Below the pieces are notes generated by a model. That model saw nothing but the letters and a program-made list of their open reading frames with translations, was not told the DNA's origin and made no database searches. This document shows positions 1 through 64,000 of a DNA stretch of 64,000 nucleotides, in pieces (within the stretch, counting starts at the first letter, position 1; each line of letters opens with the position of its first letter). The position numbers were made by a program, and so were the translations under genes. Source of the DNA: Syncephalis plumigaleata (lineage: Eukaryota; Zoopagomycota; Zoopagomycetes; Zoopagales; Piptocephalidaceae); assembly GCA_025201365.1 (NCBI GenBank), contig JAIXMF010000018.1, forward strand, positions 389,388-453,387, in the 5' to 3' direction.

Positions 1-164
1 TTGGTTAATTGTTAATAATCAGATGTTGTACATATACAGTACATACAATAACAATGATATAATGAATAATTACATGCAATATTGATTTCTATATGTTAAA
101 ATATAGTTAGTTTAGTATGTAAATGGCATGATTAAGTAAAGTAATTCTTTATTGTATACTGAGC

Positions 165-222
165 CTTTCCCACCAATTAACGCAGTTGCCCCTTTTGTTT
201 TATGAATAAATAATAGTTATGA
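165..222 (-). repeat. Fanzor-element terminal repeat, copy 1
   Basis: Reading the minus strand, ATTATTTATTCATAAAACAA is followed by a GGCAACTGCGTTAATTGG segment. It is closely related to copies at about 2862-2932 (+), 12133-12187 (+) and 56184-56246 (-). Here, as at 12.1 kb, it sits just downstream of a Fanzor C-terminus, where the right end of such an element (and its guide RNA) would be expected. Confidence 0.6.
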
Positions 223-581
223 TAATACGTATTTAGATGTGAGTGGAGATAATCATCACGGATAAGTTGTTCATGCTGTCCTTGTCCTTCATTTCTTGAA
301 CATTTAGAAGTAATGACACTTTGATGTAGTTGTGTTGGAACACCATTTCCATTGCGAAGACTGAGAATAATCTGAATAACATTCAGACATGCAGCCATAT
401 CCCGATTCCATACACGATACTCGAATCCTTTACCATTCATGTCATCTTTACAATTATGATGTGTGCATCCAATAGAATGATTAGTTAGTATATTGTTATA
501 GATTATACTCATAGTAAGAAGGCATGACAAGTGACAGTAGGATATCTCGTCAATTAGAAAGACTTGAACACCATGCTTCAT
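165..581 (-). pseudogene. Fanzor (eukaryotic TnpB-like) nuclease, C-terminal relic
   Basis: Open frame of 134 codons on the minus strand (177-581). It carries a block typical of the end of Fanzor/TnpB RNA-guided nucleases: VFLIDE, two Cys pairs (CHLSC, CTHHNC) in the place of the zinc ribbon, then RVWNRDMAACLN, which matches the RuvC-III segment with its catalytic Asp, followed by a charged tail of the SLR-x-GNGVP type. The N-terminal domain, RuvC-I and RuvC-II are absent, so this cannot be an active nuclease. About 15 bp beyond the stop lies the terminal-repeat motif (roughly 165-222), also seen at three other places. The family assignment rests on motif recognition. The same block recurs at 11.9-12.1 kb, which supports it. 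Confidence 0.68.
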
Positions 582-679
582 TGTTATCCACGCTTGCCTA
601 TGATTTATTTGTGTATTCTTGATTAAAATAACGTCATCGTATTTCTCTACCCATATCGCCTTTCTTATTCCATTCCATT

Positions 680-800
680 ATGACTACTACTACTACGACT
701 ACTACCACTGGCACTACTACGACTACTACTAATACGACTACTACGACTACTACCACTGGCACTACTACTACTACTACTATTACTACTACTATTATTACTG
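680..800 (+). repeat. (ACT/ACG)n trinucleotide tract
   Basis: About 120 bp of ACT, ACG and ACC triplets begins at the ATG of the F-box-like gene and encodes a poly-Thr stretch. The triplet unit keeps the frame open. The tract is likely to vary in length between strains. Confidence 0.8.
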
Positions 801-2419
801 AAATATCAAGTAATTCAAACTCGCCTTGTAGATTACTAGAGTGTTTGAGTATTCTTCCATTTCAGGACCAGCGTGTCTTCCGTAGTCTAATTGGTCATAT
901 CGACTTCTTGCGTTTATCAGCATGTTCTCGCTCATTAAGAAGCAGTATTCGAAATGATACAGTATTATGGCAAGCACTATACTATAGGGATTTCCTATCA
1001 GGTGCCTATTATACTAAAGAAATGGATTTCGTATTATGGTGTATACGCACGGATGTCAACAATCCATGTACATCGGATAAACGAGCCGATCTACTAGAGA
1101 ATGTGGACTGGTACAACACATATCGTCGACGAGTGAGCACCGAGAATAATTGGCGATATGGACGATGCAAGACCACGCATATCGATATGGAACGTGACAA
1201 GAATGGAGCATGCTATAACAAAGATGCTAATGGTATTCGTATGTTTATCACACAGTATAATCGCTCAGACAACGCATCAGGCCATAGTTATACTTTTGAA
1301 TATTTACCGCATTCAAATCTTAGATCAGGCAACAATACTGTGTATAACAGTACATTCTCCACATCGCCAAACGTTCTTTCGCTAGATATTGGTAATGAAA
1401 GGGAGTACAATTATGTTATGGGTGATCATTACATAGCCGTATCTTCTAAGGAGATTAAGAGCAATACCAACTATAATGTAAAAATACTTTCTTGCAAAAA
1501 TGGTGGTATTTTCACTACATTTGATGTTCCAGTGCGCTATGAAATGAAAACGATCGAGGGAAAATGGCTATTGCTAGTGCATAAATCAAAAAAGCGACTT
1601 GCTGATTCACCAAATTGTATAAGTAAGAGTAATAACTATACAACGATGTAGTATAACTAGTACTAATTATCAATGAATTTAGTGGATATAATGGTATTCG
1701 ATATAGATAATAGTATCATGTGTCCAGGAAGCATTGATGATACATGGAATACAACATATTTCTACAAAGCAACTAACAATACAGCAATAGTATATACGGC
1801 AAGAGTAGTCGTTGATGATGATGATGATGGTACAGATCGTATTGAATGGGAATTATACCGATTCTCGAGCAATAATCCCGTTGTACAATTGCGGAATGGC
1901 TGGTTTTATTTACCTGAGAGGATGCCGTATGGGTGGCTAGGGGCGTATAATTTATACGATTCGCATATGATGATTGGATTTAGTGGCCATCCTGTTTATG
2001 AATTTTGCATAATCCATAGCGTAGCATCCAATGGTCAAAGTCATACTCCACGTAATTGCTACACTGTATCTGACCAACATATACCTATCCCATTGTCAAA
2101 AGCTGGATGTGATTATACAATGTTTGATTTCAAATTAACAGTAGTATGGTCAGATTTATCCTGCAATGACGATCAAGTATTACGAATACCGCGTACAGTT
2201 TCCATTGACAATATTATTGGAGATCTCTATGTTCTTGATGTGAGTAATCCTAAGCGTGGATACAAACGATTGCTTGTAGACATCAGTACAAAAGAGATAA
2301 TACGTAAATTGGAAGCACCAAGCAAGAAATGGAGATTGCCTAATTATGCAATAGTTGGCATGGCATATGATTCCGATGACAAGCGTACGAAAATTATACA
2401 TGAATACGGTGAACTATAA
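680..2419 (+). CDS. F-box-like protein with Thr-rich N-terminus
   Basis: Two exons, 680-1622 and 1683-2419, join across a 60-bp intron (GTAAGA donor, TACTAAT branch site, TTTAG acceptor) and give about 559 residues. The first ~40 residues are almost all Thr, encoded by ACT/ACG repeats. Residues ~50-100 read like an F-box: LLECLSILPFQDQ, then LRLSACSRSLRSSIRND and LWQALYYRDF. The later WYNTYRRRVSTENNWRYGR block resembles F-box/propeller proteins expanded in some zygomycetes. The C-terminal half has regularly spaced Trp, Tyr and Asp and may form a WD/kelch-like propeller, but I cannot count repeats securely. A role as SCF substrate receptor is inferred. The Fanzor relic lies upstream on the other strand. 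Confidence 0.62.
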
Positions 2420-3135
2420 CAAATATCAATAAATCATACTACATTAGTTGATAAGAGTAGTGTTTATACATCATTATACCATAACACATGCTAATACTTT
2501 CTATGAACTGGATGATTAATCGAATAAATCAACTATAGTAGCAATTGAGACATCAAGCTGTACAGACTGATGAATGCTTCTCAATGCATAGAGGATGTTG
2601 CTCGGTAGCACATGTACTGCGTCATCACTTCATTCTGCTTGATTGAAGCTTGCTATCTGAATACTCTCGAATGTCATTATAACAATGCACTGAATAAAGC
2701 AAGCATCCTATTGTCATTTACTAAATGTTCCTGTCAATTCATCATAGCTTGCTAAAACTATTGTAATGTATGATATCGCGATCATCAACATCTCCTCAAC
2801 TGCTAGGGCCATGACAAGTACTTAATAATAATAGCAATACGATAATGATGTTAACAAAGATGCAAGATTATTTATTAATAAACAACAAAAAGTTAAAGTC
2901 TAACTGCGCTAATTGGTTGAAAATACCCCTTGAATTTACACGTCGTCAAGTTACATCATCATCATCATTCGAGATCAATATACAAGCTGTTTATTTGATT
3001 ATCCATCCATCCATCCATCCATCCATCCGTTCATCTACTTACTTATAACATTCAAGCATGAGGTAGGTATTCAATGTTTATAGGATATTCATCAGCATCA
3101 TTAGAGTAGCATCATAATGATATGCTAATTGTTGG
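2420..3135. other. Intergenic region with terminal-repeat relic and (CCAT)n
   Basis: No convincing gene. A Fanzor-type terminal repeat lies at about 2862-2932 on the plus strand (TATTTATTAATAAACAACAA, then TCTAACTGCGCTAATTGG) with no recognisable nuclease frame beside it. A (CCAT)n microsatellite occupies about 3001-3028. The remainder is AT-rich and serves as 3' flank of the F-box-like gene and 5' flank of the SmD2 gene. Confidence 0.6.
3001..3028 (+). repeat. (CCAT)n microsatellite
   Basis: Seven tandem CCAT units lie just upstream of the SmD2 gene. Confidence 0.9.
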
Positions 3136-3641
3136 ATGTCAACGTACAAAATATACACGACCTCATCTAAACAGTCATCAGCATTACTAATTATCATTTA
3201 CTATGATCGCATTCGTGCCTCTTTCTATTCTAGTGCGACAATTGCAGCAAAACCAAAGTCGGAATTGACAGAAGAGGAGTTGCGAAAGTTGGAAGAGGAG
3301 GAATTCAACACTGGCCCACTCTCCGTACTTCAACAAGCAGTACGTAATAATACTCAGGTACTTATCAGTTGCCGTAATAATCACAAGCTATTGGCGCGTG
3401 TCAAGGCATTTGATCGACACTGTAATATGGTACTTGAGAATGTCAAAGAGATGTGGTCAGAGGCACCAAGAGCTGCTAAGGGACAGAAAAAGTCCAAACC
3501 TGTCAATAAGGATCGATTCATTAGTAAGATGTTTTTACGTGGTGACTCGGTCATTCTTGGTAAGTAGTAGCAGTATTCATACGTTCATTCATTAGTGCTC
3601 ATTTCATTTCCCTTCTTATAGTTCTCCGTAACACGGTGTAA
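3136..3641 (+). CDS. SMD2: Small nuclear ribonucleoprotein SmD2
   Basis: Core Sm protein of spliceosomal snRNPs, part of the heptameric ring around the U-snRNA Sm site. Three exons (3136-3143, 3234-3559, 3622-3641) give 117 residues, against 118 in human SNRPD2. Splicing the first 90-bp intron (GTACAA...TCTAG) leaves an 8-base first exon and gives the family N-terminus [15 protein letters not shown]; the unspliced frame has an unrelated N-terminus. Sm1 and Sm2 motifs are near-identical to the family: [40 protein letters not shown], then [13 protein letters not shown]. The basic [13 protein letters not shown] loop is intact. Only the very short C-terminus (NTV) differs from metazoan proteins. 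Confidence 0.96.
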
Positions 3642-3892
3642 TTAAAATTACATGCTATATATCAGCTAGTCATTTATATTGTTTTAATACTACAATTATA
3701 TTTCAACATAAATCATAGGGTAACACTATTCTATTGTAAAAGTGATTTATAATGAATTCAAATGGTTAATATTGTTAAAGCATAGTATAGTCATATCAAT
3801 ACAAAATACGTAGATTGATATTCAGTGATCAATTAGAGAAAACAACAAGGTGACACTAATAAATTACAGTAGTATTTATTGTAAGCTATTCA

Positions 3893-4666
3893 TTATTCGC
3901 TATCATCATCGCTATCATCATCACTATCATCATCACTGTCATCGCTTGACTCATTTTCAGATACCATAATAATTTGAGGTGGTGATGTAGTAGTATTTGT
4001 ATTAGATGATGTGCCTGGTAAACATATCTCTGGTATATTCTCCTCGGCATCAGCATGTTTCTTTTCCAACACGCCTAAACCTAGATTCTATATTATTTCT
4101 AGTGATTAATAACGTTTTCTTGTATATATTTCATTTCTTGTCAAGTATTCGTATTACCATTTCTATATATTCCTCGTCATCTGATACTGCTTCTATATCA
4201 AATTGTTGTGGATCTGCCTCCACCTGATGGAGTAATACTTGATTGGCTTGCTCCATCTGTGGTAGGAATGCGGCCACTTTAGACAACACTATAACATATG
4301 GCATATGAGCAATTGAACTACTCTATTCATTGTCTATATAGTCATCATTCTTACTTACAATCATTGGGTGCGGAAATACGTGTAATATTAGGTTTAGTCA
4401 TGGAAGGTGGTGATGCCATCTCAACATCGCTATCATCATCATTATTATTATCATCATCATCACTATCATGGATATGAGCATTATCCTTGTCATTGATTGT
4501 TGTAGAAATATTTAGTCGTTGTGCTATTCAATTCATTAGCAATACAGCTGGATAAACTAATAGAGTGCAATGATATAAACTTACCCAAGGAGGATGAAGA
4601 CGAGCCAATATTAAGCAAGTCTTGTGATGTTTTTGTGTCATTCTTGTCAGATATCATACGTGACAT
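3893..4666 (-). CDS. NOPCHAP1-like (DUF4598) snoRNP assembly chaperone
   Basis: Four exons on the minus strand (4666-4585, 4523-4359, 4288-4158, 4087-3893) join in frame to about 190 residues. The hallmark blocks are a FLPQMEQAN helix in the middle and YIEMNLGLGVLE near the end, as in human NOPCHAP1/C12orf45. In people that protein links NOP58 to the R2TP/RUVBL complex during box C/D snoRNP assembly. A Ser-rich N-terminus, an Asp/Asn-rich linker and a poly-(S/D) acidic tail surround them. Introns are 61-70 bp with GTAAG/GTAAT donors. Function is inferred from the family. The gene runs head-to-head with the exosome gene at 4891, about 225 bp between start codons, so the two probably share a promoter region. 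Confidence 0.8.
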
Positions 4667-4890
4667 TGTTGCTGTATATATATATGATAGTAGAACCACG
4701 AATAATAACCCTTATACTAGTGTATGGTTATAACAATGACAGAATAGAAACGAGGAAATGAAAGAGGAAAGAAAGCTTAGTCGACAATAGTCTCGATTAT
4801 TGTGTTGTGTTTTTTGTTTTTTTTCTTCGCGTTCGTCAACGAATTTCTTTTTTCCTTGATATTGTTGTATTTCGTTCATCTTGTCACATC

Positions 4891-6121
4891 ATGCCGAGGG
4901 AGATAGAACCGTCCACCACTGAACGTGAATTCGTTCTAGCAGCACTAGCTCAGGGCAAACGTGTTGATGGCCGTACACCCTATGATACGCGTACGATAGA
5001 TATTCAACTGGGTCCTGCCTATGGTTTGGCCGAGATTGCTCTTGGTAAAACGCGGTAAGCAACGGCAACTTTAATACTAGTAGTTACTAGTGTACGCTTC
5101 CATAAACTAATTTATACGCGGGTACTATTAGGGTAGTGGCAAAGGTCGCTGCGCAAGTAGTGCGTCCCTATCCCGATCGTCCCAATGAAGGACAGTGTCA
5201 GATAAGCTTGGAATTATCATCGATGGCTTCGCCCACCATTGAGACAGGTCGGTGAGTAGAGTATGACATGGTAGCACGACTATTGAGGTAATAATGCTTG
5301 CTTCCTTTTTGTATTTATTACATATCGTAGATTGTCGGAAGAGGAGGTACTAGTAACACGTGTATTGGAGAAAGCAATCCGACAGAGTCGCGCAGTAGAC
5401 ACGGAAAGTCTATGTATTCTAGCGGGAGAGAAGGTAATCTTTATTCATTCATTTATTTATCATTTTATTGTAAACAATCGCTACAACTGCTTATCATCGC
5501 TGTTAGGTTTGGTCGATTCGTGTTGATATTCATGTTCTTGATCATTACGGCAACTTGATTGACTGTGCCACAATGGCCGCAATGGCCGCACTCCTACACT
5601 TCCGTCGACCGGATGTAACCATTGTTGGCGAGGATGTTACAGTGGTATGTAGTTATGCAACCTGCTAGTAATGTAATACTTACAATTGACTCGATTGATT
5701 AATTAGCACTCGTTGGAAGAACGTAATCCCGTGCCATTATCTTTGCATCATATTCCAGTTTGTGTTAGTTTCGGATTTTTCGAACAAGGGTAAGTAGAGA
5801 TAGATAGTTATTGCCGTATTATATCATTGACGCGATGTTTTACAAAGTGAACAACTTGTTGTGGATCCCAGTTACCTAGAGGAACGATTACAAGACGGCG
5901 ATATGACGGTAACTGTCAATACACATCGCGAGTTATGTGCCTTGTCCAAAGCAGGTGGTGCACCCTTACCCTCTGAACAGATACTACGCTGTATCCAGTT
6001 GGCCACCGCTAAAGGAGCCGAGATAACAGAGCTTATTCAAAATGCTGTACGTGAATCATTAACCAAACTGTTACCAGGTGGTCAGAAAGGCGGCGGTGGC
6101 GGTATTGGTCTTGATCGATAA
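4891..6121 (+). CDS. RRP45: Exosome complex subunit Rrp45 (EXOSC9)
   Basis: RNase PH-fold subunit of the RNA exosome ring, which degrades and trims RNA in nucleus and cytoplasm. Six exons (4891-5054, 5132-5251, 5331-5433, 5507-5644, 5707-5789, 5848-6121) join without a break. Family blocks appear in order: KRVDGRTPYDTR, AEIALGKTRVVA, ISLELSSMASPTIETGR, DTESLCILAGEKVW, VLDHYGNLIDCA, ALLHFRRPDV, then NPVPLSLHHIPVCVSFGFF and a NTHRELCAL segment. As in other eukaryotic Rrp45 proteins, a structural rather than catalytic role is expected. The protein ends soon after the RNase PH fold with a short Gly-rich tail, like yeast, without the long acidic metazoan tail. Confidence 0.95.
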
Positions 6122-6535
6122 TGAATTATGCTTATTATTACTATACTAGTACTTGTTATTTCAAATTAAATGAACATTACAATGATATCTCATCTTGAAT
6201 TACAATATTATAACTTTGTACATCAATCATAATAACACTTTAATATTATACTAATTTATTGATTAATTGCTTGATAATAGATAGATAAATGAATAGATGA
6301 ATAGATGAATAGATTGATATAGAATTAGTATATATCATCTTAGCAAACACACTGACAATCATGGAATTCGACTTTTAGCATAGTCGGTCAATATCATAGA
6401 ATCAATAATATTGACGATAAAGAAAAGAGAGAGAGAGAGAAAGGGGAGGGAGATAGCCATGTATATCATCCTATCATTGATCCATTTATAGTTTGCGATC
6501 AATAATAATAATCATCGACTGGATGACATTTTAAT

Positions 6536-7585
6536 TTACGGGTCCACCTTATTAATGCCAAAGATACGAACACGATGCATGGATGGCAGCTTGCCTACTA
6601 ATACTGCGAGCAATGAAATGAAATTAACACAGAATGTCGGCACATCATAATGCGTGTAGTGTGTACTCATTAAGAACCTAGTAGTAGTATTGGCGCGTTA
6701 GTATACAAAGTAAATGATGTTTGTTCATTCACTTTATCTCCACTTACAATATGGTAGGGACAGCAGTGAGGAATTTACGCGTTGGCGTGAATTGTTGTCC
6801 ATCATCGATCTGTTCCCAAAGTGTTAAACCATCACTATCACCTTGATCGAATCGGAAAGGTGCGCCCAATGTCCAATGGAACATGAAAAAGGTAATCTAT
6901 GGCGTGGAGGAAGAGCAAGTGATTAGTATCAATCTATCAATCTATTTGTTTATGTATTATGTATTATTATGATGCATATAATAGATATTCTATTTAACTC
7001 CTAATATGTCTTATTATCTACCCATCGGATTCATGCCGATAACTCCGGATTAAATCGATAATAGGCATGAATGATTATTACTCAGTATTGCTTAATAGAC
7101 ACGTGTAAGCATGTGTGTGGTACGCGCTTACACTGTCATTCAACTCATTCATATCCATATGCATAGAGGCATACGTATGTATGAGTATAGAAGCATGCCC
7201 CTGGCATGAATAGTTATAATATGTACATCAATGCAATCTACATGGATAACTTGCATTCATATACATAATAATAGAGTATACCCTAACTTACCAAGTTATA
7301 ACTAAGTAGTGTTAGTGTCCAGCTGGATTCGGTAGTTGTGCCTGGAAGTGACGAGAAGAACAGCTTCATAGCCACGACGAAAAAGACATGCACCATCCAT
7401 GCACCTAGTACAAATGTCATCAGTTAAGTTAGTATAATATGCGTTGCAATAGGAGGAATTATAAAGTATGACTACTTACCTCGATAGTTTACCCAGGAGG
7501 AATTGGGATTGACCTGCGAGCCAGAACTACTACGACGACGATGATGACCAGGTCGCTTGGGAACAGACGCGTCTGGTAGAGCCAT
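6536..7585 (-). CDS. ORM1: Orm1/ORMDL-type regulator of serine palmitoyltransferase
   Basis: ER membrane protein that restrains serine palmitoyltransferase and so sets the rate of sphingolipid synthesis. Four exons (7585-7480, 7404-7292, 6896-6748, 6677-6536) give 169 residues. Diagnostic blocks: NPNSSWVNYRGAWMVHVFF, VAMKLFFSSLPG, SWTLTLLSYNL, FHWTLGAPF, DGLTLWEQIDDGQQFTPTRKFL, STHYTHYD, and MHRVRIFGIN near the end. Four hydrophobic segments fit the known topology. The N-terminal extension has an RRRSSSGS stretch, resembling the region where Ypk kinases phosphorylate yeast Orm proteins to relieve inhibition; that regulation is inferred here. The plus-strand flank 6122-6535 holds no gene. Confidence 0.94.
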
Positions 7586-8375
7586 AGTTAAGCAACGAGA
7601 CTAGACAAGATCCTTGCAATATGCCGTCAAGACCACTTGCTCAAGTTTAACCAAACGTGAAACGTTGTCAAAAGTGCAATAGGCGTATAATCACAGTAGC
7701 AATTATCAACCACAAATATAGCTAGATAGCTAGGAAGGTAGATAGGAAGGAAATGAGCGAGACAGTCGACTACGACAAACGAGTAGGCTAGAGCGTATAT
7801 ATAAAGCGAGAGAAAGCTAAGCTTTAGCGAAATAGTGGATTTTCTTAGTGCTAATAGAAGGGAATGGAAAAAGAATGAAATAGACTGAAATGGTATGTGT
7901 GTGGTGTGTGGCGGTTTCTTTTAACCATACCGGCGATTTACTCCTTGTTAATGAGCGTATGATGTGGTTGTTGCACATTTCTACTCCTAGAAATCACTCC
8001 ACATTACATCCTATATATCACACGAACACACAGACGCATGCTCACACCTATTAATACTACATAATAGTTAGGTAGACAATGTTTACACATGATAAACTAC
8101 TGCTGACTATGATCATGAATGTACGCGTGCATTGTCACGGGACCATTCATGATAATACGTATGCTATTATTATTACTACATGTTATAGAGAAACATTACT
8201 AGTCGATTTCACACAAATGTCAATATTCTTTAGTGTATTTCATTGAGGCGGATTATTGAAATGGATCAAAATATAGATGTACAATGATCCATAGCTACTG
8301 GAGTATGATCATCGACAAAGGAGAACAACACGAAGAGGGATAATATGAACCGACGACGACGACGACTTGAAAGAA
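7586..8375. other. Intergenic, Orm promoter side and Hog1 3' flank
   Basis: About 790 bp between the Orm start codon and the Hog1 stop codon (both genes on the minus strand). AT-rich, no supported open frame, no repeat family recognised. A TATATATAAA run occurs near 7794 but faces the plus strand, so it is not an obvious Orm TATA box. Confidence 0.5.
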
Positions 8376-10321
<1,946 letters not shown>

Positions 10322-11650
10322 TTTCTAATGGAGAATTGGTTATAATCTAGACCGATCCATACGCAATTAGTCACCAGTACCAGCATAGCTACTATTACTA
10401 CTACTATATGAATTGTACTGCTAAAGGCATGACAACCATATACCATTGGCTTTATCGTTACAGCTAAGCTATTACTTACCGAAATGATATGCACAATAAG
10501 CAAACGCTTGAAACCAAACAATATTGTGTCTGGCTCAGTTCAGTTTTTTCTTTTAGAAACGACAATGCAGCACTTTTTCGCACCGTTCGGATAGAGCTGG
10601 ATGAAGTATAGGCAGAAGTAAGAGGAGAGAGAAACGGTTTAGTACCAGTCTTTCTTTTTGACAGAGCTCCGTAGTATCTTTAGCATACAGACTAGAGCAA
10701 TAGCAATAATGACAGAAGAGAAGGAAGTGCCGTGTGTGTGAGTGAGTGTGTGTGGGGAGGATGGTGGGTGGTGTGGGACTCGAGTTGTTGTGTGGGTGTG
10801 CGCTTCCTATTTAAAATGTCATCATCGTATTATCTACTTGTGCGTACATGTGTGGTATATCTACCGCCTATCTATCACACTGCACGAGTGTATGTACGTA
10901 TGCGTGTGTGTGTGTGTGTCTGTGTGTCTGTTTATCATCTACGACTAGATATCTATTGTGTACAGCAACGCACCGTTATCCTATCTACACTGATAGATAA
11001 ACATGGATATAGCAATGGATATTGACGTATTAACAGCATACCTTTTACTTTTTCATAGTAGACAGGTTAGGCTATTCATAGCCGATAATTAATAGGGATA
11101 CCACATGCATGCATACTTACTCTACATGATGGTGCCTACACGTTTAATTCCTGTGTTGACGTTGTTCTAGTTCTTGTTCTTGTTGTTGTGTCTTTGCTGT
11201 TGCTGTAGTTGCTGTTGCTGTCGTGTATTCACAATAGAAACCAACCTAGATGAGTCGTGTATGGAAGGGCAGCAATGACATCATCGACTTCCATCTTGGT
11301 CGTAACTTTTGTCACATCATGCCAACCAACCTAAACTGTAAAAAAGTCGAACAAGCAAGTTATTACAATTGTTGATTCGCTCTCATTGGTAATATTTTCA
11401 AGTTTGATATTGTACAATACGTATGATATTAAGCTCGAAAACATTGTCGGTTAAAATGAATGGGTTGCGTTGATCGGCTTAAATAGATAAATTCTCCTAT
11501 CTATGACGATGACAATGACGATGATGATGCATGCTATAGGCAACATCAATGATAAACTGTCGTCATCACCTCAACTATATTTATCTTTGCTGACTAACCC
11601 ATGAAGTATACTTGCCAATATCCCCTTGTAATAACAATAACAATACAGGG
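10322..11650. other. Long intergenic region upstream of Hog1 with GT microsatellites
   Basis: No gene supported. (GT)n-rich tracts lie near 10731-10766 and 10893-10930, and the open frames across them are low-complexity artefacts. CAG/TTG-type repeats occur near 11160-11225. A short minus-strand frame starting near 11298 (MEVDDVIAALPYTTHL) could be an isolated first exon, but no matching second exon was found. Confidence 0.5.
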
Positions 11651-12187
11651 TTTTTCCATCCAATTTGCGCATTTATCTTTTCACTTTTGCAGTTTACTAA
11701 TAAATAGATTCACACAATTGTTAACACCATTATTACCGTAGAAATGCCAATTGATACAGCATGATAATAATAACAATTCAGTATTCAGTAATGGATCATT
11801 TATTGATAGGGATAAGTATCATCATCAATTCTATAAGGTAGATGATACAAGTGTACTAGTATAGTTGAATATTGCCATGTCATGTACTTACAAGTAGCTA
11901 TTGATTATCGTGTATGGAATCGGGATATGGCAGCATGTCTGAATTTTATTCAGATTATTCGCAGTGTTCGTACTATAAACCGTGTTCCAGAACAATTTGA
12001 ACGAAGTACCGTTCCTTCTAAACGTTCAAGCAATGAGGGACAAGATCAAGAGGGAACCAAACAACAAAAAACAATTCATCCGTGATAGTTATCGCTATCT
12101 ACACCCCAAAATACAGGCTAGTTGTAAGTGTTAATTATTATTTATTCGTAACAACAAAAGGCTAACTGTGCAAATTGGATGGAAAAA
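11651..12187 (+). mobile_element. MITE-like Fanzor-derived element with terminal inverted repeats
   Basis: The left end reads TTTTTCCATCCAATTTGCGC (from ~11653). The right end on the opposite strand reads TTTTTCCATCCAATTTGCAC (ending ~12187), an almost perfect 20-bp inverted pair. Between them, about 535 bp contain a stop-ridden segment (11735-11880) followed by a Fanzor C-terminal frame. This is the structure of an internally deleted, non-autonomous derivative of a Fanzor-carrying transposon. I see no secure target-site duplication next to the repeats. The element lies between Hog1 and the SOD gene and interrupts no recognised exon. Confidence 0.7.
11882..12085 (+). pseudogene. Fanzor nuclease, RuvC-III/C-terminal remnant
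   Basis: Frame of 67 codons containing DYRVWNRDMAACLNFIQII, then a SVRTINRVPEQFERS segment and a basic, polar tail. This is the terminal part of Fanzor proteins: the Asp of WNRD is the third RuvC catalytic residue, and 'VPxxFxR' is typical of the tail. It shares about two thirds of aligned residues with the relic at 177-581. The preceding Cys-rich zinc-ribbon part and the rest of the nuclease are missing, so it cannot be active. It lies inside the inverted-repeat element, ending ~50 bp before the right terminal repeat. Confidence 0.7.
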
Positions 12188-12327
12188 GTCTGTAGCAATA
12201 CGTTATCACTATAGTTGTCATTCCTCTCCCTCTCCTTATTCTATTCGTGCTTGTTCTCCTCCTCCTCCTTCTCTTTCTTCTTATTCTTTCTTCTTGATTA
12301 AGAACGCGTTTATTCACATATTACACT

Positions 12328-13306
12328 ATGCTTCGCTCTACCATACTTCGTGCTGCCTCGGCTTCTCTACGTAAGCCAACCCTTGGTGTTGCGTCGACAG
12401 CCGGTATGCTCGTAAGGAATAAGCATACCTTGCCTGACTTGTCTTATGACTTCCATGAGTTGGAACCTGTTATCTCGGCGGAAATTATGCGTTTGCACTA
12501 TACCAAACATCACCAGACCTATGTGAATAATTTGAACACCGCTGAGGAGAAGTTGGCGAGTGCTGTCCACGAAGCTGATCCCGTCGAGTATATTGCTCTG
12601 GCTTCTGCGCTTAAATTCAATGGTGGTGGTCATATCAATCACTCGATCTTTTGGACTAACTTGGCTCCACCTAAGAAGGGCGGCGGTGACACACCTACTG
12701 GTTAGTCGCGTCATAATAGCATTATTGTTACTGTTACTATTATCATATCATTATGCTAATCTATCAAACATGTATTGTGCACTCCTTATTAATAACAATA
12801 ATAACAATAACGATAATAATAACGATTAGGTGATTTGTTGTCTGCCATCGAGCGTGATTTCGGCTCATTGGAAAAGTTCACTAGTAAATTCAATACTACC
12901 ACGGCAGCCGTTCAAGGATCTGGCTGGGGCTGGCTCGGCTATAACACGAATAGTAAGGAGCTTCAAATTACCACCACTGCCAATCAGGATCCACTTCAGT
13001 GTAAGTAGCCAACATGACTGACTAATGCAAATAATTAAACAAATCGACAGCAACTACTGGTTTGATTCCATTGTTGGGCATCGATGTATGGGAGCATGTA
13101 AGTTGCATTAATATCTAGACTACTCATGAGTGGTCTCTCTCTTTCTCTCTCTGCCATTGAGCGTATAGCTTACATGATGCTATGTTGAAATACAGGCTTA
13201 CTATTTGGACTACAAGAATGCACGACCAGACTATTTGAAACGTATCTGGGAAGTGGTCAATTGGAAGAACGTTGCTGAACGATACAGCCAAGCTCAAAAG
13301 TCATAA
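12328..13306 (+). CDS. SOD2: Mitochondrial Mn/Fe superoxide dismutase
   Basis: Converts superoxide to peroxide and oxygen in the mitochondrial matrix. Four exons (12328-12700, 12830-13000, 13051-13097, 13196-13306) give 233 residues. An Arg/Ser/Ala-rich presequence ([16 protein letters not shown]) precedes [16 protein letters not shown]. Metal ligands are recognisable: His in [11 protein letters not shown], His in [11 protein letters not shown], Asp in GIDVWEH and His in the same motif. GSGWGWLGY and [13 protein letters not shown] complete the family pattern. Mn is the likely metal by resemblance to SOD2; the metal cannot be fixed from sequence alone. The gene converges on ALG8, with only 113 bp between the two stop codons. 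Confidence 0.96.
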
Positions 13307-13419
13307 AGATATACGATCTCTTCGCACGAGCAAGTGACAAGAAGAGATGGAACGGAATAGATGAATGATATAGGAATAAATTCCGTTTATTTGGAAACAA
13401 AAAGAGCCCATCACTTGTA

Positions 13420-15678
13420 TTAGTGGGTGTGTACTTTATTGCCACTTAACGAATGACTACTGCTCTTCTTGACAGTAAGATTACTTGATTTTACCTGTAA
13501 AAACTCGTAATAAAGCATGAACCATGAAGCGATGACACCAACTGCGCAGTAAACAGATAGCAGCATCAATGGTAGGAATGCCAATCGATCTATACCGAAT
13601 AACAGGGAATGAAGTAGACCAGCGTATGTTTGCACGGCAATCAATCCTACGAGATAGATACAAAGTGGTCGACCGAGAATAGTCACCAAATGACGATGAT
13701 GATGATGATGAGTGTCTTGTTCACTACTTGAACTATAGTCATTGTAATATTGGTAAAGCGCGTTAATCGATTAAATGATATGACGCGCATTTCTATTATA
13801 CATACGCTACAGATCGACCTAGTACCGTGTAGACTATTATCGACCAAATACTGATAATGGCTATTTTCGTAGGACCCTCTACAACAACAATAATAATGAG
13901 ATAAATAACAAATAACAAATAACAAATAAGTGATTACCTGCTGGTGTAAATAAAAGGGGCAGCAATGATAGATGACCTGCTGCACTTAGCAGTACAAATA
14001 TACGAAATCCTTGTTTACTCTCGATGGCCATTAGACTATACGCAATGATTGAGTTAGTTAGTAGATGCACTGGTAATCAACAATAAACATTGTCTATGTT
14101 GTTATCGACTACCTTAATGGTATGATCATTAGGAGAACTGCCTTTTCATGAACATGCCATCCGAATAGAAACGATGCATATCCACAAAGAACAAGAGCAG
14201 TGACGAATCGTTTAGTAGTTGGTCGTTTAAATAAGCTCACTAATGCCGGCTAGAATAGATAAAGTGTATTGGTTACTATACTATATCCTATATATTACTA
14301 GATCGCAGATTAGATTACCAGTTGAAATAATAGTGTCAATGCAAAGGTATGCCATGGTAGAATATCCGGCAGTATTCCGTAGGATGTGTCGCCCACTAAT
14401 CCACGTGTCATGGATGCTGGCGCCACAATATCTCGTCGTAAAACATATTTACTAGCTGTATAGGCAAGTTTTTATTATAAATATGACTAGTAGTATTCCT
14501 GATCACTTACCCGCTAATAAGAATCGATCAATGAACGAGTATAATGCCCAGAAATTAGGAGCCCAATAAGCATGGCATAGACCACGTTTAAATGGAAATA
14601 GACGCGATATCACTTGACCGAGTTGACCCATAACGAGGAATGGCCCGAATGAAATGAGCGTAATACCAATGACTAGACCGCCTAGTGTAGCTGTTCGCAT
14701 TACACCTTGACGCAGTCTATCGTAAGACCAGCCATGAGGGAAGCAATAGGCACGCAATAAATAGATAAAGTAGGCCGGTGCAAGGTATAGGAATATATGC
14801 TTGAAGTTTAACAGGATAGCAAACCAAGTTGCCGAGTGGAGTGGACGATTCTAGTATGCAATCGAGTATTAATGATGACATCATTATGTAGCTAGTCAGA
14901 TAGGATTATTCACCTTGATCATCTCCACGATAGACATGACAAGAATGCCGTAGAGAAATCCATTATATTGGAAATGAATATGTAGATCAATAGAGTTAAG
15001 AAGCATCATTAGCTATAGAATTAGTAGTACTTGTCGTGTTAAGGATATGATCAATGATAAGTAGTCCAACATTCAGGAAAACACTAGCTGCCATGACAAT
15101 ACGTTCCTGCTTAGTATTCCAATCGACCAGTTTGATGAACCTATAAATGATTGATTGTCGATTAATATACATATGCATATATGCATGTATGCTACGCGCA
15201 ATGAGATATCATAGCCATTACCGATGTAGAGCATAATAGAGTAGGCCATCAGTTAGGATAACCGTTATACGCTGATACAGAACACACGACCAACTTTGAT
15301 AAGGCAAGGCGGATATCACGGTGATACGCGGGTCAATCCAAGTGGTAGGCAGCGACAATAGATACTCGAACCACGCGAAGAAAGGTGGATAGTCAAGTGT
15401 CCACTCGCTAGTTGCCTATAGTTCATATGCTTAAGCCTAGTGACTAGTTACTAAGATAAAGCAATATACTATACCTCGTAATACCATTGCGATACAGGTA
15501 GTGTATGCGTAATGGCAAGCCAGTTACGATGTACGTCAAAGTCAGTGGAGCGACTATAGCCAATAGAGAATGAATGTGAATGTGAGAGAATGAGCAGTGG
15601 CACTACTTACTAGGAGGGAATAAGCAGTAGTTTAAGCAAGCTACCGACCAGTGCTGCTTGTACGAATGCAGATGACAT
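13420..15678 (-). CDS. ALG8: Dol-P-Glc alpha-1,3-glucosyltransferase ALG8
   Basis: ER multi-pass enzyme adding the second glucose to the lipid-linked oligosaccharide used for N-glycosylation. About nine exons. ALG8-specific blocks in order: [117 protein letters not shown]. Start chosen at [16 protein letters not shown], immediately before the first hydrophobic segment. The junction near 14990-15060, between the LLIIDH helix and HFQYNG, does not resolve into a clean splice: the frame changes by a net loss of one base or gain of two, so an unseen intron or a consensus error is likely. The remaining joins look regular. Confidence 0.9.
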
Positions 15679-16200
15679 ATTGATAGATTAGTATAACTGA
15701 AGAATAGGTTGGAATGTAGAGAGAGTGGGTCGTGTCGTGTTTATTTGGCATAAATATGGTAAATATAGTAGGAGAGCGAATACACACATTGCGAATGGTA
15801 GTAGGAGTTCCTACACGCGAAAGCGGAGTTATACCTTGTCCCTATCATTATTACTATTACTATTACTATTATGAGCTAGCTAGCTAGCTAATCTAGCAAT
15901 GGGATATACAACAGCTTATTCATGTATTAATAAACAATACAACATTATAATACAATATGCTATGTTTTAAAACAATGTTTACTAGGCTATACGAACAAAG
16001 CAAACGAGTGATGACACAAATATAATTCCGTTTAGGTTAGGGGTTATCCTTATTCATCTTGTCATGGAGTATACAGGTAACGGTCGAGAAGGATCTTATC
16101 GTGTGAGCAGTCCTTCTTCTTATTCTTGTAAACCATATATGCTTGAGTATCGGCACCAGGACAGGATGAATACAATCGTGTTGATTGATGGATATCCATT
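15679..16200. other. Intergenic, ALG8 promoter and metallothionein 3' flank
   Basis: About 520 bp, AT-rich, with (ATT)n and a (GCTA)n run near 15875-15890. It holds the 5' flank of ALG8 and the 3' flank of the small Cys-rich gene, including AATAAA-like signals. A plus-strand frame at 16064-16285 is the mirror of the Cys-rich coding region and is not regarded as a gene. Confidence 0.5.
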
Positions 16201-16293
16201 TTATTTGCCACAGTTGCAAGTGGAACCGCAACCGCAAGGATCACCGCAACCACAGCCACCGCAACCTGGATCAGCCTTAGTTTGAGGGATCAT
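16201..16293 (-). CDS. Small 7-cysteine metallothionein
   Basis: A 30-codon minus-strand frame, too short for ordinary gene finders, ends in TAA at 16201. After MIPQTKADPG the product has cysteines at 11, 14, 16, 20, 22, 26 and 28: CGGC, CGC, DPCGC, then STCNCGK. Seven cysteines in about 20 residues, with no aromatic residue and mostly Gly between them, is the pattern of the ~25-residue Neurospora copper metallothionein, which also has seven. It probably binds Cu(I) in the cytosol and buffers copper; metal choice is inferred. Upstream, a pyrimidine- and A/C-rich leader and a strong TATA box support real transcription. No intron is needed. Confidence 0.8.
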   Translation of the reverse strand: MIPQTKADPGCGGCGCGDPCGCGSTCNCGK

Positions 16294-16467
16294 GTTGATG
16301 ATATTGATGTTGTTGAAGTTGTTAAGTAAACTTGTAGAACTTGACTTGTAGACGCAAGTGATAAGCGACTAACTAGAGCAGAGAGTGATGATGGCAGTGA
16401 TGAAAAGAAAACACACAAGTGACGAATGAAGTGAGAAACACCGATGGATCCATGATTTTCATCCCCC

Positions 16468-16476
16468 TATTTATAT
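16468..16476 (-). promoter_or_regulatory. TATA box of the metallothionein gene
   Basis: On the minus strand ATATAAATAGGGGG is a near-consensus TATA box with a G-run directly downstream, about 175 bp before the metallothionein ATG. A start site some 30 bp downstream would give a leader of about 140 nt. Strong TATA boxes usually mark inducible genes, which fits a metal-response gene. I could not identify copper-response sites with confidence. Confidence 0.6.
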
Positions 16477-16483
16477 GTCCTTT

Positions 16484-16781
16484 CCGTATGCCTATCGCGA
16501 GATATCCGGCCCAAAATGGCCAACCTGTACGTCATGCTCAGCGATAACGGCAGCATGCTGCGAATGAACAGCAAGAGCTCTATTCGGTGTATAAGGACGA
16601 GGAAACACCGTTCATCCTACTAGGAATGCGTGAATTTTGCCTACGTATTAAAAATTGCTCAATGTTGTCGCGTGTAACCCAATGCCTTGAGCTAAGTAGT
16701 TTTATTATGAGCGATTTATTTCATAATGTGCGCAAAAGTAACATGTGGTGCGATTTATTAACGTGTGCGCATGTATTGTAG
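16484..16781 (+). pseudogene. Possible decayed coding segment, unknown
   Basis: From ATG near 16490 the frame reads MPIARYPAQNGQPVRHAQR, meets one TAA near 16542, then stays open in the same frame as RQHAANEQQELYSVYKDEET and a further ~60 residues ending at 16781. Composition is less AT-rich than the flanks and looks protein-like. I do not recognise a family. It could be a degraded gene or a retroelement piece. Alternatively the open stretch is chance, as it overlaps the metallothionein promoter on the other strand. Confidence 0.25.
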
Positions 16782-17224
16782 ATGTATGGTCGAATGATGT
16801 TCTAGTCATGTGCTCGTAAAAGAAATCATACGGCACAATACGGAATGGAATCCTTGTTGGGATGATGATGCACTCAACCTTTCAGCAAGTCATTCCAAAT
16901 GAATCTAATCATTCACATTGTGCATATTCGTTGTTACTAGGCCGATAGTGAACTTGCATTCGTGTTATTGACGTCTATTGAGCGGCATATGCCTATTGGT
17001 TAGGGCTTGATCCAATCAGTGATGGTGAATGATGTGGAAATAGGAAAAGTGTAGAAAATTTATTGAAAATGCTACACCACGTGATCCTTATTTATCGCAT
17101 TTATGCTGTTCTCTCTCTTAGTTTGCTGTGCACGTATTCACCCTACAAACGAAGTGAACGAGTACTGGATTACTGTTGCTACCGTTACTGCTGCTGCTAT
17201 TGAAGACATGCTTACAGTACCACG

Positions 17225-18542
17225 ATGAAGTCCACTTCTTACGCTCTATCAAGTAAACGAGATAAACTACCCAATGTATACACATGTCTCAACAAGACAA
17301 GTAGTCATTCACCGGTTATTCGTAATCGAAAGACACGTCAACGACAACAACGACAACGACAGCAACGACAACTATCAGCTGACTCATTTTCATCATCGCC
17401 ATTGTCGTATGTGTCACCAGTGACAGTGTCAGATGCGAGTTTTTCGCCGACAATCAATTCGAGTCATTCCAGTCTATTTTGGTCAATACCATCTATTCTC
17501 TCCGATATAACTTATTCGAATGATACGACAACTACAAGTAGAACAAGAACATCATCATCATCATCACTATCAACACGTAGTCATTCCAAATTCAGCTTCG
17601 TAAATGAACTGGTAATTGACGACGATGCATCACATCACAAGCTTAATGATAGTCCAGCGTATAATACACGATCCAGAACTAGAGCAAAACAAGTTACTTG
17701 GTATACTAGTCAATTAAAGAGACATGATTTGAATACTGCTACGCGTGCTAGTGCTAGAACAGAGCCTAGTTCAGATGGAATGTTAAAAGAAATGGCAGTA
17801 ATCGAGTCGGGTAGATTGAGCGAGTCATTCCTTAAGAAAACCGATCGATGGCTACAAACCGGTGGATCATTACTTTCCATGGCTGTTTCTGTAGGACCTA
17901 ACTCGCCCAATACCAATCGATTGGGGCAACTGCTAGATAGTCAGAACATGAGTGTGACGAGTAGCGTGTCACGGAAACGATCGCGACATAGTTCACCAAG
18001 ATACGAGTTAAAATCAACACGATTACCTGTGGAAACGAAAAGATACAAGGGAGTGGTATCACCTAGACGTCGAATACACGAGTGAGTAATGAAGTATACG
18101 TCTAGTATTTCTTATTAAGCATGATTAAACTAATACTCGTGCAATTAAAACAAGTCGAAGCTTTTCTTTCGTTAATAGTCCTCTAGTGGCCAGACGTTCA
18201 CCGCATCTCGTTCGACATTACACTACCATTCATAAGCCAGATCGACCATTGTTACTTCCATCATTACGTAACCGTTCGAATCTACCTAGAAGATCAGGTA
18301 TGGATTTAGCATTGTTGCCTATACTATAATGGTTGACCATTTCACTAGATCAATATAGGCTATTTCAACAAGACCGATATCAAACAGGACGTTATTCTCC
18401 GCGAAAACGACAACGACAACAACAACAACAACGAAATAAAGATGACACAAGCTCATCATTGTCCTTGGAATACTGGAGTAATAGACTGCGACTCCATAAT
18501 ATGTCTTCAAGTCAAGAATCTGATCTATTACTTGATGAGTGA
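17225..18542 (+). CDS. Ser/Arg/Gln-rich protein of unknown function
   Basis: Three exons (17225-18081, 18179-18297, 18349-18542) join in frame to about 389 residues. For the last intron the acceptor CACTAG at 18348 is chosen because it keeps the frame of the basic, Gln-rich C-terminus; the next AG downstream would shift it. Composition is dominated by Ser, Thr, Arg and Gln: an RQQRQRQQRQ run near residue 40, several poly-Ser patches, and basic KRSRHSSPR and SPRKRQRQQQQQR clusters resembling nuclear localisation signals. A less biased core runs from roughly 160 to 250 (WYTSQLKRHDLNTATR, ESFLKKTDRWLQTGGSLLSM). I do not recognise the family. A nuclear, largely disordered protein is likely. Confidence 0.6.
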
Positions 18543-19113
18543 ATGAATGAACATATATAAGTGATAGGATAGCCTATTCTTTGTATAAAACTAATATACA
18601 TTTGTACGCACGTATAGCTAGTTATTCGTGATTATACCAAAAGTTAGTCTACATGATTTAGTAGATCTATCATAATTGTATTGTAACAAATAAAGAACAA
18701 TAGTTTGAATTCACTAGTGCATTCAATGCAATAATGGCAACGTATACGTAATGCCTCATATGAAACGTCATCCGATTCTACATCTGCACGCATGACGTAA
18801 CACATCAGTTACTAATTACGTTGATCTGTCCATTACTTGACGTTTTGGTCATTGATAACATTCGGTAGTTGCTTAATGGTGAGATTCATTGGAATCCATA
18901 TCTGGGCAAATGGATAACGTGTAAACCATTGTTATATGGTTAATTTATTTATATATGTGTGCGAAAAGTGTTTATTGATTACTGTGAATAAAGATAACAA
19001 AATTCAATGTTAATCAATAGAGATGTTAATAAAATCCATTGCCATTTGTGATAAAAGGATTGAAGAAAGGATTGTACAATTGCCGTACGGCGTTTAGCGT
19101 ATATGGTGTTTAT
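18543..19113. other. Intergenic, no gene seen
   Basis: AT-rich flank of the Ser/Arg-rich gene. It contains the 20-bp segment TGTGCGAAAAGTGTTTATTG at 18958-18977, which reappears inverted at 22414-22433. No supported open frame. Confidence 0.5.
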
Positions 19114-19966
19114 TTAGTATGGATTGCCATATATAAAAGATGGTTGTGTGATCAGTTGGCTTGTCGCCATATATACTCGCCATTCGTGTACGGTGGATTG
19201 CCCAGAGTGCGCTAACGACTGCTGGCTTGATACACGGTAATAGGTGTTGAATCTACTACCAGCAACTGGTGTACAACATCTTGCCAGCGAACTGGTTGTT
19301 ATCTGCCTGCAGTCTGGAAACAACCTTTGACGTGTGACGGGGTAGTAAGCACATTTTGGCTGAACCGGTTGGACATGTGCTTGTGGAAGGGCGACTTTGA
19401 CCGGTTGATAGTGTACTGATTGCGCGCCTCATTCCAAGTGAATAGGTCCGACATGACCGTTACATCGTGTTTGTGAGCAACTGTACCAGAAGTAATCGGT
19501 GTTCCATCTGGTTTGGTGATAACGCACTCGATAGGAAGAGCTAGGATGATTTGCGGGCTAAGCTTCTTGAAATCTGGCTGTATACTTCCTCCAGTTCCTG
19601 ACCAAGCGCGTAGTTTGTCGTACCATTGATCTAGAATTTTACCTCTAAGGCGTTTTCTATAGAAGGATTTGGTAATAAACACATGAGGTTCTAATCCGGC
19701 CTTCATTAGTTGTAGATGTAGTAGCTCGCGTGTCAACCTGCACCATAGTGGTGATTCTAGTGAGAAAACGCGGTTAAACCATTTGATTAATATGCATTTT
19801 GTTTGCAAGATAAGTGGGAGAAGACTAAGGCCACCTTGTATATTGGTTTGCATTATTTGTTTCAAGAATATCTTCTCTTTCTTACCATTCCAAATAAAGG
19901 TTCGTACTAACGAATGAAGCGATGATATTATGTCACTGCTCGGTGCAGCGACTATTTTGTATAGTT
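19114..19966 (-). mobile_element. LINE (non-LTR retrotransposon) relic, end of RT ORF
   Basis: On the minus strand a continuous frame from about 19966 to 19299 reads LYKIVAAPSS, FIWNGKKEK, then NIQGGLSLLPLILQTKCILI, followed by KWFNRVF and W-rich sequence. The pattern 'F.W.GK ... QGGL.L..L.LQ.KC..IKW' marks the region after the reverse-transcriptase thumb in zygomycete and other LINE ORF2 proteins. Beyond 19299 homology-like sequence continues, but it jumps between frames and is crossed by stops, so the copy is dead and 5'-truncated. RT catalytic motifs (YxDD) and the endonuclease are absent. No poly-A tail or target duplication could be defined. Confidence 0.65.
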
Positions 19967-20352
19967 AATTAGAATAATAGAATACGATATCATTTATACG
20001 AGGATTGATAATCCTTACAGTTTATAACATAGACTCGTGTTTAATTTGGCAAATTGTATACCCCTCAATACAGGTGATGTTTATTCAATTAAGCTCGTTG
20101 CACAACGACCTCGAAATATGCTCATTATCAGTGTTCTCTGATGCTGACGCGTGCATGCTTTCGTTGTTGCTTACGTACCATAGGCCAAATGCCGATTTTA
20201 ACCGAGCAGATAAAACATGTTTCGAGTAACGTTTAAATAGTCCCGTTTCATATGCACCACTCCAACGTTAACTATATCGCTCCATCACGATTATTGTTTA
20301 AAGCAGCTACAAGTGTTATTATCTTTCTAAGCCAGCTATCTTTGTCGTCACC
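19967..20352. other. Promoter region of the hydroxylase gene
   Basis: About 390 bp between the LINE relic and the FAD hydroxylase ATG. A 74-codon plus-strand frame (20005-20229) lacks any recognisable motif and I treat it as chance. No clear TATA box. Confidence 0.4.
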
Positions 20353-22351
20353 ATGGAGACAGACACGAAGTATCCCGTTATTGTCATCGGTGCTGGACCT
20401 TCTGGCTTGTTGGCCAGTATTGTACTTGCAGAAGCTGGTGTACCAGTGGAGATATATGGTCAGTCATTATATCCGTGCCGCATCTGCTTAACTAATACCG
20501 AATATTGATCATGTTAGAATGCAAGCTGGAACCGATGAACGAACTACGCTCGGCGGGTATTCAACCACGCTCCCTAGAGATACTAAGTGCTTATGGCTTG
20601 GTTGACCGTTACATCAAAGCGGGAACTCCGTTCGTGCACACCACTGTCTATAGGGACGGTCGATTCAGACCCTTAGTGAGCATCGATTGTATGCGCACCG
20701 AGTTTCCCTTCATATTAGCCTGCGGACAAAGTAGTAATGAGGGTATACTTACTAAGCGATTGCTCGAGCTTGGGATCCAGATCAAGCGTGGTTGGCGATA
20801 TATTGCACATGAAACGACCGAGGGCAATAGTCACGTTACTGTACAATTACAACGCGTTGACTCCGAGGAGATCATACAGAGACGAGCATTCTATGTCGTT
20901 GGCTGTGACGGCGGTCACAGTAGTATACGCAAGGCAATCGGCGCACAGTTCAATGGTATAACACTCGGTTTTAAACTGCTTGTATGTGACATTGAGATGG
21001 ACATTGAGAATTTCCCGACGACGACGTAAGAAGTAGACAAATCCATCTAACGAATTCGAGATACTAAACTGTATTATTATTATTATTATTGTTGTTGTTG
21101 TTGCTTAGTGCCGCGGCAAGTCCTGAGGGGTTCATCGGCTGTGTCCGTGCAGTAAGAAATGGTCGATATCGTGCGTTTATGGGATGGAATTCCGCTTTGC
21201 CTGATATGAATGAAGCAGAATTTCTGGAGACTATCAAGCGTCAATTCCATCCATTGGATCTCAAAGTGAAACGCCTATTGTCATTCTCGACCTTCAACGT
21301 TAATGAACGACGAGCGTCCAAGTATCAATCCGATGATAAGCGTGTATTTATCTGCGGTGATGCGGCACATACGCACAGCCCAGCTGGCGGGCAAGGCATG
21401 AATACAGGCCTACAAGATGCAGAGAATCTTGCCTGGAAGATTGGCATGGTGTACAATGGCTACGCTAAGCCCGATATACTAGGGTCGTATATGACTGAGA
21501 GAGCACCCATTGCTGATGACATCATTAGATTCTCGGCGAATTTAACCAATCTCACCAGGCAACCGTGGATATTCCGGATATACGTGTATGTGTTGCATGT
21601 ATTCCACTACTTGCCAAAATTGTGGATACGGCCATTTGTGGAAAGAGCTGCTCAGCTTCGTTTTAAATATGAATCTTCAGAATATGGTGGTATCTTTCCG
21701 GATACACCGGCATGGACGAAGGCATCCACATCACTATTGTCGGCACTATTATCATGGCTACCATTTCAGTCGTCGTCATCGTCGTCAACGTCACTATGTA
21801 CGCCAGGTACCCGTGCCATCAATTGCGAAGTGATTGACACTAGCAATACTATAACTACACGGATTGGTAAATTCTTCTTGGCTAATAGGAAATCATATAC
21901 GGCAATTGTATTCGTTGACTGTCGTTTATTAGACATCGATGAGACGATGTCAGCATCATCAAGTGCTACACAATTACCAACTAGTTTCATTGAACAACTA
22001 GACGATCTATCCGAATCACTACAAGCATATCGTTCGCGTGTACCATTAGCATTTGTACTGCATGGTATTGCAATGAGACCAAAGACTGAGGATCTACAAG
22101 AGACCGTTCAAGCAATTGCCTCGCAATTACGAACGCGCTTTACCTCTCCTGTCTACGTTGACATCAAACAAGAGAAACGCTTCAGTGGTGACACTATGGC
22201 GGATATCTATAAATGTACATCATTGAATGAGCATGCTGTATATCTCGTTCGACCAGATACTTACGTCTCTGCTCGCATGCTACTATCGGAGGCGTCCAAC
22301 ACGGTACGTGCGCACTTTGACAGCATGGGTATGATCAAGTCATCTGAATAA
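20353..22351 (+). CDS. FAD-dependent aromatic hydroxylase (PheA/TfdB family)
   Basis: Group A flavoprotein monooxygenase, expected to hydroxylate a phenolic or related ring using NAD(P)H and O2. Three exons (20353-20458, 20518-21025, 21109-22351) give 618 residues, close to phenol 2-monooxygenases. Motifs: the Rossmann dinucleotide site VIVIGAGPSG (GxGxxG at residues 13-18), the DG motif VGCDGGHSSIRKAIG, and the GD motif FICGDAAHTHSPAGGQGMN near residue 288, then NLAWKI. The C-terminal third resembles the thioredoxin-like domain of this family (FFLANRKSYTAIVFVD, VYLVRPDTYVSARM). The substrate cannot be told. The gene is flanked by a LINE relic and a short inverted repeat pair, and no pathway partner is nearby. 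Confidence 0.88.
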
Positions 22352-22829
22352 TTGCATCCGTAATTATATTATTATTATCATTATCAAAGTATTATATTAA
22401 ATAAACTACCACGCAATAAACACTTTTCGCACAAAATAAACTACCACTGTTATCGTTGTTACTTGTTGAATTAATTAGCATATTATGCAAGTGAGCATCA
22501 TCTTAATCCGATGACAATTATAGAATACTTGCTACGTGAATTTAATCCTATCATACTCGATAATACGCTTAATATAAATGAATATAATGAATATATATTT
22601 GTATGACTAATAATGAAACGATAACATTGCAAACAAACAAAACGCAACAAAGATCAAGTGATACTGACGTTATATTGCCGAAAAGAAAGCATGATATAAA
22701 AAAGTAATAAATGAGCCAGCATTTAAGTAAACATAAAGTAGATAATCAAGTAAAATACAACAAAGATATATCAATATAAGGCTTCTTCTCTTCCTCCTTC
22801 TCCTAGATGGCATTCCACGCTAATGAAAT
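22352..22829. other. Intergenic with a short direct/inverted repeat structure
   Basis: AT-rich 3' flank. AAATAAACTACCAC occurs twice (22399-22412 and 22434-22447), separated by 21 bp that contain the inverted copy of the 18958-18977 segment. No gene seen. Confidence 0.5.
22399..22447. repeat. 14-bp direct repeats flanking a 21-bp insert
   Basis: Perfect direct repeats AAATAAACTACCAC bracket GCAATAAACACTTTTCGCAC plus A. The insert's 20-bp core (22414-22433) is the exact reverse complement of 18958-18977. The geometry resembles a target duplication around a minimal element or excision footprint, though 14 bp could also come from slippage. Confidence 0.55.
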
Positions 22830-25173
22830 CTAGACATTGCTGGTCACCTTGTTATCGCGGCCATTGTTGTAGACTCCCGCCGAACAACCTTGACAAATCC
22901 ACGAAGCTGGAATGGCACGTTCATTGATTCTATTACAGTGCATTAGCTCATTTGCAATGATGAACGACCAATAATGATATACTTACCCTACACATCGTCT
23001 ATGAAGAATAAGAGATTGGTTGATGTAATATAAAGTTTGAATGAGTTATTAGATAAAACAAATGGTATACTAACTATTTACTTACCCATGGAACCAACTA
23101 TGACAACGCTGTAATAAATAAGCAAGCAGTTGGTTAGTATGCATACATTGACTCATCATTACTACTACTACTACTACTTACGTCGCAGTCTAGCATTACT
23201 AGTCCGGATTGTCCATCCTTACACACTTGGCAGCATACATCTTCTTCGGCCAGCTGTTGCAATGGCTCAAATCCAAGTGGAGGAGGCAGGATAGGGAGTA
23301 GCATCGAGGATGGCAAACTATTACGCTTACCCATCGACATGCCCAAAGGTGGATAACCCGTGTTATCATTCTACGATAACAATGATCATTCATGTTAATC
23401 GTGCAATCAATACAACGTTGTCTTCCTACTTACTTTGTGCATATTACTGTTTGATGCATATTGCTCGTTATTTGCCTCCATTGCCATAAGTGTAGAGTTA
23501 CGTCGATTGAAGTAGCTACGCTTCATATCCTCGTATTCAACATCACTAATGAATAGACAACGATTAGTTGGCATTTGTCCAGTGATATGGAATAAACCAC
23601 TTACACGATAGATTTACGTTTGCGGAACATTGAAATAGGTTCGAATGAGCTATCGGCATCGCTGCTTGCCAGCAATACAATATCTTGTTCCACTCGAGGT
23701 TCCATCATCTAGTCATGCGTTAGTTATTACATATGAATGGCGTATTATTGTTTTCTTATGCTGTTGCTATAATACTTACCGGTTTCAATGGTTCCTTCTT
23801 GTGTTCCGAATCTAAAAATGGCTGCTGTGCCAAAAACTCATTCTGAGCTTCATTATCCGCCTCCTGTTTTACAGGCTGGATGGTTGTGCATGCATCATTG
23901 CTCGTTGACGTATCTGTAGACTTCTCCGCATGAGATGAGTTACTAGACGTCAACTCCAATGACACGGGAGGTGTCGCGGTCGACTTGGAATGCACGGGCA
24001 TCTCATTAGCAACGGCAGCGGGAGCTGTATTCGCTGTGGGTGGCGTGCCAGCTGCCGATACTGCAGGAGGAGATGTAGGTTGAGAGACGGGCGATGGCGT
24101 GGGAGGTGCTGTTTCCTTTGTGCTCGCGATTGGCGATGCCGATGATGCATCAGTTAACGATGCATTCGAGGAAGATATCGAGCGTCTAGAGCGTTTACCA
24201 GTGCTGGATGGAGGCACATCAGATGCAGCGCTTATTGATGATTTACGATTATTGCTATTGTTATTATTATTAAACTGTATGGTCTGCATACTTGGTCCGG
24301 GTGTTGGTAATGGTGCTCCCGGTTGTGACATGTTGTAGTTGGCATTGGTATGAGGAGGCATATGCTGGTACATTGCCGCTTCATTGTGTTCCGCTGGCAT
24401 ATGACCATATGGTGGTGTCGGATGTTGATGAATATGAGGCGGATGACCATGCAAATGAGGCGAGTGACCAGGCATCGGAGGATAGCCGTAAGGCGATGGC
24501 GGCATAGGTGTATGAGCACAGTTGGGCATGCCATTATTAGCAGCAGCGGCAGCGGCAGCAGCAGCCATGGCAGCCGCATATGGATGCTGTTGATGCTGAT
24601 GTGGATGTGGCTGCGGCGGTTGTGGCTGACTCATCTGCGAAGGATGAGGTGGAGGCTGCTGAGGCATCATTGGACGCGGTGCGTGTGGATGCATTGGATG
24701 TGGCGGCATTTGATGAGCCTGAATATGTTGTTGTGACTGTTGCTGCTGTTGCTGTTGCTGTGTAACGGCCATTAGTGCATTGCGTAAATTCACATTTTCC
24801 ATCTCTACAGCTTCAAGTCGTTTCTTCAATAGATCGATGTATTCCTTTGCTTTCTGCATAATCAATACAGTGGAAGGCTTTTCTAGTTGTAACGTTGGAA
24901 TGATATCGCGTAGCTCATTCAGCTTTTCTTTTTGATGATGTCGTCGCTATTACTACAATTAGCAACAATGATCGATGATGAATATTAGCGTGATACGTAC
25001 CTTCCGTTCTAATTCGTTGTGATTCAATCGCTTGACCTTACTAATAATAACATATGCGTTAGTATCATGCATGGACATAGCATGCTACATTTCATTCGTA
25101 ACACTTACGGTGGCCGAGGCTGTTCCGACGACATATCATCGTCCATATATAAAAGATCATACTCGGAACTCAT
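22830..25173 (-). CDS. bHLH-PHD finger transcription regulator
   Basis: Multi-exon minus-strand gene. After an acidic start (MSSEYDLLYMDDDM) a bHLH region is assembled from three exons: RLNHNELERK, then RRHHQKEKLNELRDIIPTLQ, then a helix MQKAKEYIDLLKKRLEAV with a short coiled continuation. The H-x3-E-R-x-R basic motif is intact, so E-box binding is expected. A long Gln/Pro/His/Ala-rich and Ser/Thr-rich linker follows. The last exons encode a PHD finger: CCQVCKDG, VMLDCDRCHSWFHGRC, WICQGC, giving the full C4HC3 set. Splices link the two parts in frame with ordinary GTAAGT/TAG sites. A nuclear regulator that binds DNA and reads histone tails is inferred. I do not know a named orthologue. Confidence 0.78.
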
Positions 25174-27283
25174 GGTTGTAGAGAGGGGTAGCTGCTTTGA
25201 TGCTAGTAGCAACAAGAATAGATCGAGGAAAAGTAGTGCAAGCTATAATGCTTGTATAGTTATCAGGCAAGTTTATAGGTTTATAGCTTGTTCTCGCGCA
25301 GATAAAAACTACAATGTAGTATAGTAGCTGTGGTTGTTGTTGAAGCACAAACCGACAAAGTGTTTCACCGCACGTGTATATGCGCTAAGGTGAACTCCGC
25401 CAATAGATATACGCTTAGCCAAGGTTTAGCTCGTCAAGAAATCTAGTCTACACGGTAGAGGTAATGTAGACACGCTCGAGATGAAATCAACAATAACAAG
25501 AGATGCAAGGAGGTAGAGAGAGTGAGAGTAAAGAAAAAGAATTGCACGGTAGTAAGAACTGCTTAGCGTCAAGTCAACCCGAAACCAGTTACGTTTTGTA
25601 CGTCTCTCTCTCTGTGCGTGGTGTGCGTGTGCGAGTGTGTGTGTGCAATGGTTACCGACTTTGTGTATATGCGTGTACGTATGCGTGTGTATGTGCGTAC
25701 GACCCTCCGTGCAGATATAAAAAGAATGATAGTTGTATATTTTTAATAAAGCAGCAAGCTATAGTGTCTGTCGTCCCGTTAGAGAAGAATAAGAGTGCAG
25801 TATAGCTAGAGTCTGTACTATCCAGTAGCGACAGTAGGAATTCTAACTAACGAGAGTGAAAGATATATCAGTTAAGAAGATGAATGAGAGACAGAGATCA
25901 GCAATGCTGTCAATAATCAATGCAATGGCAGTAGAAGAAAAGTGCTATCAAGAAAAAAGAAGAAGAGAAGGGATGAGACTGGGGAGGAGGAGGATGCGGA
26001 TAGAAGACGAAAAACGTGTTATATGACTACCGCAAACGAGATGAAATAGATTCGACTAGTGATAGAGCAGGGACACCACAAGTTATGGAAATTCAAAGCA
26101 ACTCTAAAACCACTGGAGAAAAGGGGTAGCACTAGTAGTAGTAGTAGTAACTCAACACACTGATACACGCCACTTGTATATGAATGATGAAACTAGTTTA
26201 GATGGAAAATGAAGAACGTGGCGGTCGGGCGGAAATAGCAAATGGCGAATTGGAGAGGGGAAACCGATAAACAGAATGCAACCTACGATTCTTACGCCCA
26301 TTTATTGGTTTTCATCATGAACATGTGCAGATGAAAGAAAAGGAAAAAACTATCGGAGCTGCGTCTGAGATGGCGTTTACTTTGGAGAATGACTGCTACC
26401 TTATAAGGCAGGAGCATAATGGGCTGGGATAAATATAGCCAAATAGGGCAAAGATAAATTTTCAGTAGCAAGGCTGCTGTAGAGGAGATGCTACTACGGG
26501 GCTAGAAGCGGAGTGCAATTAAGATAGATTCCAGGTGGACTTTCAGGAATAGAAGACAAGCAGGTAAACACCATATTCACAGAGATAATAACAATATAAT
26601 GAATTGATTGCATAGCAGTAAAAAAGAAGATGGTATGATGTGATTGTAAATTGGAGTAGTTCAAATTAGATATGAATCAAGTGTGTATGCAGTCATTTCA
26701 TTAGTAAAAACGTGTAGACTCGAAAGAGTGCATGTAACAATCTATACAAGATGTGGAAGCCTATAGTACGTACATTCGCGTGTATTTGAGACATCAATAG
26801 TATCTGGAATGCAAACAAGTTACAAGTGGCACTAATAGATGAAACATCTGCATAGAGTTTCATATTATTCGAATAGGTTCGTTTTGATGTTTTATGATCA
26901 AGGCAATTGATCTTGTTGACAGCATTAGCAGTACTTGTTTACCGAGCATCCTACTATTGTCGCCTATTAATAAACTAGAAAACAAGGCAATAAGTCGTTT
27001 TACTCGGTAGATATAAATGACGTGTGACATAGTCTGTTTACTTTTTATTTACACTAGCATGTAAAACACAGAACCAGATCCATGGAATAAGCGTTTAAAC
27101 AGTGCTGCAACACAGCAAGTCTGCTTTGGTTGTAGCACAATCATTTAATACTATCACATGCTAGATTGATTAGATATGAATATAAACGAGTACATCTACA
27201 AACTGTAATGAATAACCTATTTTATTACTTGTAAATGTATACATGATGATCACAATGAACTTGCTACGTAGAGAAACCGATAA
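25174..27283. other. 2.1-kb gene-poor region
   Basis: No supported gene, tRNA or repeat family. The part near 25600-25700 is GT-rich; 25860-26300 is purine-rich on the plus strand. Short frames are low-complexity. It probably contains the promoter of the bHLH-PHD gene (a long upstream region fits a regulated factor) and the 3' flank of the CDK8 gene. Confidence 0.4.
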
Positions 27284-29143
27284 TTATCCGTCCATACGCG
27301 GTCTCTTACGTGTTGCATTGGTTGTGGCTAGTAGATTGACAGTGTTAGCGCTACCTGTATTGTTCGTTGATCCCACACTTGTAGTACCGGCATCTTGTCG
27401 TTTGGCAGCCAATGGTGGTAGTGCCTTAACACCCGGACGTTCTTCCTTGGTTAATTTACGCGTTGGATACTTGAATCCTTGATTGGCAAATACACTATAT
27501 ATAACTATAGGGTTAGCATCGAATCATTCTGCTCTACTTGGCATGCTTACTTGGATGTAGGTTTGGGATCCTCGTGAAAGTAAGCATGATCTAGTGCTTG
27601 TTCCGCGAGATACGACGCTCTGGATCGTACTCGAGCATCAGTCGAAGTATATCGTAGCCTTGATCGCTTTTCGAGGAACAAGTCTTCCAATAGGATCTCA
27701 ATGTATTCTCGTGTCTATGACGGTATAATATATTGTCATTTACACTGTGCACTATTGTTTTATTTCCCTCCCTTTATAACTACTGTATGTGCATACTTAC
27801 TCGCGTATCGCGGTTAGATTAGGATATTCTGGCATGTCAGTTACTGCTGGCCATCTGTCAACTATAATTATCATCTTGCTTATTATTATGTTGCATAAAA
27901 CATCTTTCTTTGCTAATGCTTACCTGTCGGTGTGCCCAATACTTCGATTATCTTGCTCACTTGATGCTTTTGGAATGGTGGCGTTTTACGCCATCCATCT
28001 TCACTTCTTCACTCTTGAAGATGGGTCGAAGTGTGAGTAATTCAGCAAAAATACACCTACTGCCCAATATCTATTATTCATTCATTCATTCATTCATTTA
28101 GAGTACAAGCACATTAGCTTATAATTAACACGTCATACATCATCTTTTCTCACCAATTGTAGTCGTATAATGTTTGGAGCCTAATAGCAACTCGGGTGCT
28201 CGATACCATACGGTAACCACTACTCGATCACCATCTGCTAGTGGTAGTAATGGTTGTCGGTATACACGCGCCAAACCCAAATCACCTTTGAATCATAGTG
28301 CGATAGTGTCAATATTTGTCATTCAGCGTGTTGATTATTGCTTACCTATTTTTACGACACCCTTCGTTGTTACTAGAATATTTGCCTGAATAGACATAAT
28401 GCATAGTTATAAGTCATTAATGTATCATGTCTATTGCTTACACACGCACTTACTGGTTTCAATCACGATGTAATATCCAATTCGAATGCAAATAGGATAG
28501 GCCATTTAGTAGTTGCCATAAACATGATTTCACCGTTAGTTCCGGTAATGGTTTGCGCTCTTCATGGCCATGAAATTGTAGAATTTGCTATCATCATAGT
28601 GTTAGTTAGTTCATAATATAAAGATGCTATTGTGGCAGTGAACATACCAAAAGATCATGTTCGGCATACTCCAGTATCATGTAAATGGCATGATTCTCCG
28701 TTAGCACTTCACGTAAAGCCATGATATTGACATGCGATAGTTCACGGCATAACTGACATACGCGTTGAATATACAATATGTTATTAATATCAAGTATTAT
28801 ATCATCATTCCTACGTAATAACAACAATATTATCTACTCACGGCTATTTCACGACAAGCTGACTGCGATATACCCGTGGTTATCTGGCCGCTTTCACCTT
28901 CTTTCTCGACTTTAAACGCTTTAATCGCATACTCACTCTGGTCCGTGCTACATTTGTATATATGTATTATTCGCTGTAAGTAATGAGTTATAGCAGAAAC
29001 GACGTAAGAATACCTGTCGCGTGATCGTGCTTTATAGACACGACCATAAGTGCCAGAGCTAATAAACCGAGAATCTCGTAGCAATCCACAAGTTTCGGTC
29101 GAAGCGCATCTCGTCGCGCTTTATATTTTTGCATTAACTCCAT
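27284..29143 (-). CDS. SSN3: Mediator kinase CDK8 (Ssn3/Srb10)
   Basis: Cyclin-C-dependent kinase of the Mediator CDK8 module, acting on RNA polymerase II transcription in the nucleus. Seen in order: [40 protein letters not shown] (Gly loop), YAIKAFK (catalytic Lys), [11 protein letters not shown] (the SMSACRE helix of CDK8), [24 protein letters not shown], and near the end [48 protein letters not shown], finishing KRPRMDG. The kinase core between is cut by several short introns. Two frame breaks, near 29066 (a T run) and 27618, each need one extra base to restore the conserved sequence and probably reflect consensus errors. Confidence 0.85.
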
Positions 29144-29579
29144 CCCAGTAGTTATGACATGAAATGTACAATACGTGAATAGGGCAATAATCAATGCGTG
29201 AATGAATATATATATATATATATATGTATAGTAAGCGAAAGAACGAAAGAGCGAGAGCGAGAAAGAGAGTGTAAGTCAATAAACGCTATTTGCAAAGTGA
29301 AGGTCAGCTTCATTACTCGTCATATCATTTTGAGGGAAAACTCCTTGATAATTAATGATTGACACGCTACATAATCAATGTATCTTGAATATTCGTATGT
29401 CATATGCAATACAACGAGTATAAAGATGTAGTTACTACTACTTCTGCTACTTCTACTTCTACTTCAAATAGAATGCTAAAGAAACTGGTACAATATCGAT
29501 ACAATAATCTACTCGATTCAAACCATTCATTTATTTGTTGAGATGCCTTCCTTCTTCATACGTGGTGGCATTTCAATCT
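29144..29579. other. Intergenic with (TA)n
   Basis: Flank of the CDK8 start and the Rieske stop. A (TA)n tract lies near 29200-29226, and a purine-rich GAAAGA stretch follows. No gene. Confidence 0.5.
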
Positions 29580-30565
29580 CTAACCAATGACGAGTTTACC
29601 GCCATCAATGGCATATTGAGGAATCTCCAGGTTAAGTGGAGCAGGTCCCTTACGAATACGACCCGAGATGTCGTAGTGACTACCGTGGCAAGGACAGAAC
29701 CAACCGCCGTAGTCGCCTGCATCACCAATTGGTACACAACCAAGATGCGTGCAAATACCAAGCATCACCAGCCATTCTGGTTGTTGAACTCGCGCACTAT
29801 CAGGCTGTGGATCACGTAGTTCTTGCATGCTAACGGAGTTGGCCTCTTCGATATCGGCGGGTGTACGATGACGAATGAACACCGGCTTACCGCGCCATTT
29901 AACAACGACATTCTTGCCTTCGGGAATGGCCGTGAGATCAACTTCAACCTTTGCCAAAGCCAATACATCAGCGGATGCGCTCATGTTAGTTAGAAAGTCG
30001 TGCACGGTGGCTTTAGCGGCGGCCATCGTCAATACACCAGTGGTACCGACCATCATGTAGGCGAAGGCACGCGATGTATCATCACTTGATGTTTTCATGT
30101 AGTCACCAAAGTTTGGTATTTGTGTAGTGCCATCACCGACTGGCGATGATGATGACGAGGATAAGTGACGCTGTTGAACGCCAAATTGATTAATGGCTAC
30201 AATATAAAAGACAGAGAGAAAGACATATACATTAATATACGCGTGGATAAGCTAGCCTCCCCTTTCTTCTTTACAATTCGTATAGATTCATAAGAATCAA
30301 TAGATCTTATCAAATAAATAGTATTACACGTGTACACATTCAGCGATAGTTGTATTCCGCTTATACCTCGATAGTTGTGTATATTCAAAAGCTGTCTTAC
30401 CTGTGATTGCAGTACGGTTTTGTAACAAGCCATCTCGAGTAATCAAGGTACGATTAGCTTGTGATTTAACGGGTTAGTAGCAGCACGCGTTGCATTACGC
30501 AGGGTAGATCCAATGGCCGTAGACACTGAATTGATAGCAGTGCGATTAAGCAAAGGAGTCGCCAT
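29580..30565 (-). CDS. RIP1: Rieske iron-sulfur protein of the cytochrome bc1 complex
   Basis: 2Fe-2S subunit of respiratory complex III in the mitochondrial inner membrane. Two exons. Exon 1 gives a presequence ([20 protein letters not shown], then an Arg-bearing stretch). Exon 2 starts [15 protein letters not shown], with a likely processing region, then one transmembrane helix ([20 protein letters not shown]), and the Rieske fold with [20 protein letters not shown] and PCHGSHYD, supplying the two Cys and two His cluster ligands plus the disulfide Cys pair. The presequence frame breaks near 30463 in a CCC run; one more C would join NP to [20 protein letters not shown] and the splice. The domain itself is intact. 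Confidence 0.93.
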
Positions 30566-30866
30566 GATGAAATAGAAGCGAGAAAGGAGAAGAAAGATCG
30601 GGTAAAGACGGTTGTAGCAAATGTGTGTGCGTGTGTTGATGATGATGTTTAACAAACAAAAATCAAATGCTAACTGTTATCCACACACACACATCTCTAG
30701 ATGCAAATAAAATAATCATCATAATCGGAAAACCACGGAGGCTTTAACAAGAAGTTAAAGTTAAAAAGCAATTCTCATATCTTCTGTATTTCGAGACTTG
30801 TCTCCTACTAGCTTATTCTTATAGATACCATATAACTGAACCGTGTAGTTTACCGACTTTATAGTA
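30566..30866. promoter_or_regulatory. Shared divergent promoter, Rieske / mitochondrial MetRS
   Basis: Only 301 bp separate the start codons of two nuclear genes for mitochondrial proteins pointing away from each other. Core elements for both must lie here or in the leaders. I see AT-rich and CA-repeat sequence but no motif I can assign to a known factor. Confidence 0.55.
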
Positions 30867-33293
30867 ATGCCTCAGATAAATTGGTGGCTGCGTCGTCAGC
30901 CATGGCGTTCCCGTTATGCTTCCCTGTTTTCCTTTACTAAAGCGACTCCGCCACCTCCCTCGTCAACCTCGACTATTCCGGCCGTGCCTGTTCGACGTAA
31001 ACCATTCTACGTAACTACTCCTATATTCTATGTCAATGCAGGTACATGTTGTTATTGTAGTTGTTGTTGTTGTTAGAGATGTCGACATATGAATTCACAA
31101 AGCAATATTTTATAGATCCACATATTGGCCACCTCTACTCGGTGGTTATGGCCGATACAATACGACGATATCAACAATTACAAGGCTGTCCCACTTTATT
31201 AGCAACAGGCACGGATGAACATGGCTTAAAGGTAGGCAATGATATACATAAATACATACATGAATATGTAGATATTTGTATTTATATTGGTTTGGTATGA
31301 ATAGATCCAGCAAGCTGCTCAAAAAGTGCAACTTACACCACAAACACTATGCGATAAGGTGTCGGCTCGATTTAGGGTAAGCGCTAGTTGTTAGAAGATG
31401 CTTCACATAAGCGTCATTAATCAATAGACAATCTATATCTGTATCTACTTCTATCTTTGTAGGATCTTAATGCATCCGCTGATGTTCTAGGCGATGATGT
31501 AGTATTTACACGTACCACCGACGAGTTACATGTTTGTACGGTTAAGAAGCTTTGGGTAATTACCACTAAACGGAATAGGCTGTTTTAGTTATTTCATCGT
31601 AGAATAATACCTATATATCATGTAGCAACGTCTTATGGAAAGCGGACATATTACAAAGGTGTCCATGAAGGCTGGTATTCCGTGTCGGATGAGGCATTCT
31701 ACCTTCCCTCGCAAGTCACGACATCGCAAGATCCAGCGACAGGCAACTCAATAACAGTATGCATTCATGACTAATACAATGTACATTCTCTAACAAGTAA
31801 CAATCGAATTTATCTAGATAGCCATCGAGAGCGGACAACGAGTAGAATGGATACAAGAGGAGAATTACAAATTTAGACTATCCGCCTTTCGTGAACCATT
31901 ACGCCGCTGGTTACAGGATAATCCACAGCGTATGTACCACTACTAGTACTAGTATTACTGTTATGATTAATGTGCATTTATACGTGATGTTAGTTATCTT
32001 GCCTGAATCGCGATATAATGAAGTGTTATCGCATTTATCGCAGGATTTACCGGATCTTTCGATATCACGTCCGCGTAGTCGACTTACCTGGGGTATTCCG
32101 GTACCCGATGACGACAATCACGTCATTTACGTGTGGCTCGATGCGTTGGCCAACTACTTGACAGCAACACGTACTTATAGCAATCAGCAAGGCAACACGG
32201 ATAACACACAAAGTGCATGGCCTGCCAATCTCCATATTGTTGGCAAGGATATCATAAAGTAAGTGTTCATTTTTATTGATTCGCGAAAGTGTAACACCAT
32301 TAACACACACATATACATATGTAATCAGATTTCATGCCATTTACTGGCCAGCATTCCTTATGGCCGCCAATCTACCATTACCACGCCAGATTCTGGCACA
32401 TGCTCATTGGACAATGGCACGACAGAAAATGAGTAAAAGCCGTGGTAATGTGGCTGACCCATTTGCTCTACTAGATAAATACGGATCAGATGCAGTAAGA
32501 TACTTTTTGATGCGTGATGGAGGTATAGCCGATGATAGTGGTAAGATTAACTAGAAGTTATAGTTCATGTATGTATGTAAAAGCCAAACTAATATCGTTA
32601 CTTTTACTGTGTAGATTATAGTGAAGAACTAGTCATGAAACGGTACAAGAAAGAACTGTTAGGTCAATTGGGTAATTTATTATCACGTAGCATATCACCA
32701 ACCCTACTACGTCAAGGTTATGTACCATCACCGCCGCATGTTAATCAGTTACAAACGAGTGACAAGGAGATACGTAGCATACTATTAGAACTATCCCGTG
32801 AGTATATACTACGCACACATATATATATATATATAGTTAGTCAGTATGATTGTCATTACTTACACATTATCTAGATGAGGTGTCTAAGCATTTCGATCAA
32901 TATGAATTCAACAAAGGTTTATCATGTATTGAACAAGCTATCACACATGTAAGTGGAGCATCTTCATAACGTAAATGACTAATCATCATCATCATCATTA
33001 TCATCTATTAGACCAATAAATATTTTACAGATCAGGCACCTTGGACACTTACCGCATCAGAGAATCTATCCGATCATCAACGCTTGGCCACCATCCTATT
33101 CCATACACTAGAGACACTTCGTATAGCGGGTATCCAGTTGCAACCGGTGATGCCCAATAAAATGAACACGCTATTAAATACACTGGGTGTTCCATCGAAT
33201 CAACGTCAATGGCTGGATGCTATATTGATCGAAGAGAAATCCGAACGACAATCTGTACTCCATATGGATACACCTTTATTTTCCAAAATCTAA
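30867..33293 (+). CDS. MSM1: Mitochondrial methionyl-tRNA synthetase
   Basis: Charges mitochondrial tRNA-Met. About ten exons. A basic presequence ([20 protein letters not shown]) precedes [12 protein letters not shown] and [14 protein letters not shown] (HIGH signature, split by an intron), then [66 protein letters not shown], and KMSKSRGNV (KMSKS signature), then [13 protein letters not shown] and an anticodon-binding helical end. The lack of the four-Cys zinc knuckle in the connective peptide and the short length are typical of mitochondrial/bacterial-type enzymes. One frame break near 31647 (ATATTAC, one T short) interrupts [14 protein letters not shown] and looks like a base-calling error. 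Confidence 0.93.
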
Positions 33294-33418
33294 CATTATT
33301 AAATACTAGTTATCTTTTTATTCACTATAACTATGTTTTTTTCTTTCTTTCTTTTTGTTCAATCATGTATACAATAACGTAAAATGGAATATAATGTTTA
33401 TACCAGTCATACTGCCTA

Positions 33419-35407
33419 TTAAGAGTGGGATGCTGCTAATACTACCGGATGACAATCGAGCGTGGATAGATTGATCAAGACAATGAGGCCTGTCTCTGCG
33501 AATGGTGGTAGTAATACGACACGAACACGCTGACCTTGTTCACCCTTCACTAAGCGTGTTGCATACTCGGGCTGATTTCCTACAAAGTAGATGTCAGGGC
33601 ACTCGTCGATAATAAATGGATCCTTATCCTTGAATGGATAACACCCTAGTATAAGAGGTAAGAACTTACATTAGTATGACATTGCTCATTTAGATCAATC
33701 AATCAATTGATCAATCAATTAATTAATATTTACAAAGTGTATCTGGTGTGGTTGGTGCCATATGCTCCATGATAGAGAGTCGACCGCTAGATCCAGTAAT
33801 GACACGTCTTGCACGTATTTACTCGCATCGGTGAGCGGTTGTCCAGCATTACCCAATACTCTAAGCATTGATTAGGTATATACGATTGTAATGCGTGTAA
33901 ACTTACAAATGGTCCTGTACCCTACACCAATGAGGATTGGTGACACAATTCAACGTGGAATATTGCGATGCTTGCGGAATAGAGCAGGATAGATTGGTTG
34001 TTGTGGTAGTGCTAATGTACCTGGATCCGACATGCCTGGCATAATGTCGACATCAATACTGGCACACACTTGTTCGAGGAATCTATCCGCCTGTTGTAAT
34101 GTAGTATCCGTGCTATTATCGTCATCTACTTGCATTGAATTCTGTCGATGTGCACGTCTCTACACGATGATCATCAATAGTTAGCATATATATATATATA
34201 TATATCATATTACTAGCATACCGTTTGCCAGTCATCTTGTTCAACGGTAAGCGGTGTAACTGTATTGCCAGCTATGATGACACGAGTAATATGGCACTGT
34301 CAATTTGATCCTGTAATGCACGATGTTAATTGTGTTTGCAATACTGGTCAAATAAATGCTTACATGATAGGAACCAAGTTCACCACGGAGATATTGCGCT
34401 AACAACTGTGTCTGTAGTACATTCTCCTTATCCGCTCCAATCCATAAACCACTAACTAATGCCAGATATTTAGGGGATTCATTATTATTAGATGATGACG
34501 ATTCCGTATTCGTCGTCACATTGGTGCATGGCGGTAAGCCTGCAAAACACACGTCGGCCACTTCGAATTCGCCCAATGCATTCTCCCGTCCTAGTGCTGC
34601 TATGATAACACCTAATGGATATAGATATATGCATATGTGTGCATGTTGATATACTAATAGATTGATATGCTGACTAGTGATACTTACCACTGATAGGTCG
34701 ATGCTTCTTGAGATAATTACCGCAAAGTATAATACGACCAGAATCATCCTCTAGCAATGCAACATCGTCTTCTCCGTAGTAATGATCACGCATTGGAGGG
34801 ACCAGCACTTTATGCTAATTGAAAGCATACAATTAATCTACGAATAGCTCATACTTAAATGGTGTTGTTGCTTACCTCAGAGCAATATCCTCAGTACATT
34901 CGGTTTAATTTCATGTCCACATAAGTTGTACCCACGATATAGCATAGTTCTCCCGGTTTTACATCCAATATACGTTCCACTAGATGAGGTGAACCTGGCA
35001 ATACAATACACGGCGTTAATTGCCAATAAACACAAATGCATAGCCAATACTTGATAATATGCTAGTCGTGTACCTTTTAGTGATGACCAACGTTGACGAG
35101 CCTGTTCAATAACGTGTGGTTTCAAACGAACCAAACGTTCAAAGTAAATATTGGCATATTGCTGTTTATACGAGCGTTCCTTCAGTAAAAGCTCCTCGCG
35201 TTCTCACTGCACGGATCGTAGTCAGCACTTGCTCGTTGTAGTCCTGACGTAGTGGTCGTCGTGTCTGCATCTGCATCAACACTTGCTAATAAATGGTCTA
35301 TCGGTCTATGATATAACTAGTAAATACTAGGCAAGTGACCGAATATGATCAGCTACTTACATGTCGTTGTGCATAGCTTATAAGGAATCGTTGGGCTCAA
35401 TAGTCAT
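33419..35407 (-). CDS. POL31: DNA polymerase delta subunit 2 (POLD2/Pol31/Cdc1)
   Basis: Regulatory B-subunit of DNA polymerase delta, linking the catalytic subunit to accessory subunits at the replication fork. Seen in order: QRFLISYAQRH, KQQYANIYFERLVRLKPHVI, RQRWSSLKG, a GVIIAALGRENALGEFEVAD segment with CFAGLPPC, YLALVSGLWIG, LLAQYLRGELG, VDIMPGMSDPGTLALPQQPI, YPALFRK, NCVTNPHW, PDIYFVGNQPEYATRLVKG, ending LAASHS. These follow the POLD2 order, including the inactivated phosphoesterase fold. Several introns of 50-80 bp. At least two one-base shifts (in CCC near 35395 and near 35200) split the N-terminal part and need correction before the start can be trusted. Confidence 0.87.
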
Positions 35408-35622
35408 TACAGAAAGGAAAGCAAGAAGGGAAAAAACCAATGAAAATAACGCGTATTTCTTTTTTTTAAGGCACGTTCTTTTCACTGAGTCATCATCATT
35501 TGTTAACATTAATAAATAGTCGTGAGTCTGCCATCCTTTTAGTTTTATGCAATTTCACAGGTGTACTTGCCTTGTTCTACCTTTTTTTATATATAACTGA
35601 TCTCTACTACTAGGAAGACAAA

Positions 35623-37050
35623 ATGTTTGCTAGACGACGTGCTGAATTGACGCCTGCCTACCAGGAAAGAACGACAAGTGTCCTATTTGTCGTAGTGAAC
35701 GGTACATGAACACGACTATGCGTCTACTGGTAGGGCCGTGCTTCCACACGATGTAAGCAATAACTACGACTATGGCTATGATATCGCTAGTTGTTGGTTA
35801 ACGAAAAGACATAAACTTCCCTCTTGTCAATAGGTGCGATTCGTGTATAGACCGTTTGTTCGCACAAGGACCGGCACCTTGTCCTGTATGCCATCAGATT
35901 CTGCGTAAAATGGCATTTGCTGAACCAACGTTTGAAGATCTCGGTGTCGAGAAGGAAGTTCGTATTCGTAAACGATTAGCGGAAACGTAAGCTATCCATG
36001 TTTACATGTATAATACAACAATGTTACTCCATCTTGGATGTAATCAATATTTAGATTTAATAAGCGACCAGAAGATTTTGCCACAGTACGAGAGTACAAT
36101 GATTACTGGAAGATGTAGAGGAACTTAGTGAGTATGATATATATACTACGGTCATTGCTGGCTATTTACCAAAGATATGTGACATTTAGCATTCAACATG
36201 ATTAACGAGGTGGACATTGAAGCAACTGAAGCACGTATTAAGGATTCCAAGCAGCAAATCAGGATGTTATCCTAGCTAATCATGCAAAACTGGTACGTGT
36301 ACCATGACTGTTATCTGTCAATGTATGCCTATAACGTGTTGAATAGAAACGAGAGGAGAAACAATTTGATCAACAAATGGAGGAGGAATTACAGGCACGA
36401 TTACGCGAGAGACAAGAGTTACAACAGGAGATCACCGAGGCAAAACGTATTAAGAAAAAGCAGATGGAGGAGACTCTAGAAGCATTGGTAATAATAATGA
36501 TAGATATACTAGATGGTTATTGATGTATCTATGCAATTAGGCTACATCAGAGGAACCAGCGGCAGAAGTGTTGGCTAAACGTACGGCACTCTCGCTAAAA
36601 CGACCATCAATGCGACAAAAGGCCGAGATTACGCCACGACTAGGCGTGCAAACATCCGTTCATCACCATTGACTGATCGTGTGATTACGGCAATGGACGT
36701 GGATCGTCAAGTATCATTGCAACTAGATGATTCAGAGTTTGATCCACTAGATCATATGTACGCTGTTCCATTCATACCAACAAGCAACTATGTAGATCCG
36801 TATCCTTTATTGTTATAATAATAAGTGCTGTATTGTTAATACTTGACCAATATTGCTAATGATCAATAGATTTACACATGCTCTTGCTAACAATGCTGTG
36901 GCAAAGGCGGGAGGCTGGTCTGCCGATCAAGTACATCAGCGTGCCTTGGAGGAAGCATTCTCAACACTATTCCTACCACCATCATTGGCAAGCACATCAT
37001 TAACGGAAGATACACTAATATCGGGAAATAATGATGATATGGTTTTATAG
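35623..37050 (+). CDS. TFB3: TFIIH/CAK assembly subunit MAT1 (Tfb3)
   Basis: RING-finger subunit that joins the CDK-activating kinase to core TFIIH for transcription and repair. The N-terminal C3HC4 RING reads DKCPICRSERYMN, CFHTMCDSCIDRLF, PAPCPVC, followed by FEDLGVEKEVRIRKR, then KRPEDFATVREYNDY and MFNMINEVDIEATEARIKD, the MAT1 central coiled coil, and a C-terminal AGGWSADQVHQRALEEAF that fits the CDK/cyclin-H-binding end. Exon 1 ends at 35752. Four frame breaks, near 35660 (AAA), 36099 (TACTGG), 36258 (CAAATC) and 36645, each require exactly one added base to restore family sequence. The gene is likely intact and the consensus faulty. Confidence 0.88.
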
Positions 37051-37435
37051 CTTGATTACGCATCTACACTTGTTCAATGCAGTATAATAGTAAATTTGTC
37101 TTCCATACAATAATACTACGAACAATGGAAATGATATTGAATGTGAAACATAAAACTCCACCATTGCTATAATTGTATGTGTATTGCTTTATTTGTATAC
37201 GATGGAATAGAACTATACTGGAGCAATATAGCAATCAATTTACGGATATATCCTACTGAGTTTAGTTGTAACATCCAATTTACATTATAAATACAGCTTC
37301 AATTGAACCATCTCCGTAGCAATATACAAATCATCTACTTTCTCTCTTCTAGATAAATCTTTCATTCATTCATTCATTAACGAAATCTCGCTTCTCTTCG
37401 CTTCTCACTCTAAACGACAACCTAACCATTACACA
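37051..37435. other. Intergenic, no gene seen
   Basis: AT-rich with an ATTC run near 37362-37378, then CT-rich leader sequence just before the next ATG, as expected for a fungal 5' region. Confidence 0.5.
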
Positions 37436-38537
37436 ATGCTTCCTGGATCGAAGTTTATAGCGTCTATTGCTATCGTTGCCACCTGACACTAATGTCACTC
37501 GATCAAACGGTATCAGGTAATGTTAGCGTACAAGTGTGCAGCACATCTAATGATGCCTATCATTTTGCTAACAATATTCAATTTAGCCTTAAGTTAGAAA
37601 CTCTGGCAACAGTGCCCAATCCACTCGACACCACCAAGTTATCAATACAGAATGAATACCAAGAACAAGGTGCAAGTGTTCTCAAGGGTACCTATAGACA
37701 GGCAGACAAATCCAGACCCATTAATGTTTTACTGATGTGCGGCAACGGACAAACAACCTGGCCACCATTGCTTATTTACAGGGTAAGCGAGTACCGACTA
37801 TTTTATAGTCTGTTCTGTTCTCCCACTAATCATTCTATCTTTCCCTTCTAGTCTCTATATAGCAATAAACCAACAGCTTACCAGTTGGTCTTAAAGCGCA
37901 CTTTTCGCCGTTACTCTGGTCGAAGATACAAGTCAACCAGGATTGCTACATGATTTCCAGAATGTAATGGTGATATATTCTCCGCATCAACTTTGAAGGC
38001 ATTACGTCCAAATGATATCACTAACATTAAGCGTCAGTTTAGTAATGGTAAGGATACATGAGAATAGATAGTGCGATATACGGCTAACTAATCCATTCGT
38101 CATGATAGTTGTACGCGAGATGATGTCACACACTGGTTTCTTCATCAATCATTGGCTGGCGTATGTTATAACGCGCAGAATGTCGTATTCACCGATATAA
38201 GACAAGCGTTAAGCAAGGACACACTACCGAAGAATCCCGTCGCTATTGATGCTATCAATATGACTTTCTTTACCATATTATCGACACTTTACAAGTCACC
38301 CTTCCTGCCTAGTGATCCAAAAGCGGTGATTAATGCTGAAAACGAAAACAAGGGCTTGGAAATAAAGCCATAATCAAAAAGAAATCATTAACATAGATAG
38401 CTTCGATTTGTTTACACTTTTACGAGATCTCTATAAGTACAAAGAGTATCTTTCTTTACCAGAAATAAAGCGTATTCTGATTACAGCAATTATTATTAGC
38501 ATTATCGTTGTGTTTTATAACGATGATGATGTATAAT
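37436..38537 (+). CDS. Probable type I membrane protein, unknown
   Basis: MLPGSKFIASIAIVA looks like a signal peptide. A break in CC near 37482 (one base short) separates it from a 110-residue frame: LTLMSLDQTVSGNVSVQVCS, SNDAYHFANNIQFSLKLETL, CGNGQTTWPPLLIYR, interrupted by an intron at the end. Further exons include CYNAQNVVFTDIRQALSKD and NPVAIDAINMTFFTILSTLY. The last part (SFDLFTLLRDLYKYKEYLSL, then IKRILITAIIISIIVVFY and an acidic NDDDV end) reads as a single C-terminal membrane helix with a short acidic tail. Connecting all parts needs two or three single-base corrections, so the model is tentative. I do not recognise the family; an ER or secretory-pathway protein is plausible. Confidence 0.42.
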
Positions 38538-38775
38538 GTGTCATTATCTATCTAATAAGATTGCCAGTCTACTTTGTTATTGTAAATGCTAATGATATAT
38601 ATATATATATATATGAATCACAATGATAGAACGTGAATTAGATACTCTTTACTGTTTTGGTCAAAGAGGAATAACTAAGGAGATACGTATGAGGTATGAC
38701 AATAAATAAAATAAATAAATGACTTTAGTGGTCATTATTCTTTCTTTTTCCCTTACTAATTCCACAGTTTATGCA

Positions 38776-39688
38776 ATGACTACGGTAAGCTATTAACTAC
38801 TCGTATACTAGTATACTATCGATAGTTACTTATACGTGTATGTATTTGTTTGTTTGTTTACTTTAGCAATCCCATACAGCAGATATTGCTGCTATATTAA
38901 CTGAAGCTGATGCAGCTATTACACGATTTATTGAGTCATTCTACAAAGCATATGATCAAGATCGTCAAGTAAGTCTTTTATTCCTATTTGTTTATCTAAA
39001 TAGAACTAATCACAGTTGTGATTTGCCTCATAATGTTGCTGTAGCGTCTAGCTGGATATTATCGAGATCATTCGTACTAATTTGGAATGGTAAATAGTAT
39101 GATAACAATATACGCTCTATTGCGATACTTATGAATAGTGGTACAATTTAATAGGCAATGCACTAAGAGGTACAGCTGAACTCGGTGAGTTCTATGCACG
39201 TATGCCACCTACCATACATGAGGTACAAGCACTCGATTGTCATCCAATGCCTGGTATGTGATTTATCAATGATTATAGACTATTAGTCTGAATGAATAGA
39301 GAAATAATAACAAATATTTGTTTGTTGTTTGTTTGCTTGCTTGTTCTGTTTGTGTGTAGCACCTGCCATGTTTGATGGTCCAGGTGCTCCACCTACTGCA
39401 CTACAACTTCTAGTTCTAGTATCGGGACAAGTACGTCATGGTGACGCAGCAATGGAATCGGGTAAAGCAACGACGAGTACAGCACGACGCGCTCAAAGCA
39501 ATCGTCTTGGTGTGGGCGGTGCCGATAATCGTGTGTTCTCACATCAGTTTATTCTACGTCAAGATACAAGTTCACCCGATGGGTATCATATTTTAGCGAA
39601 TTTGTTCGCTTTGTGTAATCTCTCACTCATTTATACTGATATAACAAGGATGACGCGTCATAAACATGGAATAATAAAATGGATTTGA
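38776..39688 (+). CDS. NTF2-like mRNA export factor (NXT1/Mtr2 type)
   Basis: Small NTF2-fold partner of the Mex67/NXF1 mRNA export receptor at nuclear pores. A first exon of nine bases (ATG ACT ACG, 38776-38784) splices to QSHTADIAAILTEADAAITR, FIESFYKAYDQDRQ, RLAGYYRDHS-LIWNGN, then ALRGTAELGEFYARMPPTIH, EVQALDCHPMP, LLVLVSGQVRHGD, FSHQFILRQD and HILANLF. The LIWNGN and VLVSG blocks match p15/NXT. Two single-base losses are likely: near 39090 (restoring HSxLIW) and near 39605, where one more T would give LFRFV and a stop at about 39618 instead of 39688, matching the usual end of these proteins. A Gly/Ser-rich insert before NRVFSHQ is unusual. Confidence 0.78.
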
Positions 39689-39807
39689 TGGACAAGGGAT
39701 TGCAATAACTGCTATAACTGCAACAACAACAACAACAGTAACAAGTACTACCACTACATTATTATTATTATTTATATCACTTTCTAGTCACAAATAATAC
39801 GCGTATA

Positions 39808-41103
39808 TTAAACGGCACCAAATTCATCCCATTCATCTATTATCATTATGGTTGTTGTTAATGAGTATTAGTAATAAATACTAGATATATGTATTTTATC
39901 TATTATCATCTTACCTTCTGTGATACTGTCCCAGTAGCGATATAAAAAGACAACGGCAGTAGCGGTAAGAACGGTACCTATGAAACTACCGTCTATTCTG
40001 TTATTGGTACCAACACAAATAGGATTGCTAGCCACGATGATAAAGACTTGAGCAACAGCAATGGCCACAACTGCTAAAAGTAGAGTAACTAAAATAGAAA
40101 GAGAGGAGAGAAAATGATTAGCGAATGACATGAATATATTGCATCTCGTTAAGCAAACAACTTACTTAGTGGACGGCGTGTTCCCAATAGTTTTACACCA
40201 TGATTGTTTGTAATAATAGATAGCCGACAATACATGCGGCAGGTACGATAAAGTAGAGAATCCAGACTGCCATGGATTCAGGATCTGATGCATTAGGTGG
40301 TGGTGCCAATGATGTGAAATTAAGACCGGCATCCGCACTGAAGATAGCAGTAATAATTGCTACAATACTGCCACTACCAAATACCGACTATGATGTACAT
40401 TGATGTGATTAGCTAATGAAACTAAACATAATGTATATCATTTATACTAATCAATACTTACCAGTGTTGAGAATAGCGTACCATCCTCTACCAATTGGAA
40501 ACCTAATTGATGATTGTGAATATTATAGTCATCATCAGTATTAGTATACTTACCAACTGCACCATTAACGAGCAATGTCCAGAATGTAGCTACGGTAAAT
40601 CCAGCTTGAATTGCTGTAACCACCTAGTAATTATCATATATATATATATATTGATTAGTAGTAGGTACAGTATGTTTTGTAATTACTAACAAAACAGGAT
40701 CAATTTCATTACTTACCTTGCCTCCTTTCCCATTACCTGCTACACCCGTGGCAAGGATAATCTGCATTACTGAGGCTAGAAAGAGAAAAGCAAACATAAT
40801 GTACATTTCCTTACGACCTATTGTACAGCATGAGTATATCAATGGTTTCACGATGATAATCACATTTGATCACCACTACTTACCGACAGCGGCGTATTTA
40901 CGATAGGAACGGAACATTAAGTAAACTGCTAGTAGAGCAAGTATTATGGATGCAATAAGGTTGCCCAGATCCGCTCTATTTATGAAGGACACATCCGGTT
41001 GATAGTCTTGCACGGCACATTTCTGTGTTACACCGCTAAATAGCAGACATATAGGATAGCTGGCCGTGTCACAAAAGCCAAATCTGCCGAATTCCACCTT
41101 CAT
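39808..41103 (-). CDS. CHS7: Chitin synthase export chaperone Chs7
   Basis: Seven-pass ER protein that lets class IV chitin synthase (Chs3 type) leave the ER; a fungal cell-wall marker. Exon 1 gives MKVEFGRFGFCDTASYPICL and a first membrane helix, then AAVGRKEMYIMFAFLFLASV, AIQAGFTATFWTLLVNGAVG, FQLVEDGTLFS, a long hydrophobic region, and VFLYRYWDSITE before a last exon DEWDEFGAV. The blocks FGxFDxxCxxAxxPLC, AVGRKE, GFQLxEDGT and YKYWDSIT of the family are all recognisable. The acidic WD-type tail is found only after splicing the final intron (acceptor TAATAG near 39838); reading through gives an unrelated end. No frame break seen. Confidence 0.93.
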
Positions 41104-43110
41104 CCTGTTAATAACGATATAGATGGAGAAAGTGAAATCGAAATAGATACGGTCACGCTGAAGGGTCTAAAAAAGTAATAGATGCTGCTTATACGACTGA
41201 CTCTTCACTAATAGTACGATAATAAGCTAGATGAATATAAAGAACAAGCAAACAAGAAAGAAACAGAAACATCGTTAGTAATTAATTCTATAATAATAAT
41301 ATAGGATATACAACGTCATTGCTCTATATACCAATTGTAACTAACAAATAATGACTATTAATTCTAATAATAGAATATGCCAAGAGTGATATAGATGAGT
41401 CTAGACTCCGTCATAAAAGAGAGCGGAAGAGAGTGAAAGAAAGAAGAAAATGAAAAATAAAAACGAGCATAGTAGTAGCAATAGAGAGAGAGTATGTGCC
41501 TATGTTTCCCCTCATATTATCACACTCGCTTTCAACTCAGATATAATTTATTACGACCATACTGCTTATGGATATCCTACCACGCTATGAATAAATAGAA
41601 GGAGTAAACACACACACACACACACACACACACGAAAGAACGAACAAAAGAGCGATAATAATGACAAGTGTATATGCATTACTACTACTTACTTTGAAAG
41701 TGACAGTCAAATAAACGAGTTAGACTAACTGTGAATAATTGATACTAAGCGTATATCGTCGTAATAAACGGGCTAGTATGATGTAGATGCGCACGAGTAA
41801 TCACTAAGCCTGTAGATGATGCAAGTGATCTGATTGGCAGACAAGTAGATGAAAGAAAAAGGAGCAATAATGACGGAAAGGAGTGTAGTGCTGATGACAA
41901 TACTAATAGTAATAGAGTAGAGTAGAGTAGAGTAGAGGTTGTTGTAATAATAATAATAGCAGTGATAATAATAATAATAGTCGCCAAGGAGAGCAAGTGA
42001 AGGCGAGACAGACAAACAGAGGAGACAGAGGAGAGTAGAGAATAGGTGTACGAACCTTTATATAGATTGATTGATAGATAGAAGGATAAATGGAAAGGAA
42101 CGAACGAGTATGGCTTAGTTGGCTAGACGGGGCTACTAGGATCAAATGGATAATGTGGCAAGTATAGTAGTAATGCCACGCGCATGTATGTACGCATATA
42201 TACACATACACAGAGATACACGCTAATACTAAACAAACAAACAAACAAACAAACAAATACGATGTGATAGGAATTAGTAGAGGATAGAGAAGAGGAGAGA
42301 GAGGTAAGAAGAGGAACAAGTATCGTAATACGAGTGAAGACACCCGCACGGTAATATCCAGTAAGAAACTAAGAATATATGGAGGGAAGGAAAAAAAGGG
42401 ACAAGTGTCGTGCTTTTTGGTCTACATGTGTGTATCATGCATACATCGACAACACGACACGACAACAATAGAAGCAACAATAGAAGCAACATCATTGTAA
42501 ACTAAACATGCCTTTACTCTGATATACACATACATACATACACACATATACATACATATAATACGCACGCACATGTACACGTACATACACGTCTACACCT
42601 CCCTTTTTTACCCTTATTCATCTTGGTCTACTCACCTATTCATTACATATCTTTTTTGTTACTCGTTAATAGAGACATGCTTGCGTTAGTGTGATTAACC
42701 ACGTGTAGTTTTTGGCAAGTGTATAGATGAGTATGGTATAGCACGATGGTACTCGTATGATGAAATAGACCTAATAAACTCGTATAATACAGGAATAATT
42801 GCCATGATAGAACCAGATTAGTGTAACACAAGTGTGTAACGAGTAAGTAAGATGAATGGACACATTTATAAACAGTTAATAATCTACAAGTGTATTTAGA
42901 GTATTTCTAACAACATTATTTATTTATTATATGGGATTATAGTTGGGTATAAAGTATGTATATGAGTACAGATAGGATAACAACATGTAGCAATAGTAGC
43001 AATAGTAGCAATAGTAGTAGATGTTATCCAGTAAGCAAAATAAACTAACTTGTCATGATGTTATGTCATGCTATTTTGTTAGAAACCACCAGAGAATGAC
43101 AATCCTGTGG
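41104..43110. other. 2-kb low-complexity intergenic region
   Basis: No gene supported. It holds (CA)n at 41608-41633, a TAGAG run near 41913-41937, (AAT)n/(ATA)n near 41945-41980, AAAC repeats at 42232-42256 and CATA-rich sequence near 42525-42590. The many minus-strand frames here are products of biased composition. It lies between the start of Chs7 and the end of Sgf73. Confidence 0.55.
41608..41633 (+). repeat. (CA)n microsatellite
   Basis: Thirteen CA units lie in the Chs7 upstream region. Confidence 0.9.
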
Positions 43111-44867
43111 TTAAGGTGGCCTGTGAGGGCAGGGTGGTGATCCTAGAACATTACCATTATTCATAGTGGTCATATTCTGATTGGATTGATTAGCGGCAGC
43201 TAATTGTTCCATAGTCAGGCTGGTTAGCAGTGCATGATTGGCATTGCTAGATGATGTCGCATGTAGATGAGCATGCGTTAAGTGTGGCGGTAATTGTAAT
43301 GATGGCGATGATTGCATTGATGCTGGCATACTAGCAGCTGCTATAGCTGCCATCATATGTGCAGTAGCATTTGTTGTTGTAGCGGGTGTAGTAGTAGCAG
43401 TAGCAGTAGCAGTATTAGTAGCCGATGTAGGTGATGGCAGTATCATATTCGTATTAAGCATGGATATGGGTAGATCATCATCAATAGGCATAGTAGATGC
43501 TTGAGTCAATGCTGTTGTTTCTGCGATACTAGCATTCATTGCAGCAGTTGCAGCTATCGTATTATCAGCAGCGGTAGTAGTAGTAGTCGCAGCAGTAGTA
43601 GTAGGTGAAGCCATTGCAGGTGGTAATGCTATAGGCAAAGCAAGTCTCGGTGATAGTGTATTCGCTAATGTTGCATGCGATTGATGGTCATTCATATTGT
43701 TGGTAGCTCCTGGTAGAATGAGATTGGATGCATTGGCATTGACTAGTTCGATTTTAGACGATGATGCGATATTAGTCGTAGTTGCCGTTGGCATATTTAA
43801 CAGAGATGGCGATGGAGGTACTGTAGCAGTAGCAGTGATAGGTGTGGTTACAGCACTTGATGCTGCAGTAGTAGATGCTGCTCTATTCAAATTCGTTGTA
43901 TCTACAACAAGAGCTGATGCATTACCATTATTATCTGCTGATATTGCCGTTGATAATGCATGACTACTAGGATTGGTCCATCGTGTTACGTAGCTCGCCA
44001 AATCAGACGTTTGACCGCAGAGAGCATCGAGTAGTAGCCCTCGCATACGAAAGCACTGCCGTCGGCGCTTCCCGTAAGCACCAGGACGTGGTTTAACCGC
44101 CAGTGGCTGTGGTGGTGCCACTCGTGTGGCTTCAATGATCATGTCCAACTCCTCTTCCGAGTCCATATCTACATCGTAGCCTGCATTATTGGCTAGGGCG
44201 GCAGCATTGGCAGCAGCATTCGCGGTAGCACGTTGACGAGCTGCGGTGGATGGCGGTACAACACCTCCATTCTGTTGAGCTATGTATAGTAATGACAAAT
44301 GACAAATGACAATTAATGATCAACAGTATTCACTTGTACATTTCCATTATGCTCATTTACCTCGAAGTGCTTGGGCTCGTGCCTGATAAGCAGCGTATAA
44401 CACGTCATACGGCTGACTACGACCGACTACACCGCGTTTCAACGACATTGAATGTGTTTTACAAGTGAGGGATCGAGAGCATTGTAGATTATTAGGTAGC
44501 ATCACTCCACATTGCTTATCCAAATCAATAGGGCCTAATAATGCATCAAGAATGAGTATCAAGATGATACAATATATAGATATATTACACTTACCTTTAT
44601 TACGATTACTCTTAGGGGTGCTTTCGGTTTGGCTTTCTTTTTCTTCTTAGCCGGTCTGTTGGTGTTGCTGCTGTCCCTGCGGCATTCTCATCGGGTGCCG
44701 GTGTATTCGCTTTATCCTCTGCTTTATTGTCATCGTCATTCTCTTCTAGTTGTTTCTTTCGTTTCTTCGTATTTCCTTTTGGCTTGTCAGTATTGTTATC
44801 ATTCGGTGACTTGACACCATTGGCATCTCCATCTTTGTTAGGAGGGGATGTTGATTTGTCTGGATCG

Positions 44868-44902
<35 letters not shown>

Positions 44903-46016
44903 CTTATTAGTATTATTGTCGGTCTCCTCTGCGCTTTGTTCTTGTTTAGCTTAGATGGTGTATTAGGTGCACGCGACTTTAACTTCTTTGGTGTTCTCTC
45001 TTCCTTTGCCGTATCTAATATAAATCATCGATGATGAATAAATAGAGCAATAGTTAATGTAGTAAACATCATTACCATTACCATTATCCGCCGTGTCCTG
45101 ATCTTCCTTATTGACTAGACGTCGCTTACGATTGGCCAGTTTCTTCGGTGTACTTGGTACACTTTCACCGCCATCTCCACCGTTTCCATCCTTTCGATCA
45201 CGTTCCTGGAGGTGCCACGTCCCACTTGATTGCGCTCACGTTCACGTTCACGCTCACGCTCACGTTCTCGATATCTAATTCTTTGTTTCTCTTGCAGATT
45301 CGTACGTGCTCGTGCTTCTTCCTCGGCACGTTTACGAGCGAGTGCTTCGAGTTTAGGTCGATCTGGTTCGGTAGCAGGACACGACTCCTCTACAATGTAT
45401 ATACATATGTATATATATATTGTTTGTCAATTTCACATCTTTCATTCTCTATACTAGCTAATCAATAACTTACCGTAATGCCGTGTTATACTACTTGTTA
45501 GTAGTGCTTTACCACAACCATTACATGACATGATAACTCGTCGATCCTCCAATGGAATGTCACCGTGTACTTTCATCTGTATTATTCAGTAGGGTTAAGC
45601 AAATAACTATGTAATTTCGTAATAGATAATAACTAGTACAACATCAAGGATATCTCGTGCATCGATAGCTGTTGTTACAGCACTTTTACTAGAAAACTTT
45701 GTCGACATATTTACTATACAAACAAGTTAGTAAATATTAATAAATCTTCACCTTATAGACACTTACCTGGATCACATCCAGTGACCAAATCTCGCCATGA
45801 ATGAATACCTCGCCATGCTGATCGATCATTGGCCATTTCTGCACCTAGTACTGTTGTAGCAGCAATTGGCGGTTTATTCCGATTGGTATCTGTCGCATGA
45901 CTGCTATCGTGATCCTTCTTAACCTTTCGATTGTTTGTACCGGTTGTGCCGTTCATAGTATTTGTACTATTGCTCTTGGTAGTACCATGTCCATGAGAAG
46001 TGTTATTGCTTGACAT
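43111..46016 (-). CDS. SGF73: SAGA deubiquitinase-module subunit Sgf73/ataxin-7
   Basis: Anchors the H2B deubiquitinase module to SAGA. From the N-terminus: a Ser/Thr/Asn-rich start, then [11 protein letters not shown]; an N-terminal zinc finger from [20 protein letters not shown] to TSSITRHY (C2HC pattern of the Ubp8-binding segment); a Glu/Arg repeat encoded by hexamers near 45228-45270; the SCA7 domain [49 protein letters not shown]; then a 395-codon Ala/Thr/Ser/Asn-rich exon (44298-43111). The SCA7 Cys/His set is intact. Between 45200 and 45240 the frame shifts by one base relative to the downstream part. The long low-complexity C-terminus is unlike yeast Sgf73 and closer to ataxin-7. Confidence 0.86.
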
Positions 46017-46954
46017 GATGTATTATCGGTAATACTACTACTATCTCAATCAATCAATCAATCAATCAATCCAACTGCTTGATATAAATATACACGTAAC
46101 TACCATGTATTACGCTATAATATAAGCTAAGCTACAGGATAGGTGTAAACACGTCGATAGAATAGAAAGCAGTATTGCCTAGATGACACCTCTAACCCTA
46201 GTAATATGCACTTTTGATAAGAATAAACGTAGCACGACAACAACAGTGATAGCAGTAGCAGTAATAATACTCGACAACTATGAATAAACGTGTGAGTGAT
46301 AGTGAAAGAGAGAGAGAGTATGAAAGTGAAAATGAGAGAGTGAGGAGTGAGAGGCAATGCAGTAGGATGGTAGTTTAGCACGTAAGAAGCACTCACGTCC
46401 TAGTAGTTGTACGTGTATGCACAGTTATATATACCAAAGTAGTGCTATGGTTGCTTATATCGTATAGAGAATACGTAAGTCAATGATAGTAAACCACTGG
46501 AATGATCAACGAGTATAGATGATAGATATATAGCTGAACCTAGTGCACTCAAGAGAAAAAGAGTGTGAAAGTAAGAGTGAGGAGGTGCATACACAAGTCA
46601 ACCACCCGTAGATGAAGGGGACACTTGTTATAGCCTACGCTAAAGCTATCGTAATGTCAGCTTATTCCAAATACGCCTACTAACACTTGGCGTACTTGTA
46701 GTAGTGTCCCACTAGTAGGATTGTAGACGTTCTTTACCAAGTAAACACGAGCTGCATACAATCAGAGTGTAGTAGCAAGATGACAATCCTATTCTTGGTA
46801 ATATGAGCAAAGAGAAGTGCCAACTTATTGTCATGAAACACACACACACACACCCATGATCCTTTCTCGTTTTTAGAGAATTACCTTATAGCTTACTTTC
46901 TCTATTTCAGCATTCTCTACTAGTAGTTAATAGCATACACGCTATTATAATATC
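46017..46954. other. Divergent promoter region, Sgf73 / Spp2
   Basis: About 940 bp between two divergent starts. It contains ATCA repeats near 46045-46070, a purine-rich GAGAGA stretch near 46305-46350 and (CA)n near 46838-46855. No gene found. Confidence 0.5.
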
Positions 46955-48475
46955 ATGTTTGGTGGTCGGCGTATAGGACAAAAGGGAGCAGCCAAGATTA
47001 GCATATCATTAGGTAAAAAGAGCACTATAACAACTATCACTGATAGTAACCAAGGTGCCAGTAACAGTAACAGTAACAGCAACAATAATGACAACACTAT
47101 AACTAGTTCAGATAATAGTCAACGTGTAGACACTACTACTACTACTACTAATACTAGTAGTCAAAATGCAACAAAGAAAATAGAATTAAATCTAAACTTG
47201 CTACGTGACCGTAAATCTACACTAGCTGCTACTTCCATATTTACATCAGTGGATACGAGTAAGAAACGACGTCGTCGATATCAACGAGGCAGCGACGATG
47301 AAGATGAAGACGACAATATCCTAGAGGAGAAGGATAAGGTGATTGCACTTACAGGATTTGCTGATAATGAAGCATTACAGTAAGTAGATAATGATGATGA
47401 TGAGATAAGCATACTAGTAATGCTCGTATAACTCCAATAAACAATTTACTAATTAACACATATAGACTACATCCAGCAGAGGAACCAGAAGGTCCATTGG
47501 TCATTAAACCTATTGCTAATCGAGATTGGCGTGCTGATCGAAAACGCCGACTACTTGGCATGACTACAGCAGATACAACTGATACATCAGATACAGCAGA
47601 TACAAGTAGAGATACTACACCAGTTCAAGGTGCAGTAGAACGTACAGTACAAGATACATCATTTGGTCTACAGCTTATGAAGAGTAAGAAGACTACGATT
47701 AAGAAGGAGATAAAAGAGCAACAAGTATCAATTACCACATCTACACCAGTAGTTATACCTACTATGAATGATACACCTACTACTACAGTTGAATTATCAT
47801 CTGAAGAACAAGCTATTAAAGCTTTATATGCTGGTAAGTTTACATATATATATATATATGTATGTATGTATATTAATAACAAACTATTATTATTGAATAG
47901 AGGCACAAAGACTAGCTAATGGTGATAGTGAAGGGGAAGAAGAGGAAGAAGCCAAGCGTAATAAACCAAAACTAGTACTTGGTGTATCTGAATCAACATC
48001 AAGCTCTAATATGATGAATAATATGAATAATGAAGGTCGACAACGATTAGAAGCTGATGCATTTAAAGAAGAGTACAATAACTGTCCTGATCCAGTAAGT
48101 AATTAGTATTCACTATTTATACATTGTCATATTAATGTTCCATTTGTATAGAGTACATTAGATGATTATGAGGATGTGCCAGTAGAGGAATTCGGTGCTG
48201 CTTTACTACGTGGTATGGGATGGAAGGATGGTCAAGGTATTGGACGTGGTCATCGAGAAAGGTAAGTGAATAGTAATGACATGATATGTAATAGTCAATG
48301 GTAATCATCATCATCATGATAATCTACTAGTGATCCTACAGTATCAGGTTCTGAACAACGACCACGATTACTAGGATTAGGAGCGAAACCATTACCGATG
48401 GATCTACAAGAGACTACTAAGAAGCCTAAACGACCACGATTACCATTACCCGCATTAATTAATTGTAGTAGTTAA
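46955..48475 (+). CDS. SPP2: G-patch splicing factor Spp2/GPKOW
   Basis: Activates the DEAH helicase Prp2/DHX16 during spliceosome activation through its G-patch. Five exons (first ending 47379, last 48331-48475) join in frame. The N-terminus [20 protein letters not shown] is followed by Asn/Ser/Thr-rich sequence, [39 protein letters not shown] (a conserved pre-G-patch element), [10 protein letters not shown], and then [40 protein letters not shown]. This VPVEEFGxAxLRGMGW-x-G motif is the Spp2/GPKOW-type G-patch. The KOW domains of animal GPKOW are absent: the protein stops ~40 residues after the G-patch, as in yeast. Confidence 0.9.
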
Positions 48476-48671
48476 TTAGTAAATATAAGCATCATATAAG
48501 CAAATATTATTTATTAATGCAAGTTAAAGTGTACTTCTTAAAGTGTCATAATGATAATTGCCATAATCACATAGATAGATAGATAGATAGTTAGATAGAT
48601 AGAAGAGAGACAAGTGTACCGGTACACTTTATCCTAATCATGTTAATAATTATAATGACACTCATTATCTA

Positions 48672-51600
48672 TTAGATGTTTATACTACGTGCCACCGATT
48701 GGAATAGTCGTTCAATATCAGGTGCACATCGAGTAAATGAATGATCCCAGAATTTGTAACAAGGATTCTTCATCAGTTCAATGAGGGTAATCATTAAACC
48801 CCATGGATGTGGACGATTAGCGATTAATCGCTCCAATAGTACACTAATCATCATCATGTCAATACATGTACATATGAATATGAATATATACAACTTACCG
48901 TGTAATTTGTTCCTTGATAATATCTTGATTAGCTTCTGCAAATAGATATAGTAATACACAACTGAAATAATGTGTATGACTATTGGGATAGCGTAACTGA
49001 TTGGTAATGGCATTGATGAATAGATATCGACCTAGTTGATCATGATCAGTGTGATTAGTTAATCATTTCATTATGCATTAATAATCATTACCTTCTAGAT
49101 CCATATCAATTAATAATTGTTGGAATATATCCATGTAGACACTATGCGTAATAGGTGATACACCCTCTTGTCCTTTGTTTTGCAAATGAGCCACCGCTTG
49201 AATACCAATATACATGACGAGTGCATTGATCAATGGTATATTATAGCGTGGATTAGTGGCAACTGTGTCGGTACTAGTAAGTTCTGGTGTTGCATCTGGT
49301 TTAGTGCCATTCTTGTTACCATTACTATTAGTAGTTGTTGTTATTGTAGTGGCTGCTGATGTATTGGTACTAGTAGGTATGGTCAATCGACTACGTAGAT
49401 CGAGTAAGAATGAGACAGGCGAGCGTGTCTTTAGATAATTATCGATATCCTCTTTTAATCCAGTACTACTTAGTAGTCCCGTGTAATCCGATAGAATGAT
49501 AGGTGCTTGATTCACTTCCGGTAATAGATCCACCTTGAGATTGCGCATAAATGGATCGGGTAGACGAATATCTCGCGGGAATGCACTTAGAATCAAGTTA
49601 CGCAATTGCACACAAACTACGGGAATGTTATCGCAGAATGTCAAGTGATAAGCACTAAGGAAGTCGGGGAAGTCGTGTAGTAACACTAGCAAGATACGTA
49701 ATGCGCTCTTGTAGAGTAAACGAGTACTGTCACGCATTTCCACTTGTTCCAAGAATGGTACAGGAATTGGAACAGTCCATTTGCAATTCAAGTGCAATAG
49801 GCCAGCCCTATAATAATTGTAAGTTGAGTTGTTGTTTGCAATGTAAATAAATAAATCTTCGTTATATTCATTTACTTACTCGACGATCTGATGTTACAGT
49901 AATTTCGACATGAATAATCGATGTGAGATGAGGGAAACCCAGGCAAATGTAAATCCTGGTAGGAATGACGGTCTCAATGTATGGAATGTCTCGCTAATTG
50001 ACATTGCATCATATTAGTACCATTACTGTAATTGTTATTATTATATGCTTACCTGAATGCTTTCAACAAAGCAAAATGCTCATCACTCGATAATGCATCA
50101 CCGGCATTAATTCTGTTAATAGACCAACTAGTAAACGGAAGAACGGTTTCTGATTGAATTCTTGACGACGTTGTTCGTGTTCATTAACGAGTACCAACAC
50201 GATAATCGATAGAATCTTTCGGAAATACGCTGGTCGACTAACATTACTCGCTTCTACGTTGAATGTCTTTACCATAAGTGCAATCAACTTGGCATTAGCG
50301 TCGATCGACTGGTAGACCGTCTGACTTGAACTACCAGGAATCATCGATTGTTTCTGATAGATTTCCGTGCTCAATCAACGCTGACTCGGAAGAAAGTGAG
50401 AAGGTATTTTCATCTTGTAGAATGTTTTGTTGCTGAATCTAATATTATTAGATTAGATTAGATCAGATCAAATATAAATAAAATCGAATATAAATAATGC
50501 TAAACTCACCTGAGTAACAAATCCACTTAGTACATTCTCATTAGACGATGGATGCTGGTAGAGTCGCACCCATTCACTAAAGATGAACACAAGCTGATCA
50601 CGAAGACTGGTCATGGCTGCCATTGATAAATCACTAGGCTGAGATGGTCCAGACTTGATTTCTTTTAGTAATTCCTCAACACTAGATAACAATAACATTA
50701 ATGCGATGATTACATATAGATATGTTAAGATAACTCACGTTTCAGATACCATACCACGTTGTATTATTCTAACCAGAGATGCTAACGTATTAGCAAACTG
50801 ATTACGAGTGGCACATGGTTGTGGAAGACCAAATAGACATTGTCGAACTAGTTTGGCGGCAAATTCAATGGCAGCAGGTCGGTTGATTTCCGTCAACTTG
50901 GCCAACTGGATATCCAAATCGGTCATTTGTAATAGGCCTGCTCGTATTAATGCCACAGTCACTGGTACATTATATTTACGCTATTGCCACTTGTTAGTCA
51001 ACATGCTACTCAATCATAATTGTACTAGGTTAATTACCTCGTCATCCGCGTATAATAACCATGCAGTAACTTCCTTGTTGACCTTGGCCGATGTCTTGCA
51101 CAAATGTTCAAGTAGTATCACGTAGACATCGCGTGATAATTCGGAATCATTTTTATATAAGAGTTGTGCCACTTTCTGTGAGAATGCCAACACTACATCG
51201 TCACGTTGACGTGATTGACCGGCAAGCAGTGATATTTGTCGTATCAATACGTTTATATCATGATGTGCTGGCAATTGTTTCCATGATGTATCCGCATTAG
51301 CCGTAATTTTACTATCTAATTCTGTGATGTATTGCTATAAGGGAAAAGTAAAAGGTTAATCGATTGTCATTATTCGTCATTACTCAAATATATTTACCAT
51401 GAAACGTTCTAGTGTTTGTTGCTCATCTGCAGATACACGATACGGGTCTTGTGCATGTGTACCAGGTTGTGGTTGTAATTGTAACAGTTGCTGTTGCTGG
51501 CTGTTGCTGTTGCTGTTGCTGTTGTTGTTGTTGTTTGTTGTTGTTGTTGTTGCTGTGCTTGCAATTGCATCGATTGAGATGAAGCTACAACCGGTGGATT

Positions 51601-54600
51601 TCTACCACTCATTGGATCCATACCAAGCATAGTATACTGGAATAATGATTTAGCATTAGTCACTGGTAAACATGCCTGCTGATAATACTTACACTCTTGG
51701 TGAATTCTTCATAGACATGCAGTTGATTGGCAGTCAATCCAGATGGTTTGAGTCGCAATGCATCAGGTAAATTAGCGGGATAACGAGAGGCAGAATAGGT
51801 TGCCATGTCGTAATAAGGCTGACCCATACGCTAGAGATAGAGTAGATGCACCGCATTAGGTAAATGTATCCATCAAGCTATCATTTCTATCAACTTACCT
51901 CGCGATGTTTACGACGATTAGAAAAGGAAGTGGCAAGTATTTCATCAATCTCGGGAATTGCTTTCTCAGCAGCAGCGCGTTCAACGATGGAACACGCTAG
52001 TTCAATATTATCCTCGACAGTTGCATTAATCAATTCTTCCGGTAGATTCGACTCGTGATAGCCATTTTGCAACAACAGTGTACGGACATGATTGACAATA
52101 TTGACGCGTAATGGCTCCTTGCATGTAACAAGGGCCAGATTACCCGCTAGACTACGTACCATGGCATGAGCGGCACGTCGCATCTTTTCCTCATTGGGTT
52201 CAAGGGCGAAATCCTTGACCACTAGTTCTCGTGTGGAGATGCCAGCAATGGTGACTGAACGCTCGACTACTGGACCGATAATCTCTCGAATAGCACGATC
52301 GATGGCAACGTAGAATATACGTTTTAGCATTGGCTGCGCCATAAACAACGAGAAACTAGAATCAAAATGGAGGAAGTTCGCTAGATTGGACAGGCCAATA
52401 GCGGCGGCTGTCACATCATCCAGACCAGTAGCGTTGCCCGTGAAGGCACGAGGATCATTGCTCATGGCTAAATGAGAGGTGGAAATCGGTTGTGATTGCA
52501 ATGAACTTTGCGATGTTGGGAATGGTGGCAGTATGGCGGCAGTACCGGTTGTTTGTGCTGCTGCTGCTGCCGCTGCTGCTGCGAATGATTGTACACCGGC
52601 AGCGTTACTAGTGGCAAACGAGTCAAGTAGATCCTTGGGCGGACGATCCTTCAACATTGTAGTTGGCTCGATATCTATTAATCATCATCATTATTGTTAT
52701 TATTAATCGAGATATATGATATCATATATAAATACCAACGCTTACCATCTACTTTAATTTGGAATGCATTGCATAGTACTTCCACTTCAAACTTGAGATT
52801 CAACTTTAGATCGGCGAAATGATACAACTCCACCAGTAGGCGTAGAATACCCATTAGCCAAGGATTAGGCGGGCGGAATACTTTGCCTCGCTTTCCTTGT
52901 TCCAATACCTTGGCTACAAACGGGATAGCCACGATCAATCGACCGCTATCGTAGCCTTCGATTAACAAATCCTTGAATGCGATATGCTTATGTTAATAGG
53001 AATGTTACGTGCCAGTGTCATGCCACCAAGCCATGAGCCAAGATTCTTGAGTAGTGCACGTTCCGAGGATGACTCGACCGTTTTCTCCGAGTTCAATAGA
53101 ATACGGATGTTCATGAGCGTTTGTCGTAGAACGTGCTTAACAACTCCCGGTTTCTCCAGCATATCGAGCATCTTCAAATAGAGCTCATGTTGATTCGGTT
53201 CAAGACTAGCTCGTTTCACGACGAGATATTGACTGAACCATGCGAATACCGGCTCATCGATAACCTGGCGTAATTCCGTCAACTTCGCCATCAAGTTATT
53301 ATCGGCCAAATTGTTGATATTGAATAGGATGCAGTCCTGCAATTGTTCGGCCGGTGGAGTAATCTCCTCTCCATCTTTTTCAACGTTTATCGCGCTAAAC
53401 ACTTGAGCAGGTCCACGCATTGCGGATGGTGCAGTTGACGAATTAGTCGCTGTAGGAATCATCAGACTCGCATCGGGCACTAAAGGCATACTACCGGTTC
53501 CTGTCGATTGAGGAACAGTGCCGGTATGCATAAGCGACGATGCTTGTTGTCGTTGTGTTTGCGACGGGGATGAATGCAAATTCGGTTGATTCACATTGCC
53601 TATAACGGAACGAGCATACTGAACTAGTTCCGGGTGAACTTGTCGTAAATGGGGAATTTGCAATAAATGCTCGCAAAACGGTGGCCATTCCGCTAAACGT
53701 GACTGGAACTGCGCCAATGCCTGTATACCAAAGCGAAACATACGTGATCCCGGTGGATTGCGTAGAGCATCGAGCACGTAGCGTAACGCTATACCAAATG
53801 GCGTGTACGACACTAATTGATAACGAATCAATGAACCAAATAATACGCTAGTAATCGCCAATTCCTGGTCGGGATACTTAGGGAAGAAGCGGTACTCGTC
53901 GAATAGATTGTGAACCATACAAGCGAACACTTGTTGCTGCCATGAATCGGACGAGTTCTTGAAGCGAGTGAGCAATTCGATGACCGATTCTATCGACATG
54001 TCACCGCGATAAATGCGTTCATACTGCGCGTTGACCTCTTCATCGACGTCATTGGGAAATGTAATTTCCGAGCCACTAGCCAAGTCTTCCGATGCCGCAC
54101 CAACATTCATGAGACGAGGATGAACTTGTAGACAAATATTGCGCACCTCCTTGAAATGATTCGCATTCTCTGCCGACATTGTACTGCAGTTACGTTAGTT
54201 GAATGATGAGAGATAGTAAATGATAGTCGTGCTATGCATTGATGCATAACCACATTGTCGAGTGAACTTACCTACGCTCAAGAACTCGAAGGAAGATAGC
54301 ATTGACCTCGAGTGATAATGGCACTGAATGTGCGGGTGTATTTCTCGTTTGTCGCGATATCTCCTCGTTCATCTTTTGCTTAAGGAATGCCAGACAAGCC
54401 ACGATAAAGCTGTCCTTATAGGTGGCGATAGAGTCTTGCAGCCATATTTCCAAGTTCAATATTCACGACGCGAAGCCAATGCTGCCAAATCGATGGTGAA
54501 TGCAAATGATTCGCCATTCAACAGTGTTGTAATGATCTATATATATATTCAATAAGAGACAATCAATGGTTATCATCATTAATAAGCAATAGTTCTTTCA

Positions 54601-55919
54601 TATATGTATGTATATGCATCAATTACTTACACGAAGGTCTTGAGCAATGTCTAGAATACGAGATAGTGTGTTGGCATCCTTTCTATACATTTCCAATAGG
54701 CCGGAAACTAGCAAGTCACCATTAAGCGTCCATAGACGTGATAATATCAGACCGGCATTGGGATGACCGGTAAGGAATAGGAATAACAACTTTGAAAGCA
54801 TATCCTGATGCAACTCATTCCATTTACTTTGCTACTCATAATATTACAATTACATTAGCAAAAGCTATCAGTTAAAAAAGATCGTGCATCATTATCGTTG
54901 TCTCTATCATGCTTACCTCCACTTGAAGTAATCCCAAAAAGACAAGTTCCGCCGACATTTTGGCCATCTTTTCCAATAAAGCACGTAGATCACCCGCCAT
55001 CTCGGTGTCGTGAAATGAGGTCAACACTTCGAATAGCTCGACCGAATTCCACTTATGCGCCGATAATGTTGTGGCCATAGTTTGCATATTGCTATTCAAC
55101 TCGGCACCATCGTCCGGTTGCAGAATCTTTTTAGTAGCATCAGCGGCAAAATTGGCCAAATCAGGTGAACAGAATATCGCATGCTTTAATAGGCTGTAGT
55201 GACCACGTCTATTCTCCCATTTCTTCAATAGTAACGAGTTGGGTATCGGACGTGTATCCTAAAAGTGAAGGAAACAGATATATACAAATATTAGCATGTT
55301 ATTTTAATGCTCATGATGCTGATGATGATGAAATACTCACCTTGCATCCAGTACGATAAGCGCTAGCTACAAGTAATAGCCCATCCAGGTCAAAGATCAT
55401 GAAATCCGGATAGTCTAAACACTCTAGCACACGATCCCAATCAAGATTAGGTTGCTAATAATGACCATTGCCATTGTCGTTAATAAGCAGTGTGCTATCC
55501 CATTGAAAGAGAACTCACCACTTCTACCAAGGCACTGGCGAAGATAGTCGGATTCCACGTTTTGGCCAGTGCACCATCTGCACCTGTCGTGGCCTCAAGA
55601 CTCACATGAGTTCGAGCCATCATACCTAGAACGCGAGCGACCTCGTCTTCTGGCAATGGTTTCGACTCGCTTACACCATGATGCGAGAATAAATCACGAA
55701 TCGCCGTGGGTGACGAGCAACACTTGTAGCCGTAATCTAACATAATGCTAGCCAAGTGCGGCTGATTCGTCGTTGGTCCCATCGAATCGGACTTGCCATC
55801 GTCACTGTAGAGCGAGTGCAGCAGCACAGATAAGTATTCATGTAGATCGTGACACTGAGCAAACTATTGATATACACCTACCTCATCGTGTCCTGTAAAC
55901 GACACTTTTCTGTGCCAGC
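48672..55919 (-). CDS. NOT1: CCR4-NOT scaffold NOT1/CNOT1, N-terminus missing
   Basis: Scaffold of the CCR4-NOT deadenylase. Many exons; recognisable blocks run from the HEAT region ([47 protein letters not shown]) through the MIF4G and CAF40-binding parts (VLGMMART to IINV-type helices), the Gln-rich linker near 51480-51560, and the NOT1 superfamily C-terminus ([81 protein letters not shown]). The C-terminus is complete. At the other end, homology starts about 120 residues before [11 protein letters not shown], whereas human CNOT1 has ~370 residues there; nothing NOT1-like is found upstream. One-base shift in an A run near 50108; frame change in the CAA/CAG tract. Confidence 0.92.
51480..51570 (-). 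repeat. CAG/CAA tract within NOT1
   Basis: Tandem CAA/CAG/AAC triplets encode Gln- and Asn-rich linker sequence of NOT1. A four-base interruption in the triplet phase (a TTTG where TTG is expected) shifts the frame, either a consensus slip or a real length change. Confidence 0.6.
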
Positions 55920-56371
55920 TACGTCTGCGATAATATTAATACTACTACTAATAACCAGAGATAGTTAGAGCACAGAATAAAGCAATGACAAGCAAGACAA
56001 CGATCTGTTTTTATGGAAATAAACGATGAACACGAGGTAATAACAATAAATGACAACAGCTGTAGTGTATATGCTACGATGATGTAAAAGATCAAGGAGG
56101 AGAAGAACGGTAGTTGTTGTGTGGGAAGTCGTGATTTATCATTAATGAGATACACTCCACCACCACCACCATCACAAGTAGAGTGCTTTTCCAACCGATT
56201 AATGTAGTTAGCCTTCTGTTTTTACGAATAAATAATAGTTTCATTCACTAGTTTGCTAGCCATTAAATCGTTATTAGCATTAGTCGAATATGACTACAAG
56301 ACAGCACAATACTTACGAGTAAGATGATAGCAGAAGACAGGTATATAAATCCATTTACTAAATTGCACTAG
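55920..56371. other. Junction between two 5'-truncated genes, with Fanzor-type repeat
   Basis: About 450 bp between the first NOT1-like exon and the first PUF60-like exon. No start codon context, signal for missing exons, or promoter is apparent. The terminal repeat at 56184-56246 is the only recognisable item. A minus-strand frame here (55919-56194) shows no motif. Confidence 0.55.
56184..56246 (-). repeat. Fanzor-element terminal repeat, copy 4
   Basis: On the minus strand TATTATTTATTCGTAAAAAC is followed by AGAAGGCTAACTAC, then ATTAATCGGTTGGAAAA, matching the terminal repeat of the element at 11651-12187 and copies at ~165-222 and ~2862-2932. No nuclease frame lies beside it. Confidence 0.6.
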
Positions 56372-57148
56372 ATTTATTGATTTCGAATCGAATAGAGTAG
56401 TTCCAGTGGCCATAGCAGCAATGAATGGATGTGAACTAGATGACAATAGTCTCCATGTTATTACAGCCATGATACATGGCATATTGATTGAAGGCATGAA
56501 TACATTAAAAGGATTAGCACCACATCAAGCATCACCTGCCGCGATAGCCAGTACTGCTACTACGAGTACTATGATCAAAGGTAGCATACACGTACATACA
56601 TGCATACATATATATACATAGCAATCTAAGAATACTATACCAATATCTTGACAGGACAATTCATGGAAATATCACCGATGGAACCATTGAATAGTGTATT
56701 GGGTGAAGAAAACATCAGTATTAAAGGAAGTCAACGTTACGCGGTAATGCAGAAACTCGCACAGAGTGAAGAGGTAGGCAACGCGTATGTACTGATATAT
56801 CGAGTAACATCGCTGGTATAGGCAGCTCGTGTTGTACATGATCGTGCACAAAAGAACGACAACAGGACAACTACTGTGGTGTGTATTGCTAATGCAGTCA
56901 CTGCCGGTGAAGCGGACAATACACTAAACGAAGAGCTCGAGGAGGAGTGTCGTCGCTTTGATGTCATAACTCGTATTCCCATTAAAGTTGACAACTACAT
57001 CGCTGGTGCCGCCTATATATTCGTGCAGGTTGATGATGTGTCTGATGCACAGCAAGCGGTAAAGATGCTCCATGGTCGCTGGTTCGGTGGACGACAGTTG
57101 GCGGCCGACTTTTACAACCAGGATGCGTTTATTCGAGACAATCATTGA
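56372..57148 (+). CDS. PUF60-like splicing factor, 5' truncated
   Basis: 3' part of a gene for a poly(U)-binding splicing factor that helps U2AF recognise 3' splice sites. The first visible exon starts inside an RRM (FIDFES, then AAMNGCELDDNSLHV, the beta3-to-beta4 part of RRM2). The following exons give NISIKGSQRYAVMQKLAQSE and a C-terminal UHM-type RRM: VVCIANAVTAGEADNTLNEE, LEEECRRFDVI, YIFVQVDDVSDAQQAV, GRWFGGRQLAADFYNQDAF. The R-W-F motif in the last part is the UHM hallmark that binds Trp-bearing ULM peptides. RRM1 and the first half of RRM2 are not found upstream, where a terminal repeat and the truncated NOT1 gene lie. Family assignment is by order of motifs; SPF45 is less likely. Confidence 0.78.
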
Positions 57149-57737
57149 TTAGCTATGTAGACATCAAGGAATAATAAAGTGAATATCTCAACTTGGTACA
57201 CTTATACGACATATGTTGCCACGATGTGTAGCCGACCAAGTAGTCCATAGAATGATGCATCATTAAACATTACCTACAATGGAGTGTCAATTACAATGTG
57301 GTATACCTTTACAGCTGGTGATACACTACTGGTATATGATGTGCTAGATGTCGTAGTAACTGATCGATATGCACTAACCTATTGAATGATGATGGATTTG
57401 ATGATAAGCTAATGTCTAATAAAAAGTATTAGTAGTGTGATATGAGTGCATTGTACTTACTTGAATCGTTTGCTTTTTAGATATGACCAAATGTAAACAC
57501 GCTTAGACAAGTGTATACAGGAGATTATGAATATTTATTGACAGGAAAGCAAAACAAACATATTTGATACAGATGGCCATACATGGCGCATATTGAATGG
57601 AATAGGAAAAGTGTGGCAACGGCCACATTGTTGGTATAACCCGATAGTAGTAGTAGTAGTAATAATAAAAACCTAGTAGTAATGTTAGTTATTGTATTAG
57701 TAGTGTATATTAGTGTTGACTTACCTTATTATTATTA
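57149..57737. other. Intergenic, no gene seen
   Basis: About 590 bp between convergent genes, AT-rich, with an (AGT)n/(TAA)n run near 57645-57670. No open frame of note. Confidence 0.5.
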
Positions 57738-58506
57738 TTATTCATCGGGTATCACACGACGCACGCGACGATCATGCTTGCGTTGTGGTTTGTCTGGTTT
57801 GGCCGACCCTACCGAACCAGACTTGGAGGGAGAGGGGGTGGTAGGGGAAATGGGAGGAGAAGGAAGATGAGGGCGGGAGGTGCGGGAATTGCGGCGAGAG
57901 CGGAGAGGAGGACGGCTGGGTCGAGCCGTGGTGTTAGGTTTAAAGATGATCGCCAATGGAGCGATGTCCCGTTGATATTGGACGTCTTCCATTGGCGTGG
58001 GGTATTGTTGGAGGAGGAGGAGGAGTGGTAGTGGCGGATGAAGCAGAAGTCGGGGATAGGAGAGGGATTTAAGATATAGAAAGGATCAATATGAGGGAGA
58101 GAGGTAGTAGCGAGAGCGGGGGAGGCGTAGCGCCGATGCGGCTTAGGCGCTCGCGATTCCACTGGCGCCAGAGCTTTTTGCGCTCAATAGCGCGTTGTTT
58201 GATGCGCTGCGCAATACTGAGCTTGCGCTCAGGCTCGAGACGACGAGTCTTTTTATGCACCGAAGTGCTTTTTAGTTTTAACTCAATTTCGGAGTGTGAT
58301 CGCTTACGAACGATCATTGACGCGGATGTCGCTTCTGAATTATAAAACGGGCGTAAGCCCACCATACCACACTAAGTGTGACGTATTAGTAACGCGTTTC
58401 AACTGCTAGTGCCATAATCACTTACCGTGACGTGTGGTGGCACAATGTTATTGCCCTGTGCACCGTGCACAGATGGCATAAAGATGGATTGGTAAGCTGA
58501 AAACAT
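57738..58506 (-). CDS. Basic/Pro-Ser-rich hypothetical protein
   Basis: Starts MFSAYQSIFMPSVHGAQGNN at 58506, then a 60-70 bp intron and an exon with CGMVGLRPFYNSEATSA, a basic helical segment (KRSHSEIELKLKSTSVHKKT, RRLEPERKLSIAQRIKQRAI, ERKKLWRQWNRERLSRI) and then Pro/Ser-rich sequence. The end near 57738 reads as a basic, Pro/Ser-rich frame finishing KHDRRVRRVIPDE. The link between the middle and the last part changes frame in a C-rich stretch (57820-58080), so an extra intron or base errors must be assumed. The RxxE/K-rich helix suggests a nuclear or nucleolar protein. Family not recognised. Confidence 0.45.
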
Positions 58507-59641
58507 ACTGCAGATGAATACAGGTAGATGCAGATGGATGCTTGTACTATCAATTAATTAGAACAGCGTGAGTAACATAGAACAAGTATGTAGTGGGGAG
58601 AAGCACATATGGAGTACATACAATAGAAAGTATTTGAGAAGAGCGCTTGCAGTGTAAATAGCATAGTCATGCACACGAGACTATTACACACGAGAGAACA
58701 TACAACGGGTAGAACAGAGACGAATACGTACAGACAACATACAAGGGAGATACAGCAGCAACATAATCAACAATATACTTACCAGTTATGGTTTAGTAAG
58801 CTACAAGAAAACAAACAGCGTTTAAAGTTCAAGTGAATAGCTTTTAGTGAGTGCTTTTTAGTGTTGAAAGAAAGAAAGAAATGAATGAGTTGATGATGTG
58901 ACATTATTTAGTGCGCGTCCTTTTTATACCACACACTAAATAAGCAGCAAAATGCTTGCTCATTCCATTACAGCGTAAACACAGATTTTATTATGATGTA
59001 CTCGCTATATATTCTTGCCAATGCTTTTACGAATAAACATCCATCTTTACAATAGCTATATGCTGATTCTTCGAGCAACTTGTTCTACATTAATGCAAAT
59101 GGTGTATGTCATGATGAATCTATACTAGGTGATTAGTCTTGCTGGGTTTTGACGACGACTGAAACGGTTAGTCCACCCACTGACCGAGAATAACATCCGA
59201 CTCCATTCTAATTACCGAATACTTGCTGCGGTATGTCAGCCATGTGATATGCTCAGTTAATCTATGATTGAGATGACGACTGCCCATACTCATATGGAAA
59301 TGCCGTCAATGGTAATAATCGAGTGTTCGCTATGCTGGCAGTAATTAATGTAGCATAGATTGCATAATAGTAGTATCGCGTGTATCAATATCTATAATTG
59401 ATCATACCATCTGGATGTTAATAGACAGATGATGATGATGGTATCATTAGTAGTAATAATTGCTAGCTGATCATTCTATCCATTCAACTAATAGTGAATA
59501 TCGTACGCGAATACAGTATGATAAAGTAACAATTTATAATTGGTATGTGTCTAACAACTTGGTTCTATGTGTTCAGGATGATCGAATGAATGGGTCGTTA
59601 TTCAATAGGCTTGCTAGGACACCATCGATGGGATGTTGCTA
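58507..59641. other. Intergenic, no gene seen
   Basis: About 1.1 kb, AT-rich, without supported frames. Contains the putative promoter of the hypothetical gene (minus strand) and 3' flank of the Ile-tRNA synthetase fragment. Confidence 0.45.
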
Positions 59642-60825
59642 TTAGTTATATGAATGCATAGCAGTAGTAATGACATGTCCCTTGTTATTGTTCACAACAA
59701 GTGGCATCGATTGCATAGACATTCCGGTGATCAGATCGATAGCTCCAACATCTCGGCATTTATGTCGTGCCGATAAATGTAGAATCATTTGGCCAGATGC
59801 ACCTTCATAGTGTCTATTACGTTGTCGATCAATAGTCATTATCATGGCACACTCATACTTCATACTTCATACTTACTTGGTAATGATATCGTTTCACTAA
59901 TAAGGACAGTGTCATTTCTCGTGGTTAATGTCGACTGTGCAGCAACATTAACCGATGCACATAAGAACAGTTCAGGTAGCTGTGATGCTAATGCGTATTG
60001 CTTAGTAAATATGTACAAATAATATCACTATCGCTATTGTTATATTATCTTACCGTATTTCTGTAGCATTGGCCTAGTGGAGACATTGCACTGTCTTCTA
60101 GTTCTAGTGTCAGATCGATTTGCTCGCTTGTCTTGATTCCCTGTCAGACAATGAATTTGTAAACAAATCATTTGGTATACTGCAGATAGCACTTACTTGG
60201 CCTGTCGCACCTTCTCGACTAGCTGGTAGTACTGACTACAAAGGTGTCGTAGCACTGTCCAGTCTTGCTCCAAAGCAATATTATGCCAACGATCATCCTA
60301 TTCATTGCCAATGCTCGAGTGTTAGACCACACATAGCTCAGTAATTGCAAGTGTTTACCAGAGATATCCATCCCGACTGGAATACGCTATCAAGTGGTGT
60401 CGACCAACTCGACGAGGAGAAAAGCTGAATCTTCTCGGCTAAATGACAAGTAATTGGTGCGAGTGCGCGTGTGTACACCTCAATTATCTATGCGGCATTT
60501 CTTGCTTAGCTACAATTGCATATCAAGTATCAATGGCTTCTTACGCGGTATACGGCAGTCTGTGCCGACCTTCGTGCCAACGATAATTGTCGTCAACGTA
60601 AAGCCGCTCCTTGATAGATTGAAAGTAGAACGCCGATAGTTGCGAGTTGGTAAAGCGATTCAATTCCTGAATACTACAATAAACAAAGCAAATATTAGTT
60701 CTACCGTTGCGTATGCTGCTCACACTTCTTATCACATACCTTTATTGAACGAGAATACTTCATAGGCATTGCTAATTAACGTGGCAGAGCAATGTAGTTC
60801 ATGTAAAGTGTATTGGTCTATCAAG
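59642..60825 (-). pseudogene. Mitochondrial isoleucyl-tRNA synthetase, C-terminal part only
   Basis: Seven short exons on the minus strand resemble the anticodon-binding and C-terminal region of class I IleRS: LIDQYTLHELHCSATLISNA, YEVFSFNK; IQELNRFTNSQLSAFYFQSI, KERLYVDD (the family pattern 'F.N.DLS.FYFDI.KDRLY'); VFQSGWISL; DRWHNIALEQDWTVLRHLCS; QLVEKVRQA; IKTSEQIDLTLELED; and a last exon with ASGQMILHLSARHKCRDVGA. Intron boundaries (GTAAGT/TAG) look normal. The catalytic domain with HIGH and KMSKS, roughly the first two thirds of the enzyme, is absent: homology stops at ~60825 and Fanzor-related sequence begins ~50 bp further on. As it stands the gene cannot charge tRNA; it is either a broken copy or a misassembly. 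Confidence 0.72.
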
Positions 60826-60869
60826 TGACGATGAGAATGCAAAACGGTTGACGTGAGCAATATCCATTA

Positions 60870-61040
60870 TCACTGTAAAAATGCCAACTGACGGAACGCA
60901 ACAATGTCAAGCGTAATAATAATGATAAATCAGTGTTAGTCATGCATGCTTCATTGATAGCGATAACTATTATCATCAATTCTATAAGGTGAACGAGACA
61001 AGTAGGTGTATAGGTCGTATTAAAGCTAGAGTAATTCAAT
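60870..61040 (+). repeat. Fanzor-element internal segment, second copy
   Basis: Resembles 11735-11860 of the inverted-repeat element over ~130 bp, best at 'ATCATCAATTCTATAAGGTR'. In one frame both encode FID/D-x-D, then YHQFYKV and an acidic residue plus TS, with mostly conservative differences, suggesting former coding sequence, perhaps upstream Fanzor ORF. It lies right at the break of the IleRS gene. Confidence 0.5.
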
Positions 61041-61383
61041 TTAGCATATATGCATTAATATGCGCGTCCATGCAAGTTGATGAGAATTCGTCGATCAGCA
61101 CTTTGCACATGGCGTGAGGAGCATAATTTATTCACACCATATACGAATGACACCTATATAAATATTCTTATGTTCTATTAAAGAGAGGATTCATTAGTCA
61201 ACATCTCATGTCAATTGTAGTTGGTACACTAGTGGCAACCGTTCTCTCTTTTACTGTCACCGTGTTATTGACACCGCTTTCGTCAAAAGGTTTCAGCAAG
61301 TCTATCAATATTATTGTTTACATATCGTCTTCATTTTCAAGCGTCAGTCACTTCAGTAAGGTATTGCTTTATTGTTATAATCA

Positions 61384-62210
61384 ATGGTGCAGGCTGATCG
61401 ATCACCTTTATCATCAGTCCCGAAGTTCACAGAAGAAAATGGGTTTCCTGTGGACCGTTGGTGCAACCTTGGCGAACATGTATGGAAAATTAACGATTAC
61501 AATGAAGCACAGAAAATAGTTTGGGCTGTTCAGCGATTAGGAGGATCAGCGGCAGCTTGGCATCAATCCATAAACGCTAGTCCCAAGGCACCTAAGACCT
61601 GGGAACAATTTAGAAAGGATATCCTCGTACGTTATGGAGGCAATCGATCAGCTTCCATCGCTCGGTTGCAGTCACCTAGCTTGCGGTGGACGGAGAATCC
61701 CACTTAGAAGAACATATTACCAGGTTCATGGTCATTCGTAGTCGTATCCCCAACGCAGCAGACGAAGAACTCATTGCGGCATTCCGACAAACACTTCCGG
61801 TATATTATTTGACTGAGTCCCTTCGAGCAAACCCTTGCAGTCTTGGTGATACATTCCTCAACACACGCGCCCTTTATTATTCTCGGCAACATTGCAGAAG
61901 TGAAACGACTCCAAACAAACCAAGAAAGAAGATAATGGCAATGTCACACCTATGGATATTGATGCGTTGGTTCAAGCACTGAACAGTTTAGAATTCCAGA
62001 ATAATCGAAACAATAACAACCACAGGCGTAATAACAATAGTAGTAATGCGCGACGTTGCTATGCGTGTAACGAACTAGGCCACATTGCGAGAAATTGCTT
62101 CCAGAGGAATCGCAACAATACCTACAGCTATAATCGTCGTCAGCAATACAATAACAATAACAATAGCAATCGTCCGCAAAATAGCAATTTAGAAGTAGAT
62201 TGATCAACAT
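61384..62210 (+). mobile_element. LTR-retrotransposon Gag relic with zinc knuckle
   Basis: Three frames in series encode a Gag of Ty3/Gypsy type. 61384-61707: KFTEENGFPVDRWCNLGEHV, IVWAVQRLGGSAAAWHQSI, PKTWEQFRKDILVRYG (the 'W..F...L...F' capsid pattern). 61686-61982: HLEEHITRFMVIRSRIPNAA, EELIAAFRQTLP. 61952-62203: MDIDALVQALNSLEF, an Asn/Arg-rich stretch, and the CCHC knuckle RCYACNELGHIARNCF (C-x2-C-x4-H-x4-C). Two single-base shifts separate the frames; they may be errors like those elsewhere or true decay. Downstream to ~62600, fragments such as MACDTSTDDRFVVTSLP could be the start of the protease, but no RT or integrase follows. LTRs not found. Confidence 0.72.
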
Positions 62211-64000
62211 AGGAAATGTACATGCTAGACGTGAATGACGTGAACTCGAGAAACGACACTCATTAGTAATGGCTTGCGATACTTCTACTGATGATCGATT
62301 CGTCGTTACATCTCTACCAATAAGGATTCCACCTGGTTTGAGCTGGTCCCACTCATTCAGGTACGTGCCACTTTAGCGTTACTTACCGTTTCACCATTGA
62401 TAAACAGTATATCAGCGCACACATTAATACACTCTGCTGTCTCGACTAATCTTCTGGACAAATCATTCGTAATAAAATAATCGTAGATGCTAAACTAGGA
62501 AATGAAGTAGAATGTAGCACTATCACTATCAATAAAGCATTTATTGCCAAATACAGAATAGCGTGCAATCTAAATGGTAATAATGACGGCGCCCTTTGCA
62601 CATACTAGATATATCCTTTCTCTCTCTTTTTAAACGTTGTCATACCTGATTTTATTATAATAAACACTATTATGAAACGTTCAAGTAAAAAGATCATATA
62701 TAAGAAATAAAATGAAATGAAATACAAGGATATGATCAAGTTGGATTATTGAAGTGAGTGTTTATCGACATACTAAATTTCAAAATGAATTACAATGAGG
62801 CATCATCAGTACTTACTTGAATCACCAAATGACGATTAACGACGTCATTTTAACAAATAAATAGCGCTCGATTCTACAGCTTGTTCAGCTTCGCTTCTTC
62901 CTCGCTTCTTCTTTCTTCTTCCTATCCACTTCTCTTTACTCTTTCTTCGTCTCTTCGTTCTTCTTCTCTCATTACTTCATTTCGCTTCCTCGCTTTCTTC
63001 TTGCTTCTTCCTTGCTTCTTTACTCTTCTTTCTCCTCATTACTTCTTCTTGCTTCTCTTCTCATTACTCTTCTTCTTCTCTCTGCTTTCTTTCTCTTCTT
63101 TCTACTCCTTCTTGTTTGTACATATACATAATAAAATAGGTCAGTGCTCTGTAAACTGCTTGCGTGCAGCGTAATACTGGAAGTGGTGAAATCCTATCAC
63201 GGCCAGCGTGAGACGGAGCTTGTAACGAGCTTTCGGTCTTCTATTCGTGCTTGCTTGCGGGCTTTCGTATGCTTGTATAATACGATGCTATTGCGATGCA
63301 ATTCTCTTTCCGCTCGTCCTGTTTCATGTGACTCTTTTGAGGCTAACTACATGCTGACTAGTTCCGGGAACTGTCCGGTAAAGAGATTGCAGAAACATGC
63401 AGCGTCTGTCCTTGTCCCAGGAAAACTTTTATATATCTCAAATTGCGCGATCCTGGCTATAATTTGGGACTGCTGCATTGTTTCTACAGGTCATTAAGTT
63501 GTAATGTAGCGCGATGGCCTCTCTATTATATGAGTATTATGAAATGTATTGGATTGCAAATACTTGAACATGTATCTTTATTCTATATTGATATGTGTCT
63601 AGGGCAATTTGCCACCATATTATCATTTAAACGACGCTTTGCCATGATATTTGACCATCATGTTGCTGCCTTCGCTGGTGAAGGGGCTTAGTTTACTTGA
63701 TATTATGATGACTGACTTATTAATGGTATGTTTTCGTGTATGTTTAATCATTTTTATTCGCCTATTCTATTCAAACTGCAATATGCCTATGTACATCAAA
63801 ATCCTCCCTCCCTTTTTATGTTATGTCCAAACTAGCCCATATGTATTTAGATACATTACATTGCTAGTTTACTGATCCCATTGCATGTGCGCGGTTGAAT
63901 ATATCGCGAACGACTACGGCCGTGGCAGCATTGTTCTATGGCGGTGGTCGCCTAGCCAACAATCATCGTCCATATCAGTCAATGTGTATATGGTCATTGC
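62211..64000. other. Retroelement flank, pyrimidine tract and unassigned sequence
   Basis: To ~62600, possible remnants of a retroelement protease. 62881-63118 is an almost pure CTT/TCT pyrimidine tract; the frame across it is an artefact. From 63150 to the end the plus strand has open stretches (63144-63497, 63443-63691, 63651-63875) that are Cys-, Ile- and Leu-rich, overlap one another in different frames, and match nothing I recognise. They might be a decayed gene or element. Confidence 0.4.
62881..63118 (+). repeat. Polypyrimidine (CTT-rich) tract
   Basis: About 240 bp made almost entirely of C and T on the plus strand, with irregular CTTCTT and CTCTTC units. Such mirror-like tracts can form triplex DNA. 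Confidence 0.8.

What the first reader, a model, noticed from the sequence alone, without database searches (positions are those of the whole stretch)
11651..12187. Compact inverted-repeat element built from the end of a Fanzor nuclease
A 20-bp, nearly perfect inverted repeat brackets ~535 bp that hold a RuvC-III/C-terminal Fanzor frame and little else. This is a non-autonomous derivative of a Fanzor-carrying transposon. The Fanzor 3' end plus the terminal repeat is where the guide (omega-like) RNA lies in known systems. The element may therefore still carry a guide-RNA scaffold without a nuclease and could be served in trans by a full-length Fanzor elsewhere in the genome.
Basis: partly seen in the sequence, partly recalled or inferred. 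Interest (0 to 1): 0.75.

Follow-up and report, generated by a model that had tools for sequence, protein, structure and literature searches.

The report
Gutted Fanzor transposon keeping guide-RNA end
A 547-base piece of mobile DNA in a fungus-like genome is a hollowed-out copy of a transposon that carries the RNA-guided DNA cutter Fanzor; it has lost nearly all of the cutter gene but kept the end where the guide RNA is made in known relatives, much like the 'ghost' elements already reported in another fungus.

Summary
The element is 11646-12192 (547 bp), TA-flanked, with Tc1/mariner-like ends. It is a colinear internal deletion of a 4,081-bp Fanzor1 transposon in the same genome: the left ~252 bp and the right end with the RuvC-III exon remain. 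The resident Fanzor1 is closest in the PDB to Parasitella parasitica Fanzor1 (E 7.6e-107). There are about 425 such elements (853 termini) in several size classes, and 13 Fanzor frames of at least 600 aa. A 98-99% identical second copy of the locus lacks the element and has a single TA, so the insertion is polymorphic. The right 69 nt can form a 7-bp SL1 and a 5-bp SL2, as published for PpFz1. SL1's 5' strand is in 45 of 45 longer right ends and 0 of 17 short ones, but folding and covariation support is weak. Left flanks are A-rich, equally in short and other insertions, so they give no sign of Fanzor action in trans. Saito et al. 2023 described such 'ghost' elements and proposed trans service. 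New member of a known kind; expression and trans use untested.

The parts
11646..12192 (+). 547-bp non-autonomous Fanzor-derived ('ghost') element, CAGGG...GTCTG
   Evidence: Both ends next to TA; 40 long copies scored; the allelic contig C78 lacks exactly this stretch
11644..11645 (.). left target-site duplication TA
   Evidence: single TA in the empty allele
12193..12194 (.). right target-site duplication TA
11646..11677 (+). left terminal inverted repeat core (common family form CAGTGTTTTTCCATCCAATTTGCGCATTTATC; this copy CAGGG)
12161..12192 (-). right terminal inverted repeat core (common family form CAGGCTTTTTCCATCCAATTTGCGCAGTTAGC on the - strand; this copy CAGAC)
11646..11897 (+). retained left part = positions 1-252 of the 4,081-bp Fanzor element, 93% identical
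11897..11903 (.). deletion junction: about 3.5 kb of the parent (Fanzor exon 1 and upstream region) missing
   Evidence: the 595-bp sister L075 has the joint 258|3736
11882..12085 (+). 67-aa remnant frame: fused left-end residues + Fanzor exon 2 with the RuvC-III motif WNRDMAACLNF
   Evidence: 22 of 29 distinct 535-595-bp copies keep the frame to the same end
12124..12192 (+). putative guide-RNA (omega/reRNA) scaffold, 69 nt
   Evidence: Position and fold as published for Fanzor1; predicted fold; pair counts. Not shown to be expressed
12124..12130 (+). candidate SL1 5' strand GTAAGTG
   Evidence: 45 of 45 non-short right ends, 0 of 17 short; could also be a splice-donor-like word (recalled, not tested)
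12139..12145 (+). candidate SL1 3' strand TATTTAT
12159..12163 (+). candidate SL2 5' strand AGGCT
12187..12191 (+). candidate SL2 3' strand AGTCT (family AGCCT; the change keeps a G-U pair)
12195..12214 (+). host flank that would act as the guide if the RNA is made (GCAATACGTTATCACTATAG)
   Evidence: inference; genome search

Best explanation
This is a Fanzor 'ghost' element. It arose by internal deletion from a 4.08-kb, TA-inserting, Tc1/mariner-type transposon that carries a two-exon Fanzor1 gene, and it was then amplified as a MITE by a transposase acting in trans on its terminal repeats. Its last 69 nt still hold what is most likely the Fanzor1 guide-RNA scaffold: SL1, then SL2 built from the right terminal repeat, then the TA duplication, then a guide read from the host flank at 12195 onward. 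Likely working: transposase in trans moves it. Where its right end is transcribed, a resident Parasitella-type Fanzor1 may load the RNA and cut the matching empty site, so that repair copies the element back. SHOWN here: parentage, deletion, ends, TA duplication, copy number, a polymorphic empty allele, presence of long open Fanzor frames. INFERRED: the transposase class (TA target, CAGNG ends), the scaffold identity. UNTESTED: transcription, loading in trans, cutting, homing. The confidence below is for origin and element type.
For: Full-length parent at C362:519076-523156, matching the window element in order on both sides of the gap. Parent protein to 9cf0 (Parasitella Fanzor1) E 7.6e-107 and 8gkh (Spizellomyces) E 2.2e-35. 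Eighteen of 20 Fanzor loci (L031-L050) carry the same right end within the fetched stretch; 13 of 25 PF07282 matches (all 25 under the family cut-off) lie in frames of at least 600 aa, some possibly alleles of each other. 853 termini against 0 in the control. TA directly on both sides in 35 of 37 element rows, 33 of 35 distinct elements. Precise single-TA empty site on C78, whose flanks are 98-99% identical. SL1 forms standard pairs in 98.7% of cells over 45 right ends against 42-68% when slid by 1-3; the stem was read from these same sequences, which favours it. The alifold consensus of the 15 Fanzor right ends (80 nt) shows both stems, z -1.78 over 60 column shuffles. Published Fanzor1 guide-RNA anatomy.
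Against: Fold energy is no better than shuffles (window copy z 0.11, parent z 0.79), and the window copy's centroid keeps SL2 but not SL1. On the larger alignments (57 and 44 right ends, and the 25-26 of the 547-bp class) alifold prefers a different 8-bp helix, TTTATTCG with TGGATGGA, over SL1 and SL2. SL1 and SL2 vary on one side only, with no two-sided compensatory change; SL2 is fully paired in 41 of 57 right ends. No transposase with exactly these ends was found. Short elements without SL1's 5' strand amplified too, so the scaffold is not needed for spread. GTAAGTG is not uniquely conserved: 40 of 417 interior 7-mers are equally invariant in the 547-bp class. Rfam finds nothing in 11000-13000.
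Confidence: 0.88

Rival explanations
1. An ordinary MITE and nothing more: the right end is kept only because the transposase needs it, and the Fanzor exon and scaffold are passive passengers that no longer act. This shares the origin given above and rivals only the guide-RNA function.
For: Short classes (210-239 bp) that keep only about 61-68 bp of the right end, without the SL1 5' strand, have spread. The A-rich left flank is the same in short (17 of 31) and other (79 of 132) insertions, p 0.69. No excess fold stability.
Against: Of 163 distinct left-end insertions sampled, 132 are not of the short class, and all 45 longer right ends examined keep GTAAGTG, with a full pairing partner in 41; but copy number alone does not show selection.
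Confidence: 0.6
2. The remnant frame 11882-12085 makes a selected small protein (for example a dominant-negative RuvC-III/C-terminal peptide).
For: 22 of 29 copies keep the frame to the same end; mean dN/dS 0.60 over 231 pairs of the 22 in-frame copies of 28.
Against: By eye, variation in the segment is a mosaic shared in part with Fanzor genes, so the coding pattern may be inherited from full-length copies by recombination. The dN/dS set was chosen for open frames. Indel events are 1.88/kb/copy in the frame, 3.80 in the left part and 17.02 right of it; none of the 9 in the frame is a multiple of three.
Confidence: 0.07
3. A degenerate full Fanzor transposon that decayed in place, rather than an amplified deletion derivative.
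For: It carries only a fragment of the gene.
Against: Forty long copies align to it nearly from end to end, and the insertion is polymorphic against an empty allele.
Confidence: 0.01

Closest known systems
Ghost Spu-1 elements of Spizellomyces punctatus (Saito et al. 2023, PMC10432273; section 7 read in full, passages of the rest)
   Same: About 550 nt, terminal repeats of the Fanzor element, no Fanzor gene, right-end region similar to the ~75-nt guide-RNA scaffold, outnumbering Fanzor loci (134 vs 42 there). The authors raise trans use by Fanzor (passage of the discussion).
   Different: Here the ends are those of the Fanzor elements, whereas there they differ at seven positions. This element is a colinear deletion that still carries the RuvC-III exon. 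The left-flank preference is soft (A/C before TA) rather than a conserved CA. A second class without SL1's 5' strand coexists. A polymorphic empty allele is seen.
Fanzor1-only elements with Mariner ends and TA duplications (Bao & Jurka 2013, PMC3627910; 12 of 23 found passages seen)
   Same: The parent element here: Fanzor1, no transposase found, Mariner-like ends, TA duplication.
   Different: The passages I saw do not describe gene-less derivatives of this kind.
Parasitella parasitica Fanzor1 (Xu et al. 2024, PMC11423790; sections 4 and 5 read, passages of the rest)
   Same: Closest solved relative of the resident Fanzor; 75-nt guide RNA, 7-bp SL1, 4-bp SL2 next to the guide; TAM 5'-ATN.
   Different: The resident protein probably lacks the ~100-aa RuvC insertion: 112 residues of the PpFz1 chain lie between the two matched blocks, against 14 in the query.
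SfAV Fanzor1 element (Yoon et al. 2023, PMC10711439; section 27 read, passages of the rest)
   Same: Non-autonomous transposon with terminal repeats; repeat and target duplication are predicted to be part of the guide-RNA scaffold; RNA runs ~15 nt past the duplication.
   Different: It encodes Fanzor itself; viral; two copies.

Membership tests
MITE / non-autonomous DNA transposon | terminal inverted repeats, target-site duplication, multiple copies, no transposase | tested here: met
Tc1/mariner superfamily | TA target duplication | tested here: met
   35 of 37 rows, 33 of 35 distinct elements; single TA in the empty allele
Tc1/mariner superfamily | transposase of the superfamily with the same ends | tested here: inconclusive
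   DDE_3 search: 31 match rows at 26 places; ends looked for at 12 of the 26 places; L057-L061 and L066 have related but different ends (CAGGGTTTTTCCAACCAGTTGGCA). DDE_1: none
Fanzor1 ghost element (Saito 2023) | shares terminal repeats with Fanzor-encoding elements of the same genome | tested here: met
Fanzor1 ghost element (Saito 2023) | lacks a Fanzor gene | tested here: met
   only the RuvC-III exon end is left
Fanzor1 ghost element (Saito 2023) | right-end region like the guide-RNA scaffold region of the full elements | tested here: met
   92% over 76 nt (with TA) to the parent right end; that this region is the scaffold is inferred
Fanzor1 ghost element (Saito 2023) | conserved motif upstream of the left repeat (CA there) | tested here: inconclusive
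   A or C before TA in 122 of 150 distinct left flanks; a bias, not a fixed motif
Fanzor1 ghost element (Saito 2023) | guide RNA expressed and bound by Fanzor | not testable with these tools
   needs small-RNA data
Fanzor1 protein (resident, full-length) | C-terminal pattern with C4 zinc finger and RD (Bao & Jurka) and homology to solved Fanzor1 | tested here: met
   alignments to 9cf0 and 8gkh, with CCPACNNP, CHGLLR and WNRDMAACLNF

The most novel reading that the evidence does not exclude
Several hundred ghost copies act as a dispersed set of guide RNAs for about a dozen resident Fanzor1 genes, so that a nuclease supplied in trans protects or spreads gene-less elements. The coexisting short class, which lost SL1's 5' strand, is the natural guide-less control. 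In the one filled/empty pair seen, a 3-nt difference makes the empty allele differ from the guide from the fifth base after TA onward, in what would be the start of the guide; such mismatched alleles could be the ones that escape cutting.
Probability: 0.25. Interest if true: 0.8.

Novelty: new member of a known kind. Interest (0 to 1): 0.42.

Why it matters
Ghost Fanzor elements have been reported in Spizellomyces punctatus (PMC10432273); this is a case in a genome whose Fanzor is of the structurally solved Parasitella type. It comes with the full parents, a scaffold-bearing and a scaffold-less derivative class, and an allelic empty site. That set makes the open question, whether Fanzor serves gene-less elements in trans, directly testable by small-RNA sequencing and by comparing the two classes. 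If the answer is no, it is a well-documented example of MITE birth from a Fanzor transposon.

Tried and rejected
Pfam on the remnant frame and Rfam on 11000-13000: nothing relevant. Transposase partner: DDE_1 none. The DDE_3 transposases whose ends were seen have related but not equal ends or quite different ones, and a 4.52-kb carrier of them has no blastn match to the Fanzor element at E 0.01. Transposase remains in the 1.6 kb upstream of Fanzor exon 1: twelve frames listed, three of them scanned with Pfam; one gave two weak hits under the cut-offs (DUF5408, DUF4131), no transposase. TAM-like asymmetry as proof of Fanzor action: the asymmetry is real (A just before TA in 89 of 150 left vs 38 of 136 right flanks, p 1.2e-7), but it does not differ between short and other insertions (an earlier smaller sample, 18 vs 100, gave no difference either), so I rejected it as evidence. 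Selection on the remnant frame: not interpretable because of mosaic variation and conditioning. In one search my anchor was loose and misplaced SL1 in many rows; one search is the corrected count and one search is not used. The motif search used a badly chosen 20-mer and found nothing; it bears on no claim. Literature searches: Fanzor+MITE, Fanzor+mariner+terminal inverted repeat (17), Parasitella+Fanzor+TAM (32), Fanzor+non-autonomous+transposon (60), TnpB+in trans+non-autonomous+omega RNA, any three (61), Fanzor+Mucoromycota (76, none), Fanzor+transposon+fungal+guide RNA+right end, any four (80). From these listings I opened four papers (PMC3627910, PMC10711439, PMC11423790, PMC10432273); the others I saw as listings only, so I cannot say that no other report of ghost elements exists.

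Full report
What is there. The finding's inverted repeat is the core of a complete element at 11646-12192. The outermost bases are CAGGG on the left and GTCTG on the right, with TA immediately outside on both sides. The inverted repeat is 63 nt long at 73% complementarity. The whole-genome search gave 57 matches, of which 40 are long copies (the 40 scored of 977 first-look candidates) at 86-100% identity, each over at least 520 of 537 positions. The terminus GGGTTTTTCCATCCAATTTG occurs 416+437 times at up to two mismatches, against 0 for the reversed pattern. The left-end 33-mer occurs 194+230 times at up to three mismatches, control 0. So there are roughly 425 elements, counting alternative haplotypes. 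Within the window a scan with up to two mismatches to 17 bases of the end finds only this one.

Direct sign of insertion. The guide-flank search (20 bases, up to three mismatches) returned the window site and one other, on the 28-kb contig C78; the backward-read control pattern gave 12 matches, so such a hit alone means little. But C78 matches the window at 99% (637/646) on the left and 98% (1277/1308) on the right of the element, and reads ...AACAATAGCAACAATACG... where the window without its element reads ...AACAATAGCAATACG.... C78 is therefore an allelic, or recently duplicated, empty site with a single TA and a 3-nt difference in the adjacent simple repeat. The insertion is polymorphic within the assembly.

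Parent. PF07282 finds 25 matches, all below its cut-off. L031-L050 (20) are Fanzor loci, by my reading of frames and shared right ends; 13 of the 25 matches lie in open frames of at least 600 aa, and some may be alleles of each other. The five others (L051-L055) look unrelated by their frames, which I did not scan. Eighteen of the 20 Fanzor loci have the family's right end within the fetched stretch; L034 and L036 do not. For one, the left side was fetched: the element is 4,081 bp, C362:519076-523156, TA-flanked, with a 655-codon open stretch and, in another frame after what I take to be an intron, an exon 2 holding WNRDMAACLNF. The exon-1 product matches Parasitella parasitica Fanzor1 (9cf0) at E 7.6e-107 and Spizellomyces Fanzor1 (8gkh) at E 2.2e-35; exon 2 matches 9cf0 at E 0.0052. 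The window element is colinear with this parent: its first 252 bases at 93%, then 70 bases of exon 2 at 96%, a 34-base piece at 91%, then the last 76 bases (with TA) at 92%. The sister L075 (595 bp) has the joint 258|3736. About 3.5 kb of the parent is thus missing.

Size classes. Besides about 533-602 bp there are 0.97-1.23-kb elements; the three looked at keep parent positions 1-88 and parts of 3549-4081. Short elements of 210-239 bp keep about 1-88 or 1-174 and only the last 61-68 bp or so. TA lies directly on both sides in 35 of 37 element rows (33 of 35 distinct, because two are seen twice in overlapping loci; some rows are alleles).

Guide-RNA region. In known Fanzor1 systems the scaffold is the right end itself. 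In S. punctatus it is 75 nt plus 14-15 nt of flank (PMC10432273 section 7). Terminal repeat and target duplication are predicted to be part of the scaffold, and RNAs run ~15 nt past the duplication (PMC10711439 section 27). PpFz1 has a 75-nt RNA with a 7-bp SL1 and a 4-bp SL2 before the guide (PMC11423790 section 5). Here the minimum-energy fold of the last 69 nt has a 7-bp stem (12124-12130/12139-12145) and a 5-bp stem (12159-12163/12187-12191) in both the window copy and the parent. The second stem is possible only because the right repeat differs from the left (GGC outside and AGGCT inside, against GTG and AGGAT); two of its five pairs cannot form in most left ends. Over 45 distinct right ends of the 547-bp, 1.1-kb and full classes, GTAAGTG is present in 45, all seven SL1 pairs form in 41, and 98.7% of pair cells are standard, against 42-68% when the partner is slid by 1-3. 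The distance from SL1 to the end varies from 68 to 75 nt. The 17 short right ends all lack GTAAGTG. SL2 is fully paired in 41 of 57 right ends. Against this: fold energies equal those of shuffles (z 0.11 and 0.79) and the window copy's centroid keeps only SL2. Alifold z-scores are -0.35 to -1.79 on the right and +0.24 on the left, and only the alignments of Fanzor right ends give SL1/SL2 (both stems in the 80-nt one, SL2 in the 62-nt one); the larger right-end alignments and those of the 547-bp class give another helix, TTTATTCG with TGGATGGA. There is no two-sided compensation. Within the 547-bp class GTAAGTG is one of many invariant words (40 of 417 interior 7-mers). The scaffold identity is therefore by position and architecture, not by covariation.

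Insertion-site asymmetry. I listed flanks of 187 of 249 exact left ends (150 distinct) and 165 of 260 exact right ends (136 distinct). The base before TA is A in 89 of 150 on the left and 38 of 136 on the right (p 1.2e-7); the next base out is A in 91 of 150 against 56 of 136 (p 0.0013). Published Fanzor TAMs (CATA, TTAA, ATN) made this look like a nuclease signature. I therefore compared insertions of the short class (31 distinct) with the others (132 distinct, meaning no right end within the short range; many of these were not read to their right end): A before TA 17 of 31 against 79 of 132 (p 0.69), second base 17 of 31 against 82 of 132 (p 0.54), A then A/C 11 of 31 against 64 of 132 (p 0.23). 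The bias shows no dependence on the scaffold in this sample, so the simplest reading is transposase target preference. With 31 short insertions a modest difference could be missed.

Remnant frame. 22 of 29 distinct copies keep the 67-aa frame to its end. Mean dN/dS is 0.60 among the 22 in-frame of 28 copies; indel events per kb and copy are 1.88 in the frame, 3.80 in the left part and 17.02 to the right of it. By eye, the segment after the RuvC-III motif is a mosaic of a few short words, some shared with Fanzor genes, so recombination among copies explains the pattern at least as well as selection.

Transposase. The genome has Tc1/mariner-like DDE_3 transposases (31 match rows at 26 places). 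One group, five 383-aa copies, has ends CAGGGTTTTTCCAACCAGTTGGCA, related to ours but not the same; the one carrier read in full is 4.52 kb, without blastn similarity to the Fanzor element. I looked for ends at 12 of the 26 places and found no carrier with exactly our ends, so the trans-acting enzyme is not identified.

Verdict. The kind is known: Saito et al. called such loci ghost elements and raised trans use of their guide RNAs. I file this as a new member. The differences (same ends as the parent, retained RuvC-III exon, coexisting scaffold-less class, polymorphic empty allele) make it a good test bed rather than a new kind.

Noticed in passing
window 12328-13021 and beyond: A gene with an Fe/Mn superoxide dismutase N-terminal domain (PF00081, E 2.6e-31) starts 135 bp right of the element, on the strand that the guide RNA would be read from.
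   Followed up: partly
L211 (G000:C78:14600-17200): Allelic or duplicated contig 98-99% identical to the window around the superoxide dismutase gene but without the element. Repeated flanks on small contigs suggest that the assembly holds other alternative haplotype contigs.
   Followed up: partly
L068 (G000:C1:571300-574900): A Tc1-like transposase frame (380 aa) between perfect 213-bp inverted repeats starting CAGTGAGGGAAAG sits at the edge of, or inside, a Fanzor-like frame of another copy.
   Followed up: no
L069+L061 (G000:C362:900765-905285): TA-flanked 4.52-kb element with a 383-aa DDE_3/HTH transposase and ends CAGGGTTTTTCCAACCAGTTGGCA, related to the ghost ends; five copies with equal scores, one about 5 kb left of the window (C90:384266).
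   Followed up: partly
window 11948-12010 and the same segment in L001-L050: The stretch after the RuvC-III motif varies as a mosaic of a few short coding words, some shared between ghost and Fanzor copies, suggesting recombination or gene conversion.
   Followed up: partly
G000:C4:18980, C124:296167, C223:634534, C340:519337: Four left ends, three of them within 4 kb of a Fanzor locus, share the same 8-base left flank AAGAAAAA; this may be a duplicated larger segment.
   Followed up: no
window 12124-12130: The invariant GTAAGTG of the candidate SL1 also looks like a 5' splice site (recalled); it might be kept for splicing rather than for guide-RNA structure.
   Followed up: no
right ends of the family; window 12141-12148 with 12176-12183: A rival 8-bp helix, TTTATTCG with TGGATGGA, preferred by alifold on the larger right-end alignments; together with SL2 it would make a pseudoknot.
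   Followed up: no
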